Shown: positions 1 through 43,433 of the stretch, piece after piece
Position numbering within the stretch: the stretch's first letter is position 1
How the letters are laid out: each line of letters opens with the position of its first letter
Translations under genes and position numbers: made by a program
The notes under the pieces: model-generated
Database searches by the model: none
Seen by the model: only the letters and a program-made list of their open reading frames with translations
What the model was told of the DNA's origin: nothing
Origin: Erythrobacter sp.
GTDB taxonomy: Bacteria > Pseudomonadota > Alphaproteobacteria > Sphingomonadales > Sphingomonadaceae
Length of the DNA stretch: 43,433 nt
NCBI GenBank assembly: GCA_030065195.1
Contig: JASJDE010000018.1
Location: 1 to 43,433 of the forward strand
Direction of reading: 5' to 3'

Positions 1-394
1 CGAGCTCAACGAGTGGGAATTCCTGTCAGCGATGGTGCGGCGAACCGGTTGCTACCTGCTGCTCGACGTCAACAATATTTATGTCAGCGCCGCCAATCAC
101 GGTTTTTCGGCGGATGATTATCTCGCCGGCCTCCCGCTCGATCGGGTGCGACAGATCCATCTCGCCGGTCACGAGCCCGCGACGCCCGAAAGATCGGTCA
201 TTATCGACACGCATGACCGCGAAGTTGCGGACGGTGTCTGGGCGCTCTACGCCAAGGCGATGACGATGATCGACCAACCGGTCGCCACCATGATCGAACG
301 CGACGACCACATCCCTCCGTTATCAGACTTGCTGGTCGAACTGGACCGGGCACGCGGAATTGCGGGCAAAGCCCGCGAACCCGTTCCGGCATGA
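1..394 (+). CDS. bufB: DUF692 / MNIO-family protein, C-terminal part (5' end outside window)
   Basis: The reading frame is open from the first base, so the N-terminal half is missing. About 130 residues remain. They carry the late signature of DUF692 proteins (multinuclear non-heme iron oxidases that modify cysteines of ribosomally made peptides): [15 protein letters not shown], then HLAGH, DTHDREV and MIERDDHIP, which supply the Asp, Asn, His and Glu iron ligands of this TIM-barrel family. The stop codon overlaps the start of the next gene (DUF2063) by 4 bp (ATGA at 391-394). That pairing is the BufB-BufC arrangement of bufferin clusters, so a small Cys-rich precursor gene (BufA, DUF2282-like) is expected just left of base 1. 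The family call is firm; the substrate is inferred from context only. Confidence 0.88.
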
Positions 395-1182
395 CCGACG
401 CGACGCTTGCCGAGCGCCAGACGGCGTTTATGCGCGCCATCCTCGACGAGCAGGCGCCCTTACCCGACGGGTGGGGCAACTCGCAGGCCGCGGGGATGTC
501 CGTCTATCGCGGCAATTACCGTTCGGCGCTGATGGATGCGCTCGCGAGCACTTTTGAGCGGACTTCTCGCTATGTCGGAGAGGCCGCCTTCAAGCAGGCG
601 AGCGCGCATCATGCGATCTGCCATCCTCCCTCGGGTTGGACCATCGACGAAGCCGGCAGGGATTTCGATACGACCTGCGCCGCCCTGTTCGGCGAGAATC
701 CCGAAGTGGCGGAGCTTGCCTGGCTCGAATGGGCGATGCTCGAAGTGTCGACTTCGGCCGAAACAGCATGCCTCGACCCGCAGGGCTTTGGCGCGGCTAC
801 CGCCGAGTTTGACGACGAAGACTGGATGGGCCTCAAGATCGAAGTTCAGCCGCGCGTTTCGGCTCGTGTTGTCGATCATGATCTTGCCGCCATGTGGAAT
901 GCCCTGGCCGAAGAAGGGCTGGTGCGCCCGGACCCGCGCCTCGCATCCCCGAAAGGTTGCCTGGTCTGGCGCGAAGGGGAGCGACCGACATTTCTTCTTG
1001 TCGATCCGGGTAACGCCCGAGCCTTGGCTGCAATGCAGCAAGGCGCGGGCTATGGCGATGTCATCGCCCTCCTTGCTGGAGCCGATCCGGACCCGGAAAC
1101 CGTGCAGGACGCCGCGATGCGCGCCGGATCCTTTTTGGGCAACTGGCTTCAGGAAGGCCTCATCGTCTCGCTCAAAACTTGA
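391..1182 (+). CDS. bufC: DUF2063 (HvfC/BufC-type) partner protein
   Basis: This 263-aa soluble protein starts at an ATG overlapping the upstream DUF692 stop by 4 bp. The N-terminal 90 residues have the DUF2063 pattern: [13 protein letters not shown], then [21 protein letters not shown], and an [24 protein letters not shown] segment. The rest is a more variable helical domain. Proteins of this family are obligate neighbours of MNIO enzymes and are thought to recognise or present the peptide precursor to the oxidase. I see no catalytic motif, signal peptide or membrane segment. The coupled start implies stoichiometric expression with the DUF692 protein. The family assignment is good; the partner role comes from knowledge of the family. 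Confidence 0.82.
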
Positions 1183-1226
1183 CTCCCGACCACGCGTCGG
1201 CACTTTCGCCGGCGAGGAGATCGACC

Positions 1227-2165
1227 ATGCTGACAGAGAGTTCGAGCGAACTGCGCAGTGCCAAGCCGAGTTTCCGTTTGCGCGCCGTCACGTGGCTGAT
1301 GAGCAAGCGCAAGCCGGTCTTCCCCAACGCGGTCGAGGACTTTCGCTCCTTCATCCAGGCCCGCAAGCCGCCGAAAGACGCGCCGTTGCCGGCGAAGTTT
1401 GAGCAGCAATTCCGGGTAGAGCGATGGGAAGCTGCGGGGCAGCCGGTGGTAACGCTTCATCCCAAGAACGGCACTGCGGACTGGCACATGTTGTATTTCC
1501 ATGGCGGCGGCTTCGTCCTGCCGATGTTCAAGGAACACTGGCCGCTGGCTGCGGCCCTTGTGGAGCAGGTGGGAGTCAGCATCACCTTGCCGCTGTACGA
1601 GGTGTCGCCCGAAAGCTCGCACCGCCGGGCGGACGACCAGGCGGACGAGGTGTTTGCCAAACTCTCTCAAGAGCATGACCCCTCCAGGATCGTGCTGTGC
1701 GGCGACAGCGCGGGCGGGCATATGGCGCTGAGCCTCGCCCTGCGACTGTCCCGTGCCGACGGCCCGAAACCGGGAAAGCTCGCATTGTTCGCTCCGTGGC
1801 TGGACGTCACGATGCAGGACGAAGCGATCGGCGCGGTCGAACCGTACGACTTCATGCTCAAGATCGGCACCCTGCGCGCATGCGGTGAATTGTGGGCGGG
1901 AGAACGCGACCCCGCCTCGCCCGAATGCAGCCCGCTCTACACGCCGTTGGAGGAACTCGCCTCGCTGCCGCCAACCCGGATTTGGACAGGGCGGCACGAT
2001 CTTTTCATCATCGATTCCCGCACCTTCACAGGCAAGCTGCGCGATGCCGGTGTCGACGCCAAGCTGTACGAATACGAAGCCGCGCCGCACGTTTTCATGG
2101 CCGTGACGCCGACGCGCGAGGCGAAGGACGTGTTCGGACTGCTCGAGGGGTTCCTTGCCGATTAG
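1227..2165 (+). CDS. alpha/beta hydrolase, hormone-sensitive-lipase (family IV) esterase
   Basis: A 312-aa cytoplasmic esterase/lipase-like hydrolase. It has the oxyanion-hole motif YFHGGGF (about residues 90-97) and the nucleophile elbow GDSAGGH, which define the HSL group. The Asp and His of the triad are probably in TGRHDLFIID and AAPHVFM near the C-terminus. I place the start at the ATG at 1227 because a GAGGAG ribosome-binding site precedes it; a TTG at 1179 in the same frame would overlap the DUF2063 stop but lacks a good site. It lies 44 bp after DUF2063 and may be read through with it. It is convergent with the next gene, overlapping it by 4 bp. The true ester substrate cannot be told from sequence. 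Confidence 0.88.
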   Translation: MLTESSSELRSAKPSFRLRAVTWLMSKRKPVFPNAVEDFRSFIQARKPPKDAPLPAKFEQQFRVERWEAAGQPVVTLHPKNGTADWHMLYFHGGGFVLPMFKEHWPLAAALVEQVGVSITLPLYEVSPESSHRRADDQADEVFAKLSQEHDPSRIVLCGDSAGGHMALSLALRLSRADGPKPGKLALFAPWLDVTMQDEAIGAVEPYDFMLKIGTLRACGELWAGERDPASPECSPLYTPLEELASLPPTRIWTGRHDLFIIDSRTFTGKLRDAGVDAKLYEYEAAPHVFMAVTPTREAKDVFGLLEGFLAD

Positions 2166-3112
2166 GCTCGGAATTCTTCCCCCACCAATTCCTCGCTGAT
2201 CGCCCACAGTCGCCGGGCGCTCTCTTTGTCGAGCGCATAGCTGCGCACGCCACTGTTGGACGACTCGTTGTCGACCGGCGCAACCCCGCAATCCTCGCAA
2301 TAGACGCCGCCTGCGCCTTCGAGTTCTTCGGCGGTGGCAGCCCATACCGACGTGGCGGCGCCCTGCGGGATGCTTTTCCACTGGAAGTCCGGATCGCTGG
2401 TCGTCACGCGCTGGACCAGGGCTTCGGCCTCTTCTTCGCTGAGATGGCGACCCAGATTGGTGTCGATCCCGCCGGGATGCACGGCATAAGCGTGGATGCC
2501 CTTGTCGGCGACCCGCTCTTCCAGACCCACCGAGAACAGCACATTCGCGGTCTTGGACTGGCCGTAGCTGAGCCACGGATCATAGGCCGCATCCTCGAAA
2601 TTGGGGTCGTCGAGATTGGCCGGAGCGATGAAGTGGCCGCGGCTGGAAAGGTTGACTATCCGCTTGTCGCTCCCCGCTTCGATCAGCGGCATCAGGTGCT
2701 TGGTCAGCGTGAAATGGCCGAGATGGTTGGTGCCGAACTGCATCTCGAACCCGTCGGCGGTCTTCGAGAGCGGACAGGCCATGACCCCGGCATTGTTGAT
2801 CAGCACGTCGATCTTGGAAAGGCACCTGTTCGCTTCCTTTCCGCACGCGCGCACGCCGTCCAGCGAGGACAGGTCGCAAATGATCGTTTCGACGCGGGCA
2901 TCGGGATGATCGGCCGAGATCGCGGCTGCCGCTTCGTCCAGCTTCTCCTGGCTGCGTCCGGCGAGAACGACATGGGCGCCCTTTGCGGCCATCGCGCGCC
3001 CGGTCTCCGCTCCAAGGCCCGAATTGCCGCCCGTCACGAATACGGTCTTCCCGGTCAGGTCTTTGCCTTCGAGGACGTCATCGGTTGTCGATGCCCAGCC
3101 AAACTCGCTCAT
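2162..3112 (-). CDS. short-chain dehydrogenase/reductase (retinol-dehydrogenase-like)
   Basis: A 316-aa NAD(P)-dependent oxidoreductase of the classical SDR fold. It has the TGGNSGLG nucleotide-binding loop near residue 25, an NNAG motif, the catalytic Ser in NLSSRGH and the YGQSK active-site Tyr-Lys pair. The length and the LSYGQSKTAN...HPGGIDTNLGR region resemble the broad retinol dehydrogenase/WWOX-like subgroup, whose bacterial substrates are mostly unknown. The ATG at 3112 is preferred over the upstream GTG at 3133 because GGAGGA sits just before it. The gene is divergent from the secreted asparaginase, with a 74-bp gap, and converges on the esterase. Confidence 0.88.
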   Translation of the reverse strand: MSEFGWASTTDDVLEGKDLTGKTVFVTGGNSGLGAETGRAMAAKGAHVVLAGRSQEKLDEAAAAISADHPDARVETIICDLSSLDGVRACGKEANRCLSKIDVLINNAGVMACPLSKTADGFEMQFGTNHLGHFTLTKHLMPLIEAGSDKRIVNLSSRGHFIAPANLDDPNFEDAAYDPWLSYGQSKTANVLFSVGLEERVADKGIHAYAVHPGGIDTNLGRHLSEEEAEALVQRVTTSDPDFQWKSIPQGAATSVWAATAEELEGAGGVYCEDCGVAPVDNESSNSGVRSYALDKESARRLWAISEELVGEEFRA

Positions 3113-3186
3113 TGTTCCGTGTTCCTCCGCCACTTGGTTTTCTTGGCAGTAGCGTGCGCTATCGGATTGGGGTAGGCATTTGTCTC

Positions 3187-4230
3187 ATGAAAAACGCTCT
3201 CGTCATGGCGCTTCTAGCGCTGATCTTCGCCGCCGTTCCCGCTCAAGCCCAGGAGGACGCGCGATGGTCGATCGCGATCCATGGCGGCGCAGGCACGCTC
3301 GATCCAGACAGGATGACGCCGGAACGCCGCGCCGCATACGAAGCCGCACTCCAGAATGCGCTCGACGCCGGGGCGCGAGTCCTGGCGGATGGCGGCAGCG
3401 CGATGGATGCGGTCAAGGCTGCGATCGTCCCGCTCGAGGATGAGCCGCTGTTCAATGCCGGGCGAGGCTCGGTCTTCACATGGGAAGGCGACAACGAACT
3501 CGACGCGTCGGTGATGGATGGCATCGATCGCAGCGCGGGCGCGGTAACCGGCGTGAAGAGCATCAAGAACCCGATCCTGCTCGCCGACAAGGTTCGTACC
3601 GACAGCCCGCACGTTTTCCTGATGGGGACGGGGGCCGAGGAGTTTGCCGGAGAGCAGGGTATCGAAACGGCTCCGCCCGAATGGTTCGCCACCGAGCGAC
3701 GACGGGAATCGCTCGAACGAATGAAGGCGCGCAATCTCTCGTCGCTGGACGTCGACCTTAAGTTCGGCACCGTTGGGGCGGTCGCTCTGGACCAGAATGG
3801 GAACCTCGCGGCGGGCACTTCGACCGGCGGTATGACGGGCAAACGCTGGGGTAGGATCGGGGATGCCCCGGTTATCGGGGCGGGCACCTATGCTGACAAT
3901 CGCGCCTGCGCGGTCTCTGCCACGGGCTGGGGCGAGTATTTCATCCGCGTCGGCGTTGCGCAGGAGATCTGCACGCGAATGCGCCTGTTGCGGGCTACCA
4001 ACTACCTGAGCCTGGGCACGGCACCGGTTGCGCCAGAAGAGGAGATGGCAACCGCGCAACTCGCCGCCGATGCGGTGATGGCCGAGGTCAAGGAACTGGG
4101 CGGCGATGGCGGGATCATCCTCGTCACACCCGAAGGTCACGCGCTCTACAGCTTCAACACCAGCGGGATGTATCGCGGGCGCGCGAACAGCGAGGGCCTG
4201 AGCGAAGTGGCGATCTTCAGCGGGGAATAG
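3187..4230 (+). CDS. secreted isoaspartyl peptidase / L-asparaginase (Ntn hydrolase, plant-type)
   Basis: A 347-aa precursor that splits itself into alpha and beta subunits and hydrolyses isoaspartyl dipeptides or asparagine. The first 22 residues (MKNALVMALLALIFAAVPAQA) are a signal peptide, so the enzyme acts in the periplasm. Family features are IAIHGGAGTL at the mature N-terminus, the GGSAMDAV and FNAGRGSVFT blocks, and the autocleavage site GTVGAVALD, whose Thr becomes the new N-terminal nucleophile. GNLAAGTSTGGMTGKRWGRIGDAPVIGAGTYADN follows. The ATG at 3187 is chosen because upstream codons would only add a non-signal extension. It ends 6 bp before the convergent desaturase stop. The family is certain; the preferred substrate is not. 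Confidence 0.93.
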   Translation: MKNALVMALLALIFAAVPAQAQEDARWSIAIHGGAGTLDPDRMTPERRAAYEAALQNALDAGARVLADGGSAMDAVKAAIVPLEDEPLFNAGRGSVFTWEGDNELDASVMDGIDRSAGAVTGVKSIKNPILLADKVRTDSPHVFLMGTGAEEFAGEQGIETAPPEWFATERRRESLERMKARNLSSLDVDLKFGTVGAVALDQNGNLAAGTSTGGMTGKRWGRIGDAPVIGAGTYADNRACAVSATGWGEYFIRVGVAQEICTRMRLLRATNYLSLGTAPVAPEEEMATAQLAADAVMAEVKELGGDGGIILVTPEGHALYSFNTSGMYRGRANSEGLSEVAIFSGE

Positions 4231-4236
4231 CCTCCG

Positions 4237-5124
4237 CTAGTTATCACCCAGCCTGCACCCGCGCGCTTCGAAGATCGGGCGCATCTCGCGGTACGCTGCC
4301 GGTGTCAGGTGGAGCGGGATATAGGGATGCAGGTGGTGCACGATGTGGAACTGCATCCCCATCGAGCCGATATTGCCGACGGCCGATTTCCAGCTGCGCG
4401 TGTTGGTGTAGCGTAACCGGTGCGTGCCCGGATGATGCGGCGCCCACGATAGGAAGAACAGGATGTAGGTGATGGCGATCTGGTAGGGCAGCCACCACAA
4501 AAGCAGTGCCTCCAATGCGTAGCCGTTCCACGCCAGCGCTCCGAGAATTCCGATAAAGGCGACCTTGTAGGCCACCGACAGCACGATCAGATCCAGTCTT
4601 CCGGCCCGCACCAAGGACGAGGCGTAGTCACTGTTGCGCTTCGCATTGGGTTGTCTGTTCCTGATCGTCGCCCAGATGGCAGACCAAGGTCCCGGGGCCA
4701 TCGAGGATATGTCCACGTCCCTTTCCGGATCGTTGGTGTTGCGGTGATGGTCCATATGCGTGACCCGCAGCACTTCAAACGGGTAGACCATCATCCAGCT
4801 GGTCGCATGGCCGACCAGTTCGTTGAGCCAGCGAAGCCGCGTGCCCGGGCGTGCGATGATATCGTGCTGCGCTTCATGGGTCGGTAGGTAGACCAGCGCC
4901 ATGTTGACGCATGCGATCGGGAATGCCGCCCAGAGAGGCAGGAGGCCAAGAAGAACGAGCGGCCATAGGCTCAGCCACGCAGCGAGATTGCCGAACGCCC
5001 AGAACACCGCGATCCAGGGCAGCTTGCCCGAATACTTGCGAGCGATCCGGTTTTCGAGCTTGCGCAGATCCCTTTCCGACAGCTGTTTCAGAACGGCGGG
5101 AAAGTCGGCGGATTGAACGTTCAT
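4237..5124 (-). CDS. membrane fatty-acid desaturase / hydroxylase family protein
   Basis: A 295-aa integral membrane di-iron protein. Three histidine clusters identify it: HEAQHD, HMDHHRNTN and HIVHHLHP, separated by hydrophobic stretches of the desaturase-hydroxylase fold. It could desaturate membrane acyl chains, or hydroxylate carotenoid rings, since the same fold serves both; the sequence does not settle which. The ATG at 5124 overlaps the stop of the preceding 64-aa membrane protein by 4 bp (ATGA), which fixes the start despite a poor Shine-Dalgarno. It is the last gene of the tetR operon, so its expression is probably controlled by that regulator. Confidence 0.86.
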   Translation of the reverse strand: MNVQSADFPAVLKQLSERDLRKLENRIARKYSGKLPWIAVFWAFGNLAAWLSLWPLVLLGLLPLWAAFPIACVNMALVYLPTHEAQHDIIARPGTRLRWLNELVGHATSWMMVYPFEVLRVTHMDHHRNTNDPERDVDISSMAPGPWSAIWATIRNRQPNAKRNSDYASSLVRAGRLDLIVLSVAYKVAFIGILGALAWNGYALEALLLWWLPYQIAITYILFFLSWAPHHPGTHRLRYTNTRSWKSAVGNIGSMGMQFHIVHHLHPYIPLHLTPAAYREMRPIFEARGCRLGDN

Positions 5125-5315
5125 ATCCAGCGACCACCGACTTGCGCGACCAGACCCCAACTGCCTCCTACTAACAACGCAAAGCCAAGCGTTGAAAGGC
5201 CGAATGGAGCACCCAGCTCGAACGCCTGCATGCTCTGGTCGATCACCGGCACCAGGAATGCGAAGGCAAAGATCAGCGGCAATATGCCCGCGACCAGCTT
5301 GACAGCCTTTTCCAT
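5121..5315 (-). CDS. 64-aa membrane protein between tetR and the desaturase
   Basis: A short protein with two likely transmembrane helices (about residues 5-25 and 36-55) and few charged residues between them. It begins one base after the tetR stop (TGACATG at the junction), and its own stop overlaps the desaturase start. Translational coupling on both sides indicates a real gene, possibly a small accessory subunit of the desaturase. I recognise no family, and the role is inferred only from position. Confidence 0.7.
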   Translation of the reverse strand: MEKAVKLVAGILPLIFAFAFLVPVIDQSMQAFELGAPFGLSTLGFALLVGGSWGLVAQVGGRWI

Positions 5316-5316
5316 G

Positions 5317-6000
5317 TCAGGCGGCCTCCTCATTGGCCTGTTGCGCGGACAATGCCGCAATTCTCTCGATCAGCTCGGTGCGAAACGCGTCGCTCGCATC
5401 GGCCGCAAGGACGAGATAGAAGCCGCGTCTTTGACGGCGCAGCATCTCGTCGGCTCCGATGACTTCCTCGATCCAGTCGCGCAGCGGCCCGCGATAGGCG
5501 ATGAACATCTGTTGCCCGAGCTCTTCGGCCGGCACATTTCCGCGAATCAGCCCGCGACGCTGTGCCGCGCGGCAAGCGAACACAGCCATTTCGACGCTGC
5601 GATTGGCAGCCCGAGCCCCAATATCGCCGCGTCCGGGGTGCGCTGCAAAGCTCGTGCCCATGCGATCCAGCGCCGAGAGCAGGGCGCGCTGAAACGCGCG
5701 GTCTCCGCAAATCGATGCATAAGCTTCGTCGATGACGGCATCGGCCATGTCCAGCGGCGTGGCGCGACGGTTGAACTCGAGCCGTTCCCACACCGCTTCG
5801 ACACTGCGCTCGACCGTCTGCGAGATTATCGCGTTTTTGTCTCCGACGAGATTGTAGAGAGTGGGAACGGTGAGGCCGGCAGCTTCGGCAAGTCCTCGGG
5901 TCGTCAATCCGTCGAGACCGTCGCGCGCGATGATGGCCCGCGTGGCATCGAAGATGCGTCGCTTGCGTTCCTCTACCCCTTTCTCGCGCTTGTTCGACAT
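5317..6000 (-). CDS. TetR-family transcriptional regulator
   Basis: A 227-aa repressor-type protein. The N-terminal DNA-binding domain reads KRRIFDATRAIIARDGLDGLTTRGLAEAAGLTVPTLYNLVGDKNAII, the standard TetR helix-turn-helix. The rest is a helical ligand/dimer domain without recognisable ligand residues. The ATG at 6000 is preceded by GGGAGGTG, a strong ribosome-binding site; the extra codons up to 6018 are not needed. It heads a coupled operon with a small membrane protein and a desaturase. Palindromes at 6041-6073 overlap its putative -35, so autoregulation is likely. It may sense fatty acids or a lipophilic compound; that is inference. Confidence 0.9.
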   Translation of the reverse strand: MSNKREKGVEERKRRIFDATRAIIARDGLDGLTTRGLAEAAGLTVPTLYNLVGDKNAIISQTVERSVEAVWERLEFNRRATPLDMADAVIDEAYASICGDRAFQRALLSALDRMGTSFAAHPGRGDIGARAANRSVEMAVFACRAAQRRGLIRGNVPAEELGQQMFIAYRGPLRDWIEEVIGADEMLRRQRRGFYLVLAADASDAFRTELIERIAALSAQQANEEAA

Positions 6001-6021
6001 CTCACCTCCCCAATGCACTCA

Positions 6022-6049
6022 AGCATAGATGGAGATGAAGTTTAATCAA
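6022..6049 (-). promoter_or_regulatory. putative sigma-70 promoter of tetR operon
   Basis: On the minus strand, TTGATT (6049-6044) is followed after 16 bp by TATGCT (6027-6022). Each box matches the consensus at four of six positions. The -10 lies 22 bp upstream of the tetR start codon. The -35 falls inside the palindromic operator region. Confidence 0.5.
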
Positions 6050-6073
6050 CGATAAAATTTTATCACTGATAAA
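6041..6073. promoter_or_regulatory. palindromic operator region upstream of tetR
   Basis: An AT-rich block in GC-rich DNA holds overlapping inverted repeats. 6059-6073 is a perfect repeat, TTTATCA-C-TGATAAA. 6051-6064 is a perfect 14-bp palindrome, GATAAAATTTTATC. 6041-6056 is an imperfect copy of the first (TTTAATCAACGATAAA). The minus strand contains TATCAGTGATA, the core of the classical tet operator. The block overlaps the putative -35, which fits repression of tetR and its two downstream genes. Confidence 0.7.
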
Positions 6074-6085
6074 TGTTTGGAATCC

Positions 6086-7000
6086 TCAGAACGGAAATCC
6101 GTCGTCAACTTCGGCAAAATCGGCAATCACGTCGCCGATCTTCGCCAGCGTCGCTTCGGAAGCGGGATCGATGCCATCATGCGTTTCGCGCGACCGAAAA
6201 TAGGTGGCGAAGGTCAGCGGTGCGCGATTGGGCGGTTCGACGAACCCGATATCGACGTAGAGGCTACCCATGCCGGGCCAGATAGAGGTTCCCGTCTTGT
6301 CTCCGGTTGACCATTCTCGCGGCAAGCCCGCCCGCACCCTTTTGGCACCCGTGGCGGTTTCGGCCATCCAGCGCTTCAACGTCGCCCGGTCGTCCTCTTC
6401 CAGCACGTCGCCGAAGACCAGTTTCGCGACGGTTCGCGCCATCGCAGCCGGTGTGGTCGTGTCCCTGATCTCCGTTTCGGGCACGTTGTTGAGGCCGGGT
6501 TCGGTCCTGTCGAGGCGGCTGGCGGGATCGCCGATTTCGCGCCAGAATTCGGTGAGGGCCGATGGTCCACCAAGCTCGCGCAGCAGCACGTTGGCAGCGG
6601 TGTTGTCTGAGAATTTCTGCGTGGCCTCGGCCAGTTCCCGCAAGCTTGCGCCCGCGGCCTGACGCTCGGCGGTGAAGGGTGAAACGAACAGCAGTTCGTC
6701 TTCGGTCCATGTCACTCGCCGGTCGGCATCGATGGCACCGCTTGCATCGAGAGCCAACACCATCGCGGCAAGCGAAAGCTTGAACGAGGAACAATGACCA
6801 AACCGGCGATTGGTGTTGATCCCCAGCGTTTCCCCATTGTCGGTATCGAATATCTGGACGCCCAGTGTGCCGTCGCCCGCCGCCTCGATTATCCGCAGCC
6901 GCGCATCGAGCCGGCCGAGTACGGTCCGATCGACCGGTACGCAGGCGGCGGCGCAAAGGGCAATCGATCCTCCGACAAACGTGCGGCGCTGGATGGTCAC
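6086..7000 (-). CDS. class A beta-lactamase, Tat-type signal
   Basis: A 304-aa serine beta-lactamase with every class A motif: SSFK (nucleophile Ser71, Lys74), SDN at 131-133, EPGLN (general base Glu167, Asn171) and KTG at 235-237. The N-terminus MTIQRRTFVGGSIALCAAAC has a twin-arginine motif and a hydrophobic core, so export by Tat is likely; a lipidated Cys20 is possible but the lipobox is poor. Translation starts at GTG 7000, which overlaps the preceding acetyltransferase stop by 4 bp (GTGA) and has a GGAGAA site. It is the last gene of the MoxR-linked chain. No AmpR-type regulator adjoins. The catalytic residues are intact, so activity is expected; the spectrum is unknown. Confidence 0.93.
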   Translation of the reverse strand: MTIQRRTFVGGSIALCAAACVPVDRTVLGRLDARLRIIEAAGDGTLGVQIFDTDNGETLGINTNRRFGHCSSFKLSLAAMVLALDASGAIDADRRVTWTEDELLFVSPFTAERQAAGASLRELAEATQKFSDNTAANVLLRELGGPSALTEFWREIGDPASRLDRTEPGLNNVPETEIRDTTTPAAMARTVAKLVFGDVLEEDDRATLKRWMAETATGAKRVRAGLPREWSTGDKTGTSIWPGMGSLYVDIGFVEPPNRAPLTFATYFRSRETHDGIDPASEATLAKIGDVIADFAEVDDGFPF

Positions 7001-7461
7001 AGATGCTTCTCCATGCACAGGCTGAACTCGTCCGAGACATAGTCGCCGAATGCGGGGCACTCCGCAAAACCATGCTTCTCGTAGAGTCGCTGGGCAGGTT
7101 GGAACTCTTCCGGTCGACCCGTTTCGAGCCCCAGCCATGTATAGCCGCGTTTCTTCGCCTCTTCGATCAGACGGAGGAGGAGGGCTTCGCCGGCACCCCG
7201 GCCCCGGAATTCGGGCGCAGCACGCATCGATTTGAGTTCGCCGCGCGACTCGCCAAGGTGCTTCAAGGCACCGACGGCCGCCAGCCGACTTTCGTTCCAG
7301 ACCGCGAAAAACGACACATCCGGCTCGCGCAGCCGCTCCGGCGGCATTGCATGCACTTTGCAGGCGGGGGACCATTGATGCATCTCGTCAAGGTGCAAAC
7401 GCAACAGGTCGAGCACTTCAGGGCTGCTCAGATCGTCCGACCTGATATCGAACGCACTCAC
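6997..7461 (-). CDS. GNAT-family N-acetyltransferase
   Basis: A 154-aa single-domain acetyltransferase. The acetyl-CoA motif is RAAPEFRGRGAGEALLLRLIEEAKKRG, followed by the LYEKHGFAECPAFGDY motif typical of the PaiA/ElaA-like small GNATs. Its ATG overlaps the RDD gene stop by 4 bp and its stop overlaps the beta-lactamase GTG start by 4 bp, so it is translated as part of the chain. The acceptor substrate is unknown. It could be a resistance or a housekeeping acetyltransferase. Confidence 0.87.
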   Translation of the reverse strand: MSAFDIRSDDLSSPEVLDLLRLHLDEMHQWSPACKVHAMPPERLREPDVSFFAVWNESRLAAVGALKHLGESRGELKSMRAAPEFRGRGAGEALLLRLIEEAKKRGYTWLGLETGRPEEFQPAQRLYEKHGFAECPAFGDYVSDEFSLCMEKHL

Positions 7462-8396
7462 GAGTGCTTGTCCAGCTTGCGCTTGCCAAACCTCATATCG
7501 CTTTCGAGCTTGTGCCTTAGCTGGGCGTAGAAGGCCTCGAGGAAGGCGCGCTCATCCCCGGCGCCCGGGTCCCAGCCGATCTTGCGGCAGATCGTTTCGT
7601 GCACCGCCGCGATCGCGCTCGCCTGGTCTTCGCGCAGCACGCGTTCGAGCGTCTGCAATTCGCGCTCTCCGTAGATGCCGAGCTCCGCTTCGCCAAAGTC
7701 ATAGCGCGCTCCGGTTATCTCGCTGGTGCCTTTCGCCGCCCCTTGCGTGGACAGCGCATCGGCGAGCTTGGTACGCGGTGCCTCTACGATCCAGGTCCCG
7801 GCGATGATGTCTCCTGCGCGCAAGGCATCCCTGTTGAGCAGCGGAATGGCAAGGATCACCATCAACCAGGCGAGGCCTGCATAACCGAAACTGCCCATCT
7901 CTCCGCTGGGCGCGACCATCAGGAAGACGAGCGGCATGAACAGCTCGATATCGCGCAGCAGGTTGCGGGCAATCACGGCTTCGGGTGACAGTCGGCCTCC
8001 GTCGCGAGCGGCCACCCTGATCCCGAGTGCGCGCTTACCCAGAGTGGCCCCGCGCGGTCCCAATTCGAAACCGAGAAAATATCCGTAGCGGGCGAGAAAC
8101 ATGAACAGGACGAAGACGATGAAGAGAAACTCGCTGGCACCCGAAACCCGTCCTTCGGCATCCTCGATGATCTGTTCAAACAGGCCGCCTGCGATCCAGG
8201 AGATCAGCATGATGAACACGATCATGCCGAGATAGAGGATCATGAAGTCGAGCACCAAGGCGCCAATACGCGCGCCGCGAGAGGCAACCGTGACGGGCAC
8301 GGCAATACCTTCGGGCGTGATCAGGGTCCGTTCGCGCTTGTTGGCATGATCCATCATCGGGACGGTGGTTGCGGTTGGAGCGGTCGCCGTATTCAT
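7458..8396 (-). CDS. RDD-family membrane protein with C-terminal soluble extension
   Basis: A 312-aa protein. Residues about 40-205 form the RDD domain: SRGARIGALVLDFMILYLG with the conserved Arg and Asp, later GPRGATLGKRALGIRV, and NRDALRAGDIIAGTWIV at the end, with three or four membrane helices. The last 90 residues are soluble, charged and helical and do not belong to the RDD core. The ATG at 8396 overlaps the SpoIIM-family stop by 4 bp. RDD proteins are often small transporters or channel-like proteins; here the partner genes (SpoIIM, DUF58, MoxR) recur with it in other phyla. The exact function is unknown. Confidence 0.88.
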   Translation of the reverse strand: MNTATAPTATTVPMMDHANKRERTLITPEGIAVPVTVASRGARIGALVLDFMILYLGMIVFIMLISWIAGGLFEQIIEDAEGRVSGASEFLFIVFVLFMFLARYGYFLGFELGPRGATLGKRALGIRVAARDGGRLSPEAVIARNLLRDIELFMPLVFLMVAPSGEMGSFGYAGLAWLMVILAIPLLNRDALRAGDIIAGTWIVEAPRTKLADALSTQGAAKGTSEITGARYDFGEAELGIYGERELQTLERVLREDQASAIAAVHETICRKIGWDPGAGDERAFLEAFYAQLRHKLESDMRFGKRKLDKHS

Positions 8397-9457
8397 CGTT
8401 CGTCCCCGACACGCTGCGGGCGATAGAGGAAGAAATAGGCCAGCCAGAATACGAGCATGCCTCCGCCGATCATCAGGCGGCTGTCGACGCCGCCCACCAG
8501 CTGGCGCGGGAAGGCTTCGAGCATGGCCGCGACCACCATCATCAGCACGACGCCGACCATGACCATGGCACCGCGACGCCCGCTGATGGCTGCGGCTTCG
8601 AGCACCGACTTTTCGCCGGGAAAGGCCATCGACCGCCCGATATGCATGCCTGCGGCTCCTGCCAGCAGGATCGCGAACAGCTCGGTCGTGCCGTGAACGC
8701 TGAGCCACGCGGCGAATTCCCACCCCAGGCCTTGCCCGGCAAACAGCCAGAACATCGCGCCGAGCACCGCAAGGTTGTAGACCAGCAACAGCAGCGAAGG
8801 CACGCCGAACGCGAAACCGAGCGCGAAGGCGAGGATCGCGACCCCGGCATTGTTGCTGAACAGATAGGCGGCGAAACTGGACAGCCCGCTGGCTGAATCC
8901 TCGACTGCCAGCGTTTCCATCAATTGTTCGCGTGTCGCGCCGGGCACACGGCTGTCCGTGAACTGGGTCGGGACCAGCCGATAATACCAATCGCGATCCT
9001 GTTCGACGAGCAACCAGCCGACGATCGTGCCTGCCACCATCACGAACAGCGCAACGCAGATATCGAGCCATATTTCGCGAACCGCACGGCTCCAACCGCC
9101 CATCAGGAATTCGCGCAGCCAGCCGAAAAAGCCCTTGCGCGGTCCGTAGACCTGGAACCAGGCGCGTTGCACGAGGCTCTCGAGATAGCGCAAAGTTGCC
9201 GCATCGAGCGATGTCTCGCGCGCAACCGACAGGCTCGAAGCGGCGGTGCGATAGAGCGTCGGAAGCGCAAGCAATTCGTCGTCGCCGACGCGGCGCAGTC
9301 CGCCGCGTTCCATGCGCTTGACGATATCTTCGAGCCGTCGCCAATCGCCTTCGCGCTCCAGTCGGAAGCGATCCGATCGCAGCGCCGCGCTTTCGATATC
9401 CGCCGGTGCGGCGACTTCACCGCGACCGAACCAGCTGGACAATGTCGGTGCCTTCAT
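8393..9457 (-). CDS. stage II sporulation protein M (SpoIIM/DUF95) family membrane protein
   Basis: A 354-aa protein. About 120 cytoplasmic residues rich in Arg and Glu precede four to six membrane helices, with the family signature SSFAAYLFSNNAGVAILAFALGFAFGVPSLLLLVYNLAVLGAMF and the HGTTELFAILLAGAAGMHIGRSM motif. The organism shows no sporulation genes here; in non-sporulating bacteria this family is tied to MoxR/DUF58 clusters. The ATG at 9457 overlaps the DUF58 stop by 4 bp, which fixes the start. Its stop overlaps the RDD start. Function inferred: membrane component of the MoxR system. Confidence 0.9.
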   Translation of the reverse strand: MKAPTLSSWFGRGEVAAPADIESAALRSDRFRLEREGDWRRLEDIVKRMERGGLRRVGDDELLALPTLYRTAASSLSVARETSLDAATLRYLESLVQRAWFQVYGPRKGFFGWLREFLMGGWSRAVREIWLDICVALFVMVAGTIVGWLLVEQDRDWYYRLVPTQFTDSRVPGATREQLMETLAVEDSASGLSSFAAYLFSNNAGVAILAFALGFAFGVPSLLLLVYNLAVLGAMFWLFAGQGLGWEFAAWLSVHGTTELFAILLAGAAGMHIGRSMAFPGEKSVLEAAAISGRRGAMVMVGVVLMMVVAAMLEAFPRQLVGGVDSRLMIGGGMLVFWLAYFFLYRPQRVGDER

Positions 9458-10800
9458 CCGATCGCCTCGCTGCCCTTGATGATGAAATAGCGGTCGATCA
9501 GTTGATAGCCGATCTTGTCCCATGGCGCTTCGATCACATCGACGCCCATCCGGCGCAGCCGCTGCAAGACGATGCTGCGCTGGTGGGCCAGCGTGTCCGC
9601 GGTGACGCTGCGGGCCAGCGTGGCGACGTCTCCGGGCTCTTCGGCGACGAAGTTTTCGAGTTCGCTGTCGGAAATGGTGACGAACAGGACCAAATGCTTG
9701 TCGACCAGCCTGCCGATACTCTCGACCATCAGTTCCGCCGCCGTCGGGTCAGTGAAATCGGAAAACAGCACGATCAGAGATCGCCGCCTGAGCTTGGCCG
9801 TCAGCGTGGCGAGCGCGAGCGTGAAGTTCGGTTCATTGGACGTGTAATCGAGACCCGCGGCGGCGCTTTGCAGGCGATGGAAAGCGCGAGCATCGCCGAT
9901 GAAAGGGGTCATGACCTGAGGACGTTGCCCGAACCCAAACAGCGCAACTTTGTCGCCGCCTTTTAGGGCGACATAGGCGCAGGTCAGCGCGGCGGAGACG
10001 GCGCGGTCGATCCGCGGCATCCCGTCGACCGGTTCGCACATGGCCTGGCCACAATCGAACGCGAAGATGATCTGGTTGTTACGTTCGCTTTCGTTTTCGC
10101 GGGCATAGAGATGGTTGTGTCGAGCGCTCGCTTTCCAGTCGATCCGGCGCCGGTCCATCCCGGCTTCGTATTCCGAGAGTGCTTCGAACTGCGTGCCTTC
10201 GCCGCGAATCCGCCTCGCAATCAAGCCGGTCTGGGCATCGCGCAGGAAGGTCTGCAATTCGCGGCTTCGCACCGGAGACAGGTCGGGCCAAATCCGCACC
10301 TCGTCGTCCAGGCTCCCCGAAACCTGGCGCGAGCCGAGGCCAAGCGGGCCTGTCCATCGCAACCATGCGCGCGTCACATTTGCGATACCCCGACGGATCG
10401 GGTGGGCGACATGGCTGCCGCGCAGATGGTCGTGGAATTCGACCGGCATGAGCTGGAAGCGTCCCACGCCCTTGTCGCCAAGTCGGGGGTCGAACTCGAG
10501 CGCGCCTTCGACTTTAGAAATCGATGTCGACGCCAGCTCGGCCTGCATCGCCAATTCGGTGGGTTGTCCGACTTCCGTGTCGCCGGGCACGAATATCCGC
10601 CAGTCGCTGCGCTTCCCGGCGAGCGCACCATCCAGCACCACCAGCGCCAGCAATGCGAGGGCGGCGATCGGCGCGACGATCCACAGACCAGGCACGACTG
10701 CGGCAATCACGACGGCAATCGGCGCAAAGCCGGCGGCAAGCCAGGCTGTACGCTCGGTCGGCACGATTGGCAGGGTCCAGGAAAGCTCGCGCAGTTTCAT
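9454..10800 (-). CDS. DUF58 / von Willebrand factor A-like protein
   Basis: A 448-aa protein with two membrane helices near the N-terminus (about residues 18-58), a beta-rich middle, the DUF58 block FEALSEYEAGMDRRRIDWKASARHNHLYARENESERNNQIIFAFDCGQAM, and a VWA-like domain continuing to LIVLFSDFTDP. MoxR ATPases act with VWA/DUF58 proteins, which are thought to bridge the ATPase and its substrates. It begins 15 bp after the moxR stop, the only junction of the chain without an overlap. The family is certain; the client protein is unknown. Confidence 0.92.
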   Translation of the reverse strand: MKLRELSWTLPIVPTERTAWLAAGFAPIAVVIAAVVPGLWIVAPIAALALLALVVLDGALAGKRSDWRIFVPGDTEVGQPTELAMQAELASTSISKVEGALEFDPRLGDKGVGRFQLMPVEFHDHLRGSHVAHPIRRGIANVTRAWLRWTGPLGLGSRQVSGSLDDEVRIWPDLSPVRSRELQTFLRDAQTGLIARRIRGEGTQFEALSEYEAGMDRRRIDWKASARHNHLYARENESERNNQIIFAFDCGQAMCEPVDGMPRIDRAVSAALTCAYVALKGGDKVALFGFGQRPQVMTPFIGDARAFHRLQSAAAGLDYTSNEPNFTLALATLTAKLRRRSLIVLFSDFTDPTAAELMVESIGRLVDKHLVLFVTISDSELENFVAEEPGDVATLARSVTADTLAHQRSIVLQRLRRMGVDVIEAPWDKIGYQLIDRYFIIKGSEAIG

Positions 10801-10815
10801 CTTCTCAGCGGCTCA

Positions 10816-11778
10816 TCACCGTGGCGCTTCCGTGCTTTCGATCAACTCTGCCACGAGAGCTTCGATATCGCGGCCCTCGATTTCCGCTGCAGGGCTGAGC
10901 GTCAGGCGATGGCGCAAGACCGGTACCGCCAGCGCCTTGACGTCGTCCGGGATCGCATAGGCGCGGCCGTGCAACGCCGCCCGTGCGCGCGCTGCATTGG
11001 CCAGCATCACCGCCGCGCGAGGGCTTGCCCCAACGGCCAGTTCGGCATGATCGCGCGTCGCACGGACAAGCCGCACCACATATTGGGTGATTTCGTCGGC
11101 CACGGTCACCTGGTCGAGCGCAGCGCTCGCTTCCGCCAATTTGGTCGCGTCGGCCACCGGCGCAACTCCCAGGTCAGCAGGGCGCGTCGGACCCTGCCGT
11201 TTGCCGTAATCGGTGACGATCCGCATCTCCTCGGATTCGTCGGGATAGGGCACCAGCAGCTTGAAAAGAAAGCGGTCGAGCTGCGCTTCGGGAAGCGGGT
11301 AGACCCCCTGGTTTTCGATCGGATTCTGTGTCGCCACGACCATGAAGCGCGGCGGGAGTTCGTGCGTCTCTCCGTCGAGCGTGACCCGTCGTTCCTGCAT
11401 CGCTTCGAGCAAGGCCGCTTGCGTCTTTGGCGGAGTGCGGTTGATCTCATCGGCCAGCAACAGCTCGCAAAAGATCGGTCCGCGCGTCAGGGTGAATTGG
11501 CTGGTCTGGAAGTTGAACAGGTTCGAACCGAGAATGTCGCCGGGCAGAAGATCGGGTGTGAACTGGATCCGGCCGAAATCGAGACCGAGCGCCGTCGCGA
11601 AGCTGTTGGCGAGAAACGTCTTGGCAGTGCCCGGAGGCCCTTCGAGCAGGACGTGACCTTCGCTGATCATGGCGACCAGCAACTGCTCGACCATTTCATC
11701 TTGGCCGACGATGGCCTTGGCGACTTCGCTACGGATCGCATCGGCGAGCTCGCGCAGTTCTTCGAGGGTCATGCTCAT
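10816..11778 (-). CDS. MoxR-family AAA+ ATPase
   Basis: A 320-aa ATPase with Walker A GPPGTAKT (about residue 47), Walker B LLLADEIN, sensor ATQNP and the MoxR-typical QEARRVTLDG-like block (here MQERRVTLDGETHELPPRFMVVATQNP). The C-terminal lid carries SPRAAVMLANAARARAALHGR. MoxR proteins are chaperone-like and assemble or activate partner complexes, usually with a VWA protein, here the DUF58 gene next door. The ATG at 11778 overlaps the DUF4350 stop by 4 bp; an ATG two codons inside is an alternative. The gene is central to the eight-gene chain. Confidence 0.94.
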   Translation of the reverse strand: MSMTLEELRELADAIRSEVAKAIVGQDEMVEQLLVAMISEGHVLLEGPPGTAKTFLANSFATALGLDFGRIQFTPDLLPGDILGSNLFNFQTSQFTLTRGPIFCELLLADEINRTPPKTQAALLEAMQERRVTLDGETHELPPRFMVVATQNPIENQGVYPLPEAQLDRFLFKLLVPYPDESEEMRIVTDYGKRQGPTRPADLGVAPVADATKLAEASAALDQVTVADEITQYVVRLVRATRDHAELAVGASPRAAVMLANAARARAALHGRAYAIPDDVKALAVPVLRHRLTLSPAAEIEGRDIEALVAELIESTEAPR

Positions 11779-13040
11779 TTGCTCAGTTTTCCTTCAAGCT
11801 CCTTGAGCGCCTGTGCGGCGCGCAGAATGTCGGATGGTGATTTGGCGTCGCGCAATCGGGCCGCGCGCTGCGAAAAGGTTTCTTCCCTGGGCAATCGCGC
11901 CTTCAGAGCCGCGTCGAGGGAGTCGGGGTCATGCTTCGTCAGCCCCATCGCGGTAGCCAGTCGCCGCGCCGACAATTCGGTGTAAGGCTCCGCCAGCAAC
12001 CGCAGGCGTCCGGCGCGCATGATCAGGCCGGCCCCATTGGTCACCAGCCGCGATTTGCCGAAGGCGATCGCCGGCCCGTCCGCAACCGCCGGGCCGAAGC
12101 GTTGGAACGAACGCCATCCCACTATTATCATCGCCACGATCAGGCAGAGCGTCGCGGCGAGGAAAGGCGGCTGGAACGCAAGAGTCAGCAGGTTGACCGA
12201 CGCGCCGAGGCCATTGAGTGTTAGATCGAAGGTCACGGGATAGTCTCGTCCGTAACCTGCTTCTTCGATCAGCTTCATCGCAAGCGTGGCCCTATTGCCG
12301 TCCGACAAGCCGTAATTGTTCATCAAATCGGGTTCGATCACGATGGTGACGGATTCGGTGTCGATAGAGTCGTCGAACATGTCGACATTGGAAAGCTTCA
12401 CGACCAGTCGCCGCGCGGCGCCGTCGACGATCAGCGCGCGATGATCCGCTTTCGGCGCTGCGCCGACCACGGTCTGGTCCGGGAGTTCCCCTTGCGACTG
12501 TAACCCGGCCCAAGTCGGCGTCTCATCGGTCGCGATTTGAGCCTCGATCGCAAAGGGCTCGTCGAGCTCCTCGGCCCAGTCCGGCGGGTAGGCATCGCCC
12601 AGTTGGACCCAGCCATCCTTGACCTGGCTTCTCACTTCCAGCGGAGTGTCGGGCGGGAAACCGAAGGCGATCCATTTGGGGAGGATAACCATTGTCGGTC
12701 CGACATAGGCGCGGTCGCGCACTATCTTGCTCAGTTCTTCCGCGTCGGAGAAAGCCGGGGGCGTCAGGACCAGGAGATCGGGTGTATCCAGCCCGCTCAT
12801 TTCGCGGGATCGTTTGACCTCATAGCCATCCGCTTCGAGCAGACGGACCAGCGCGGAGTAGCCGTTCAGACCGTTTGCCGCTGCGTGCGCTGCGCCATTG
12901 TTGTCCCTGCCTCCCGTGTCGCCCGTGCTGAGAAAATACAGCATAGCGATGAAGGCCGTGAAGCCGATAACGACCATGCCGAGCACCGCGCCCCGCCCGA
13001 ACGGCCCGCTGCCGCGACGCTGGCCGATTGCGGCGTTCAT
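11775..13040 (-). CDS. DUF4350-domain membrane protein
   Basis: A 421-aa protein with an N-terminal membrane anchor (about residues 18-37), an extracytoplasmic DUF4350 domain (NGLNGYSALVRLLEADGYEVKRSR, then LLVLTPPAF and an SDAEELSKIVRDRAYVGPTMVILPKW stretch), a second helix near residue 305 (FLAATLCLIVAMIIVGW), and a cytoplasmic helical tail. It resembles the middle gene of MoxR-DUF58 clusters. The ATG at 13040 overlaps the DUF4129 stop by 4 bp. The role in ligand or cell-envelope sensing is speculative. Confidence 0.86.
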   Translation of the reverse strand: MNAAIGQRRGSGPFGRGAVLGMVVIGFTAFIAMLYFLSTGDTGGRDNNGAAHAAANGLNGYSALVRLLEADGYEVKRSREMSGLDTPDLLVLTPPAFSDAEELSKIVRDRAYVGPTMVILPKWIAFGFPPDTPLEVRSQVKDGWVQLGDAYPPDWAEELDEPFAIEAQIATDETPTWAGLQSQGELPDQTVVGAAPKADHRALIVDGAARRLVVKLSNVDMFDDSIDTESVTIVIEPDLMNNYGLSDGNRATLAMKLIEEAGYGRDYPVTFDLTLNGLGASVNLLTLAFQPPFLAATLCLIVAMIIVGWRSFQRFGPAVADGPAIAFGKSRLVTNGAGLIMRAGRLRLLAEPYTELSARRLATAMGLTKHDPDSLDAALKARLPREETFSQRAARLRDAKSPSDILRAAQALKELEGKLSK

Positions 13041-13747
13041 GATGCCACCTCGGCGCCGCGACCATCGCCGATTTTCGCGAGAGCGAACTGGGCATAGGCG
13101 GATCGTGCGGCTTCCCAATCGCTGCGATCGAGCGAACGCAGGGCGAACAGGCTGCGTTCGACTCTTTCCGAGATGGTGCGAAAGGCGTTGCGGGCACCGT
13201 CGGACAGGGCCGGCAAGGCGGCAAGTTCGCGCGCCGTGCTCGAAGGTTCGACCCAATCTGGCCGCGCCGCGGCGATTTGCACGACGCTGCGTTTGAGCAG
13301 CAGGTGCGTCGCTTCGTCGAAGCGGCCTTCCGCCGCCAGGCGGTCGGCATCCTCCAGCAGAGCCTTGCTTTCCTCGCGATCGGGCGCCCAGCTTTCCTCT
13401 TCGGCACCCTGGTCCGATGCATCACTTTTGCGGAACCAGCCTGGATCGACCAAGCGATAGATCAGGTAGAGCACGAAGAGCGCCAGAAGGCCCAGCAGGA
13501 TCCATTGCAGCACGGGCCAGGAGATGCCCAGAGCGCGCCCGACCGGGGAAAGCAATTCGGCAAAGAATTCGACCATATCCTGGAGAAATCGCTCGAACCA
13601 GTTCGGCTCGCGCGGCGGCTGTTCCGGGATTTCGATCCGTTCGAACTGGATGTCGGGATCATTGCGCAGTTCCTGCCATCCTTCGGGAGAGGAAGAGGCG
13701 GAAAAGGCATTGGATTGTGCCGAGGAAGATTGCATCACGATGGTCAT
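13037..13747 (-). CDS. DUF4129-domain membrane protein, first gene of MoxR chain
   Basis: A 236-aa protein with a Ser/Glu-rich N-terminal region, an amphipathic segment (EPNWFERFLQDMVEFFAELLSPVGRAL), one membrane helix (about residues 80-100) and a cytoplasmic DUF4129 domain (ADRLAAEGRFDEATHLLLKRSVVQIAAARPDWVEPSSTARELAALPALSDGARNAFRTI). DUF4129 is commonly found with MoxR and transglutaminase-like proteins; no transglutaminase domain is present here. The start may be 13747 or the inner ATG at 13735. The 72-bp gap upstream to the pheA stop holds no gene, so the chain's promoter could lie there or transcription may run on from pheA. Confidence 0.85.
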   Translation of the reverse strand: MTIVMQSSSAQSNAFSASSSPEGWQELRNDPDIQFERIEIPEQPPREPNWFERFLQDMVEFFAELLSPVGRALGISWPVLQWILLGLLALFVLYLIYRLVDPGWFRKSDASDQGAEEESWAPDREESKALLEDADRLAAEGRFDEATHLLLKRSVVQIAAARPDWVEPSSTARELAALPALSDGARNAFRTISERVERSLFALRSLDRSDWEAARSAYAQFALAKIGDGRGAEVAS

Positions 13748-13819
13748 GCGATCCGGTTGGTGGCACGGCTCATCGCAGGGTGCAACACCTCAAGGAAGAA
13801 GTGCGTGCGAAGCTGTCGA

Positions 13820-14713
13820 TTATCCGCGACGACGCGCCTGTTCATAGGTGCCAAGCAAGCGCAATTCCTTGGAATGAAACGCGCATTCTTCCAACGCACG
13901 ATCGACGGCCGGATCGCCGGGCATTCCGATGATGTCGGCGTAGAACATCGTCGCCGCAAAGCTGGTGCCTTGCTGGTAGCTTTCGAGCTTTGTCATATTG
14001 ACGGCGTTGGTCGCGAAACAGCCGAGCACCTTGTACAGTGCGGCAGGGATGTTCTTCACCTCGAAAACGAAAGTCGTGATGGCTTCCCTGCCTTGCAAAG
14101 TGTCGAGTGCAACGGGCGTTTCGGACAGGACCACGAAACGCGTCATGTTGTCGGCGCTGTCTTCGACATGTGTCTCGGCAATTTCCAGGCCGTAGAGCTC
14201 GGCGGCGATGGCGGGCGCGATCGCGGCGAGCTTCGGGTCGCCGCGCTCGGCCACGAATGCCGCCGCGCCGGCGGTATCGGCATGGCTGAGCGGGACGATG
14301 CCGCGTTCGCGCAGGAAATGCCGCGACTGGCCGAGCGCCTGCGGGTGGCTGTAGGCCGCTTCGTAGGGTCCCGTGCCGATGCCCATCAACGCGTGATGGA
14401 TCGGCATGAAGTGTTCGCCGACAATCGACAGGCCGCTCTCGGGCAACAGGAAGTGGATATCGGCGACTCTCCCATGCTGCGAATTCTCGATCGGGATGAT
14501 CGCCTGTCCGGCCCGTCCGTCCTTCACCGCTTCGAGCGCATCTTCGAAGCTGAAGCAAGGCAGCGGCAAGGCGTCCGGCCGCGCCTCAGTCGCTGCACGA
14601 TGCGAATTGGCGCCGGGAGATCCCTGGAACGCGATCGCGCGCTCGGGATCGGCGGCAGCCGCGGTTCGCAAGGAGTCGACGATTTGAAGAGCGGGGCCTG
14701 GAAAACTGCGCAT
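13820..14713 (-). CDS. pheA: prephenate dehydratase with ACT domain
   Basis: This enzyme converts prephenate to phenylpyruvate in phenylalanine synthesis. It is about 297 aa. The catalytic domain has AFQGSPGANSH, IPIENSQHGRVADIHFLL, YSHPQALGQSRHFL and the active-site block DNMTRFVVL. An ACT regulatory domain follows (TTFVFEVKNIPAALYKVLGCFATNAVNMTKLESYQ). No chorismate mutase domain is fused. I place the start at the ATG at 14713 because MRSFPGPALQIV aligns with the usual N-terminus; ATGs at 14764 and 14773 would add unusual residues, and none has a clear ribosome-binding site. It is divergent from the cytochrome c gene. Confidence 0.93.
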   Translation of the reverse strand: MRSFPGPALQIVDSLRTAAAADPERAIAFQGSPGANSHRAATEARPDALPLPCFSFEDALEAVKDGRAGQAIIPIENSQHGRVADIHFLLPESGLSIVGEHFMPIHHALMGIGTGPYEAAYSHPQALGQSRHFLRERGIVPLSHADTAGAAAFVAERGDPKLAAIAPAIAAELYGLEIAETHVEDSADNMTRFVVLSETPVALDTLQGREAITTFVFEVKNIPAALYKVLGCFATNAVNMTKLESYQQGTSFAATMFYADIIGMPGDPAVDRALEECAFHSKELRLLGTYEQARRRG

Positions 14714-14794
14714 GTCGGCGAGGGTGCTATAGCGGTGGGACGCCAGCGGCAAGCCACCTTGCATGGTTTGCATCGAATGATGATGCGATCGCCC

Positions 14795-14807
14795 TTGCAC
14801 AGTGCAA
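14795..14807. promoter_or_regulatory. inverted repeat TTGCAC-A-GTGCAA between pheA and cytochrome c
   Basis: A perfect 6-bp inverted repeat with one central base lies 25 bp before the cytochrome c ATG and 81 bp upstream of the pheA start. The symmetry suggests a regulator-binding site. The left arm TTGCAC could also serve as a -35 on the plus strand. No cognate regulator is visible in the window. Confidence 0.4.
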
Positions 14808-14832
14808 ATTGCGCCACTATTGGGGCGCCGGG

Positions 14833-15561
14833 ATGACACAAGAAAACTCTTCGGAAACGACGCCGGAAGCCGGGACGGGCGGTGGCGATCTGTTCAACAC
14901 GGCGGCGGGCTGGGTGCTGTTTGCAGCCGGTCTCGGCCTGGGTCTGTCGATCTTGTCGGGCAAGTACTTCCACGGCGACGATCCGCAGCGTCCGGAACAG
15001 CTTGGCTATGTGATCGAAGGTGTGGTCGAAGATGACGGCCCCGCCGCTGAAATGACCATGGCTGCGGCACTGAACATGGCGGAGACCACGGCTTCGGCGG
15101 GTGAGAAGGTCTACGCCAAGTGTTCGGCCTGTCACACGTTGACTCCGGGCGGTGCCAACGGTGTCGGTCCCAACCTTCACGGGATCATGGGCGCTCCACT
15201 CGCTGCCAAGCCGGGATTCGCATACAGCAACGCGCTGAAGGAAAAGGGCGGAGTTTGGGATTGGGAGACCATGAACGAATGGCTCAAGAGCCCGCGCTCC
15301 TTTGCGGATGGCACAAAGATGAGCTTTGCCGGCCTTTCCAAGATAGAAGATCGCGCCGCGGTCGCGCTTTTCATGAACGAAGCGGGTTCCAACTTACCGG
15401 TGCCGGAATATGTCGAAGCCGTGGCGGAAGGCGCCGACGGTGAAGAGAGCGCCGATGTGGAGGAAGTCGCAGAGACCGGTTCCGACGCTGGCCAGGTCGC
15501 CGAGGCCGAGGCCGAGCAGGACACCGGCGAGGAAATTGCCGAGGCAGCAGGCGAAGAGTAA
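14833..15561 (+). CDS. membrane-anchored class I cytochrome c with acidic tail
   Basis: A 242-aa electron carrier anchored by an uncleaved helix (residues about 24-43) with its heme domain in the periplasm. Heme is attached at C97-S-A-C100-H101; the distal ligand is Met163 in GTKMSFAGL. The core (GEKVYAKCSACH...GVGPNLHG...FAYSNAL...W) is that of the c552/CycM group that passes electrons from the bc1 complex to terminal oxidases. After residue 185 comes a 55-residue tail made mostly of Glu, Ala, Asp and Val, which is unusual and may help docking or be a linker. The ATG at 14833 sits after GGGGCGCCGGG. Confidence 0.92.
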   Translation: MTQENSSETTPEAGTGGGDLFNTAAGWVLFAAGLGLGLSILSGKYFHGDDPQRPEQLGYVIEGVVEDDGPAAEMTMAAALNMAETTASAGEKVYAKCSACHTLTPGGANGVGPNLHGIMGAPLAAKPGFAYSNALKEKGGVWDWETMNEWLKSPRSFADGTKMSFAGLSKIEDRAAVALFMNEAGSNLPVPEYVEAVAEGADGEESADVEEVAETGSDAGQVAEAEAEQDTGEEIAEAAGEE

Positions 15562-15578
15562 GTTCGCCTGCCGGCTGC

Positions 15579-16244
15579 CTAGTTGCGGCCCTTGAAACCC
15601 TGAGCGACGACGTACCATTCCGATGAGCCCTTGCGGCTTGCCGGAGGCTTGGCGTGTTTGACGCTGGCGAAATGTTGCTTGAGCAGCGCCAGCAACTCTG
15701 TGTCGGTACCGCCGGCCAGGACCTTCGCGACGAATGCTCCGCCTTTGTCCAGAGTTTCGGTGGCGAACCATGCGCCGGCTTCGACCAAAGCCATGGTACG
15801 CAGGTGATCGGTCTGCTTGTGGCCAACCGTATTTGCCGCCATGTCGGACAGGACGAGGTCGGGCGGTCCGCCCAGCGCATGTTCAAGCGCCGCCGGGGCC
15901 GCATCGTCCATGAAGTCCATCTCGAATATGGTCACCCCTTCGATCGGTTCGGTCGGCAGCAAGTCGATACCCACGACCAGCGACTTCGGCACTTTCGCGC
16001 GCACGACCTGGCTCCAACCTCCCGGTGCGATCCCCAAATCGACCACCCGCTTGGCACCGCGGATCAGGCCGAACCTCTCGTCCAGCTCGATCAGCTTGTA
16101 GGCTGCACGGCTTCGATAGCCGTCGGCCTTGGCCTGCTTCACGTAGGGATCGTTGAGCTGGCGTTCGAGCCATCGGGTCGAGGAAGCGGTGCGCTTCTTC
16201 GCCGTCTTGACCCGCCGATCGGGATTGCGACCGGATCGGCTCAT
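15579..16244 (-). CDS. rlmE: 23S rRNA (uridine-2'-O)-methyltransferase RlmE (FtsJ/RrmJ)
   Basis: This 221-aa enzyme methylates the 2'-OH of U2552 in the ribosomal A loop using SAM. It shows the SAM-binding block VVDLGIAPGGWSQV and the four catalytic residues in order: Lys in YRSRAAYKLIE, Asp in LVLSDMAAN, Lys in GGAFVAKVL and Glu in SSEWYVV. The basic N-terminus (KTAKKRTASSTRWLERQLNDPYV) is typical for RNA binding. Its ATG overlaps the Ppx/GppA stop by 4 bp, so the two genes form an operon. It converges on the cytochrome c gene with a 17-bp gap. Confidence 0.95.
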   Translation of the reverse strand: MSRSGRNPDRRVKTAKKRTASSTRWLERQLNDPYVKQAKADGYRSRAAYKLIELDERFGLIRGAKRVVDLGIAPGGWSQVVRAKVPKSLVVGIDLLPTEPIEGVTIFEMDFMDDAAPAALEHALGGPPDLVLSDMAANTVGHKQTDHLRTMALVEAGAWFATETLDKGGAFVAKVLAGGTDTELLALLKQHFASVKHAKPPASRKGSSEWYVVAQGFKGRN

Positions 16245-17518
16245 CGAACCGGCTTGTCCGAGCGGCTTTCGAGCAAGGCGCGCAAGGCGCGCTCGCTCTG
16301 CCGCTCATTGGCCATCAGGCTGCGCAGGATGCCTTCGCGGATGCCGCGATCGGCAACGCCGAGCTGCAAGGCTGGCCAGAGGTCGAGGATCGATTCAAGG
16401 ATCGCGCAGCCGGCTACCACCAGATCGGCCCGATCCTGCCCGATGCAGGGCACCGCGCTGCGCTCTGCGGGCGACATGCGCGACAGGTCGGCGCTAATCC
16501 TGCGCATCGACGTGGAAGGCACGATCAAGCCGTCGACCGCCTTGCGATCGTAGTGAGGCAATTCGAGGTGCAGGCTGGCGAGCGTGGTCACCGTGCCGCT
16601 GGTGCCAAGCAACCGGATATCGCCGTGATCGGCGGCGCCTGCGATACGCTCCGCAAACGAGGCGAAGCTCTCGGACACGACTCGTCGCATCTCGGCATAG
16701 CGGCCCGCGCGCATCTCTTCGGTGTCTTCTCCGCGACCCACCGTATCGGTCAGCGAAACGACGCCCCAGGGCACGCTCTGCCAATCGAGGATCCGCGGTA
16801 TCTTGCCGTCGGGTTCGACCAGGACCAGCTCCGTGGATCCACCGCCGATATCGAAGATCACCGCCGGTCCCTCGCCTTGCTCCAGAAGGATATGACAACC
16901 GAGAACCGCAAGTCGCGCTTCCTCTTCGGCGCTGATTATGTCGAGCACTATCCCGGTTTCGCGATAGACCCGTTCTATGAAGGCGGGGCCATTGGCGGCG
17001 CGACGACAGGCTTCGGTCGCGACCGAGCGTGCGAGCCGCACATTGCGGCGGCGAAGCTTGTCGGCGCAGATCGACAGGGCGCCGAGCGCGCGATCCATGG
17101 CCACATCCGACAGCCTGCCATTGGTGGCGAGATCCTCGCCCAGCTTCACGACCCGGCTGAATGCATCGATGACCGTAAAGTCCTTGCCCGAAGGTCGCGC
17201 GATCAGCAGCCGGCAATTGTTGGTTCCAAGGTCGAGCGCGGCATAGGCTTCGCCGGGCCGCGCAAACCGAGCCGTGCCGCGACGTCCGCCAACGGGCGCA
17301 CCGGGCTTGTAGGGTGCACGGCCATTGCCGCGATGGGATGTGGATGCGTCACCCCGCTTGCGGCCTGCGCCATTGCGGCGCTCCCGATCCTTTCGGGTGC
17401 GCGGGGATTCTCCGGGCTGGGCGGGGCGTTTGTAGCGGAAATCGGCTACTTTGCCGGACTTGCGGCCCCTTTTCTTGCCAGCACTCCTGTTTTCGTCCGG
17501 CGGAATCATGTCCGCCAT
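16241..17518 (-). CDS. Ppx/GppA exopolyphosphatase / pppGpp phosphohydrolase family protein with basic N-terminal extension
   Basis: A 425-aa protein. Residues from about 90 are a Ppx/GppA ASKHA-fold phosphatase: AALDLGTNNCRLLIARP (first phosphate loop), VATEACRRA, EEEARLA, VIFDIGGGSTELVLV (second loop) and RLLGTSGTVTTLA. It lacks the long C-terminal helical domain of E. coli Ppx. The first 90 residues are strongly basic and low complexity (KKRGRKSGK, RTRKDRERRNGAGRKRG), probably disordered and possibly nucleic-acid or polyphosphate binding. The ATG at 17518 follows GAGAGGAAAG. It is coupled to rlmE downstream. Substrate choice between polyphosphate and pppGpp cannot be decided. Confidence 0.9.
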   Translation of the reverse strand: MADMIPPDENRSAGKKRGRKSGKVADFRYKRPAQPGESPRTRKDRERRNGAGRKRGDASTSHRGNGRAPYKPGAPVGGRRGTARFARPGEAYAALDLGTNNCRLLIARPSGKDFTVIDAFSRVVKLGEDLATNGRLSDVAMDRALGALSICADKLRRRNVRLARSVATEACRRAANGPAFIERVYRETGIVLDIISAEEEARLAVLGCHILLEQGEGPAVIFDIGGGSTELVLVEPDGKIPRILDWQSVPWGVVSLTDTVGRGEDTEEMRAGRYAEMRRVVSESFASFAERIAGAADHGDIRLLGTSGTVTTLASLHLELPHYDRKAVDGLIVPSTSMRRISADLSRMSPAERSAVPCIGQDRADLVVAGCAILESILDLWPALQLGVADRGIREGILRSLMANERQSERALRALLESRSDKPVR

Positions 17519-17637
17519 ACTCGCTCTTTCTTTCCTCTCGCACGCTTTCGATGCGAGGACCTAACAAGAAAACTACCCGAACAGGTGCGAGAGGGCAAGC
17601 GATCGGGGCTGCGCGTGGGTTGGGGGACTCAGCGCAC

Positions 17638-17666
17638 TTGACCTTGCCGCCCAGCAAACCTAGATG
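17638..17666 (+). promoter_or_regulatory. sigma-70 promoter of tRNA-Gln
   Basis: TTGACC (17638-17643) and TAGATG (17661-17666) are spaced by 17 bp. Transcription would begin near 17673, about 37 bp before the mature tRNA. The boxes and spacing are close to consensus. Confidence 0.65.
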
Positions 17667-17709
17667 CGCGGCTCGCTTCGCAGGGCCGCTACTGTCGGCC
17701 CGCTGCCGA

Positions 17710-17783
17710 TGCCCCGTCGTCTAATGGTAAGACTACGGACTCTGACTCCGTCAATTGAGGTTCGAATCCTCACGGGGCATCCA
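17710..17783 (+). tRNA. trnQ: tRNA-Gln (anticodon CTG)
   Basis: The acceptor arms TGCCCCG (17710-17716) and CGGGGCA (17773-17779) pair fully. The anticodon stem ACGGA/TCCGT encloses the loop CTCTGAC, giving anticodon CTG, which reads CAG (Gln). The T arm contains GGTTCGAATCC, and CCA is encoded at 17781-17783. No intron or mismatch is seen. No integrated element follows it: the 103 bp to the convergent kinase stop hold no gene. Confidence 0.97.
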
Positions 17784-17886
17784 AACCTACGGCATTATGT
17801 AGCAGTTGTATCGGCGGGTCGCGGTCGGTCGAGTTCCGGTTTTGGTCCGGACGACGGCTCTAGCCCTGCGGGGAAAGTCGGCCGCG

Positions 17887-19863
17887 CTATTCGCCGCTTC
17901 GAGGGAAGGCGATAGCCGCTTCGGTGCCGGTTCCCGGACTCGACGAGAGATCGAATTCGAATTGGTGCCGCGACGCGAGATCGTTGACTATCGCCAGTCC
18001 CAAACCGTCGCCGTCCGACGTCGCAGATTTCGCACCGGCAGTTTGGACCTTCGCCAGGGTTGCTGCATCCATGCCGCGGCCGTCATCGCGCACTCGTATG
18101 CGGCAGCGCCCGCCTTCCTTTTCCGCCGTCAGCTCGATCGTATCCGGTTCGGCATGACGAAGGGCGTTGGCCACCAGATTGCTCGTCGCCCGGATCAGGG
18201 CGAGGGCGGGAACGCGAGTCCGGCAATCGCAGCCGGAGACCGTCAGCGTGATCCCGGCCTGCCGCGCTTCGCCTTCGAACATGTTGCCGACCGCGGTCGT
18301 GATCAGATCGACGGAGTAGGGCGCGTTCGCTTCCTCCATCTCAGCGGACTGAGGGCTGCTGGTCCGGTCCGAATACTCGCGAGTCAGGTGCTCAAGGTAA
18401 TCGATCGCTTCTCCGAGACGCGCCTGCAGACCCGGAGAAAGCCGCTCGGCTTCGCTCGCAACGGCGGCGCGCAGGCCTACGATCGGCTGGCGGATATCGT
18501 GGCTGGCTGCGGCTAGCTGAGCCTTGGTACGAGTGGCAGCTTCGCGCGCGCGGGCATATTCGCGCTCCGTGTCGAGCAAGCGTCGGTCGGTTTCGGCTTG
18601 CGTCTCAAGCGCTTCGATCCGGTCGGCGAACATCTGGGCTCGCTCGCGCCGAGTGCGCAGAACGTCGACCAGAAGCAGGCCCAGTATCCCCAGCCCTGCA
18701 AACAATCGGAATGCATCGCGGAACCATTCTATCGTGAGATCGGATAGGTCCCGACCAAGGTAGTAGGGCTCGATCAGGATTGCGCCGATAGCGCTCACGA
18801 TCAGGATTCCACCGGCCATAAGCCGCAAGGGCCGGGCAATGTCGAAGCGCAGCGCAACGGTCACTGCGAACATCAGCAGGGCCACATAGAACGCCCAGAT
18901 GATGTCCGGTGTCGAGTTCGAACTGCGGGCAATGGCGACCAAGGGGACCATCGCCAGCACCGCGAGACCGACGCGCAGCGCCCAGTTCTCCAACCGCAGG
19001 CTTCGGCGAAAGCCGAACAGGAACACGTTGAGCATCGCGAAAACGGTCAACAGCGTGATGCTTTCCCATGTCTCACGCGCAACCAGAGGATCGGGAACCA
19101 GGGTTGTCGTGAACAGCGACGCCTCGTTCTGGATCATGGCCAGCGAATAGGTGATGCCGATCAGCACACCGAGCGGGCGGGAGGTGAGATAGGAAACGAC
19201 GGCGAGGATCACGCCGATGATCAGCAAGGTCGCGGTGAATCCACCCTTGAGCAGTACGGCGACGACCTGACGCGTGCCGAGCTCGCCTTCGCGGAAGATG
19301 CCAATATTGGGGTTGTCGGAGCTCGCGGTGTTGATCAGCGCGAGGCATTGTTGGCCCGGTGCGATAGTGAAGCTCTGCGAGCGAACATAAGTGAAGTAGC
19401 GCGCGCTCAGCGGCCCGCCTTCGTGTGTGCGGCTGGCGAGTATCTCTCGCGGAGCGTCCCCTTCGCAAGCGAGGTGCACGCGAGGAGGGCGGACGAAGAT
19501 GCCGCCCAGTCCGATTACTCGCCGCATCGACCCCGTGTTCTGGGGAGCGCCGCTTTGAAACGGCAGCGCGATCCAAACACGCCAATCGTGAAACTCGCCA
19601 TTGTTGGCGGCTTCGAGTTCGGTCGCGAAATCGCCATTGCGATAGGCCACCAACGCTTCGTCAAAGGATATCTCCTGGTCGGGACCGCCAACCAGATAGC
19701 GAGCCGATCCTTCGACCATTTCATGGCTACGACCAACCTCAAGCTCGACCGGTGGTTCATGGCCTGCCTTGGCAGGCGCCGCAGACAGTGCGAGGCAGAA
19801 CAACAGCAATGCCGCGAGCGCCTTTTCCACCCTGTTCAAAACGCGCTTTCGCCCCATGGCCAT
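17887..19863 (-). CDS. sensor histidine kinase with 7TMR-DISM sensor module
   Basis: A 658-aa kinase. A signal peptide (to about residue 33, AKA|G) is followed by a periplasmic DISM-extracellular-2-like domain (about 40-200), seven membrane helices (about 207-401), a coiled segment (402-450), the phosphoacceptor box SHDIRQP (His455), and an ATPase domain with N box RATSNLVANALRHA, RDDGRGMD and SDGDGLGLAI. DISM receptors are thought to sense carbohydrates or other small ligands. The start is ATG 19863 or 19857; both lack a strong ribosome-binding site. It is divergent from a LuxR-type response regulator, the probable partner. The open frame continues upstream, but those codons overlap the regulator gene and are not needed. 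Confidence 0.92.
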   Translation of the reverse strand: MAMGRKRVLNRVEKALAALLLFCLALSAAPAKAGHEPPVELEVGRSHEMVEGSARYLVGGPDQEISFDEALVAYRNGDFATELEAANNGEFHDWRVWIALPFQSGAPQNTGSMRRVIGLGGIFVRPPRVHLACEGDAPREILASRTHEGGPLSARYFTYVRSQSFTIAPGQQCLALINTASSDNPNIGIFREGELGTRQVVAVLLKGGFTATLLIIGVILAVVSYLTSRPLGVLIGITYSLAMIQNEASLFTTTLVPDPLVARETWESITLLTVFAMLNVFLFGFRRSLRLENWALRVGLAVLAMVPLVAIARSSNSTPDIIWAFYVALLMFAVTVALRFDIARPLRLMAGGILIVSAIGAILIEPYYLGRDLSDLTIEWFRDAFRLFAGLGILGLLLVDVLRTRRERAQMFADRIEALETQAETDRRLLDTEREYARAREAATRTKAQLAAASHDIRQPIVGLRAAVASEAERLSPGLQARLGEAIDYLEHLTREYSDRTSSPQSAEMEEANAPYSVDLITTAVGNMFEGEARQAGITLTVSGCDCRTRVPALALIRATSNLVANALRHAEPDTIELTAEKEGGRCRIRVRDDGRGMDAATLAKVQTAGAKSATSDGDGLGLAIVNDLASRHQFEFDLSSSPGTGTEAAIAFPRSGE

Positions 19864-19872
19864 TCGTATACG

Positions 19873-20580
19873 ATGCCCGCACGAAAAGGCGAAGTGCTTG
19901 AGGGGGCAAGCCAATTGAAGCGTGTCGGAGGGTTTGGAACGGTTTGCAGAGCCGTCATCGCGGACGACCATGCGATCATCCGTGACGCGCTCGCGTCGTC
20001 GCTCGGCGATGAAGACGCCCTGCAAGGCCAACGGATCGAGATTGTCGAGACGGTCGAAAACGGGATCGATGCCATCGTAGCCGTGCGCACGCATCGCCCG
20101 GAATTGCTGATGCTCGATGTCACCATGCCACATGCTGGCGGAACCGAGGTCCTGCTCGAAGCGAGGCGCTGGTCGCCGGAAACGCGCGTCATCATTTTCA
20201 CGGGCATCGACGCGCGCGGAAAGATTGCCGAACTGGTCGATATCGGCGCGGACGGAGTGTTCTGCAAAGCCGACGATATGGGCGAAGTCCTCCGCGCCAT
20301 TCCGCGTATCCTCGAGGGCGGTAGGATCGTATGCAGCCGCTTTACCCGCATGCTCGAAGAGGCCGGGGACCTTGAACCGCTGACCGATCGCGAGCGGCAG
20401 GTGCTGAGCCAGGTGGTAACCGGCCGCACCAATCGCGAGATCGGCGAAGCACTGGGCATCAGCATCAAGACAGTCGATCGCCATCGCACCAGCGTTATGG
20501 GCAAGACCGGTTCGCGCAACGCTGCCGAACTGATCGCGTATGCCTTGCGCGAAGGCTTGATCGATCCGAATGCCAGCTGA
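19873..20580 (+). CDS. LuxR/NarL-family response regulator
   Basis: A two-domain regulator of up to 235 aa. The receiver domain begins at RAVIADDHAIIRDAL, has the phosphoacceptor Asp82 in LLMLDVTMP, Thr in IIFTGID and Lys in VFCKADD. The C-terminal LuxR-type helix-turn-helix is LTDRERQVLSQVVTGRTNREIGEALGISIKTVDRHRTSVMGKTG. The ATG at 19873 is only 10 bp from the divergent kinase start, which leaves no room for promoters, so GTG 19894 (after AAAGGCG) or TTG 19915 (after GAGGGGGC) may be the true start. It is presumably phosphorylated by the adjacent DISM kinase. It converges on a secreted-protein operon 11 bp downstream. Confidence 0.9.
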   Translation: MPARKGEVLEGASQLKRVGGFGTVCRAVIADDHAIIRDALASSLGDEDALQGQRIEIVETVENGIDAIVAVRTHRPELLMLDVTMPHAGGTEVLLEARRWSPETRVIIFTGIDARGKIAELVDIGADGVFCKADDMGEVLRAIPRILEGGRIVCSRFTRMLEEAGDLEPLTDRERQVLSQVVTGRTNREIGEALGISIKTVDRHRTSVMGKTGSRNAAELIAYALREGLIDPNAS

Positions 20581-20591
20581 GCGACTGCAGA

Positions 20592-21161
20592 TCATCGCTC
20601 GGGACCGCATTCCCGCGCGCCTTGCAACAGCCCGGTGTTCGAAGGCTTCGGCGCGATGATCCTCTCCAATTTCATCAGAGCCAATGGCGTCGCGTCGGTT
20701 TGCATGGGGTATTCTTCGATATCGAACCCGCACGCGCCAGCGACCTCCCATTCGTGGCTGGTCGCGCTTGCCGCGGTTTCTTGAAGCGATGGTCTGCTAA
20801 GCGTTTGGTATAGGCGTTGGACGTGACCATCCTTGGTCCATGCCAGCTGGAGGATCGTAAGATGCCGACTGGTGTAGCGGGAATACTCGATGACGCCTTC
20901 GCATTCGGTGGGAAGGCATGAGAGCGCATCGCCGCCGCCTTCCCCGGACCAGCGGATTGTGAGGCGAGGAGAAGCGGCCTTGTTCGCCCCTTCGCCCTTG
21001 GCGTCATCGGTAACGCAAACTGCCACATCGAGCCCGAATTCGTCCTGGACCGTGCCGCCGATGATGGTTTGTTCGCCGGTTTCGCAAAGACCGGGAGGAG
21101 GCGTCTCGGCCGTTGCCGTTGCCATCAGGAATGCTGCGAGTGGGGAGATAGCGAATAGCAT
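20592..21161 (-). CDS. exported protein of unknown function
   Basis: A 189-aa protein with a signal peptide (MLFAISPLAAFLMATATA, cut near residue 18). The mature part holds six cysteines (CETGE, AVCVTD, LSCLPTEC, AGACGFD, REC), consistent with disulfides in the periplasm or outside. I recognise no domain. It lies 68 bp downstream of the cysteine-repeat protein on the same strand and is probably the third gene of that operon. Confidence 0.65.
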   Translation of the reverse strand: MLFAISPLAAFLMATATAETPPPGLCETGEQTIIGGTVQDEFGLDVAVCVTDDAKGEGANKAASPRLTIRWSGEGGGDALSCLPTECEGVIEYSRYTSRHLTILQLAWTKDGHVQRLYQTLSRPSLQETAASATSHEWEVAGACGFDIEEYPMQTDATPLALMKLERIIAPKPSNTGLLQGARECGPER

Positions 21162-21229
21162 GGGTCGCTCCGGTTTGCAGAGACCGGCCGGCCTGGGGGC
21201 ACCGACCGGTCTCCGCTGGGGGGAAGGCC

Positions 21230-22498
21230 TCAGAGGTCCTTGAAGGGGAAGATCGCGCCGGTCTTGTAGACTGCACCGCCCACGCCGACACCGCCGCCAG
21301 CACCGAAGCTGATGCCGGCAAAGTCGAGCGAGTTACCCTGAAACTCGACGCCGCCGGAAAGCCCGACGATGTAGTGGCCGGAAACGACGGCTCCGACGCC
21401 ATGATCGAAGCCCCAGCGCGAAGTCGGGATCTCTGACCGCGACAGTCCGACGGTCACATCGCCGACGACTTCCGCCTTCGGACCGCCGCCGACACCGCCG
21501 GTGAAGAACCAGCGTGCATTCGGTCCTTTCTTCAGCTCGATGACGATACCCGCGCCCGCAGCCCCCGCGACACCAGCCGCGCCGCTTGCGCCGACTGTGA
21601 TCGACAGGGTCTTGAACTTCTTGTCGCTACCGGCCTGGGTGCCGTTGTTGAGAGCGGCCATCGAGCCCATATTCCGGAGACCGTTCAGGTCCGCGCCGCA
21701 TGAGCGCAACACGCGATTGACGCCATTGTTGGAGCGCGTGCCGATCGCCGTTTTCAGGTCGCCAAGCTTGCTCGGACGCTTGATGCACTTGGTCAGGTTG
21801 GCGAGCGGGTTATTGTCGCCCAGTTCCTCGATCACCTGTTTGGCCACGGCGATCCTGTCCGCGTTGCGCACCTTCTTGATGCAGGTGCCACGCTTTCCGA
21901 CCAGCATCCGCGGTTTGTAGGTCAGGCCCTTGTCGCACCACTTGGCCGGATTGATGTTGACGCAGCTGTCCTGGTTCAACCCGCCGCACGGCTTCTTTTC
22001 ACGCTTGGCGACGCAAATGTCCGGCGCGCCGAAGACAACCTTGTTGCGAAGACCGTCATCGCACCATTTGGCCGGATTGACGCTCTGGCAACGGATCTGG
22101 TTGAGGCCTCCGCACTCGCTCGATCCGGGCGTACGATCCGGTTTGCGCTCTTTCTTGACGCAGATGTTGCGGCCAGGTTGATGTTTTACCTTCAGTCCGT
22201 CCTTGCACCATTTGGCAGGGTTCGGGCTGATGCAGGTCTTCTGGTTCAGCCCACCACATGGCTCACGCCGATCGGGCTTTTTCTCCTTCCTGACACAGAT
22301 GTTCCGACCGGGCCGGCGTTCTACCTTGAGACCCGATTTGCACCACTTCGCCGGATTGACGCTGATACAGGTCTTTTGATTGAGCCCGCCGCAGTTCTTG
22401 CTGAACGAGGCGGCCTGAACAGGCTCGCTCGGGGTTACCATGGAAGCTGCGATGGTCAGGCCAAGGGCAGCGCTCGAATACATGATTGATTTCAACAT
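21230..22498 (-). CDS. exported protein with four Cys-rich CGGLNQ repeats and a glycine-rich C-terminal domain
   Basis: A 422-aa secreted protein. A signal peptide (cut near residue 29, VQA|A) precedes four tandem repeats at residues 36-69, 81-114, 129-163 and 171-207. Each has the order CGGLNQxxC, then NPAKWCxxGL, then a closing Cys, with spacing C-x7-C-x8-C-x14 to 17-C, so 16 cysteines that could form two disulfides per repeat. Basic linkers (RKEKKPDRR, KKERKPDR) join them. A helical segment (about 210-275, two further Cys) leads to a Gly/Ala-rich beta domain ending in YKTGAIFPFKDL. The ATG at 22498 follows GGAGAG. I do not recognise the family; a surface or binding protein is a guess. Confidence 0.78.
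   Translation of the reverse strand: MLKSIMYSSAALGLTIAASMVTPSEPVQAASFSKNCGGLNQKTCISVNPAKWCKSGLKVERRPGRNICVRKEKKPDRREPCGGLNQKTCISPNPAKWCKDGLKVKHQPGRNICVKKERKPDRTPGSSECGGLNQIRCQSVNPAKWCDDGLRNKVVFGAPDICVAKREKKPCGGLNQDSCVNINPAKWCDKGLTYKPRMLVGKRGTCIKKVRNADRIAVAKQVIEELGDNNPLANLTKCIKRPSKLGDLKTAIGTRSNNGVNRVLRSCGADLNGLRNMGSMAALNNGTQAGSDKKFKTLSITVGASGAAGVAGAAGAGIVIELKKGPNARWFFTGGVGGGPKAEVVGDVTVGLSRSEIPTSRWGFDHGVGAVVSGHYIVGLSGGVEFQGNSLDFAGISFGAGGGVGVGGAVYKTGAIFPFKDL
21895..22395 (-). repeat. four tandem in-gene repeats encoding CGGLNQ/NPAKWC units
   Basis: The DNA encoding the four Cys-rich units is repetitive: the stretch specifying LNQ-x-x-C and NPAKWC recurs four times at about 100-150 bp spacing, with the first two units most alike. 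This points to internal duplication within the gene rather than a mobile repeat. Confidence 0.75.
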
Positions 22499-22539
22499 TG
22501 TTCTACTCTCCACTGAATTTTCGCTTGGTTTCGAGGGGG

Positions 22540-23067
22540 TCACCACGGGTCGACGGGGTCTTCGTCGTCGTCCGTCGGTGGTTCTTCGATGAGGGGGATG
22601 TCGTCCTCTGGGGACGGACCAGTCTCGAAATCGGACTCAAATTCTGCGACCCGATCGAGGTGATAGGTTACCGGGATCAGACCGTTGGTGCGCCCTTGTA
22701 GGGTGTCGTCATCGACCCATTCGAATGTGACGTTCGCAAGTTGGGGCAGGTCGTCCGCAACGAAGCCGCCATCGGCGAGTTCGCGTATGTTCTTGAGGAC
22801 AACCTGTTCCGGCTCGATGCGGAACAGGAGCATATGAACCCAGCCGTCTTCGGCGTAGCCGTGGCCGCTTTCGATCACGATGCGCTCACGGATCTCGCGG
22901 ATCTCCCAGACCCCGTCGATCGGCAACGCTTCAAGCGGTTCCACTTCGTCAATCGTAGGCAGCAATGCCCGCATCTGGGCCGAAGCCACAGAAGGCGTGC
23001 TAACGCTGCCCAGAGCCAGCGCCGTGGCGGCTGCGAAGCTCAGTCGTTTGGCAGTAATGCAGGTCAT
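22540..23067 (-). CDS. exported protein of unknown function with acidic C-terminus
   Basis: A 175-aa protein with a signal peptide (cut after SVASA near residue 31). The mature domain reads like a small beta-rich fold (GVWEIREIRERIVIESGHGYAEDGWVHMLLFRIEPEQVVLKNI) and ends in an acidic, proline-rich tail (PSPEDDIPLIEEPPTDDDEDPVDPW). ATG 23067 has a GAGGAG site. It lies 41 bp upstream of the Cys-repeat gene in the same direction and is likely co-transcribed. No family is recognised. Confidence 0.7.
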   Translation of the reverse strand: MTCITAKRLSFAAATALALGSVSTPSVASAQMRALLPTIDEVEPLEALPIDGVWEIREIRERIVIESGHGYAEDGWVHMLLFRIEPEQVVLKNIRELADGGFVADDLPQLANVTFEWVDDDTLQGRTNGLIPVTYHLDRVAEFESDFETGPSPEDDIPLIEEPPTDDDEDPVDPW

Positions 23068-23268
23068 TGATCGTCTCCTCACGGGCTTTCGAATGTGAGG
23101 ATGTTGTTGCAGCCGGGGCCGGTCGGCTGAATGAGGCCAATCCCCCAGTTTGAGGGTGTTTCGGTTCAGGAAAGCGAAAGCCGATTGGGGGACTCACCCC
23201 ATCGTGCAGTTGAACGGTCGGCCTATTAATGGGGGCATCGAGAAACAGTCTTTGGATGGAGAAATACG
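23068..23268. other. divergent intergenic region between two secreted-protein genes
   Basis: These 201 bp separate minus-strand and plus-strand genes and must hold promoters for both. A TATTAAT at 23224-23230 could be a -10 for the plus gene, but I see no matching -35. The CCCCCA/TGGGGG stretches near 23143 and 23185 can pair over six bases only. No gene is visible. Confidence 0.4.
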
Positions 23269-24120
23269 ATGACCCACCGCACATGCCGCACCGTCGCAAG
23301 ACGCATCGCCGTTGGAGTGCTGGCCACCGGTTTGATGGCGACCCAGGCACAGGCGCGGGTCGGGCAGATCTGCCTTGAGCTTCCGGCCGGAGCGGGCACC
23401 TTGAAGGCCGAGATCGCAAGCGGTTGCCTGCCCACGTCGCCCGCCTATGAGGGCGCGTTCGCTGTTCAGGTCGACGCTCACACCGCGACCATCACGATCA
23501 ATGGTGGCTTCACTCAGGTCGGTGACGCTCGGATCGGAACGACAGATTGCATGGGCTCACGCGTCATTGAGCAGGAAGCGAAGGCTGCCGGGCCGCGTCG
23601 CTATTCGGTCATCGTGAACAATCGCCATGTCGGCGCAATCGATGCCAGCGACACGCAATTCGGCATGCGCGCAGTTCGGAGATGCTTTGCAGGGCGAAGC
23701 CAAGTTCAAGTCCCGTCGTCCGACACCATGGCGACCTATTCGATAAGCCAATTTTCCGACTGGATCGGTCGCGACGAGGGAAAGCCCGCTCCGATCACGG
23801 CGTCGACGCTCGGCGGATTGGCGGCGCAATTGCTGGGAGACCATCCGGAAAGCCAGGAAGGCCGCCCCAGCGCCAAGATCGAGATATCACCGGCCCAGTG
23901 GCAACGCAGGCCGTGGGACAAGCAGACCGATCGCACATTCATGGCCATCCGGATCGAGGAGCATGGCTACTTGGATGACAGCGTCTCCGGCCGACGGACC
24001 TTTGCCACAGCACGGCGTGACACGCAGACGGGGGAGTGGAGTATCACCGGCTTGTGGCGGCAGTTCATGTGCGCGCGCGGTGAAAAGGCGGGCCAATGGA
24101 GCTCGGAACCCTGTGCGTGA
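23269..24120 (+). CDS. exported protein of unknown function
   Basis: A 283-aa protein with a signal peptide (MTHRTCRTVARRIAVGVLATGLMATQAQA, cut near residue 29) and an ATG after GGAGAA. The mature part begins RVGQICLELPAGAG and has about six cysteines. The middle (YSISQFSDWIGRDEGKPAPITASTLGGLAAQLL) and end (TGEWSITGLWRQFMCARGEKAGQW) resemble nothing I know. It is divergent from the three-gene secreted operon and shares its character, so a joint role is possible but unproven. Confidence 0.68.
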   Translation: MTHRTCRTVARRIAVGVLATGLMATQAQARVGQICLELPAGAGTLKAEIASGCLPTSPAYEGAFAVQVDAHTATITINGGFTQVGDARIGTTDCMGSRVIEQEAKAAGPRRYSVIVNNRHVGAIDASDTQFGMRAVRRCFAGRSQVQVPSSDTMATYSISQFSDWIGRDEGKPAPITASTLGGLAAQLLGDHPESQEGRPSAKIEISPAQWQRRPWDKQTDRTFMAIRIEEHGYLDDSVSGRRTFATARRDTQTGEWSITGLWRQFMCARGEKAGQWSSEPCA

Positions 24121-24199
24121 AGCCCAACCGCGGATCCAGATTGCTGATGGAACGAGGTTCCGGTCGATCTTGATCCGGACGCGGCCCGACCTGGGGCGA

Positions 24200-25351
24200 T
24201 CAGGAAAGACGAGCCATGAGTCGGCGGTATCCGAGCCTTCTGCTGGAATCTCCGATTCGCTCCGAGGCAGGCAGTTCCTCGAGAAGGGTCACTTTGTGCG
24301 CCATGGGAGATAGACGTTCGACCAAGGCCCTTAGCAAGGAGCGAGCGTGTGCCGACCCCAGGCAAACATGCTTGCCTCCGCCAAATCCCACATGCGGGTT
24401 GGGTCGACGGTCGATCCGAAACACATTGGGCTGATCGAAGACGGTCTCGTCGTGGTTCGCCGAAGCGAAACAGAGTCCGACGCGCCCGTCGGGCGGCACG
24501 GAACAGCCGAGAATGTCGGTTTCAGCCGGGCATACGCGGCCGATAAAGCTCAGAGGAGAGGTGAAACGCACGAACTCCTCCACGGCAACGTTCACCAATC
24601 CGGGATCGTCCGCGATGGCCCGTGCATCGGCCGGATTGTGTACGAGTTGCGCAACGATCTCGGAAATTGCATTGATCACCGTGTCCCTGCCACCGGCAAA
24701 AGTCAGGTTGGCAATGCCGGATAGCGTTTCGTGGTCGAGAGGCTGGTCGTCCAGTTCCAGCCGGGTCAGAAACGCGAAGAAATCATCGGCCTCCTCGTTC
24801 GCGCGCGCTCGTTCGAGCTGTTCGGATATGTACGTTTCGAGTTGTCGTCCCTTGGTGGCACCATCGCCTTCGCGGTACATCGAATTGCCCCACTGGATCC
24901 ATCGCTCCGCTTCGGTCTGCGGCATTTCGAGAAGGATCGCCAGCGCGTGCGACTGCAGGGGCAACGCGAACTCCGACACGATTTCGACCTCACCGGCCCG
25001 GCGTGCCCGATCGAGCATCGTCTCGACCAACGTCTCGATCCGGGCGACATAGTCGGGCTTGGTCGGTCTCAGGAACCAGGGGTCGAGCAGCTTGCGAAAG
25101 GCGGAGTGCTGCGGGGGATCGAGTTCGATCGGAATCTGCCTGACGCTTCGGACATTCTCCTCCGACGGGATCGGCACTCGAAACGGCGCATCGGAGCTGA
25201 ACGTTTCCCAGTCCCTGATGGCAGCCCTTACATCCTTGTGTCGCAGGATAAGCGGGATTCGCTCGCCATCAACTTCGTGGACGAGGACGCCGTCGCCGGC
25301 TCGCGCGCGTTCAAAGCCATCGCGCGGTCGCAGCCCCGCGTCATTGTTCAA
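24200..25351 (-). CDS. cytochrome P450
   Basis: A complete 383-aa soluble bacterial P450. The I-helix motif is FAGGRDTV, the K-helix is EEFVRF (ExxR), and the heme loop is HVGFGGGKHVCLGSAHA with Cys as the iron ligand. ELDPPQHSAFRKLLDPWF is the usual N-terminal block. It starts at TTG 25351 with GGAGA upstream and overlaps the sulfatase stop by 11 bp, so the two are translationally linked. It would need a ferredoxin and reductase encoded elsewhere. The paired sulfatase suggests a sulfated organic substrate that is desulfated then hydroxylated; that is inference. Confidence 0.92.
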   Translation of the reverse strand: MNNDAGLRPRDGFERARAGDGVLVHEVDGERIPLILRHKDVRAAIRDWETFSSDAPFRVPIPSEENVRSVRQIPIELDPPQHSAFRKLLDPWFLRPTKPDYVARIETLVETMLDRARRAGEVEIVSEFALPLQSHALAILLEMPQTEAERWIQWGNSMYREGDGATKGRQLETYISEQLERARANEEADDFFAFLTRLELDDQPLDHETLSGIANLTFAGGRDTVINAISEIVAQLVHNPADARAIADDPGLVNVAVEEFVRFTSPLSFIGRVCPAETDILGCSVPPDGRVGLCFASANHDETVFDQPNVFRIDRRPNPHVGFGGGKHVCLGSAHARSLLRALVERLSPMAHKVTLLEELPASERIGDSSRRLGYRRLMARLS

Positions 25352-26846
25352 ACTCTTGTCTCCATCTCTCGATGTCCGCTTTGAAACGCTCTATCAGGGC
25401 CGGGTTTTCAGAACTGGCATCTGTCAACTGACCCGGGTCGTTCTCCAGATCGTAGAGCGCAGTCTCGTCGCGGTCCGGCAGCCAGACGAAATGCCAGCGG
25501 GCGTCCCTTCGGTAATAGCCTGATAGCGATGCGCCCATGTGATCCTGTGTCGCGCTATCGGGTTCGCCGCGAAAATTCGTTCCGGACCGGTGCTGGGTCA
25601 GGCGACCAATGAAATAGTCGCGGACGCTGGCCGCTGCTTCCCCTTCGATGGCGTTGCGGAGGGAAAAGCCCGGCAAGCCCGCGGGCGCCTCGGCTCCCAC
25701 ATAGTCAAGGATCGTCGGCATCACATCGATTGCGCTTGCGAGCGTTTGGGTATCGCGCAGCGCCACGATCCTGCCTTGCCAGTAGAAGATGATCGGAGTG
25801 CGGAATCCGGTGTCGAAGAACGATCCTTTCCCCCGCGGGCCGCCATTCGCGAAGGTTACGTGATTGTCGGCATATTCGACGTCGGCCGCTTGCTCCCAGC
25901 CGTTATCGTTGATGTAGACTATCAGCGTGTTGTCGAGCACGCGTTGGTCTCGCAGCGCGTCGATCAGCTCGCCGACGCCCCAATCGAACCAGGCGATATT
26001 GGCGTAGTAGAGCTTGGCCGATTCGGACAGTTCTTCGCGATCCTCGAAGAACTTGTAGAACCGGTCGGGCGGGTTGAGCGGAACGTGCGGCAGCGCCGGG
26101 CTGTACCAGACGAAGAATGGCTGATCGGCATTTTCGGCGATGAAGTCGGTTACGGGCTTCATCGTGTTGCGGCCGATATCCATGCCCTGGCCGCCCATGA
26201 ACGTGAAAAACCACTTGTCCCCCAGATCCGCAGCGTCCTCCCATTGCCAGCTGCCGGTCATGCCGTGGGTGAATCCTCCGTGGCGAAAGCTCTGTTCCCA
26301 CCATTTGCCGGATTGGTGCGAAACGTAACCATGCTCCGAAAGCACGCGCGGCAGGGTCGGGAATTCCTCGATCGCGCCGGTTTCGTACTGACGATGGAGC
26401 ACGCGTCTCTCCTGCTCGGTATCGACCACGGCGGGGAGCTCGTCGTCGGCCATGCGTCGATCCGCAATCTCGATTGCCCGTTGCTCGTATTGCACTGGGT
26501 AGAGGCCGGTGATCAGCGATTGCAGGGTGGGGCGGCAATGGTTCGATGTCGAATGGCCGATCTCGAAGACCGCCCCGCCATTGCCAAGGATATCCATATT
26601 TGGCGTGATGACGTTTTCATCGCCAAGGAAGCCGAGATAGGGCCATCCCAGATCATCGGCGATGATCAGGACGACGTTGGGCGGGCCGTCCGGACGACGC
26701 GGTTTCACGGTCCGGTCGATCTCTCCGGCATAGGTTTCATCGAACACGCCGCCGAAATCGTAACCGGTATCGCCGTTCTCCTCCGCAGCTTCGCCGCACC
26801 CGACCAGAAGCAATCCGATTGCAATCAGGCTAGCGATGTGGCGCAT
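25341..26846 (-). CDS. lipoprotein arylsulfatase (S1 type) with variant active-site signature
   Basis: A 501-aa sulfatase with a lipoprotein signal (LLLVGC, Cys17). Metal ligands are in NVVLIIADDLGWPYL and INDNGWEQ; other catalytic blocks are HQSGKW and PALPHVP. The formylglycine site is NHCRPTLQSLITG with Cys104, which reads C-x-P-T-L where the canonical motif is C-x-P-S/T-R; Leu108 replaces the usual Arg. ATG 26846 follows GGAGAGGAG. It is upstream of and overlaps the P450 gene and faces an FGE gene that would convert Cys104 to formylglycine. Sulfatase identity is sure; the substrate is unknown. Confidence 0.93.
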   Translation of the reverse strand: MRHIASLIAIGLLLVGCGEAAEENGDTGYDFGGVFDETYAGEIDRTVKPRRPDGPPNVVLIIADDLGWPYLGFLGDENVITPNMDILGNGGAVFEIGHSTSNHCRPTLQSLITGLYPVQYEQRAIEIADRRMADDELPAVVDTEQERRVLHRQYETGAIEEFPTLPRVLSEHGYVSHQSGKWWEQSFRHGGFTHGMTGSWQWEDAADLGDKWFFTFMGGQGMDIGRNTMKPVTDFIAENADQPFFVWYSPALPHVPLNPPDRFYKFFEDREELSESAKLYYANIAWFDWGVGELIDALRDQRVLDNTLIVYINDNGWEQAADVEYADNHVTFANGGPRGKGSFFDTGFRTPIIFYWQGRIVALRDTQTLASAIDVMPTILDYVGAEAPAGLPGFSLRNAIEGEAAASVRDYFIGRLTQHRSGTNFRGEPDSATQDHMGASLSGYYRRDARWHFVWLPDRDETALYDLENDPGQLTDASSENPALIERFKADIERWRQEFEQ

Positions 26847-26933
26847 GATGGCTCCTCTCCTATGCGTGCACGCGCAGCCTAGCGAAAAGCCGCGGCTCTT
26901 CCAAAATCGAACATCGAGGTTAGGAATTGCGCG

Positions 26934-27890
26934 ATGCGTCGCTCCGCCTTCCACTTCGCTATGTGCGCTCTCTTGGCGGGGTGCACCTCGGGACCTGCAG
27001 AGGACGCTTGGGTTGGGCTGCCCGGAGGATGCTTCACCATGGGTGAAATGCCCGCCTATGCTGAAGAAGGCCCGCCCACGAAGACATGTGTCGAACCGTT
27101 CGAGATAGCCAGCCACGAAGTTACCAATGCGCAGTTCGCCGCGTTCGTCGAAGCGACCGGTTACGAAACGCGAGCCGAACGCGGATGGCGCGCGGACGAG
27201 GCGGGAGGGCCGGGCATCGATCTGCCACCTGGCTCTGCGGTCTTCGTCGCCCCGATCGCAAAGCCGCGCGGCAATCTCGATTGGTGGAAGTTCGTTGAAG
27301 AGGCCAATTGGAGGCAGCCGGCTGGGCCAAAGGGCACGACAGAGGGTCTCGAGAACCACCCGGTGGTTCACGTCACCCGCGAGGATGCCCAAGCCTACGC
27401 CGATTGGGTCGGAGCCAGATTGCCGAGCGAAGCCGAATGGGAATTCGCGGCGCGGAGCGCACCTACAGGCGAGGTTTCCCCCTGGGCCGATGTCGACGAA
27501 GCCATTCGCGTCAAGGGGGCGAACACGTGGCAAGGCGTCTTCCCGATGCGCAACACGGCAGAAGACTCGTTCGAAGGGCGCGCTCCGGTCGGGTCTTTTC
27601 CCGCCAATGCTTTCGGTCTCTACGACATGATCGGGAACGTCTGGGAATGGACGGCATCGCCCTATGCGCCATCGCATTCCCCACGCGATCGGGGAATTGC
27701 CGGCGAAAGAGGGTTCGATCCGAGCCAGCCACAGAATGCGGTGGGAACGATCAAAGGCGGTTCCTACCTGTGTGCGGACAATTACTGCGCGCGTTTCCGC
27801 CCCGCTGCCCGGCAGGCGCAGGACCTGTCCTTCGGGACCTCGCATATCGGATTCCGCATCGCCCGCGACGCCCGGCAGCGGCAACAATAA
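26934..27890 (+). CDS. formylglycine-generating enzyme (FGE/SUMF1 family), lipoprotein
   Basis: A 318-aa FGE-sulfatase-domain protein that would oxidise the active-site Cys of sulfatases to formylglycine. It has GGCFTMGE, EVTNAQFAAFVEATGY, the HPVVHVTREDAQAYADWVG and RLPSEAEWEFAAR blocks, and GNVWEWTASPY. The copper-binding pair needed for catalysis is present: Cys280 and Cys285 in GGSYLCADNYCARFR, so this is a true FGE and not a degenerate homologue. Its N-terminus (MCALLAGCTSG, Cys17) is a lipoprotein signal, placing it outside the cytoplasm. It is divergent from the sulfatase with an 87-bp gap. Confidence 0.93.
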   Translation: MRRSAFHFAMCALLAGCTSGPAEDAWVGLPGGCFTMGEMPAYAEEGPPTKTCVEPFEIASHEVTNAQFAAFVEATGYETRAERGWRADEAGGPGIDLPPGSAVFVAPIAKPRGNLDWWKFVEEANWRQPAGPKGTTEGLENHPVVHVTREDAQAYADWVGARLPSEAEWEFAARSAPTGEVSPWADVDEAIRVKGANTWQGVFPMRNTAEDSFEGRAPVGSFPANAFGLYDMIGNVWEWTASPYAPSHSPRDRGIAGERGFDPSQPQNAVGTIKGGSYLCADNYCARFRPAARQAQDLSFGTSHIGFRIARDARQRQQ

Positions 27891-28016
27891 CATGCTCTGG
27901 GCCATGGTGTGGCTCGCAATCGCAACGCGCGGCGCCAATAAAAGCGTCCGACGATCGGCAACGCAGTTGGCAAGCGCGGCTTGCTCGGTTTGCCACGCAC
28001 GACTAGGGGCATCGCC

Positions 28017-28901
28017 ATGACCAAGAAGAACCCCGATCACGATCTAACGGATCGCAAATTCTATCGCGCCGGCGAGGAAAGCCGTTTTGCCGAGGACAGC
28101 CCGGAACGCACCCCGCAAACCGAGCATCCCGCGTACAAGCTCGCGTTTCGCGATCACGACTTCATGCTGCGCGACGAATTGCGACCGGTGCGTTTCCAGC
28201 TGGAGCTGCTCAAGCCGGAAATGTTGCTTGACGAAGCGCGGGTCGGGTCCACCATGGTGATGTACGGATCGGCGCGTATCCCTTCGCCCGAACAGGCCCA
28301 GGCAAAGATCGATGCGGCCAAGGACGGGAGCGAATTCGAACAGAAAGTCGCCGAGCGGCTGGCGGCCAAGGCCAAGTACTACGACGAAGCTTACAAGCTG
28401 GCCAAGCTGATCTCCGAAAAGGCGATCATCGAAGACGGCAAGCGCCAGTTCGTCGTATGCTCTGGCGGGGGGCCATCCATCATGGAAGCGGCCAACCGCG
28501 GCGCGAGCGATGCCGGCGGGGAATCGATCGGCCTCAACATCATCCTGCCGCACGAGCAGGCTCCCAACTCCTATGTGACCCCCTATCTGTCGCTCAACTT
28601 CCACTATTTTGCGTTGCGCAAGATGCATTTCCTGCTGCGTGCGCGGGCTGTGGCGGTATTCCCCGGAGGGTTCGGGACCTTCGACGAGTTCTTCGAACTG
28701 CTAACCCTGATCCAGACCGGCAAGATGAAGCCGATCCCGATCCTGCTTTTCGGGCGAGATTTCTGGACCCGTGTGGTCGATTTCGAAGCGATTGCCGAAG
28801 AAGGTACGATTTCGCAGAAGGATCTCGACCTGTTTCACTGGTGCGAGACGGCCGGAGAGGCGTGGGATCACATCGCCGAATTCTACGAACTCAACGGCTA
28901 G
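28017..28901 (+). CDS. LOG-family protein (TIGR00730-like)
   Basis: A 294-aa protein of the lysine-decarboxylase-like/LOG family, many members of which are nucleotide 5'-monophosphate N-glycosidases. The two family motifs are CSGGGPSIMEAANRGA and VFPGGFGTFDEFFE (PGGxGTxxE). An N-terminal 100-residue extension (MTKKNPDHDLTDRKFYRAGEESRF) makes it longer than plant LOG proteins, as in other proteobacterial paralogs. ATG 28017 follows TAGGGGC. Its stop overlaps that of the convergent thiD by 4 bp. The substrate is not certain. Confidence 0.87.
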   Translation: MTKKNPDHDLTDRKFYRAGEESRFAEDSPERTPQTEHPAYKLAFRDHDFMLRDELRPVRFQLELLKPEMLLDEARVGSTMVMYGSARIPSPEQAQAKIDAAKDGSEFEQKVAERLAAKAKYYDEAYKLAKLISEKAIIEDGKRQFVVCSGGGPSIMEAANRGASDAGGESIGLNIILPHEQAPNSYVTPYLSLNFHYFALRKMHFLLRARAVAVFPGGFGTFDEFFELLTLIQTGKMKPIPILLFGRDFWTRVVDFEAIAEEGTISQKDLDLFHWCETAGEAWDHIAEFYELNG

Positions 28902-29716
28902 GCGCCCTCCCGTTTCAGGCTCCGGACGGCATGGTGTCCCAAAGGCCCATTGCCCGCGCCGAAACCCGGAGCCGCAGCGATCGCAGAAACGACAAACCGA
29001 CGTCCCAGACGCACGGCATGCTCCAGCGATTGTCCGTGCCCAATCAAAGTTGCGATAGCCGAAGAGAGCGTGCAGCCGGTCCCATGCGTGTGACGGGTGT
29101 CGATACGGGCATGGTCGAAGGACACCGCGCGGCTTTCCGGCCCGACCAGCACGTCGAAAATGCGGCTGTCGTCGGTGTGACCGCCTTTGGCGAGCACGTG
29201 GCACCCATATTCCTGGGCAAGCGTCATCGCAGCTTCCCCCATCGCTTCGGCGGTTCGCGGCTGGCTGTCGGTGAGTAGCTCCAGCTCGGGCAGGTTGGGC
29301 GTGAGCAAGGCGGCGAGGGGGAATAGCTTTTCCCGCATTGCAGAAGTCGCCGTGCCGTCGATCAAGGCCGCGCCGGAGGTGGCAATCATCACAGGGTCGA
29401 GGACAATCGGTGCGGCCACATCCACCAGTGCTCTGGCCGTGTGCTCGATAATGTCGGCATCGTGCAGCATGCCGATCTTGATCGCATCCACGCCGATATC
29501 TTCGACGCACGAGCGGATTTGCGTCCCCACGAATTCGCCCGATAGGGGAGTGATCGCCTGAACCCCCACGCTGTTTTGTGCTGTGACGGCGGTTATCGCG
29601 GTCATCGCGTAGCCGCCCAGCATTGCGATGGTCTTGATGTCGGCCTGGATGCCCGCTCCGCCGGACGAGTCCGATCCCGCAATGGAGAGGATCCGGGGGG
29701 GAGGATCCTTGTTCAA
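28898..29716 (-). CDS. thiD: hydroxymethylpyrimidine/phosphomethylpyrimidine kinase
   Basis: A 272-aa ribokinase-fold kinase that phosphorylates HMP and HMP-P in thiamine synthesis. It has ILSIAGSDSSGGAGIQADIKT at the N-terminus, IVLDPVMIATSG, TPNLPELELL and the phosphate loop HGTGCTLSSAIA. It starts at TTG 29716, which overlaps the preceding DUF1272 stop (TTGA) and follows GAGGAAG; no ATG fits. It is translated in the glmM-DUF1272-thiD series. No thiamine riboswitch is visible upstream. Confidence 0.94.
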   Translation of the reverse strand: MNKDPPPRILSIAGSDSSGGAGIQADIKTIAMLGGYAMTAITAVTAQNSVGVQAITPLSGEFVGTQIRSCVEDIGVDAIKIGMLHDADIIEHTARALVDVAAPIVLDPVMIATSGAALIDGTATSAMREKLFPLAALLTPNLPELELLTDSQPRTAEAMGEAAMTLAQEYGCHVLAKGGHTDDSRIFDVLVGPESRAVSFDHARIDTRHTHGTGCTLSSAIATLIGHGQSLEHAVRLGRRFVVSAIAAAPGFGAGNGPLGHHAVRSLKREGA

Positions 29717-29937
29717 GCTTCGAACTTCCTCACTGTCGACGGAGGATACTTGTCATGCAGTTTGGCTGCACGCGTGGGCCGATCCATCAACTCGCCGCCG
29801 CAATTGGGGCAGGCATCGTCAAGCTCTTCGGCGCAAACCGTGCAAAAGGTGCATTCAAAGCTGCATATGAAGGCGCCGGGGGTCTCGGCGGGAAGGTCTG
29901 TGCCGCAACGTTCGCAGTCCGGTCGCATTTCCAGCAT
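29713..29937 (-). CDS. DUF1272 small cysteine-rich protein
   Basis: A 74-aa protein. MLEMRPDCERCGTDLP followed by ICSFECTFCTVCAEE and CPNCGGELMDRP is the DUF1272 signature, with eight cysteines in C-x2-C style pairs that likely bind zinc. ATG 29937 has a GGAGAC site. It lies 11 bp after glmM and overlaps thiD by 4 bp, so it belongs to that operon. Function unknown. Confidence 0.88.
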   Translation of the reverse strand: MLEMRPDCERCGTDLPAETPGAFICSFECTFCTVCAEELDDACPNCGGELMDRPTRAAKLHDKYPPSTVRKFEA

Positions 29938-29948
29938 TTGCCTGTCTC

Positions 29949-31286
29949 CTACGCAGCCGCTCGAACCGCGTCGCACACGCGATCCACGACGGCCTCGACT
30001 TGGGAGGAATCGTCTCCTTCGGCCATGACGCGGATCACGGGTTCGGTGCCCGACGGCCTGATGACCAGGCGACCTTTCCCTTCCAGTTCACCTTCGGCAT
30101 CGGCAATTGCAGCCTTTACGGCGTCATTGTCGAGCGGTTTGCCACCATCATACCGGACGTTCTTGAGCAATTGCGGCACGGGATCGAACAGGTGCAGGAT
30201 TTCGCTCGCCGGGCGCTGCGATCTCACCAGGCTGGTCAGCACCCGCAGCGCGGCTACGGTGCCGTCTCCGGTTGTCGAATGATCGAGCAGGATCATGTGC
30301 CCCGATTGTTCCCCTCCGACATTGAAGCCGCCCAGTTTCATGCGCTCGAGGACGTAGCGATCGCCGACCCTGGTGCGTTCGAGCGATAGCCCCTGAGCGG
30401 CCAAGTACCGCTCGAGGCCAAGATTCGACATGATTGTCGAAACGACACCACCTCCGCGCAGGGCCGCTTTTTCGTGCATGCGCGTGGCGATCAGAGCCAT
30501 GATCTGGTCGCCGTCGACCGCGCGGCCCTTTTCATCGACCACGATCAGACGGTCGGCATCGCCATCGAGCGCGATCCCGATATGCGCGCCTTCTTCGACC
30601 ACTTTGGCCTGCAGCGCTTCGATCGCAGTCGATCCCACGCCGTCATTGATGTTGGTGCCATTCGGCGTGACGCCGAGTGTCACCACATCCGCGCCCAATT
30701 CCCAGATGGCCGAAGGAGCGACCTGATAGGCGGCACCGTTGGCGCAATCGACCACCACCTTGAGTCCGTCGAAACGCACTTCGGAGGCCACCGATTGCTT
30801 GAGCGCGTGAATATAGCGCCCGCGCGCATCGTCGATCCGCCGTGCCCTGCCGATTGCCTCCGGCATGGCCAGCATCGGCGCTTCTTCCAGCAGCGCTTCG
30901 ATTTCCGCTTCGGCTTCGTCCGACAGCTTGAATCCATCCGGGCCGAACAGCTTTATCCCGTTGTCGGGGAAGGGGTTATGGCTTGCGGAGATCATTACTC
31001 CCAGATCGGCGCGCATTTCCCGCGTAAGCAAGGCGATGGCGGGCGTGGGCAGCGGGCCGGTCATGATCACGTCCATGCCGACACTGGTAAAGCCCGCGAC
31101 CAGCGCGCTTTCCATCATGTAGCCGGACAATCGCGTATCCTTGCCGATCACGACGCGGTGCTGGTGGCCACCGCGCAAGAAGTAATTGCCGGCCGCCTGG
31201 CCGACGCGCATCGCGGTTTCAGCGGTCATGACTCCGGCATTGGTGCGGCCCCTGATCCCGTCGGTGCCGAAGAATTTGCGTGACAT
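29949..31286 (-). CDS. glmM: phosphoglucosamine mutase
   Basis: This enzyme turns glucosamine-6-P into glucosamine-1-P for peptidoglycan and LPS precursors. The 445-aa protein has [11 protein letters not shown], the phosphoserine loop [19 protein letters not shown], the metal loop ALDGDADRL and the sugar loop GGEQSGHMI, ending with the phosphate-binding [16 protein letters not shown]. The ATG at 31286 gives the standard N-terminus. It is divergent from the DAACS transporter, and first of the glmM-DUF1272-thiD series. Confidence 0.96.
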
Positions 31287-31390
31287 TGCGGGCGTTGCCC
31301 CTTGTTGTTTTCTTGCTCGATTTGTCACCTGCTTCTGGCGCGGTTATCGCGCGAAGGGAAGGGCGCAGGCCGTTACAAAGGATCAAATTC

Positions 31391-32677
31391 TTGACTGACA
31401 AGGGTGAGGTGGCACCGGCCGCGCTTGGGCAACGCTTCGAACTGGTGACAATCCGATTGCCGGTTGTCCTGACGTTTGCAGCGCTCATCATTGGTCTCAG
31501 CATGGGCGTGCTGCTTGCCGATGGCGGTCTTCCCGACTGGCTGCACGAAGTCGTGGCACTGGTCGGCAGCCTGTGGCTGCGCGCGCTCCAGATGACGATC
31601 ATTCCCCTCGTCGCCAGTCTGCTGGTGCTTGGAATCGCGCAAATGATCGGGGCGGCCCGCGCCGGGGCGGCAGCGGCACGATTCCTCGCCCTCGTCTTCG
31701 GGGTCCTGATTGCAGGCGGCATCTTCACGGCGATCGTCTTGCCGCTCGTTCTGCAGGTCGTCCCCATTCCAGAAGCCGCTGCGGGTTTCCTCGCGGATGT
31801 GCCGGACGGCGAACAGGAAGTTCCGGGAGCGCTCGAATTCCTGGGCTCGCTGGTTGCACCCAATGTGATCTCGGCAGCCGCCGAGACGGCCATGCTGCCA
31901 TTGACCATCTTTTTCGCTTTGTTCGCCGTGGCGATCACGCGCTTGCCCGAATCCCAGAGCGAGCGCTTGCTTGGTTTCTTCCATGCCCTCGCGAACACCA
32001 TGCTGCTGATCATCGGCTGGGTGTTGTGGCTAGCACCGATCGGCGTGCTCGCGCTTGCATTCGGAGTGGGTCTGCGCAGCGGGGGAGGCGCATTTGCCGC
32101 ACTGGCCCACTACATCATTGTTGTATCCGCGATGGGCGGGTTCGTCTTGGTTCTGGCCTATGCGCTCGCTTGGCTGTTCGGCGGGATCAATCCTGTGCGC
32201 TTCGCAGGGGCCGTGGTTCCCGCACAGGCGGTCGCGATCTCCACGCAAAGCTCGCTCGCCAGTCTTCCCGCCATGCTCGACAGTGCGACGCGTCTGAAAT
32301 TGCGGCAGAGCACCAGCGAATTCGTGTTGCCGCTTGCCGTTGCTATCTTCCGGTCGACCAGTGTGGCTATGAACCTTGCGGTCGCGCTTTACGTCGCAGC
32401 TCTGGCGGGGATCGAGGTATCGGCACCGCTGATGGTGGTGGGGATTGCGGTGGCCGTGATCATCAGCATTGGCTCGGTGAGCCTGCCGGGATCGATCAGT
32501 TTCGTCGTCTCCATCGGTCCCATTGCCCTCGCGATGGGTGTTCCGATTGAGCCGCTCGCGCTGCTGGTCGCCGTCGAAATGCTGCCCGACATCATGCGTA
32601 CGCTTGCAAATGTCACCATGAACATCGCGGTGACATCGGTGGTGGATCGCGGCGCGGACGCATCCGACGCCGCCTAA
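31391..32677 (+). CDS. dicarboxylate/amino acid:cation symporter (DAACS) family
   Basis: A 428-aa transporter with eight or more membrane helices. The first loop signature is STQSSLASLPAML (family SS-x-x-T/S-L-P), and the end has LPDIMRTLANVTMNIAV. The sodium-site motif NMDGT of GltPh/DctA is not conserved; the matching helix reads STSVAMNLAVALYV, so coupling may differ. I start it at TTG 31391 with AAAGGA eight bases upstream; GTG 31409 after GGGTGAG is the alternative, and an in-frame ATG at 31280 would overlap glmM and is unlikely. It converges on ecfG with a 4-bp overlap. Confidence 0.87.
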   Translation: MTDKGEVAPAALGQRFELVTIRLPVVLTFAALIIGLSMGVLLADGGLPDWLHEVVALVGSLWLRALQMTIIPLVASLLVLGIAQMIGAARAGAAAARFLALVFGVLIAGGIFTAIVLPLVLQVVPIPEAAAGFLADVPDGEQEVPGALEFLGSLVAPNVISAAAETAMLPLTIFFALFAVAITRLPESQSERLLGFFHALANTMLLIIGWVLWLAPIGVLALAFGVGLRSGGGAFAALAHYIIVVSAMGGFVLVLAYALAWLFGGINPVRFAGAVVPAQAVAISTQSSLASLPAMLDSATRLKLRQSTSEFVLPLAVAIFRSTSVAMNLAVALYVAALAGIEVSAPLMVVGIAVAVIISIGSVSLPGSISFVVSIGPIALAMGVPIEPLALLVAVEMLPDIMRTLANVTMNIAVTSVVDRGADASDAA

Positions 32678-33291
32678 CCCTTGGCTGCTACACCCTTGCC
32701 CGCTGCGACATCGTCAAGCTCTTCCAGGATGGCGCGGTGCGCGGTGTCATCTTCGATCGAGCGCTGAGGGATGTTGCCTTCGGCCAGCATCGAGTTAAGC
32801 GCTGCGCGGGCACGTCCGACGCGGCTTTTGATGGTGCCCACCGCACAGCCGCAGATCTGGGCTGCCTCTTCATAGGAGAACCCGCCAGCTCCCACCAGCA
32901 GGAGTGCCTCGCGACGCTCCGGCGGAAGAGTCAGCAGCGCCCGGTGCATGTCGGAAAGATGGATCGGCTCTTCCTGGCCGGCCGGGGCAGTCAATATGCG
33001 CTCGGCGACGCCCTCATCATATTCGCCGCGAAACCGGTTCCGGCGCATATCCGTCAGGTAGGCGTTGCGGAGTATAACGAACGTCCAGGCCCGCATCGAC
33101 GTGCCCGGTTCGAATCGGTCTTGCGCCGCCCATGCCTTGAGCAAAGCCTCCTGCACCAAATCGTCGGCCATATCCGGGCGTCCGCACAATCCACGCGCAA
33201 ATGCACGAAGGTGCGGGACCACTTCAGTGAGTTCGCGCTTGAACGCGGCCTTTTCGCTGGCCGAACGTTTCGGAGGTCCGTCGTCTGCCAT
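32674..33291 (-). CDS. ecfG: general stress sigma factor EcfG
   Basis: A 205-aa ECF sigma factor of the EcfG group that directs RNA polymerase to GGAAC-N16/17-CGTT promoters. Region 2 is LRAFARGLCGRPDMADDLVQEALLKAWAAQDRFEPGTSMRAWTFVILRNAYLTDMRR; region 4 is ALLTLPPERREALLLVGAGGFSYEEAAQICGCAVGTIKSRVGRARAAL. Its ATG shares one base with the NepR stop (TGATG), so the two are translated together. NepR holds it inactive until PhyR is phosphorylated. The 3' end overlaps the convergent transporter by 4 bp. Confidence 0.96.
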   Translation of the reverse strand: MADDGPPKRSASEKAAFKRELTEVVPHLRAFARGLCGRPDMADDLVQEALLKAWAAQDRFEPGTSMRAWTFVILRNAYLTDMRRNRFRGEYDEGVAERILTAPAGQEEPIHLSDMHRALLTLPPERREALLLVGAGGFSYEEAAQICGCAVGTIKSRVGRARAALNSMLAEGNIPQRSIEDDTAHRAILEELDDVAAGKGVAAKG

Positions 33292-33509
33292 CAGGGCGCG
33301 TTATCACCGTGGTCGGCACGGGCAGAGCCGGACGAAGCACCCGTATCGTCTAGCTTGTCCAGAAGATCCTTGAATGCGTCGGGAAGGGGCTCCTCAACGA
33401 CCGAATCATACAGCTGCTTCAATCCATTCGCCCAGTCAGGAGGCTGCATATCGGGCGAGTCCGTTTCATTCCCCGGTATGCGCTCGCTGGATTTCTTGCT
33501 GGATGTCAT
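33291..33509 (-). CDS. nepR: anti-sigma factor NepR
   Basis: A 72-aa protein that binds EcfG and is displaced by PhyR. The diagnostic helix motif is NGLKQLYDSVVEEPLPDAFKDLLDKLD (residues about 28-54) flanked by disordered, polar ends, as in the family. No strong ribosome-binding site precedes ATG 33509. It is first in the nepR-ecfG operon, which has a consensus EcfG promoter about 95 bp upstream, making a positive feedback loop. Confidence 0.95.
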   Translation of the reverse strand: MTSSKKSSERIPGNETDSPDMQPPDWANGLKQLYDSVVEEPLPDAFKDLLDKLDDTGASSGSARADHGDNAP

Positions 33510-33601
33510 ACGCTCGCTTGACCACCTCGTCCCTCGATCTCGCGTCCCGAGCGCGAGTATCCATTTGTCGATATAGCGACGATTGTTGATCGGGCAAAAT
33601 G

Positions 33602-33628
33602 GGAACGAACAAGTGGTTGCTCGGTTCC
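33602..33628. promoter_or_regulatory. overlapping bidirectional EcfG-type promoter
   Basis: Reading the minus strand, GGAAC (33628-33624) is followed after exactly 16 bp by CGTT (33607-33604), a perfect EcfG promoter for nepR-ecfG. Reading the plus strand, GGAAC (33602-33606) is followed after 16 bp by GGTT (33623-33626), one base off consensus, for the HWE kinase gene. Each strand's -35 overlaps the other's -10, so the element is nearly symmetric. The plus promoter lies downstream of an ATG at 33599, which argues that the kinase starts at 33656. Confidence 0.8.
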
Positions 33629-33655
33629 CTCAAACACCCGGGGATGGTGGGGGTC

Positions 33656-35329
33656 ATGACTGAAAACGCGAATCAAAACCTGGAGGCACCCGCTGTCAGT
33701 CGTTCGCGACGGTGGCTAATCCTCTTCCCTCGCGCGGTTCCTGTAGCGATATTCCTCGCCATTGCGGCCATCACGGCTTTGAGCGTTTATGCGATCGAGA
33801 GCAATGCGCGGGCCCGGGAGAAGGCCCAAATCGGCGATTATGCCCGATCTGTTGCAAGCGCGCTGGAAAGGCGTGGTAGCAGCTATTCGTCCTATATCCG
33901 CGCCGGCGCGGCCTTCTTTTCTAGCTTCGATGAGGTCCGCCCCCGGATGTTCCGCCAGTTCGTCGCCGAATTGAGGCTCGATGTCGAGTATCGCGGGGCA
34001 GAGGGAATTGGCTGGATCGAAGTGGTCCAGCCCGGCGAAGTTGCCGAATATCTCGATCGGCAACGCGGCGATCAGTCGTCCTTTCAGGATATTAGACCGC
34101 AGATCGGCTCAGCTGGCGAAGCGCTCGCCCCCGTTACCTATTTTTCCCCCGACACTGCGCGCAATCGCCGCGCGCTCGGATTCGATATGTATTCCGATCC
34201 TGTGCGGGCGGCAGCGCTTGAAGAGGCGCGACGCACCGTGCGCCCCACCGCATCCGGCCGTGTGGTCCTGGCGCAGGAAGGAGTAGGCGAAACGCCGGGC
34301 TTCGTCGTCTTTATGCCGGTCTACAAACCGATCGACAGCGACCAACGGCTTGCCGGATTCGTCTACAGCCCGTTCAATGCCGAGCGTTTTCTGGACTCTG
34401 CCATCGATCTGTCGGAGCCAACCGAATTCGGCGTTAAGTTGTATGACGGAGCCGCCAGTCTCGAGAACCTGCTGGTGTCACGCGGTCTCGATAGCGAACA
34501 TCATCGCCGCGTCGAACAACCCGTTACGATAGCCAACCGACAGTTGCTGCTGGTGGTCGAAGCGCCGCATGCACGCACTCTGGCACCGCTTTCCATGGTT
34601 ACATTGATGTTCGGCATCGCTGTCGCGAGTCTGTTGATGCTGCTTGCGCGCCTCCTGACCCGGCAAGCTGCCGAGGACCAGGCGCGGCTGGAATTCTTCG
34701 AGGAGCAGTATTCGATCCGCAATTCGTTGACCCGAGAACTCAATCACAGGGTCAAGAACACGCTGGCCAATGTGCTTTCGATCATGTCGCTTACGCGTCG
34801 GAGAACGACCGATCTCGATGAATTTGCCGACAGCCTCGAGGGGCGCATTCGCGCTCTGTCCGCCACGCACGACCTGCTTACTCGGTCCGATTGGGGCACC
34901 ATCCCGCTGCAAGCCGTAATCGAAGCCGAATTGCAGCATTTCAAAGTTGCCAGCGAGCAGTCCGTGACGCTCGACGGGCCTCACGTCGATCTCGCACCAA
35001 ACAACGCCCTGTCATTCGGCCTTGCGATCCATGAATTGGCGACCAATGCCGCGAAATACGGGGCCTTGAGTGTGCCCGGCGGCTCGGTGTTCGTGAATTG
35101 GGAACTGACTGACGACGATCTGGCCGAAGTTGAATGGCGCGAGCGTCAAGGACCTACAGTGAGCGAATCACGCAAGCGCGGGTTTGGGACCGAGCTGATC
35201 GAAAAGATCGTCGCACACGAGCTACGGCAACCGGTGCAACTGGATTTCGATCCGAAGGGCGTGCGGTGCCTGCTCAGGGTGCCCATTCGCAGGCTGGGCG
35301 ATTTCCAGATTCGGGCCGACGAGCAGTAA
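33656..35329 (+). CDS. CHASE-domain HWE-family sensor histidine kinase of the GSR
   Basis: A 557-aa kinase. A membrane helix (about residues 21-45), a periplasmic CHASE-type domain (RRGSSYSSYIRAGAAFFSSFDEVRPRMFRQFV... GIGWIEVVQPGEVAEYL), and a second helix (near 320) precede the HWE catalytic part: RELNHRVKNTLANVLS with phosphoacceptor His364, HELATNAAKYGALS and the W-x-E motif VEWRERQGP. Such kinases phosphorylate PhyR-type regulators. ATG 33656 follows GGTGGGGGTC; ATG 33599 is possible but would put the promoter inside the gene. It is divergent from nepR-ecfG and converges on phyR. Its ligand is unknown. Confidence 0.92.
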   Translation: MTENANQNLEAPAVSRSRRWLILFPRAVPVAIFLAIAAITALSVYAIESNARAREKAQIGDYARSVASALERRGSSYSSYIRAGAAFFSSFDEVRPRMFRQFVAELRLDVEYRGAEGIGWIEVVQPGEVAEYLDRQRGDQSSFQDIRPQIGSAGEALAPVTYFSPDTARNRRALGFDMYSDPVRAAALEEARRTVRPTASGRVVLAQEGVGETPGFVVFMPVYKPIDSDQRLAGFVYSPFNAERFLDSAIDLSEPTEFGVKLYDGAASLENLLVSRGLDSEHHRRVEQPVTIANRQLLLVVEAPHARTLAPLSMVTLMFGIAVASLLMLLARLLTRQAAEDQARLEFFEEQYSIRNSLTRELNHRVKNTLANVLSIMSLTRRRTTDLDEFADSLEGRIRALSATHDLLTRSDWGTIPLQAVIEAELQHFKVASEQSVTLDGPHVDLAPNNALSFGLAIHELATNAAKYGALSVPGGSVFVNWELTDDDLAEVEWRERQGPTVSESRKRGFGTELIEKIVAHELRQPVQLDFDPKGVRCLLRVPIRRLGDFQIRADEQ

Positions 35330-35340
35330 GCCTGCAGAAT

Positions 35341-36135
35341 TCAATCGAGTGGCCGGCTGGATCCGAAAAACAGTGCCTGGCTGATGGCGGCGCGCACCGT
35401 TCGCTCTTCGAATGGCTTGGTGACGAGATAGGTCGGTTCCGGGCGGTCTCCGGTTAGGAGCCGCTCCGGGAATGCGGTAATGAAGATAACCGGCACGCTG
35501 CCGATGGCGAGAATATCGTCGACTGCATCGAGACCGGAGGAACCGTCGGCCAGTTGTATGTCCGCAAGCACAAGCCCCGGATTTCCCTTGGCTACGATTT
35601 CCTGGGCCTGGGTGCGAGTGGCGGCAGTGCCATAGATTTCGTGGCCCAGGGACTGGACCATATCTTCAAGCTGCATCGAGATCAGCGGCTCGTCTTCGAT
35701 AATCAGCACCGAGGTTGCTTGTTCGCGATCGATTTCGCTGACCGCCTCATTGACGAGAGCTTCGATCTCGGCGGGTTTGAGATCCATGATTTCCGCTGCC
35801 TGGACAACGGTGAAATCCTCAAGCGTCGTGAGAAGCAATGCCTGTCTATTGAGCGGTGTTATGGCTCCGAGCCGATCCTGAGCGCCGAGTTCGTGTTCGC
35901 TCGGGCTCTCGTTTCCGTCTTCGATCTGGAGATAGGCGCTCGACCAGACTTTGTTGAAAGCACGGTAGAGCGGGATCCGTCCGCCATCGAGCGACGCCTT
36001 CAGGTCTTCGTCCTCCAAGACGGCTTCGAGCGTCGCCCTTACGAACGCATCGCCGGTTCCCTGCGAACCGGTCAGCGCTCGCGCATAGCGGCGCAGGAAA
36101 GGAAGGCTTGTTGCTACCTGTTGACCCAGATTCAT
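35341..36135 (-). CDS. phyR: PhyR anti-anti-sigma response regulator
   Basis: A 264-aa protein that sequesters NepR when phosphorylated. Residues 1-135 are a sigma-like domain (regions resembling ECF sigma-2 and sigma-4: LPFLRRYARALTGSQGTGDAFVRATLEAVL and LNRQALLLTTLEDFTVVQAAEIMDLKPAEIEALVNEA) and residues 140-264 a receiver domain (VLIIEDEP, phosphoacceptor Asp192 in LVLADIQ, Thr220, Lys240). ATG 36135 follows AAGGAACG. It converges on the kinase with 11 bp between stops. I find no EcfG consensus promoter directly upstream. Confidence 0.95.
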   Translation of the reverse strand: MNLGQQVATSLPFLRRYARALTGSQGTGDAFVRATLEAVLEDEDLKASLDGGRIPLYRAFNKVWSSAYLQIEDGNESPSEHELGAQDRLGAITPLNRQALLLTTLEDFTVVQAAEIMDLKPAEIEALVNEAVSEIDREQATSVLIIEDEPLISMQLEDMVQSLGHEIYGTAATRTQAQEIVAKGNPGLVLADIQLADGSSGLDAVDDILAIGSVPVIFITAFPERLLTGDRPEPTYLVTKPFEERTVRAAISQALFFGSSRPLD

Positions 36136-36288
36136 GACGTTCCTTGCTTTCTCGCGAGCGAATGAATTGCTCCGCGGTATGTAACGATTCGAGGCCATAG
36201 CGCCAGATCGCGCAACCGTCGCCCCATCGCGCAAAATCGCTGATGAAAGGCTGGTCCCGTTCGGCTCAAGAAAAAATTCGAAATGTCG

Positions 36289-36313
36289 GGAACCGCCTTT
36301 CCAGACGTGCATT
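36289..36313 (+). promoter_or_regulatory. EcfG-like promoter of candidate small RNA
   Basis: GGAAC (36289-36293) and CATT (36310-36313) are spaced by exactly 16 bp, one base off the EcfG consensus CGTT. The position would start transcription near 36319, just before the hairpin and terminator described below. Confidence 0.5.
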
Positions 36314-36318
36314 TCTTC

Positions 36319-36406
36319 TTTGTCACCGCCGAGACCCCCCTCCCGTCCAAGCGGCTGGTGATACGATCCCGAAAGGCCTCCACTTTTCCGAGTGGAGGCC
36401 TTTTTT
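36319..36406 (+). ncRNA. candidate small regulatory RNA of the GSR locus
   Basis: The predicted transcript is about 88 nt. It starts a few bases after the EcfG-like -10, folds into a hairpin at 36323-36361 (TCACCGCCG pairing with CGGCTGGTGA, one bulged C), and ends in the terminator at 36372-36406. The 20-nt hairpin loop is rich in C (a run of six C, then TCCC), an anti-Shine-Dalgarno-like sequence of the kind used by many alphaproteobacterial trans-acting small RNAs. No ORF with a ribosome-binding site is present. This is a structural inference; expression is untested. Confidence 0.5.
36372..36406 (+). terminator. strong intrinsic terminator
   Basis: AAAGGCCTCCACT (36372-36384) pairs perfectly with AGTGGAGGCCTTT (36391-36403) across a 6-nt loop, and is followed by T residues to 36406. 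It is plus-strand oriented; the minus-strand side lacks a good T tract. No plus-strand protein gene precedes it, which is why a small RNA is proposed. Confidence 0.85.
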
Positions 36407-36443
36407 CTTTGGCGGCTGACACAGGGTCATGCTCAGTATCCTG

Positions 36444-37613
36444 TCAACCGATGGGTTTCTCGTAGATCGCATATTCCCGATTGATACTGCTTTCTATCGT
36501 GTCCGCGATCGCCACCATTCCCTGATTGTCTTCGAGGATCCACCCGATCTCGCCACGTTTGGAATGGAACTTCTCGGCCGCTTCGGTCCGGATGTAGCTG
36601 ATCATCATGAAAGCGAGCTGGCTCGCCATCCGCGAATTGTGGAATTCTTTCAGGACACCCATCAATGGCACCCGCATACCTGAGCCCTTTGGACGTCTGA
36701 GCCACCGCAGCATGTGGAACCAACCGAACGGAAATAGCTTGCCGTCGATCTTGGCGAGAACGTGGTTCAAGTCGGGGAAAGTCAGCATGAACGCCACTGG
36801 TTTTCCGTCGACTTCGGCGATCATGTTCAGCTCTTCATGGATAATCGGCTTCAGCTTCTTACCGGCATAGGCGACTTCGTCCGGCGTGAACGGCACAAAG
36901 CCCCAGTTATCGGACCATGCATCGTTGAGGATCGAAAGGACGATCTCGGCCTCTTCATCCCAACGCGCCTTGTTAACCCGGCGCACGTTGATCCGGCTAT
37001 TGCGTTCGCCCGATTTGACGATCCGCTGCACCAGCGGAGGGAACTCTTCGCTGATGTCGAGATCGTAGGTGTAGAGCGTCTTGGCGAGAGAAAATTCCGC
37101 GTTTTCGATCCACGGCTGGTACGCGCTTGGATGATGTCCCATCATGACCATCGGAGAATGGTCATGGCCTTTGATCAGCAAGCCGGGTTCCTCCCACATC
37201 GCCATGGAGATTGGACCGAGAACGCGTGTCATGCCGTGTTGTTTCAGCCACTCTTCGGCCGTTTGCAGGAGAACGCGTCCGATCGCTTCGTCCTCTGCGT
37301 CGAAATAGCCAAACATTCCTGTGCCCGGCCCAAAGCCTTGTTCCGGCGATGCAGCCAGCGCCAGCTCGTCGATATGCGCGGCAATGCGACCGACGGCCTT
37401 CCCATTCCGGTGCGCGATAAAAAGCTGTGCCTTTGCATGGCCGAACAGCGGGTTCTTGCCCGGATCGACCAATTCGAGCTGCTCGCTTCGCAATTGCGGC
37501 ACCGAATGTTCCAGCCGCGCGGCAAAGTCGCGACCGAGATCGACGAAGCGTGCCCTCCCTTTCTTGTCGCTCACCGCCTCAATGCTTATCTGCGCATCCG
37601 CCACGCTAGCCAT
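36444..37613 (-). CDS. GNAT-like protein of unknown function (sphingomonad type)
   Basis: A 389-aa soluble protein. Residues about 60-170 look like a divergent GNAT fold (AKAQLFIAHRNGKAVGRIAAHIDE, GMFGYFDAEDEAIGRVLLQTAEEWLKQHG), with PISMAMWEEPGLLIKG after it. The C-terminal half repeats GNAT-like features, so a tandem domain is possible. I recognise the broad type from alphaproteobacterial genomes, where the annotation is uninformative. ATG 37613 is chosen at MASVADAQIS. It is divergent from the second desaturase. Confidence 0.65.
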   Translation of the reverse strand: MASVADAQISIEAVSDKKGRARFVDLGRDFAARLEHSVPQLRSEQLELVDPGKNPLFGHAKAQLFIAHRNGKAVGRIAAHIDELALAASPEQGFGPGTGMFGYFDAEDEAIGRVLLQTAEEWLKQHGMTRVLGPISMAMWEEPGLLIKGHDHSPMVMMGHHPSAYQPWIENAEFSLAKTLYTYDLDISEEFPPLVQRIVKSGERNSRINVRRVNKARWDEEAEIVLSILNDAWSDNWGFVPFTPDEVAYAGKKLKPIIHEELNMIAEVDGKPVAFMLTFPDLNHVLAKIDGKLFPFGWFHMLRWLRRPKGSGMRVPLMGVLKEFHNSRMASQLAFMMISYIRTEAAEKFHSKRGEIGWILEDNQGMVAIADTIESSINREYAIYEKPIG

Positions 37614-37704
37614 CCCGTATTGCGTTAGATCAATGCGTGTGTGTCGCCCCGAGCCGATACGCGCAACCCAGTCGATTACTCTTGCCAACAAGACGCATTT
37701 GTCT

Positions 37705-37730
37705 CGCCCTTGCATTTTGCTGTAAGGGCG
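37705..37730 (+). other. hairpin in leader of second desaturase
   Basis: CGCCCTT (37705-37711) pairs with AAGGGCG (37724-37730) across a 12-nt loop, 17 bp upstream of the desaturase start codon. It may be a leader structure or chance. Confidence 0.35.
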
Positions 37731-37747
37731 CAGCCGAGAACAGAACG

Positions 37748-38842
37748 ATGAACGTACAACAAAGCCTAGATCCAGCGACTGGGACCTCCCGTGACGGCGG
37801 CCCGGCAACGCGTGCGCAGTTCCAGACGCAGGACGACAAGGACATGCTGCGCGCGGCGCGCGATCTGACCAAGGATCTGGGTGAGGCGAAGCCCGGTATC
37901 TACTGGCCCGATATGCTGGTCTCGACCGCAATCGGATATGCCGGGATCGCGACTGCGATCCTCTCCGACAGCATTGCTATCGCCGTAGTCTCGGGCATTC
38001 TCGCGGCGCTCGCATTGTATCGTTCGCTCATGTTCATCCACGAACTGACGCACATCAAGAAAGATGCACTTCCCGGATTCCGTCTGGGCTGGAACCTGAT
38101 GGTCGGAGTACCGATGCTGACGCCCAGCTTCATGTATGAGGGCGTGCATGTGATCCATCACAAGCGCACGCAATACGGCACGATCGAAGATCCGGAATAC
38201 CTTCCACTTGCGCTGATGAAACCGTGGAGCCTGCCGCTCTTCGTCCTTATCGCATTGCTCGCACCCGCCGCGCTCTTGGTGCGCTTCGGCATCCTTGTGC
38301 CGCTCGGCGTCGTGATCCCGCCAATCCGCAAATTGGTGTGGGAGCGATTCTCGTCGCTATCGATCAATCCCGACTTCCGTCGCAAACGGCCCACCGGCGA
38401 TTTTCGCAAACGCGTATTCTGGCAGGAAGCCGGGGCAAGCGTTTGGGCCCTTACGCTGTTCGCCAGCACGTTTGCGATCGGGTGGCGGCCTTTGCTGATA
38501 GCACTGGCAGTCGCTTCGCTCACTGCGGTGCTCAACCAGCTACGCACACTGGTCGCGCATCTGTGGGAAAACGAGGGTGAACCGATGACGGTCACCGCGC
38601 AGTATTTGGACAGCGTCAATGTGCCGCCACCTGGGGTCGCCGCAGAGATCTGGGCTCCGGTAGGCCTGCGCTACCACGCGCTGCATCACCTGATGCCGTC
38701 GATGCCCTATCATGACCTGCCTGAAGCGCATCGACGTTTGGCAAAGGAGCTGGGCACGGGCTCGACTTACGAGGGTGCAAACCATCCCGGCATGTTGCCG
38801 CTGGTGGGAAGGATTGCTCGCAGCACGATGATGCGCGGCTAA
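37748..38842 (+). CDS. fatty-acid desaturase family protein
   Basis: A 364-aa integral membrane di-iron enzyme. Three histidine clusters are HELTH (in FIHELTHIKKD), HVIHHKRTQYG and HALHHLMPSMPYH, with membrane segments around them. The first 50 residues are hydrophilic. ATG 37748 gives MNVQQSLDPATG after GAGAAC. It is not close to the first desaturase (4237-5124), so the two are separate families with different substrates. An acyl-lipid or lipid-linked role is likely, but the substrate is unknown. Confidence 0.87.
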   Translation: MNVQQSLDPATGTSRDGGPATRAQFQTQDDKDMLRAARDLTKDLGEAKPGIYWPDMLVSTAIGYAGIATAILSDSIAIAVVSGILAALALYRSLMFIHELTHIKKDALPGFRLGWNLMVGVPMLTPSFMYEGVHVIHHKRTQYGTIEDPEYLPLALMKPWSLPLFVLIALLAPAALLVRFGILVPLGVVIPPIRKLVWERFSSLSINPDFRRKRPTGDFRKRVFWQEAGASVWALTLFASTFAIGWRPLLIALAVASLTAVLNQLRTLVAHLWENEGEPMTVTAQYLDSVNVPPPGVAAEIWAPVGLRYHALHHLMPSMPYHDLPEAHRRLAKELGTGSTYEGANHPGMLPLVGRIARSTMMRG

Positions 38843-38861
38843 TCCCGGCTCTGGCCAAGTC

Positions 38862-39182
38862 CTAGTCGGCCCTTTGCACTTTTGAGCCCTTTGGCGGACG
38901 TTGGCCTTCGGTGCTCCCTCCACTCTGCATGGCATTCGAGCCGGACTCGCCCGAACCTGCGATACCGGTCTCGCCTCGGCCGCCCAAGTCGCCGGTCGTG
39001 CCGGAATAGGGCGTTGCATCGTCGCTCGGCCCCTCGCTGACCACTTCGTCTTCATCGCCTGTCTCGGTTTCTTGAGCGGCGACACTGTCATTGCTTGATC
39101 CTTCAGCCTCTTCCGGTTCGGTGTTGCAGGCAGCCAGTCCGATCGTAAGCGCGGCAAGCACAATCGGCGTGAGGCGATTCAT
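38862..39182 (-). CDS. small acidic lipoprotein
   Basis: A 106-aa protein. The signal MNRLTPIVLAALTIGLAAC is a lipobox signal, with lipidated Cys19. The remainder is low complexity, rich in Glu, Ser, Gly, Asp and Thr (EPEEAEGSSNDSVAAQETETGDEDE) with a basic end (RPPKGSKVQRAD). ATG 39182 follows AAGGAGAT, a strong site. No domain recognised. It probably tethers to the outer membrane with a flexible tail. Confidence 0.75.
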   Translation of the reverse strand: MNRLTPIVLAALTIGLAACNTEPEEAEGSSNDSVAAQETETGDEDEVVSEGPSDDATPYSGTTGDLGGRGETGIAGSGESGSNAMQSGGSTEGQRPPKGSKVQRAD

Positions 39183-39254
39183 GGCGTGATCTCCTTGGCT
39201 CATATGGCAAGCATAGCGCGTGCCGGGTGGTGCGCAAAACGCACGGTTCTGCGA

Positions 39255-39782
39255 TCAGTCGAGGAAGTTTATCATTGCACAACGACGTTCGACGGGAAGT
39301 CCGTTAGCGGATTCCGATGAGAGAACACCGGCCAATCGGGGATGAGCGTCCAACGCGAGGACTTCTTCAAAGCCGAGCCGAGCGTAGAAAGGCGCGTTCC
39401 AAGGCACGTCGCGAAAGGTCGTGAGGACGAGTGCCGTGAAGCCGGAATTGCGGGCATCGATCATGCAGGCGCGAACCAATCCCGAACCGATACCGCTTCG
39501 TTGAAAGTCGGGATCCACATCCAGCTCCCAGATATGCAGTTCGCGACCGAACGGCTCGTTAACCAGAAAGCCGGCCATCCTCTCACCGACATGGGCCACC
39601 AGTGAATGGCCTTTGCGGATGAAACGTTTCAAATCGTCGACCGCCGTGATGTCTTCGGGATCGAGCGTCTCGAGCCCTTCCTGTGTCTTGAACAGTGTGG
39701 CGGCCGCGCGCTCGATCGCAGGCATGCCGTCTGCGTCTCCAGGGCGCGCCAATCGCAGCGACCAATCGTTTGGGTCCGTCAT
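39255..39782 (-). CDS. GNAT-family N-acetyltransferase
   Basis: A 175-aa acetyltransferase with the acetyl-CoA block LDVDPDFQRSGIGSGLVRACMIDARNSGFTALVLTTFRDVPWNAPFYARLGFEEV. Its ATG overlaps the lptG stop by 4 bp, so it is the last gene of the lptF-lptG series. The target is unknown; similarity to GNATs that modify small amines or protein N-termini is not informative. Confidence 0.88.
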   Translation of the reverse strand: MTDPNDWSLRLARPGDADGMPAIERAAATLFKTQEGLETLDPEDITAVDDLKRFIRKGHSLVAHVGERMAGFLVNEPFGRELHIWELDVDPDFQRSGIGSGLVRACMIDARNSGFTALVLTTFRDVPWNAPFYARLGFEEVLALDAHPRLAGVLSSESANGLPVERRCAMINFLD

Positions 39783-40876
39783 TCCTCGGTCCGGATCAGC
39801 ACGGTCTCACCCACCAGCATGAACAAAAGGAAAGGTGCCCAGGCGGCCAGGAAAGGCGGATATCCGCCAAAACTGCCCATCGCCAGCGCCGCGTTGTCGA
39901 CCACGAAATAGGCAAATCCCAAAGCCATCCCGATGATCGCGCGCACAAACAGCTGGCCCGATCGGGCAAGGCCGAACGCCGCGATCGATCCGAGCAAGGG
40001 CATCAGGAAGGCCGAAAGCGGGCCGGAAATCCTGTGCCACCATTTCGCGCGCATTTCGGTCGTTCGTCGGCCTACTGCGTCGAATGCGTCGATGGTCTCC
40101 GACAGCTCAAAGAACGACTGGGCATCGGGATCGACCGACTGCAAATCGATCTGTTCGGGTGTCAGGCCTTCGCCAACAACCATCTCTTCGATGGCTTCGG
40201 TCTCGGCGCTTCCGACGTCGAAGCGGACCGGGTTTGCCAGCTTCCAGCCCGGAGCGGCGTAGGTCGCTCCCGTGGCCTTGATCTGCTTGCTGATGATCCC
40301 GCCCGGCGCGCGTTCGTACCAGGTAACGTCGTCGAGCTCGATCGCCTCGCCCGAACCCACCAATGAAGACGCAGTGAGGATATTCGTTCCGTCCGTCAGG
40401 TAGACGTTGGCGCGGACACCGGTCTCCTCGGGAATGGCGCCGTAGTCGACCGCTTCCCAAGCCTTCAGCGTCGCAGTGGCGCGGGTAACGATTCTCTCGT
40501 TGAAAGCGAAGCTAACCAGCGCGACCGCGCCGGCCGTCAACAGCAAGGGCGCGAGGACCTGGTGTGCCGAAAGCCCCGCCGCTTTCATCGCCACCACCTC
40601 GCTATTCTGGTTGAGCGTCACCAGTGTAATCAAGGTCGCCAGCAACACCGAGTAGGGCAGGAATCGTGCAATTAGCTGCGGTATCCGCAGACTCGCATAC
40701 TTGATAATCTCGGCCTGGCCGTTCCCTTCGGGTTCCAGGATCTTGCCGGTCGAGCCGAGCAGGTCGAGCGCCATCAGCACGAGCACAAGCATCACCAGCA
40801 CCGCAAGGATGCGGACGATGAACATCTGCGCGAGATACCAGGTCAGCGTGCGCGAAGGGAAAAAGTCGAGCTGCAT
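39779..40876 (-). CDS. lptG: LPS export ABC transporter permease LptG
   Basis: A 365-aa inner-membrane permease of the LptB2FG complex that extracts lipopolysaccharide. It has the N-terminal helix pair (SRTLTWYLAQMFIVRILAVLVMLVLVLMALDLLG), the coupling region LNQNSEVVAMKAAGLSAHQVL, a periplasmic beta-jellyroll region and C-terminal helices. It lies 18 bp downstream of lptF, as usual. The first codon at 40876 is the natural start. Confidence 0.93.
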   Translation of the reverse strand: MQLDFFPSRTLTWYLAQMFIVRILAVLVMLVLVLMALDLLGSTGKILEPEGNGQAEIIKYASLRIPQLIARFLPYSVLLATLITLVTLNQNSEVVAMKAAGLSAHQVLAPLLLTAGAVALVSFAFNERIVTRATATLKAWEAVDYGAIPEETGVRANVYLTDGTNILTASSLVGSGEAIELDDVTWYERAPGGIISKQIKATGATYAAPGWKLANPVRFDVGSAETEAIEEMVVGEGLTPEQIDLQSVDPDAQSFFELSETIDAFDAVGRRTTEMRAKWWHRISGPLSAFLMPLLGSIAAFGLARSGQLFVRAIIGMALGFAYFVVDNAALAMGSFGGYPPFLAAWAPFLLFMLVGETVLIRTEE

Positions 40877-40894
40877 AGGTGGGTGGTGCCAGCC

Positions 40895-42139
40895 CTATTC
40901 TGCCGGGGCCATCTGCGTATCGCGCAGCGGCGGCGTCTTCGCGCGCTGGCCCTCGCGTGAGAACAGCTTGCCGATACGCTTGCTCAGTTTCGCGAACGCC
41001 GTCTCGAGCGCCCCGATGGGCTGGCCGCCGGGTACGTGCGCAACCTGGTGGTACATCCACAGGATGAGCGCCGCGAAGATGAAGAACGGACCCCAAAGTG
41101 CGATGATCGGATCGACCCGGCCCAGCGCGGCAATATCCTCCCCGTACTGGTTCACCTTGTGATAGGCGACCACCATGATGATCGAGACGAACACGCCGAG
41201 CGCGCTGGTCGATCGTTTCGGCGGGATTGCAAGAGCCAGCGCCAACAAGGGCATCAGGAACATCATCACGATTTCGACCAGCCGGAAATTGAAACTGGCC
41301 TGGCTGGCGTCGCGCTCTTCCGCCCTGCTTTCCTCGCTCCAGCCGATCTGCAGCAATTCAGGCAGGATGTATTCGCGCGTCGCATCGCCGCGTTCGCGGA
41401 ATTCTTCGATCGCCGGCAAGTCGATCGGAAGGTCGTGGCGGCTGAAAGACAGGACTCGCGGCGTCTTGCTGCCGGTGTCCTGAACGATCGTTCCGTCGGA
41501 CAGGCGCAAGATGATCGTGTCGGGATCGTCGCTGGTAGCGAGGAAAGCGCCCTCGCGCGCGCTGATCGACAGGACTTGATCGCGCTCGTTCGCCACGCGC
41601 GCGAAAATACCGACCAAGCGCCGACCGTCGTCTTCGCTTTCTTCGATCCTGAGCGCCATGCGGTCGGCGAGCGTCGTGAATTCCCCGACCTTGATGGAAG
41701 CGCCGAGGGCGCCGGAGCGCAGCTCGTATTCCATCTGCTCGTAATAGTAGCGGCTGACAGGCTGGATGTAGAACACCAACGCGACATTGATTGCCACCAG
41801 AACCAGCGTGATCGCGTAGGGCACGCGCAGCAGCCGCCAGTAGGAAAGGCCGACTGCTCGCATGACGTCGAGTTCGCTCGACGTGGCGAGTTTGCGGAAC
41901 GCCAGCAACACGCCGAGCAGCAGTCCGAGCGGGATGGCGAGGCTCGCATATTCCGGGATCAGCGCGCCGAGCATCTTGAATACGACGCCGATCGGCCCGC
42001 CTTCGACCGCGACAAAGTCGAACAGCCGCAACATCTTGTCGAGCAGCAACAGCGAAGCGGCAAGCGCAAACACCCCGAGCATCGGGAAGATCACCAGCCG
42101 GAAGATGTACCGGTCGACACTGGGAATGAAGCTTAGCAC
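40895..42139 (-). CDS. lptF: LPS export ABC transporter permease LptF
   Basis: A 414-aa partner of LptG. The YIFRLVIFPMLGVFALAASLLLLDKMLRLFDF start, the coupling region RKLATSSELDVMRAVGLSYWRLLRV and the C-terminal helix bundle (VEIVMMFLMPLLALALAIPPKRS) match the family. It begins at GTG 42139; a nearby ATG at 42147 is out of frame, and no strong ribosome-binding site is present. LptB and LptC are not in the window. Confidence 0.92.
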   Translation of the reverse strand: MLSFIPSVDRYIFRLVIFPMLGVFALAASLLLLDKMLRLFDFVAVEGGPIGVVFKMLGALIPEYASLAIPLGLLLGVLLAFRKLATSSELDVMRAVGLSYWRLLRVPYAITLVLVAINVALVFYIQPVSRYYYEQMEYELRSGALGASIKVGEFTTLADRMALRIEESEDDGRRLVGIFARVANERDQVLSISAREGAFLATSDDPDTIILRLSDGTIVQDTGSKTPRVLSFSRHDLPIDLPAIEEFRERGDATREYILPELLQIGWSEESRAEERDASQASFNFRLVEIVMMFLMPLLALALAIPPKRSTSALGVFVSIIMVVAYHKVNQYGEDIAALGRVDPIIALWGPFFIFAALILWMYHQVAHVPGGQPIGALETAFAKLSKRIGKLFSREGQRAKTPPLRDTQMAPAE

Positions 42140-42255
42140 TTCAACATTTGGCCCTAGTTTTCGCAGTTGCGAGCCGCGCCATAGCGCGATTTTTCCGTTC
42201 GGTCATGGGGTGATGTGCGAGCGCCTGTTGACCGGCGCTGAACCGGGAGGCCGGA

Positions 42256-42765
42256 CTACCAGAAGCGGCTTCCGGGCACGCCCTTGAAAGGCCCCGCTTC
42301 GTATTGGCTGATCCAGCCGCCATAAAAGCTTCCGGGTTGCGGGGTGATCGCTTCGCCGTCGACCATGCAGCGATCGAGCGGATCGGGGTAGAAGGCAAGG
42401 TAGTCCTTGATCGGCGCGAAGGCTGGGGTCGGGCTGGGATACGACCACGCGACCGCTTCGAGCCGCGCGTCACCGATCGCGAGATCCCAGTAATTCGCCT
42501 GCCCCTTCCACTCGCACATCGTGCGGCGCGGGTTTGGCTGAAGGTGCTCCATCGCGATATCGGATTGCGGGATGTAGTAGGTCGGTGGATGGCTGGTTTC
42601 GAGCGTCCGCCAGGCAGCGCGGCTATCGACCACTTCGATATCCTTGTGGACAATCTGGATACGCCGGTCAGTGGGCTCGGCGATTGCGGGGCGGGGATAG
42701 TCCCAGACACTTTCCTGACCGGGCCCAACCGGATCGGGGTCAGGATGTCCGCCGAACAGGCTCAC
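42256..42765 (-). CDS. DUF427-domain protein
   Basis: A 169-aa protein with [27 protein letters not shown] at the N-terminus and [16 protein letters not shown] plus AWSYPSP in the middle, the DUF427 signature. The fold is a small beta-tent. I take GTG 42765 as the start because it overlaps the clpS stop (GTGA) after GAGAAGG; ATG 42783 would start inside clpS. Function unknown. Confidence 0.85.
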
Positions 42766-43154
42766 GCCTTCTCGAGCGTGCATTGCAGCGGATGTTGGTT
42801 CTGCCGTGCGAAGTCCATCACCTGGTTCACCTTGGTTTCGGCAACTTCGTACGGGAATATTCCGCAGACTCCGACGCCCTTCTGGTGAACATGCAGCATG
42901 ACCCGGGTCGCTTGCTCAAGATCCATGCTGAAAAACCGCTTCAGGACCATCACCACGAATTCCATCGGGGTGTAGTCGTCATTCAGCATCAGCACTTTGT
43001 ACTGGCTGGGCTTCTTGGGCTTGGTGCGGGTCTTGGTCGCTACGCCGACTTCGCTCTCGCTGCCATTGTCGGAATCGCCTTCATCCGCCGCCCGAATCGA
43101 ATCCGGCACGGACGCGGCTGGGAATTCCGCCTGAGAGGGAGAAGGGACGACCAT
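42762..43154 (-). CDS. clpS: ATP-dependent Clp protease adapter ClpS
   Basis: A 130-aa N-end-rule adapter that delivers proteins to ClpAP. After a 45-residue disordered N-terminal region comes the ClpS core: [61 protein letters not shown], with the N-degron pocket residues in [11 protein letters not shown]. The N-terminal region is longer than in E. coli. clpA is not adjacent. It is translationally coupled to the DUF427 gene. Confidence 0.96.
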
Positions 43155-43228
43155 CGGCTACCCATTATGGGATTCGTTTTCGCATGCGCAAGGATTCTCC
43201 GTTCCGGTGCGCGGGCAGCCAATAGCAA

Positions 43229-43263
43229 AGGGCCGGACGGACCCGTTCGGTCCATCCGGCCCT
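43229..43263 (-). terminator. intrinsic terminator of phasin gene
   Basis: AGGGCCGGA-C-GGACC pairs with GGTCC-A-TCCGGCCCT (one C/A mismatch, 5-nt loop). On the minus strand it is followed by TTTGCTATT. It lies 73 bp after the phasin stop codon. Confidence 0.7.
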
Positions 43264-43335
43264 GCGCCTCATCGGCGCGCTTTCGTAAACCGGGATTGGG
43301 AGAGAGAGGAGAGGCCCGGTTCAGAAACTTGCTGG

Positions 43336-43433
43336 TTAGGCAGCCTTCGAGATCTTCTCGGCGGCCACGCTGACGCGGTTCGAAATCGGAGCGAAAGCAT
43401 CGTTGTAGAGCTTCACCCATGCTTCGGTGCGCT
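43336..43433 (-). CDS. phasin-family protein, C-terminal end (5' part outside window)
   Basis: The last 32 codons read RTEAWVKLYNDAFAPISNRVSVAAEKISKAA then stop. The pattern of an amphipathic helix ending in VSVAAEKISKAA is that of phasins, which coat polyhydroxyalkanoate granules. The start lies right of the window. A terminator follows at 43229-43263. The call rests on only 31 residues. Confidence 0.6.
   Translation of the reverse strand, partial: RTEAWVKLYNDAFAPISNRVSVAAEKISKAA

Follow-up and report, generated by a model that had tools for sequence, protein, structure and literature searches.

A putative EcfG-controlled small RNA with a C-rich loop beside phyR in Erythrobacter and related sphingomonads

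Genomic context of the element

The 43,433 nt stretch of Erythrobacter sp. DNA analysed here (hereafter the window) carries a general stress response (GSR) locus, made up of genes for EcfG, NepR, an HWE histidine kinase and PhyR (Table 1). The GSR is a main survival programme of the Alphaproteobacteria, and it is established that upon stress phosphorylated PhyR takes NepR off EcfG. Beyond phyR lies a gap of 308 bp, which separates the start of this gene (36135) from the end of the next (36444), an acetyltransferase gene with homologues in 109 of the 118 named loci considered below (among the matches listed). The open frame of phyR extends further upstream to an ATG at 36312; however, its start was taken as 36135 because the PhyR matches of relatives begin there.

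A reading of this DNA made without database searches (hereafter the sequence-only reading) had described the gap as free of plus-strand genes, and this was borne out. The single plus-strand ORF of ≥ 60 aa over the gap (36283–36465) crosses the hairpin described below, and such a frame is broken by changes of single bases in C-tract length, which were seen in the named loci among the matches listed. As C-tract length differs in this manner among relatives, a coding role for the plus-strand element was ruled out.

Table 1. Features of the GSR locus and of the predicted RNA in the window
Feature	Position	Strand	Evidence
Predicted small RNA gene, type I GSR C-loop RNA, ~88 nt	36320..36407	+	Model R1 match, 106.7 bits, E 1e-21; alignment A1
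5′ hairpin, arms 36321–36331 and 36352–36363, bulged T36356	36321..36363	+	Helix 1 of alignment A2
20-nt C-rich loop, CCCCCCUCCC at 36335–36344, proposed mRNA-pairing seed	36332..36351	+	A1
Single-stranded linker CGAUCCC (DNA CGATCCC), possible second contact region	36364..36370	+	A1
Intrinsic terminator, stem–loop 36371–36404, T-tract 36401–36406	36371..36406	+	Terminator scan; A2 covariation
EcfG-type promoter: GGAAC 36289–36293, 16-nt spacer, CATT 36310–36313	36289..36313	+	Motif and comparison
phyR, anti-anti-sigma response regulator, divergent neighbour	35341..36135	−	Pfam PhyR_sigma2, PhyR_sigma-like, Response_reg
CHASE-domain HWE histidine kinase of the GSR locus	33599..35329	+	Pfam
nepR, anti-sigma factor	33291..33509	−	Pfam NepR, E 1.5e-15
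ecfG, general stress sigma factor	32674..33291	−	Sigma70 region 2 and 4 domains; adjoins nepR
EcfG-type promoter by motif, GGAAC-N16-CGTT, upstream of nepR-ecfG	33604..33628	−	Motif scan
GNAT-type acetyltransferase, convergent downstream neighbour	36444..37610	−	Pfam Acetyltransf_1, weak, 24.4 bits

Architecture and conservation of the predicted RNA

On the plus strand of the gap we located an element with the parts of a small RNA, whose 5′ end (36320) was placed by promoter spacing. The sequence-only reading had proposed a hairpin with a C-rich 20-nt loop and, downstream of it, a plus-strand terminator with a 13-bp perfect stem and a T tract; both are present. The loop is closed by TGTCACCGCCG/CGGCtGGTGATA and contains the anti-Shine–Dalgarno (anti-SD) core CCUCC, and the terminator stem (AAAGGCCTCCACT/AGTGGAGGCCTTT) consists of 13 perfect pairs followed by T6. 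A 90-nt fold had an energy of −41.1 kcal/mol (z −6.2), which was equalled by none of 200 shuffled sequences. Taken from this one sequence, two of the parts were weak: there were six terminator-like sites in the window against 3.4 expected, and the motif GGAAC-N15–17-CRTT occurred twice against 1.9 expected, no better than chance. Both became significant once relatives were compared.

A blastn query of 131 bases found matches in 50 of the 119 family genomes sampled, a count that includes the genome of the window itself. In alignment A1, formed from the loci of the best 30 of these 50 genomes, 52 columns are invariant and the sequence outside the gene diverges; RNAalifold returned 25 pairs, eight of which stay paired despite changes in both bases. 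The loop is invariant in A1 except at its last base and where some members carry one or two additional pyrimidines. The linker CGAUCCC is invariant in A1 too, and it is kept in diverged members (genomes G236, G270, G285 and G292); among the matches listed, small variations in it occur in a few named loci (L110 and L116, for instance).

At E 0.001, matches to model R1 were obtained in 70 of the 246 genomes from the order. Over 289 genomes of the class the model matched three genomes of the own family and, weakly (25.6–30.9 bits), three others. Two class-level matches (L062 and L064) were read by eye as terminator look-alikes and rejected; also set aside was a weak match in genome G546 (L063:1516), which has a CCCCCCCTCCC loop and a strong terminator, with no GGAAC box found upstream. 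Additionally, at least 118 stretches from named genomes fitted a DNA pattern. Their titles comprise genera of the Erythrobacteraceae (Erythrobacter, Qipengyuania, Porphyrobacter, Altererythrobacter, Croceicoccus, Pontixanthobacter and others), Novosphingobium, a single Blastomonas and MAGs titled only at a higher rank, and Erythrobacter litoralis was not among the titles of the 118 matches listed. Loop conservation in these named loci is by construction, because the exact loop pattern was used to choose them; the promoter and linkage figures are independent of this selection. Counts of promoters, linkage and C-tract length refer to the 118 listed loci, those of −10 box types and acetyltransferase distances to the first 80, and the named and unnamed sets share some genomes (e.g. 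L008 and L147).

In alignment A2 (100 loci, 94 distinct), which was fitted to the model structure and hence leans towards it, 99.1 % of cells pair, compared with 37.7–54.3 % when partners were slid, and none of 500 shuffles reached any of five covariation measures. The bulk of the covariation comes from the terminator helix, in which 12 of 14 pairs are changed on both sides. Helix 1, the 5′ hairpin, has 99.6 % of its cells paired in A2 and is nearly invariant: six of its 11 pairs never vary, three vary on one side, one shows a double change and one departs only by unpaired cells. The exchanges seen were G-U/A-U/G-C at one pair and a single C-G to U-A double change. Of the two properties that the sequence-only reading had singled out for checking, conservation of the loop next to phyR was found, whereas covariation of the hairpin stem is small within type I.

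Larger stem changes occur in the diverged elements of G236 and G270 (genus g96), where the outer UCACC/GGUGA is kept and the inner ACUGG/CCGGU stands in place of GCCG/CGGC. These elements lie beside phyR and have another C-rich loop, a CGAUCCCG linker and a CGTT −10 box; neither has a T-tract directly after the terminator stem, which is a point against the explanation favoured below. As to a loss of loop and stem where flanking genes are conserved, the opposite was found in Erythrobacteraceae and Novosphingobium, in which loop, stem, linker, promoter boxes and the place beside phyR are all kept. An RNA architecture is shown by sequence and covariation, and 36320–36407 (+) is almost certainly a small-RNA gene.

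Promoter and linkage to phyR

The sequence-only reading had placed GGAAC-N16-CATT, one base from the EcfG consensus, ahead of an 88-nt transcript. The motif is present as described, and its box stands at a near-fixed distance in relatives: GGAAC-N16/17 with a −10-like element lies upstream of the core in 117 of the 118 named loci (among the matches listed), the lone miss having just 22 nt of upstream sequence. With the stricter −10 element [CTG][AG]TT, 108 of these loci were still positive, and 29 permuted boxes gave a mean of 0.66 and a maximum of 8 (for CGGAA) of the 118. From the start of GGAAC to TCAC there are 34 nt in 112 of the listed loci, 35 in four and 36 in one. Identity over 112 listed loci was 95.4 % in the boxes (GGAAC and three −10 bases), 41.8 % in the spacer and 47.1 % in the 20 nt upstream.

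Among the first 80 of the at least 118 named loci the −10 box is mostly CATT, and the eight loci with CGTT are all in records titled Novosphingobium. For Sphingopyxis granuli, the GSR consensus is given as GGAAC-N16-CGTT, with CATT as a natural EcfG −10 variant, and a change from CGTT to CATT is reported to have reduced in vitro transcription of one promoter (PMC7083833). That the −10 box in the window is CATT, one base off CGTT, is a point against the explanation favoured below. Nevertheless, the conserved boxes make it very probable that the small RNA is under EcfG control.

PhyR is present in all 70 R1-positive genomes (of 246), and in 69 of them the RNA lies divergent from phyR, 145–1573 bp off its start. 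There are 72 R1 matches in the 70 genomes; the three that are not placed at phyR are weak (two in G270 and a second one in G280). The weak second matches in G270 and G280 were judged to be due to chance; the diverged G270 element itself adjoins phyR. All 66 genomes with a PhyR ≥ 70 % identical to that of the window carry the RNA, whilst six PhyR-less genomes of the RNA-bearing genera g1 and g96, from among 20 listed of 97 PhyR-less genomes, are without it (G224, G218, G228, G235, G239 and G300). A point against is provided by two g96 genomes (G296 and G308), in which PhyR is present and an R1 match absent. Amongst the 118 named loci listed, PhyR was found in 106, always divergent and within 3 kb; the other 12 have < 900 bases on that side.

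The distances between the RNA and phyR fall into two groups, 145–321 and 954–1573 bp, with the RNA itself unchanged; it therefore behaves as a gene of its own. In Qipengyuania loci (L086, L107, L130 and others) the RNA is set further apart from both neighbours than in the window, by an additional ~800 bp towards phyR and ~600 bp towards the acetyltransferase gene. Genome G224, which belongs to the same genus and is given as 100 % complete, has neither PhyR (best match E 4.5e-4) nor the RNA, an apparent joint loss of both in one close relative.

Comparison with known RNAs

No named sRNA family had been recognized in the element by the sequence-only reading. In agreement with this, Rfam 15 held no match at gathering score for the RNA element, and membership of its families was ruled out as all scores fell below the gathering cut-offs. 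Sub-threshold matches were ctRNA_p42d (RF00489; terminator part only, 26.1 bits versus a gathering score of 50), CC1840 (RF01521; over the whole element, 24.7 bits versus 50) and suhB/MmgR (RF00519; over the whole element, 15 bits versus 41); RF01521 matched none of the 289 class genomes. The only gathering-score Rfam match in the window was a tRNA gene at 17710–17780 (+).

The GSR-linked RNA GsrN of Caulobacter crescentus was compared with the type I RNA by its published description. GsrN is described as an RNA of ~100 nt with an EcfG/sigT-dependent promoter and a 5′ hairpin that exposes six tandem C in its loop; the loop is its best conserved part and pairs with G-rich sites such as the katG leader (PMC5869019). 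According to the same source, linkage to the GSR locus is typical in Caulobacteraceae, not in C. crescentus itself, and BLASTn homologues were found only in Caulobacteraceae, candidates in Rhizobiaceae and elsewhere being proposed by locus (PMC5869019). The small-RNA arm of the GSR was worked out in this system, and the case without such an RNA in that 2018 eLife paper is an Erythrobacter: E. litoralis, for which it gives no apparent gsrN-like gene (PMC5869019).

The type I RNA resembles GsrN in its EcfG-type promoter by motif (117/118 named loci, among the matches listed), its C-rich exposed 5′ loop with six tandem C, its linkage to the ecfG-nepR-phyR locus (69/70 R1-positive genomes) and its layout of a 5′ C-loop hairpin, an exposed linker and a terminator. 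Unlike in GsrN, pairing with the katG leader is not supported: in 21 leaders of the same genus (out of 30 katG loci, with the katG fragment of the own genome left out), the loop duplex had a mean of −16.7 kcal/mol versus −19.4 kcal/mol for scrambled loops and −19.1 kcal/mol for a stretch inside genes. This pairing, weaker than that of scrambled loops, speaks against katG as a target, by a test that is weak, as start codons followed a simple rule and most of the genomes were not checked for the RNA. The analogy with GsrN drawn in the sequence-only reading is thus a good one in design (promoter, six tandem C and locus linkage); this likeness does not amount to membership of the GsrN family, for which neither a sequence relationship nor katG pairing was established.

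C-rich, anti-SD-like motifs in hairpin loops are also a feature of the cuckoo, alpha-r14 and CcsR RNAs. In alpha-r14 (NfeR1) an ultraconserved CCUCCUCCC, the motif that defines this group, is described in three hairpins, the stems of which differ whilst the motif stays, and this RNA has a sigma-70-type promoter (PMC10746234); CcsR1–4 are described in an operon with a DUF1127 gene, with an RpoHI/RpoHII promoter (PMC10253847). In contrast to these, the type I RNA has one such loop and an EcfG-type promoter. The alpha-r14 motif is absent from it, the loop being CCCCCCUCCC, invariant in A1, and the diverged members differ from that motif too. No DUF1127 gene of the CcsR type was present among six neighbouring proteins scanned.

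Proposed function and alternative explanations

Conservation, promoter boxes and linkage to phyR support the earlier reading of this element as a GSR small RNA. Our favoured explanation is that 36320–36407 (+) specifies a trans-acting, GsrN-like small RNA of the GSR, to which we give a probability of roughly three in four. Upon stress, PhyR~P would free EcfG, which would transcribe the RNA from GGAAC-N16-CATT, as the conservation of this motif suggests, and transcription would end at the intrinsic terminator (36371–36406). The 5′ hairpin would display the single-stranded CCCCCCUCCC loop, which, by analogy with GsrN, would pair with G-rich stretches of mRNA leaders, including ribosome-binding sites, and so may alter the translation or stability of target mRNAs; the CGAUCCC linker is a second candidate contact. 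Action on mRNAs via the C-loop is probable by the same analogy; the targets and the direction of regulation are inferred. Within the window, apart from the gene, three sites carry 9-mers complementary to the loop, and an 8-mer of this kind is found shortly before an ATG at 12917 (−).

It is possible, at rather less than even odds, that the loop is mainly a true anti-SD sequence, which occludes GGAGG and represses many mRNAs like alpha-r14 and AbcR, as opposed to activating a few, the way GsrN acts on katG. This is a narrower form of the favoured explanation, and the odds of the two overlap. The CCUCC in the loop speaks for it, as do the negative katG-leader test and the silencing through CCUCCUCCC loops described for NfeR1 (PMC10746234). 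The diverged loops, however, keep pyrimidine runs and not always CCUCC: G236 has CCCCCAACCACCCCCCGC and G285 has UUCUUCUCCC, whilst G270 retains CCUCC. As pyrimidine runs are kept without a constant CCUCC, pairing with G-tracts suits the data better than strict SD mimicry.

We consider it improbable that the RNA is a decoy or sponge for another RNA or an RNA-binding protein and acts without mRNA pairing. The strong conservation of loop and linker, as well as the twin C-loops of the type II family described below, would also fit a ligand, but GsrN, the closest described analogue, is reported to pair with mRNA (PMC5869019). It is very unlikely that the element works on the minus strand as a G-rich 5′ leader of phyR, with incidental plus-strand features: the minus strand does read GGACGGGAGGGGGG upstream of phyR, yet both the promoter boxes and the T-tract face in the plus-strand direction, and in many relatives the element lies 954–1573 bp from the phyR start instead of 145–321 bp. 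Finally, that it is merely the terminator of the acetyltransferase gene with a chance hairpin is barely credible, since, even though an inverted repeat could work both ways and the terminator scan barely exceeded chance expectation, conservation is highest in the 5′ hairpin and linker whilst terminator bases vary, the T-tract is on the plus side only, and the distance to the acetyltransferase gene ranges from ~0.1 to 2.5 kb (first 80 of at least 118 named loci).

Should the type I RNA and the type II RNAs described below be expressed, an RNA arm would be a regular part of the sphingomonad GSR, and an effector may have escaped the EcfG regulon studies made there: neither ‘sRNA’ nor ‘small RNA’ occurs in the main texts of the EcfG papers on Sphingomonas melonis and Sphingopyxis granuli. 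Neither type I nor type II is described in titles and abstract openings of the open-licence PMC papers listed, which is not proof of absence. In this branch, the stress response may depend on RNAs new to sphingomonads.

Further C-loop elements in sphingomonads

We scanned 80 PhyR loci (≤ 7.8 kb each; seven of type I and 73 picked others, G012, G021 and G076 being already known to show such an element) for GGAAC-N16/17-[CTG][AG]TT at ≤ 140 nt upstream of a C-rich hairpin loop. The scan was positive at each of the seven type I loci and at 43 of the other 73. With permuted −35 boxes the mean count was 1.6 and the highest 10 of 73, the latter for CGGAA, which presumably scored through its overlap with CGGAAC. 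When stems were filtered more strictly 42 loci remained, and 39 of these form a coherent family (type II), mostly 2.0–2.4 kb from the phyR start. Such a second RNA family in other sphingomonads had not been anticipated by the sequence-only reading.

Type II elements (e.g. L239:6346–6453, +) have two hairpins with a C-run in each loop, the second being a terminator-like stem, and share the core GGATAGCGACCTTTTGCCCCCCCGCTCTCGCTATCC; in alignment A3, which comprises 26 of the 39 sequences, pairing is preserved despite changes in both bases in 14 of 23 pairs. They are like type I in having an EcfG-type promoter and C-rich hairpin loops and in often lying near phyR, on the same side; they are unlike it in their two C-run hairpins, and type II genomes gave no R1 match. 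Model R2 matched one of the 289 class genomes, of the own family, and neither R1 nor R2 had a strong match outside the own family in this sample. R2 also matched 23 of 33 chosen genomes, most of them without a phyR-linked copy in the scan: four matches lie within ~3 kb of a listed PhyR and 19 on another contig or ≥ 500 kb off, by a PhyR list from which the second PhyR of G219 is absent. At 19 of 20 type II loci inspected, 16 of the 20 away from phyR, GGAAC-N15–18-NRTT stands 4–5 nt before the model start; this promoter type therefore travels with the RNA.

Further designs with an EcfG-type promoter and a C-loop were seen in the phyR region of G076, G258 and G012 (L238:4443–4560, L233 and L293:2259–2440 on the minus strand, respectively); the contig of G012 that carries its further design also contains a type II match (43.4 bits). 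In Rfam, at E ≤ 1, nothing reached gathering score for three type II loci, two of the further designs and one diverged type I locus, six loci in all; on the L293 design there were sub-threshold matches, the best being ncr1175 (30.9 bits, cut-off 60). Outside the order, two of 40 PhyR loci were positive, both of genus g130, which does not exceed the best permuted boxes (mean 0.45, maximum 2). The two loci (L327:5599 and L330:5692) are alike, each with an EcfG-like promoter near phyR and then a long hairpin with the loop GCCCC(C)AGCCCCUUCGACA.

A wider reading is that nearly all sphingomonads have a second arm of the GSR in the form of EcfG-driven C-loop RNAs, acting as broad regulators of translation by G-tract pairing. 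It would comprise two families under the same promoter type, with one C-loop in Erythrobacteraceae and Novosphingobium versus two elsewhere, which have no detected sequence similarity and often share the same locus. We hold this tentatively, at just short of an even chance. Turnover of the stem under a kept C-loop, as in G236 and G270, would mean either a fast-evolving alphaproteobacterial GsrN superfamily or repeated convergence. Provided that they are expressed, the RNAs would offer two natural C-loop designs for studying target choice. In both families an AT-rich, UP-element-like tract lies ~5–20 nt upstream of the promoter, at ~36270–36284 in the window and likewise in many relatives.
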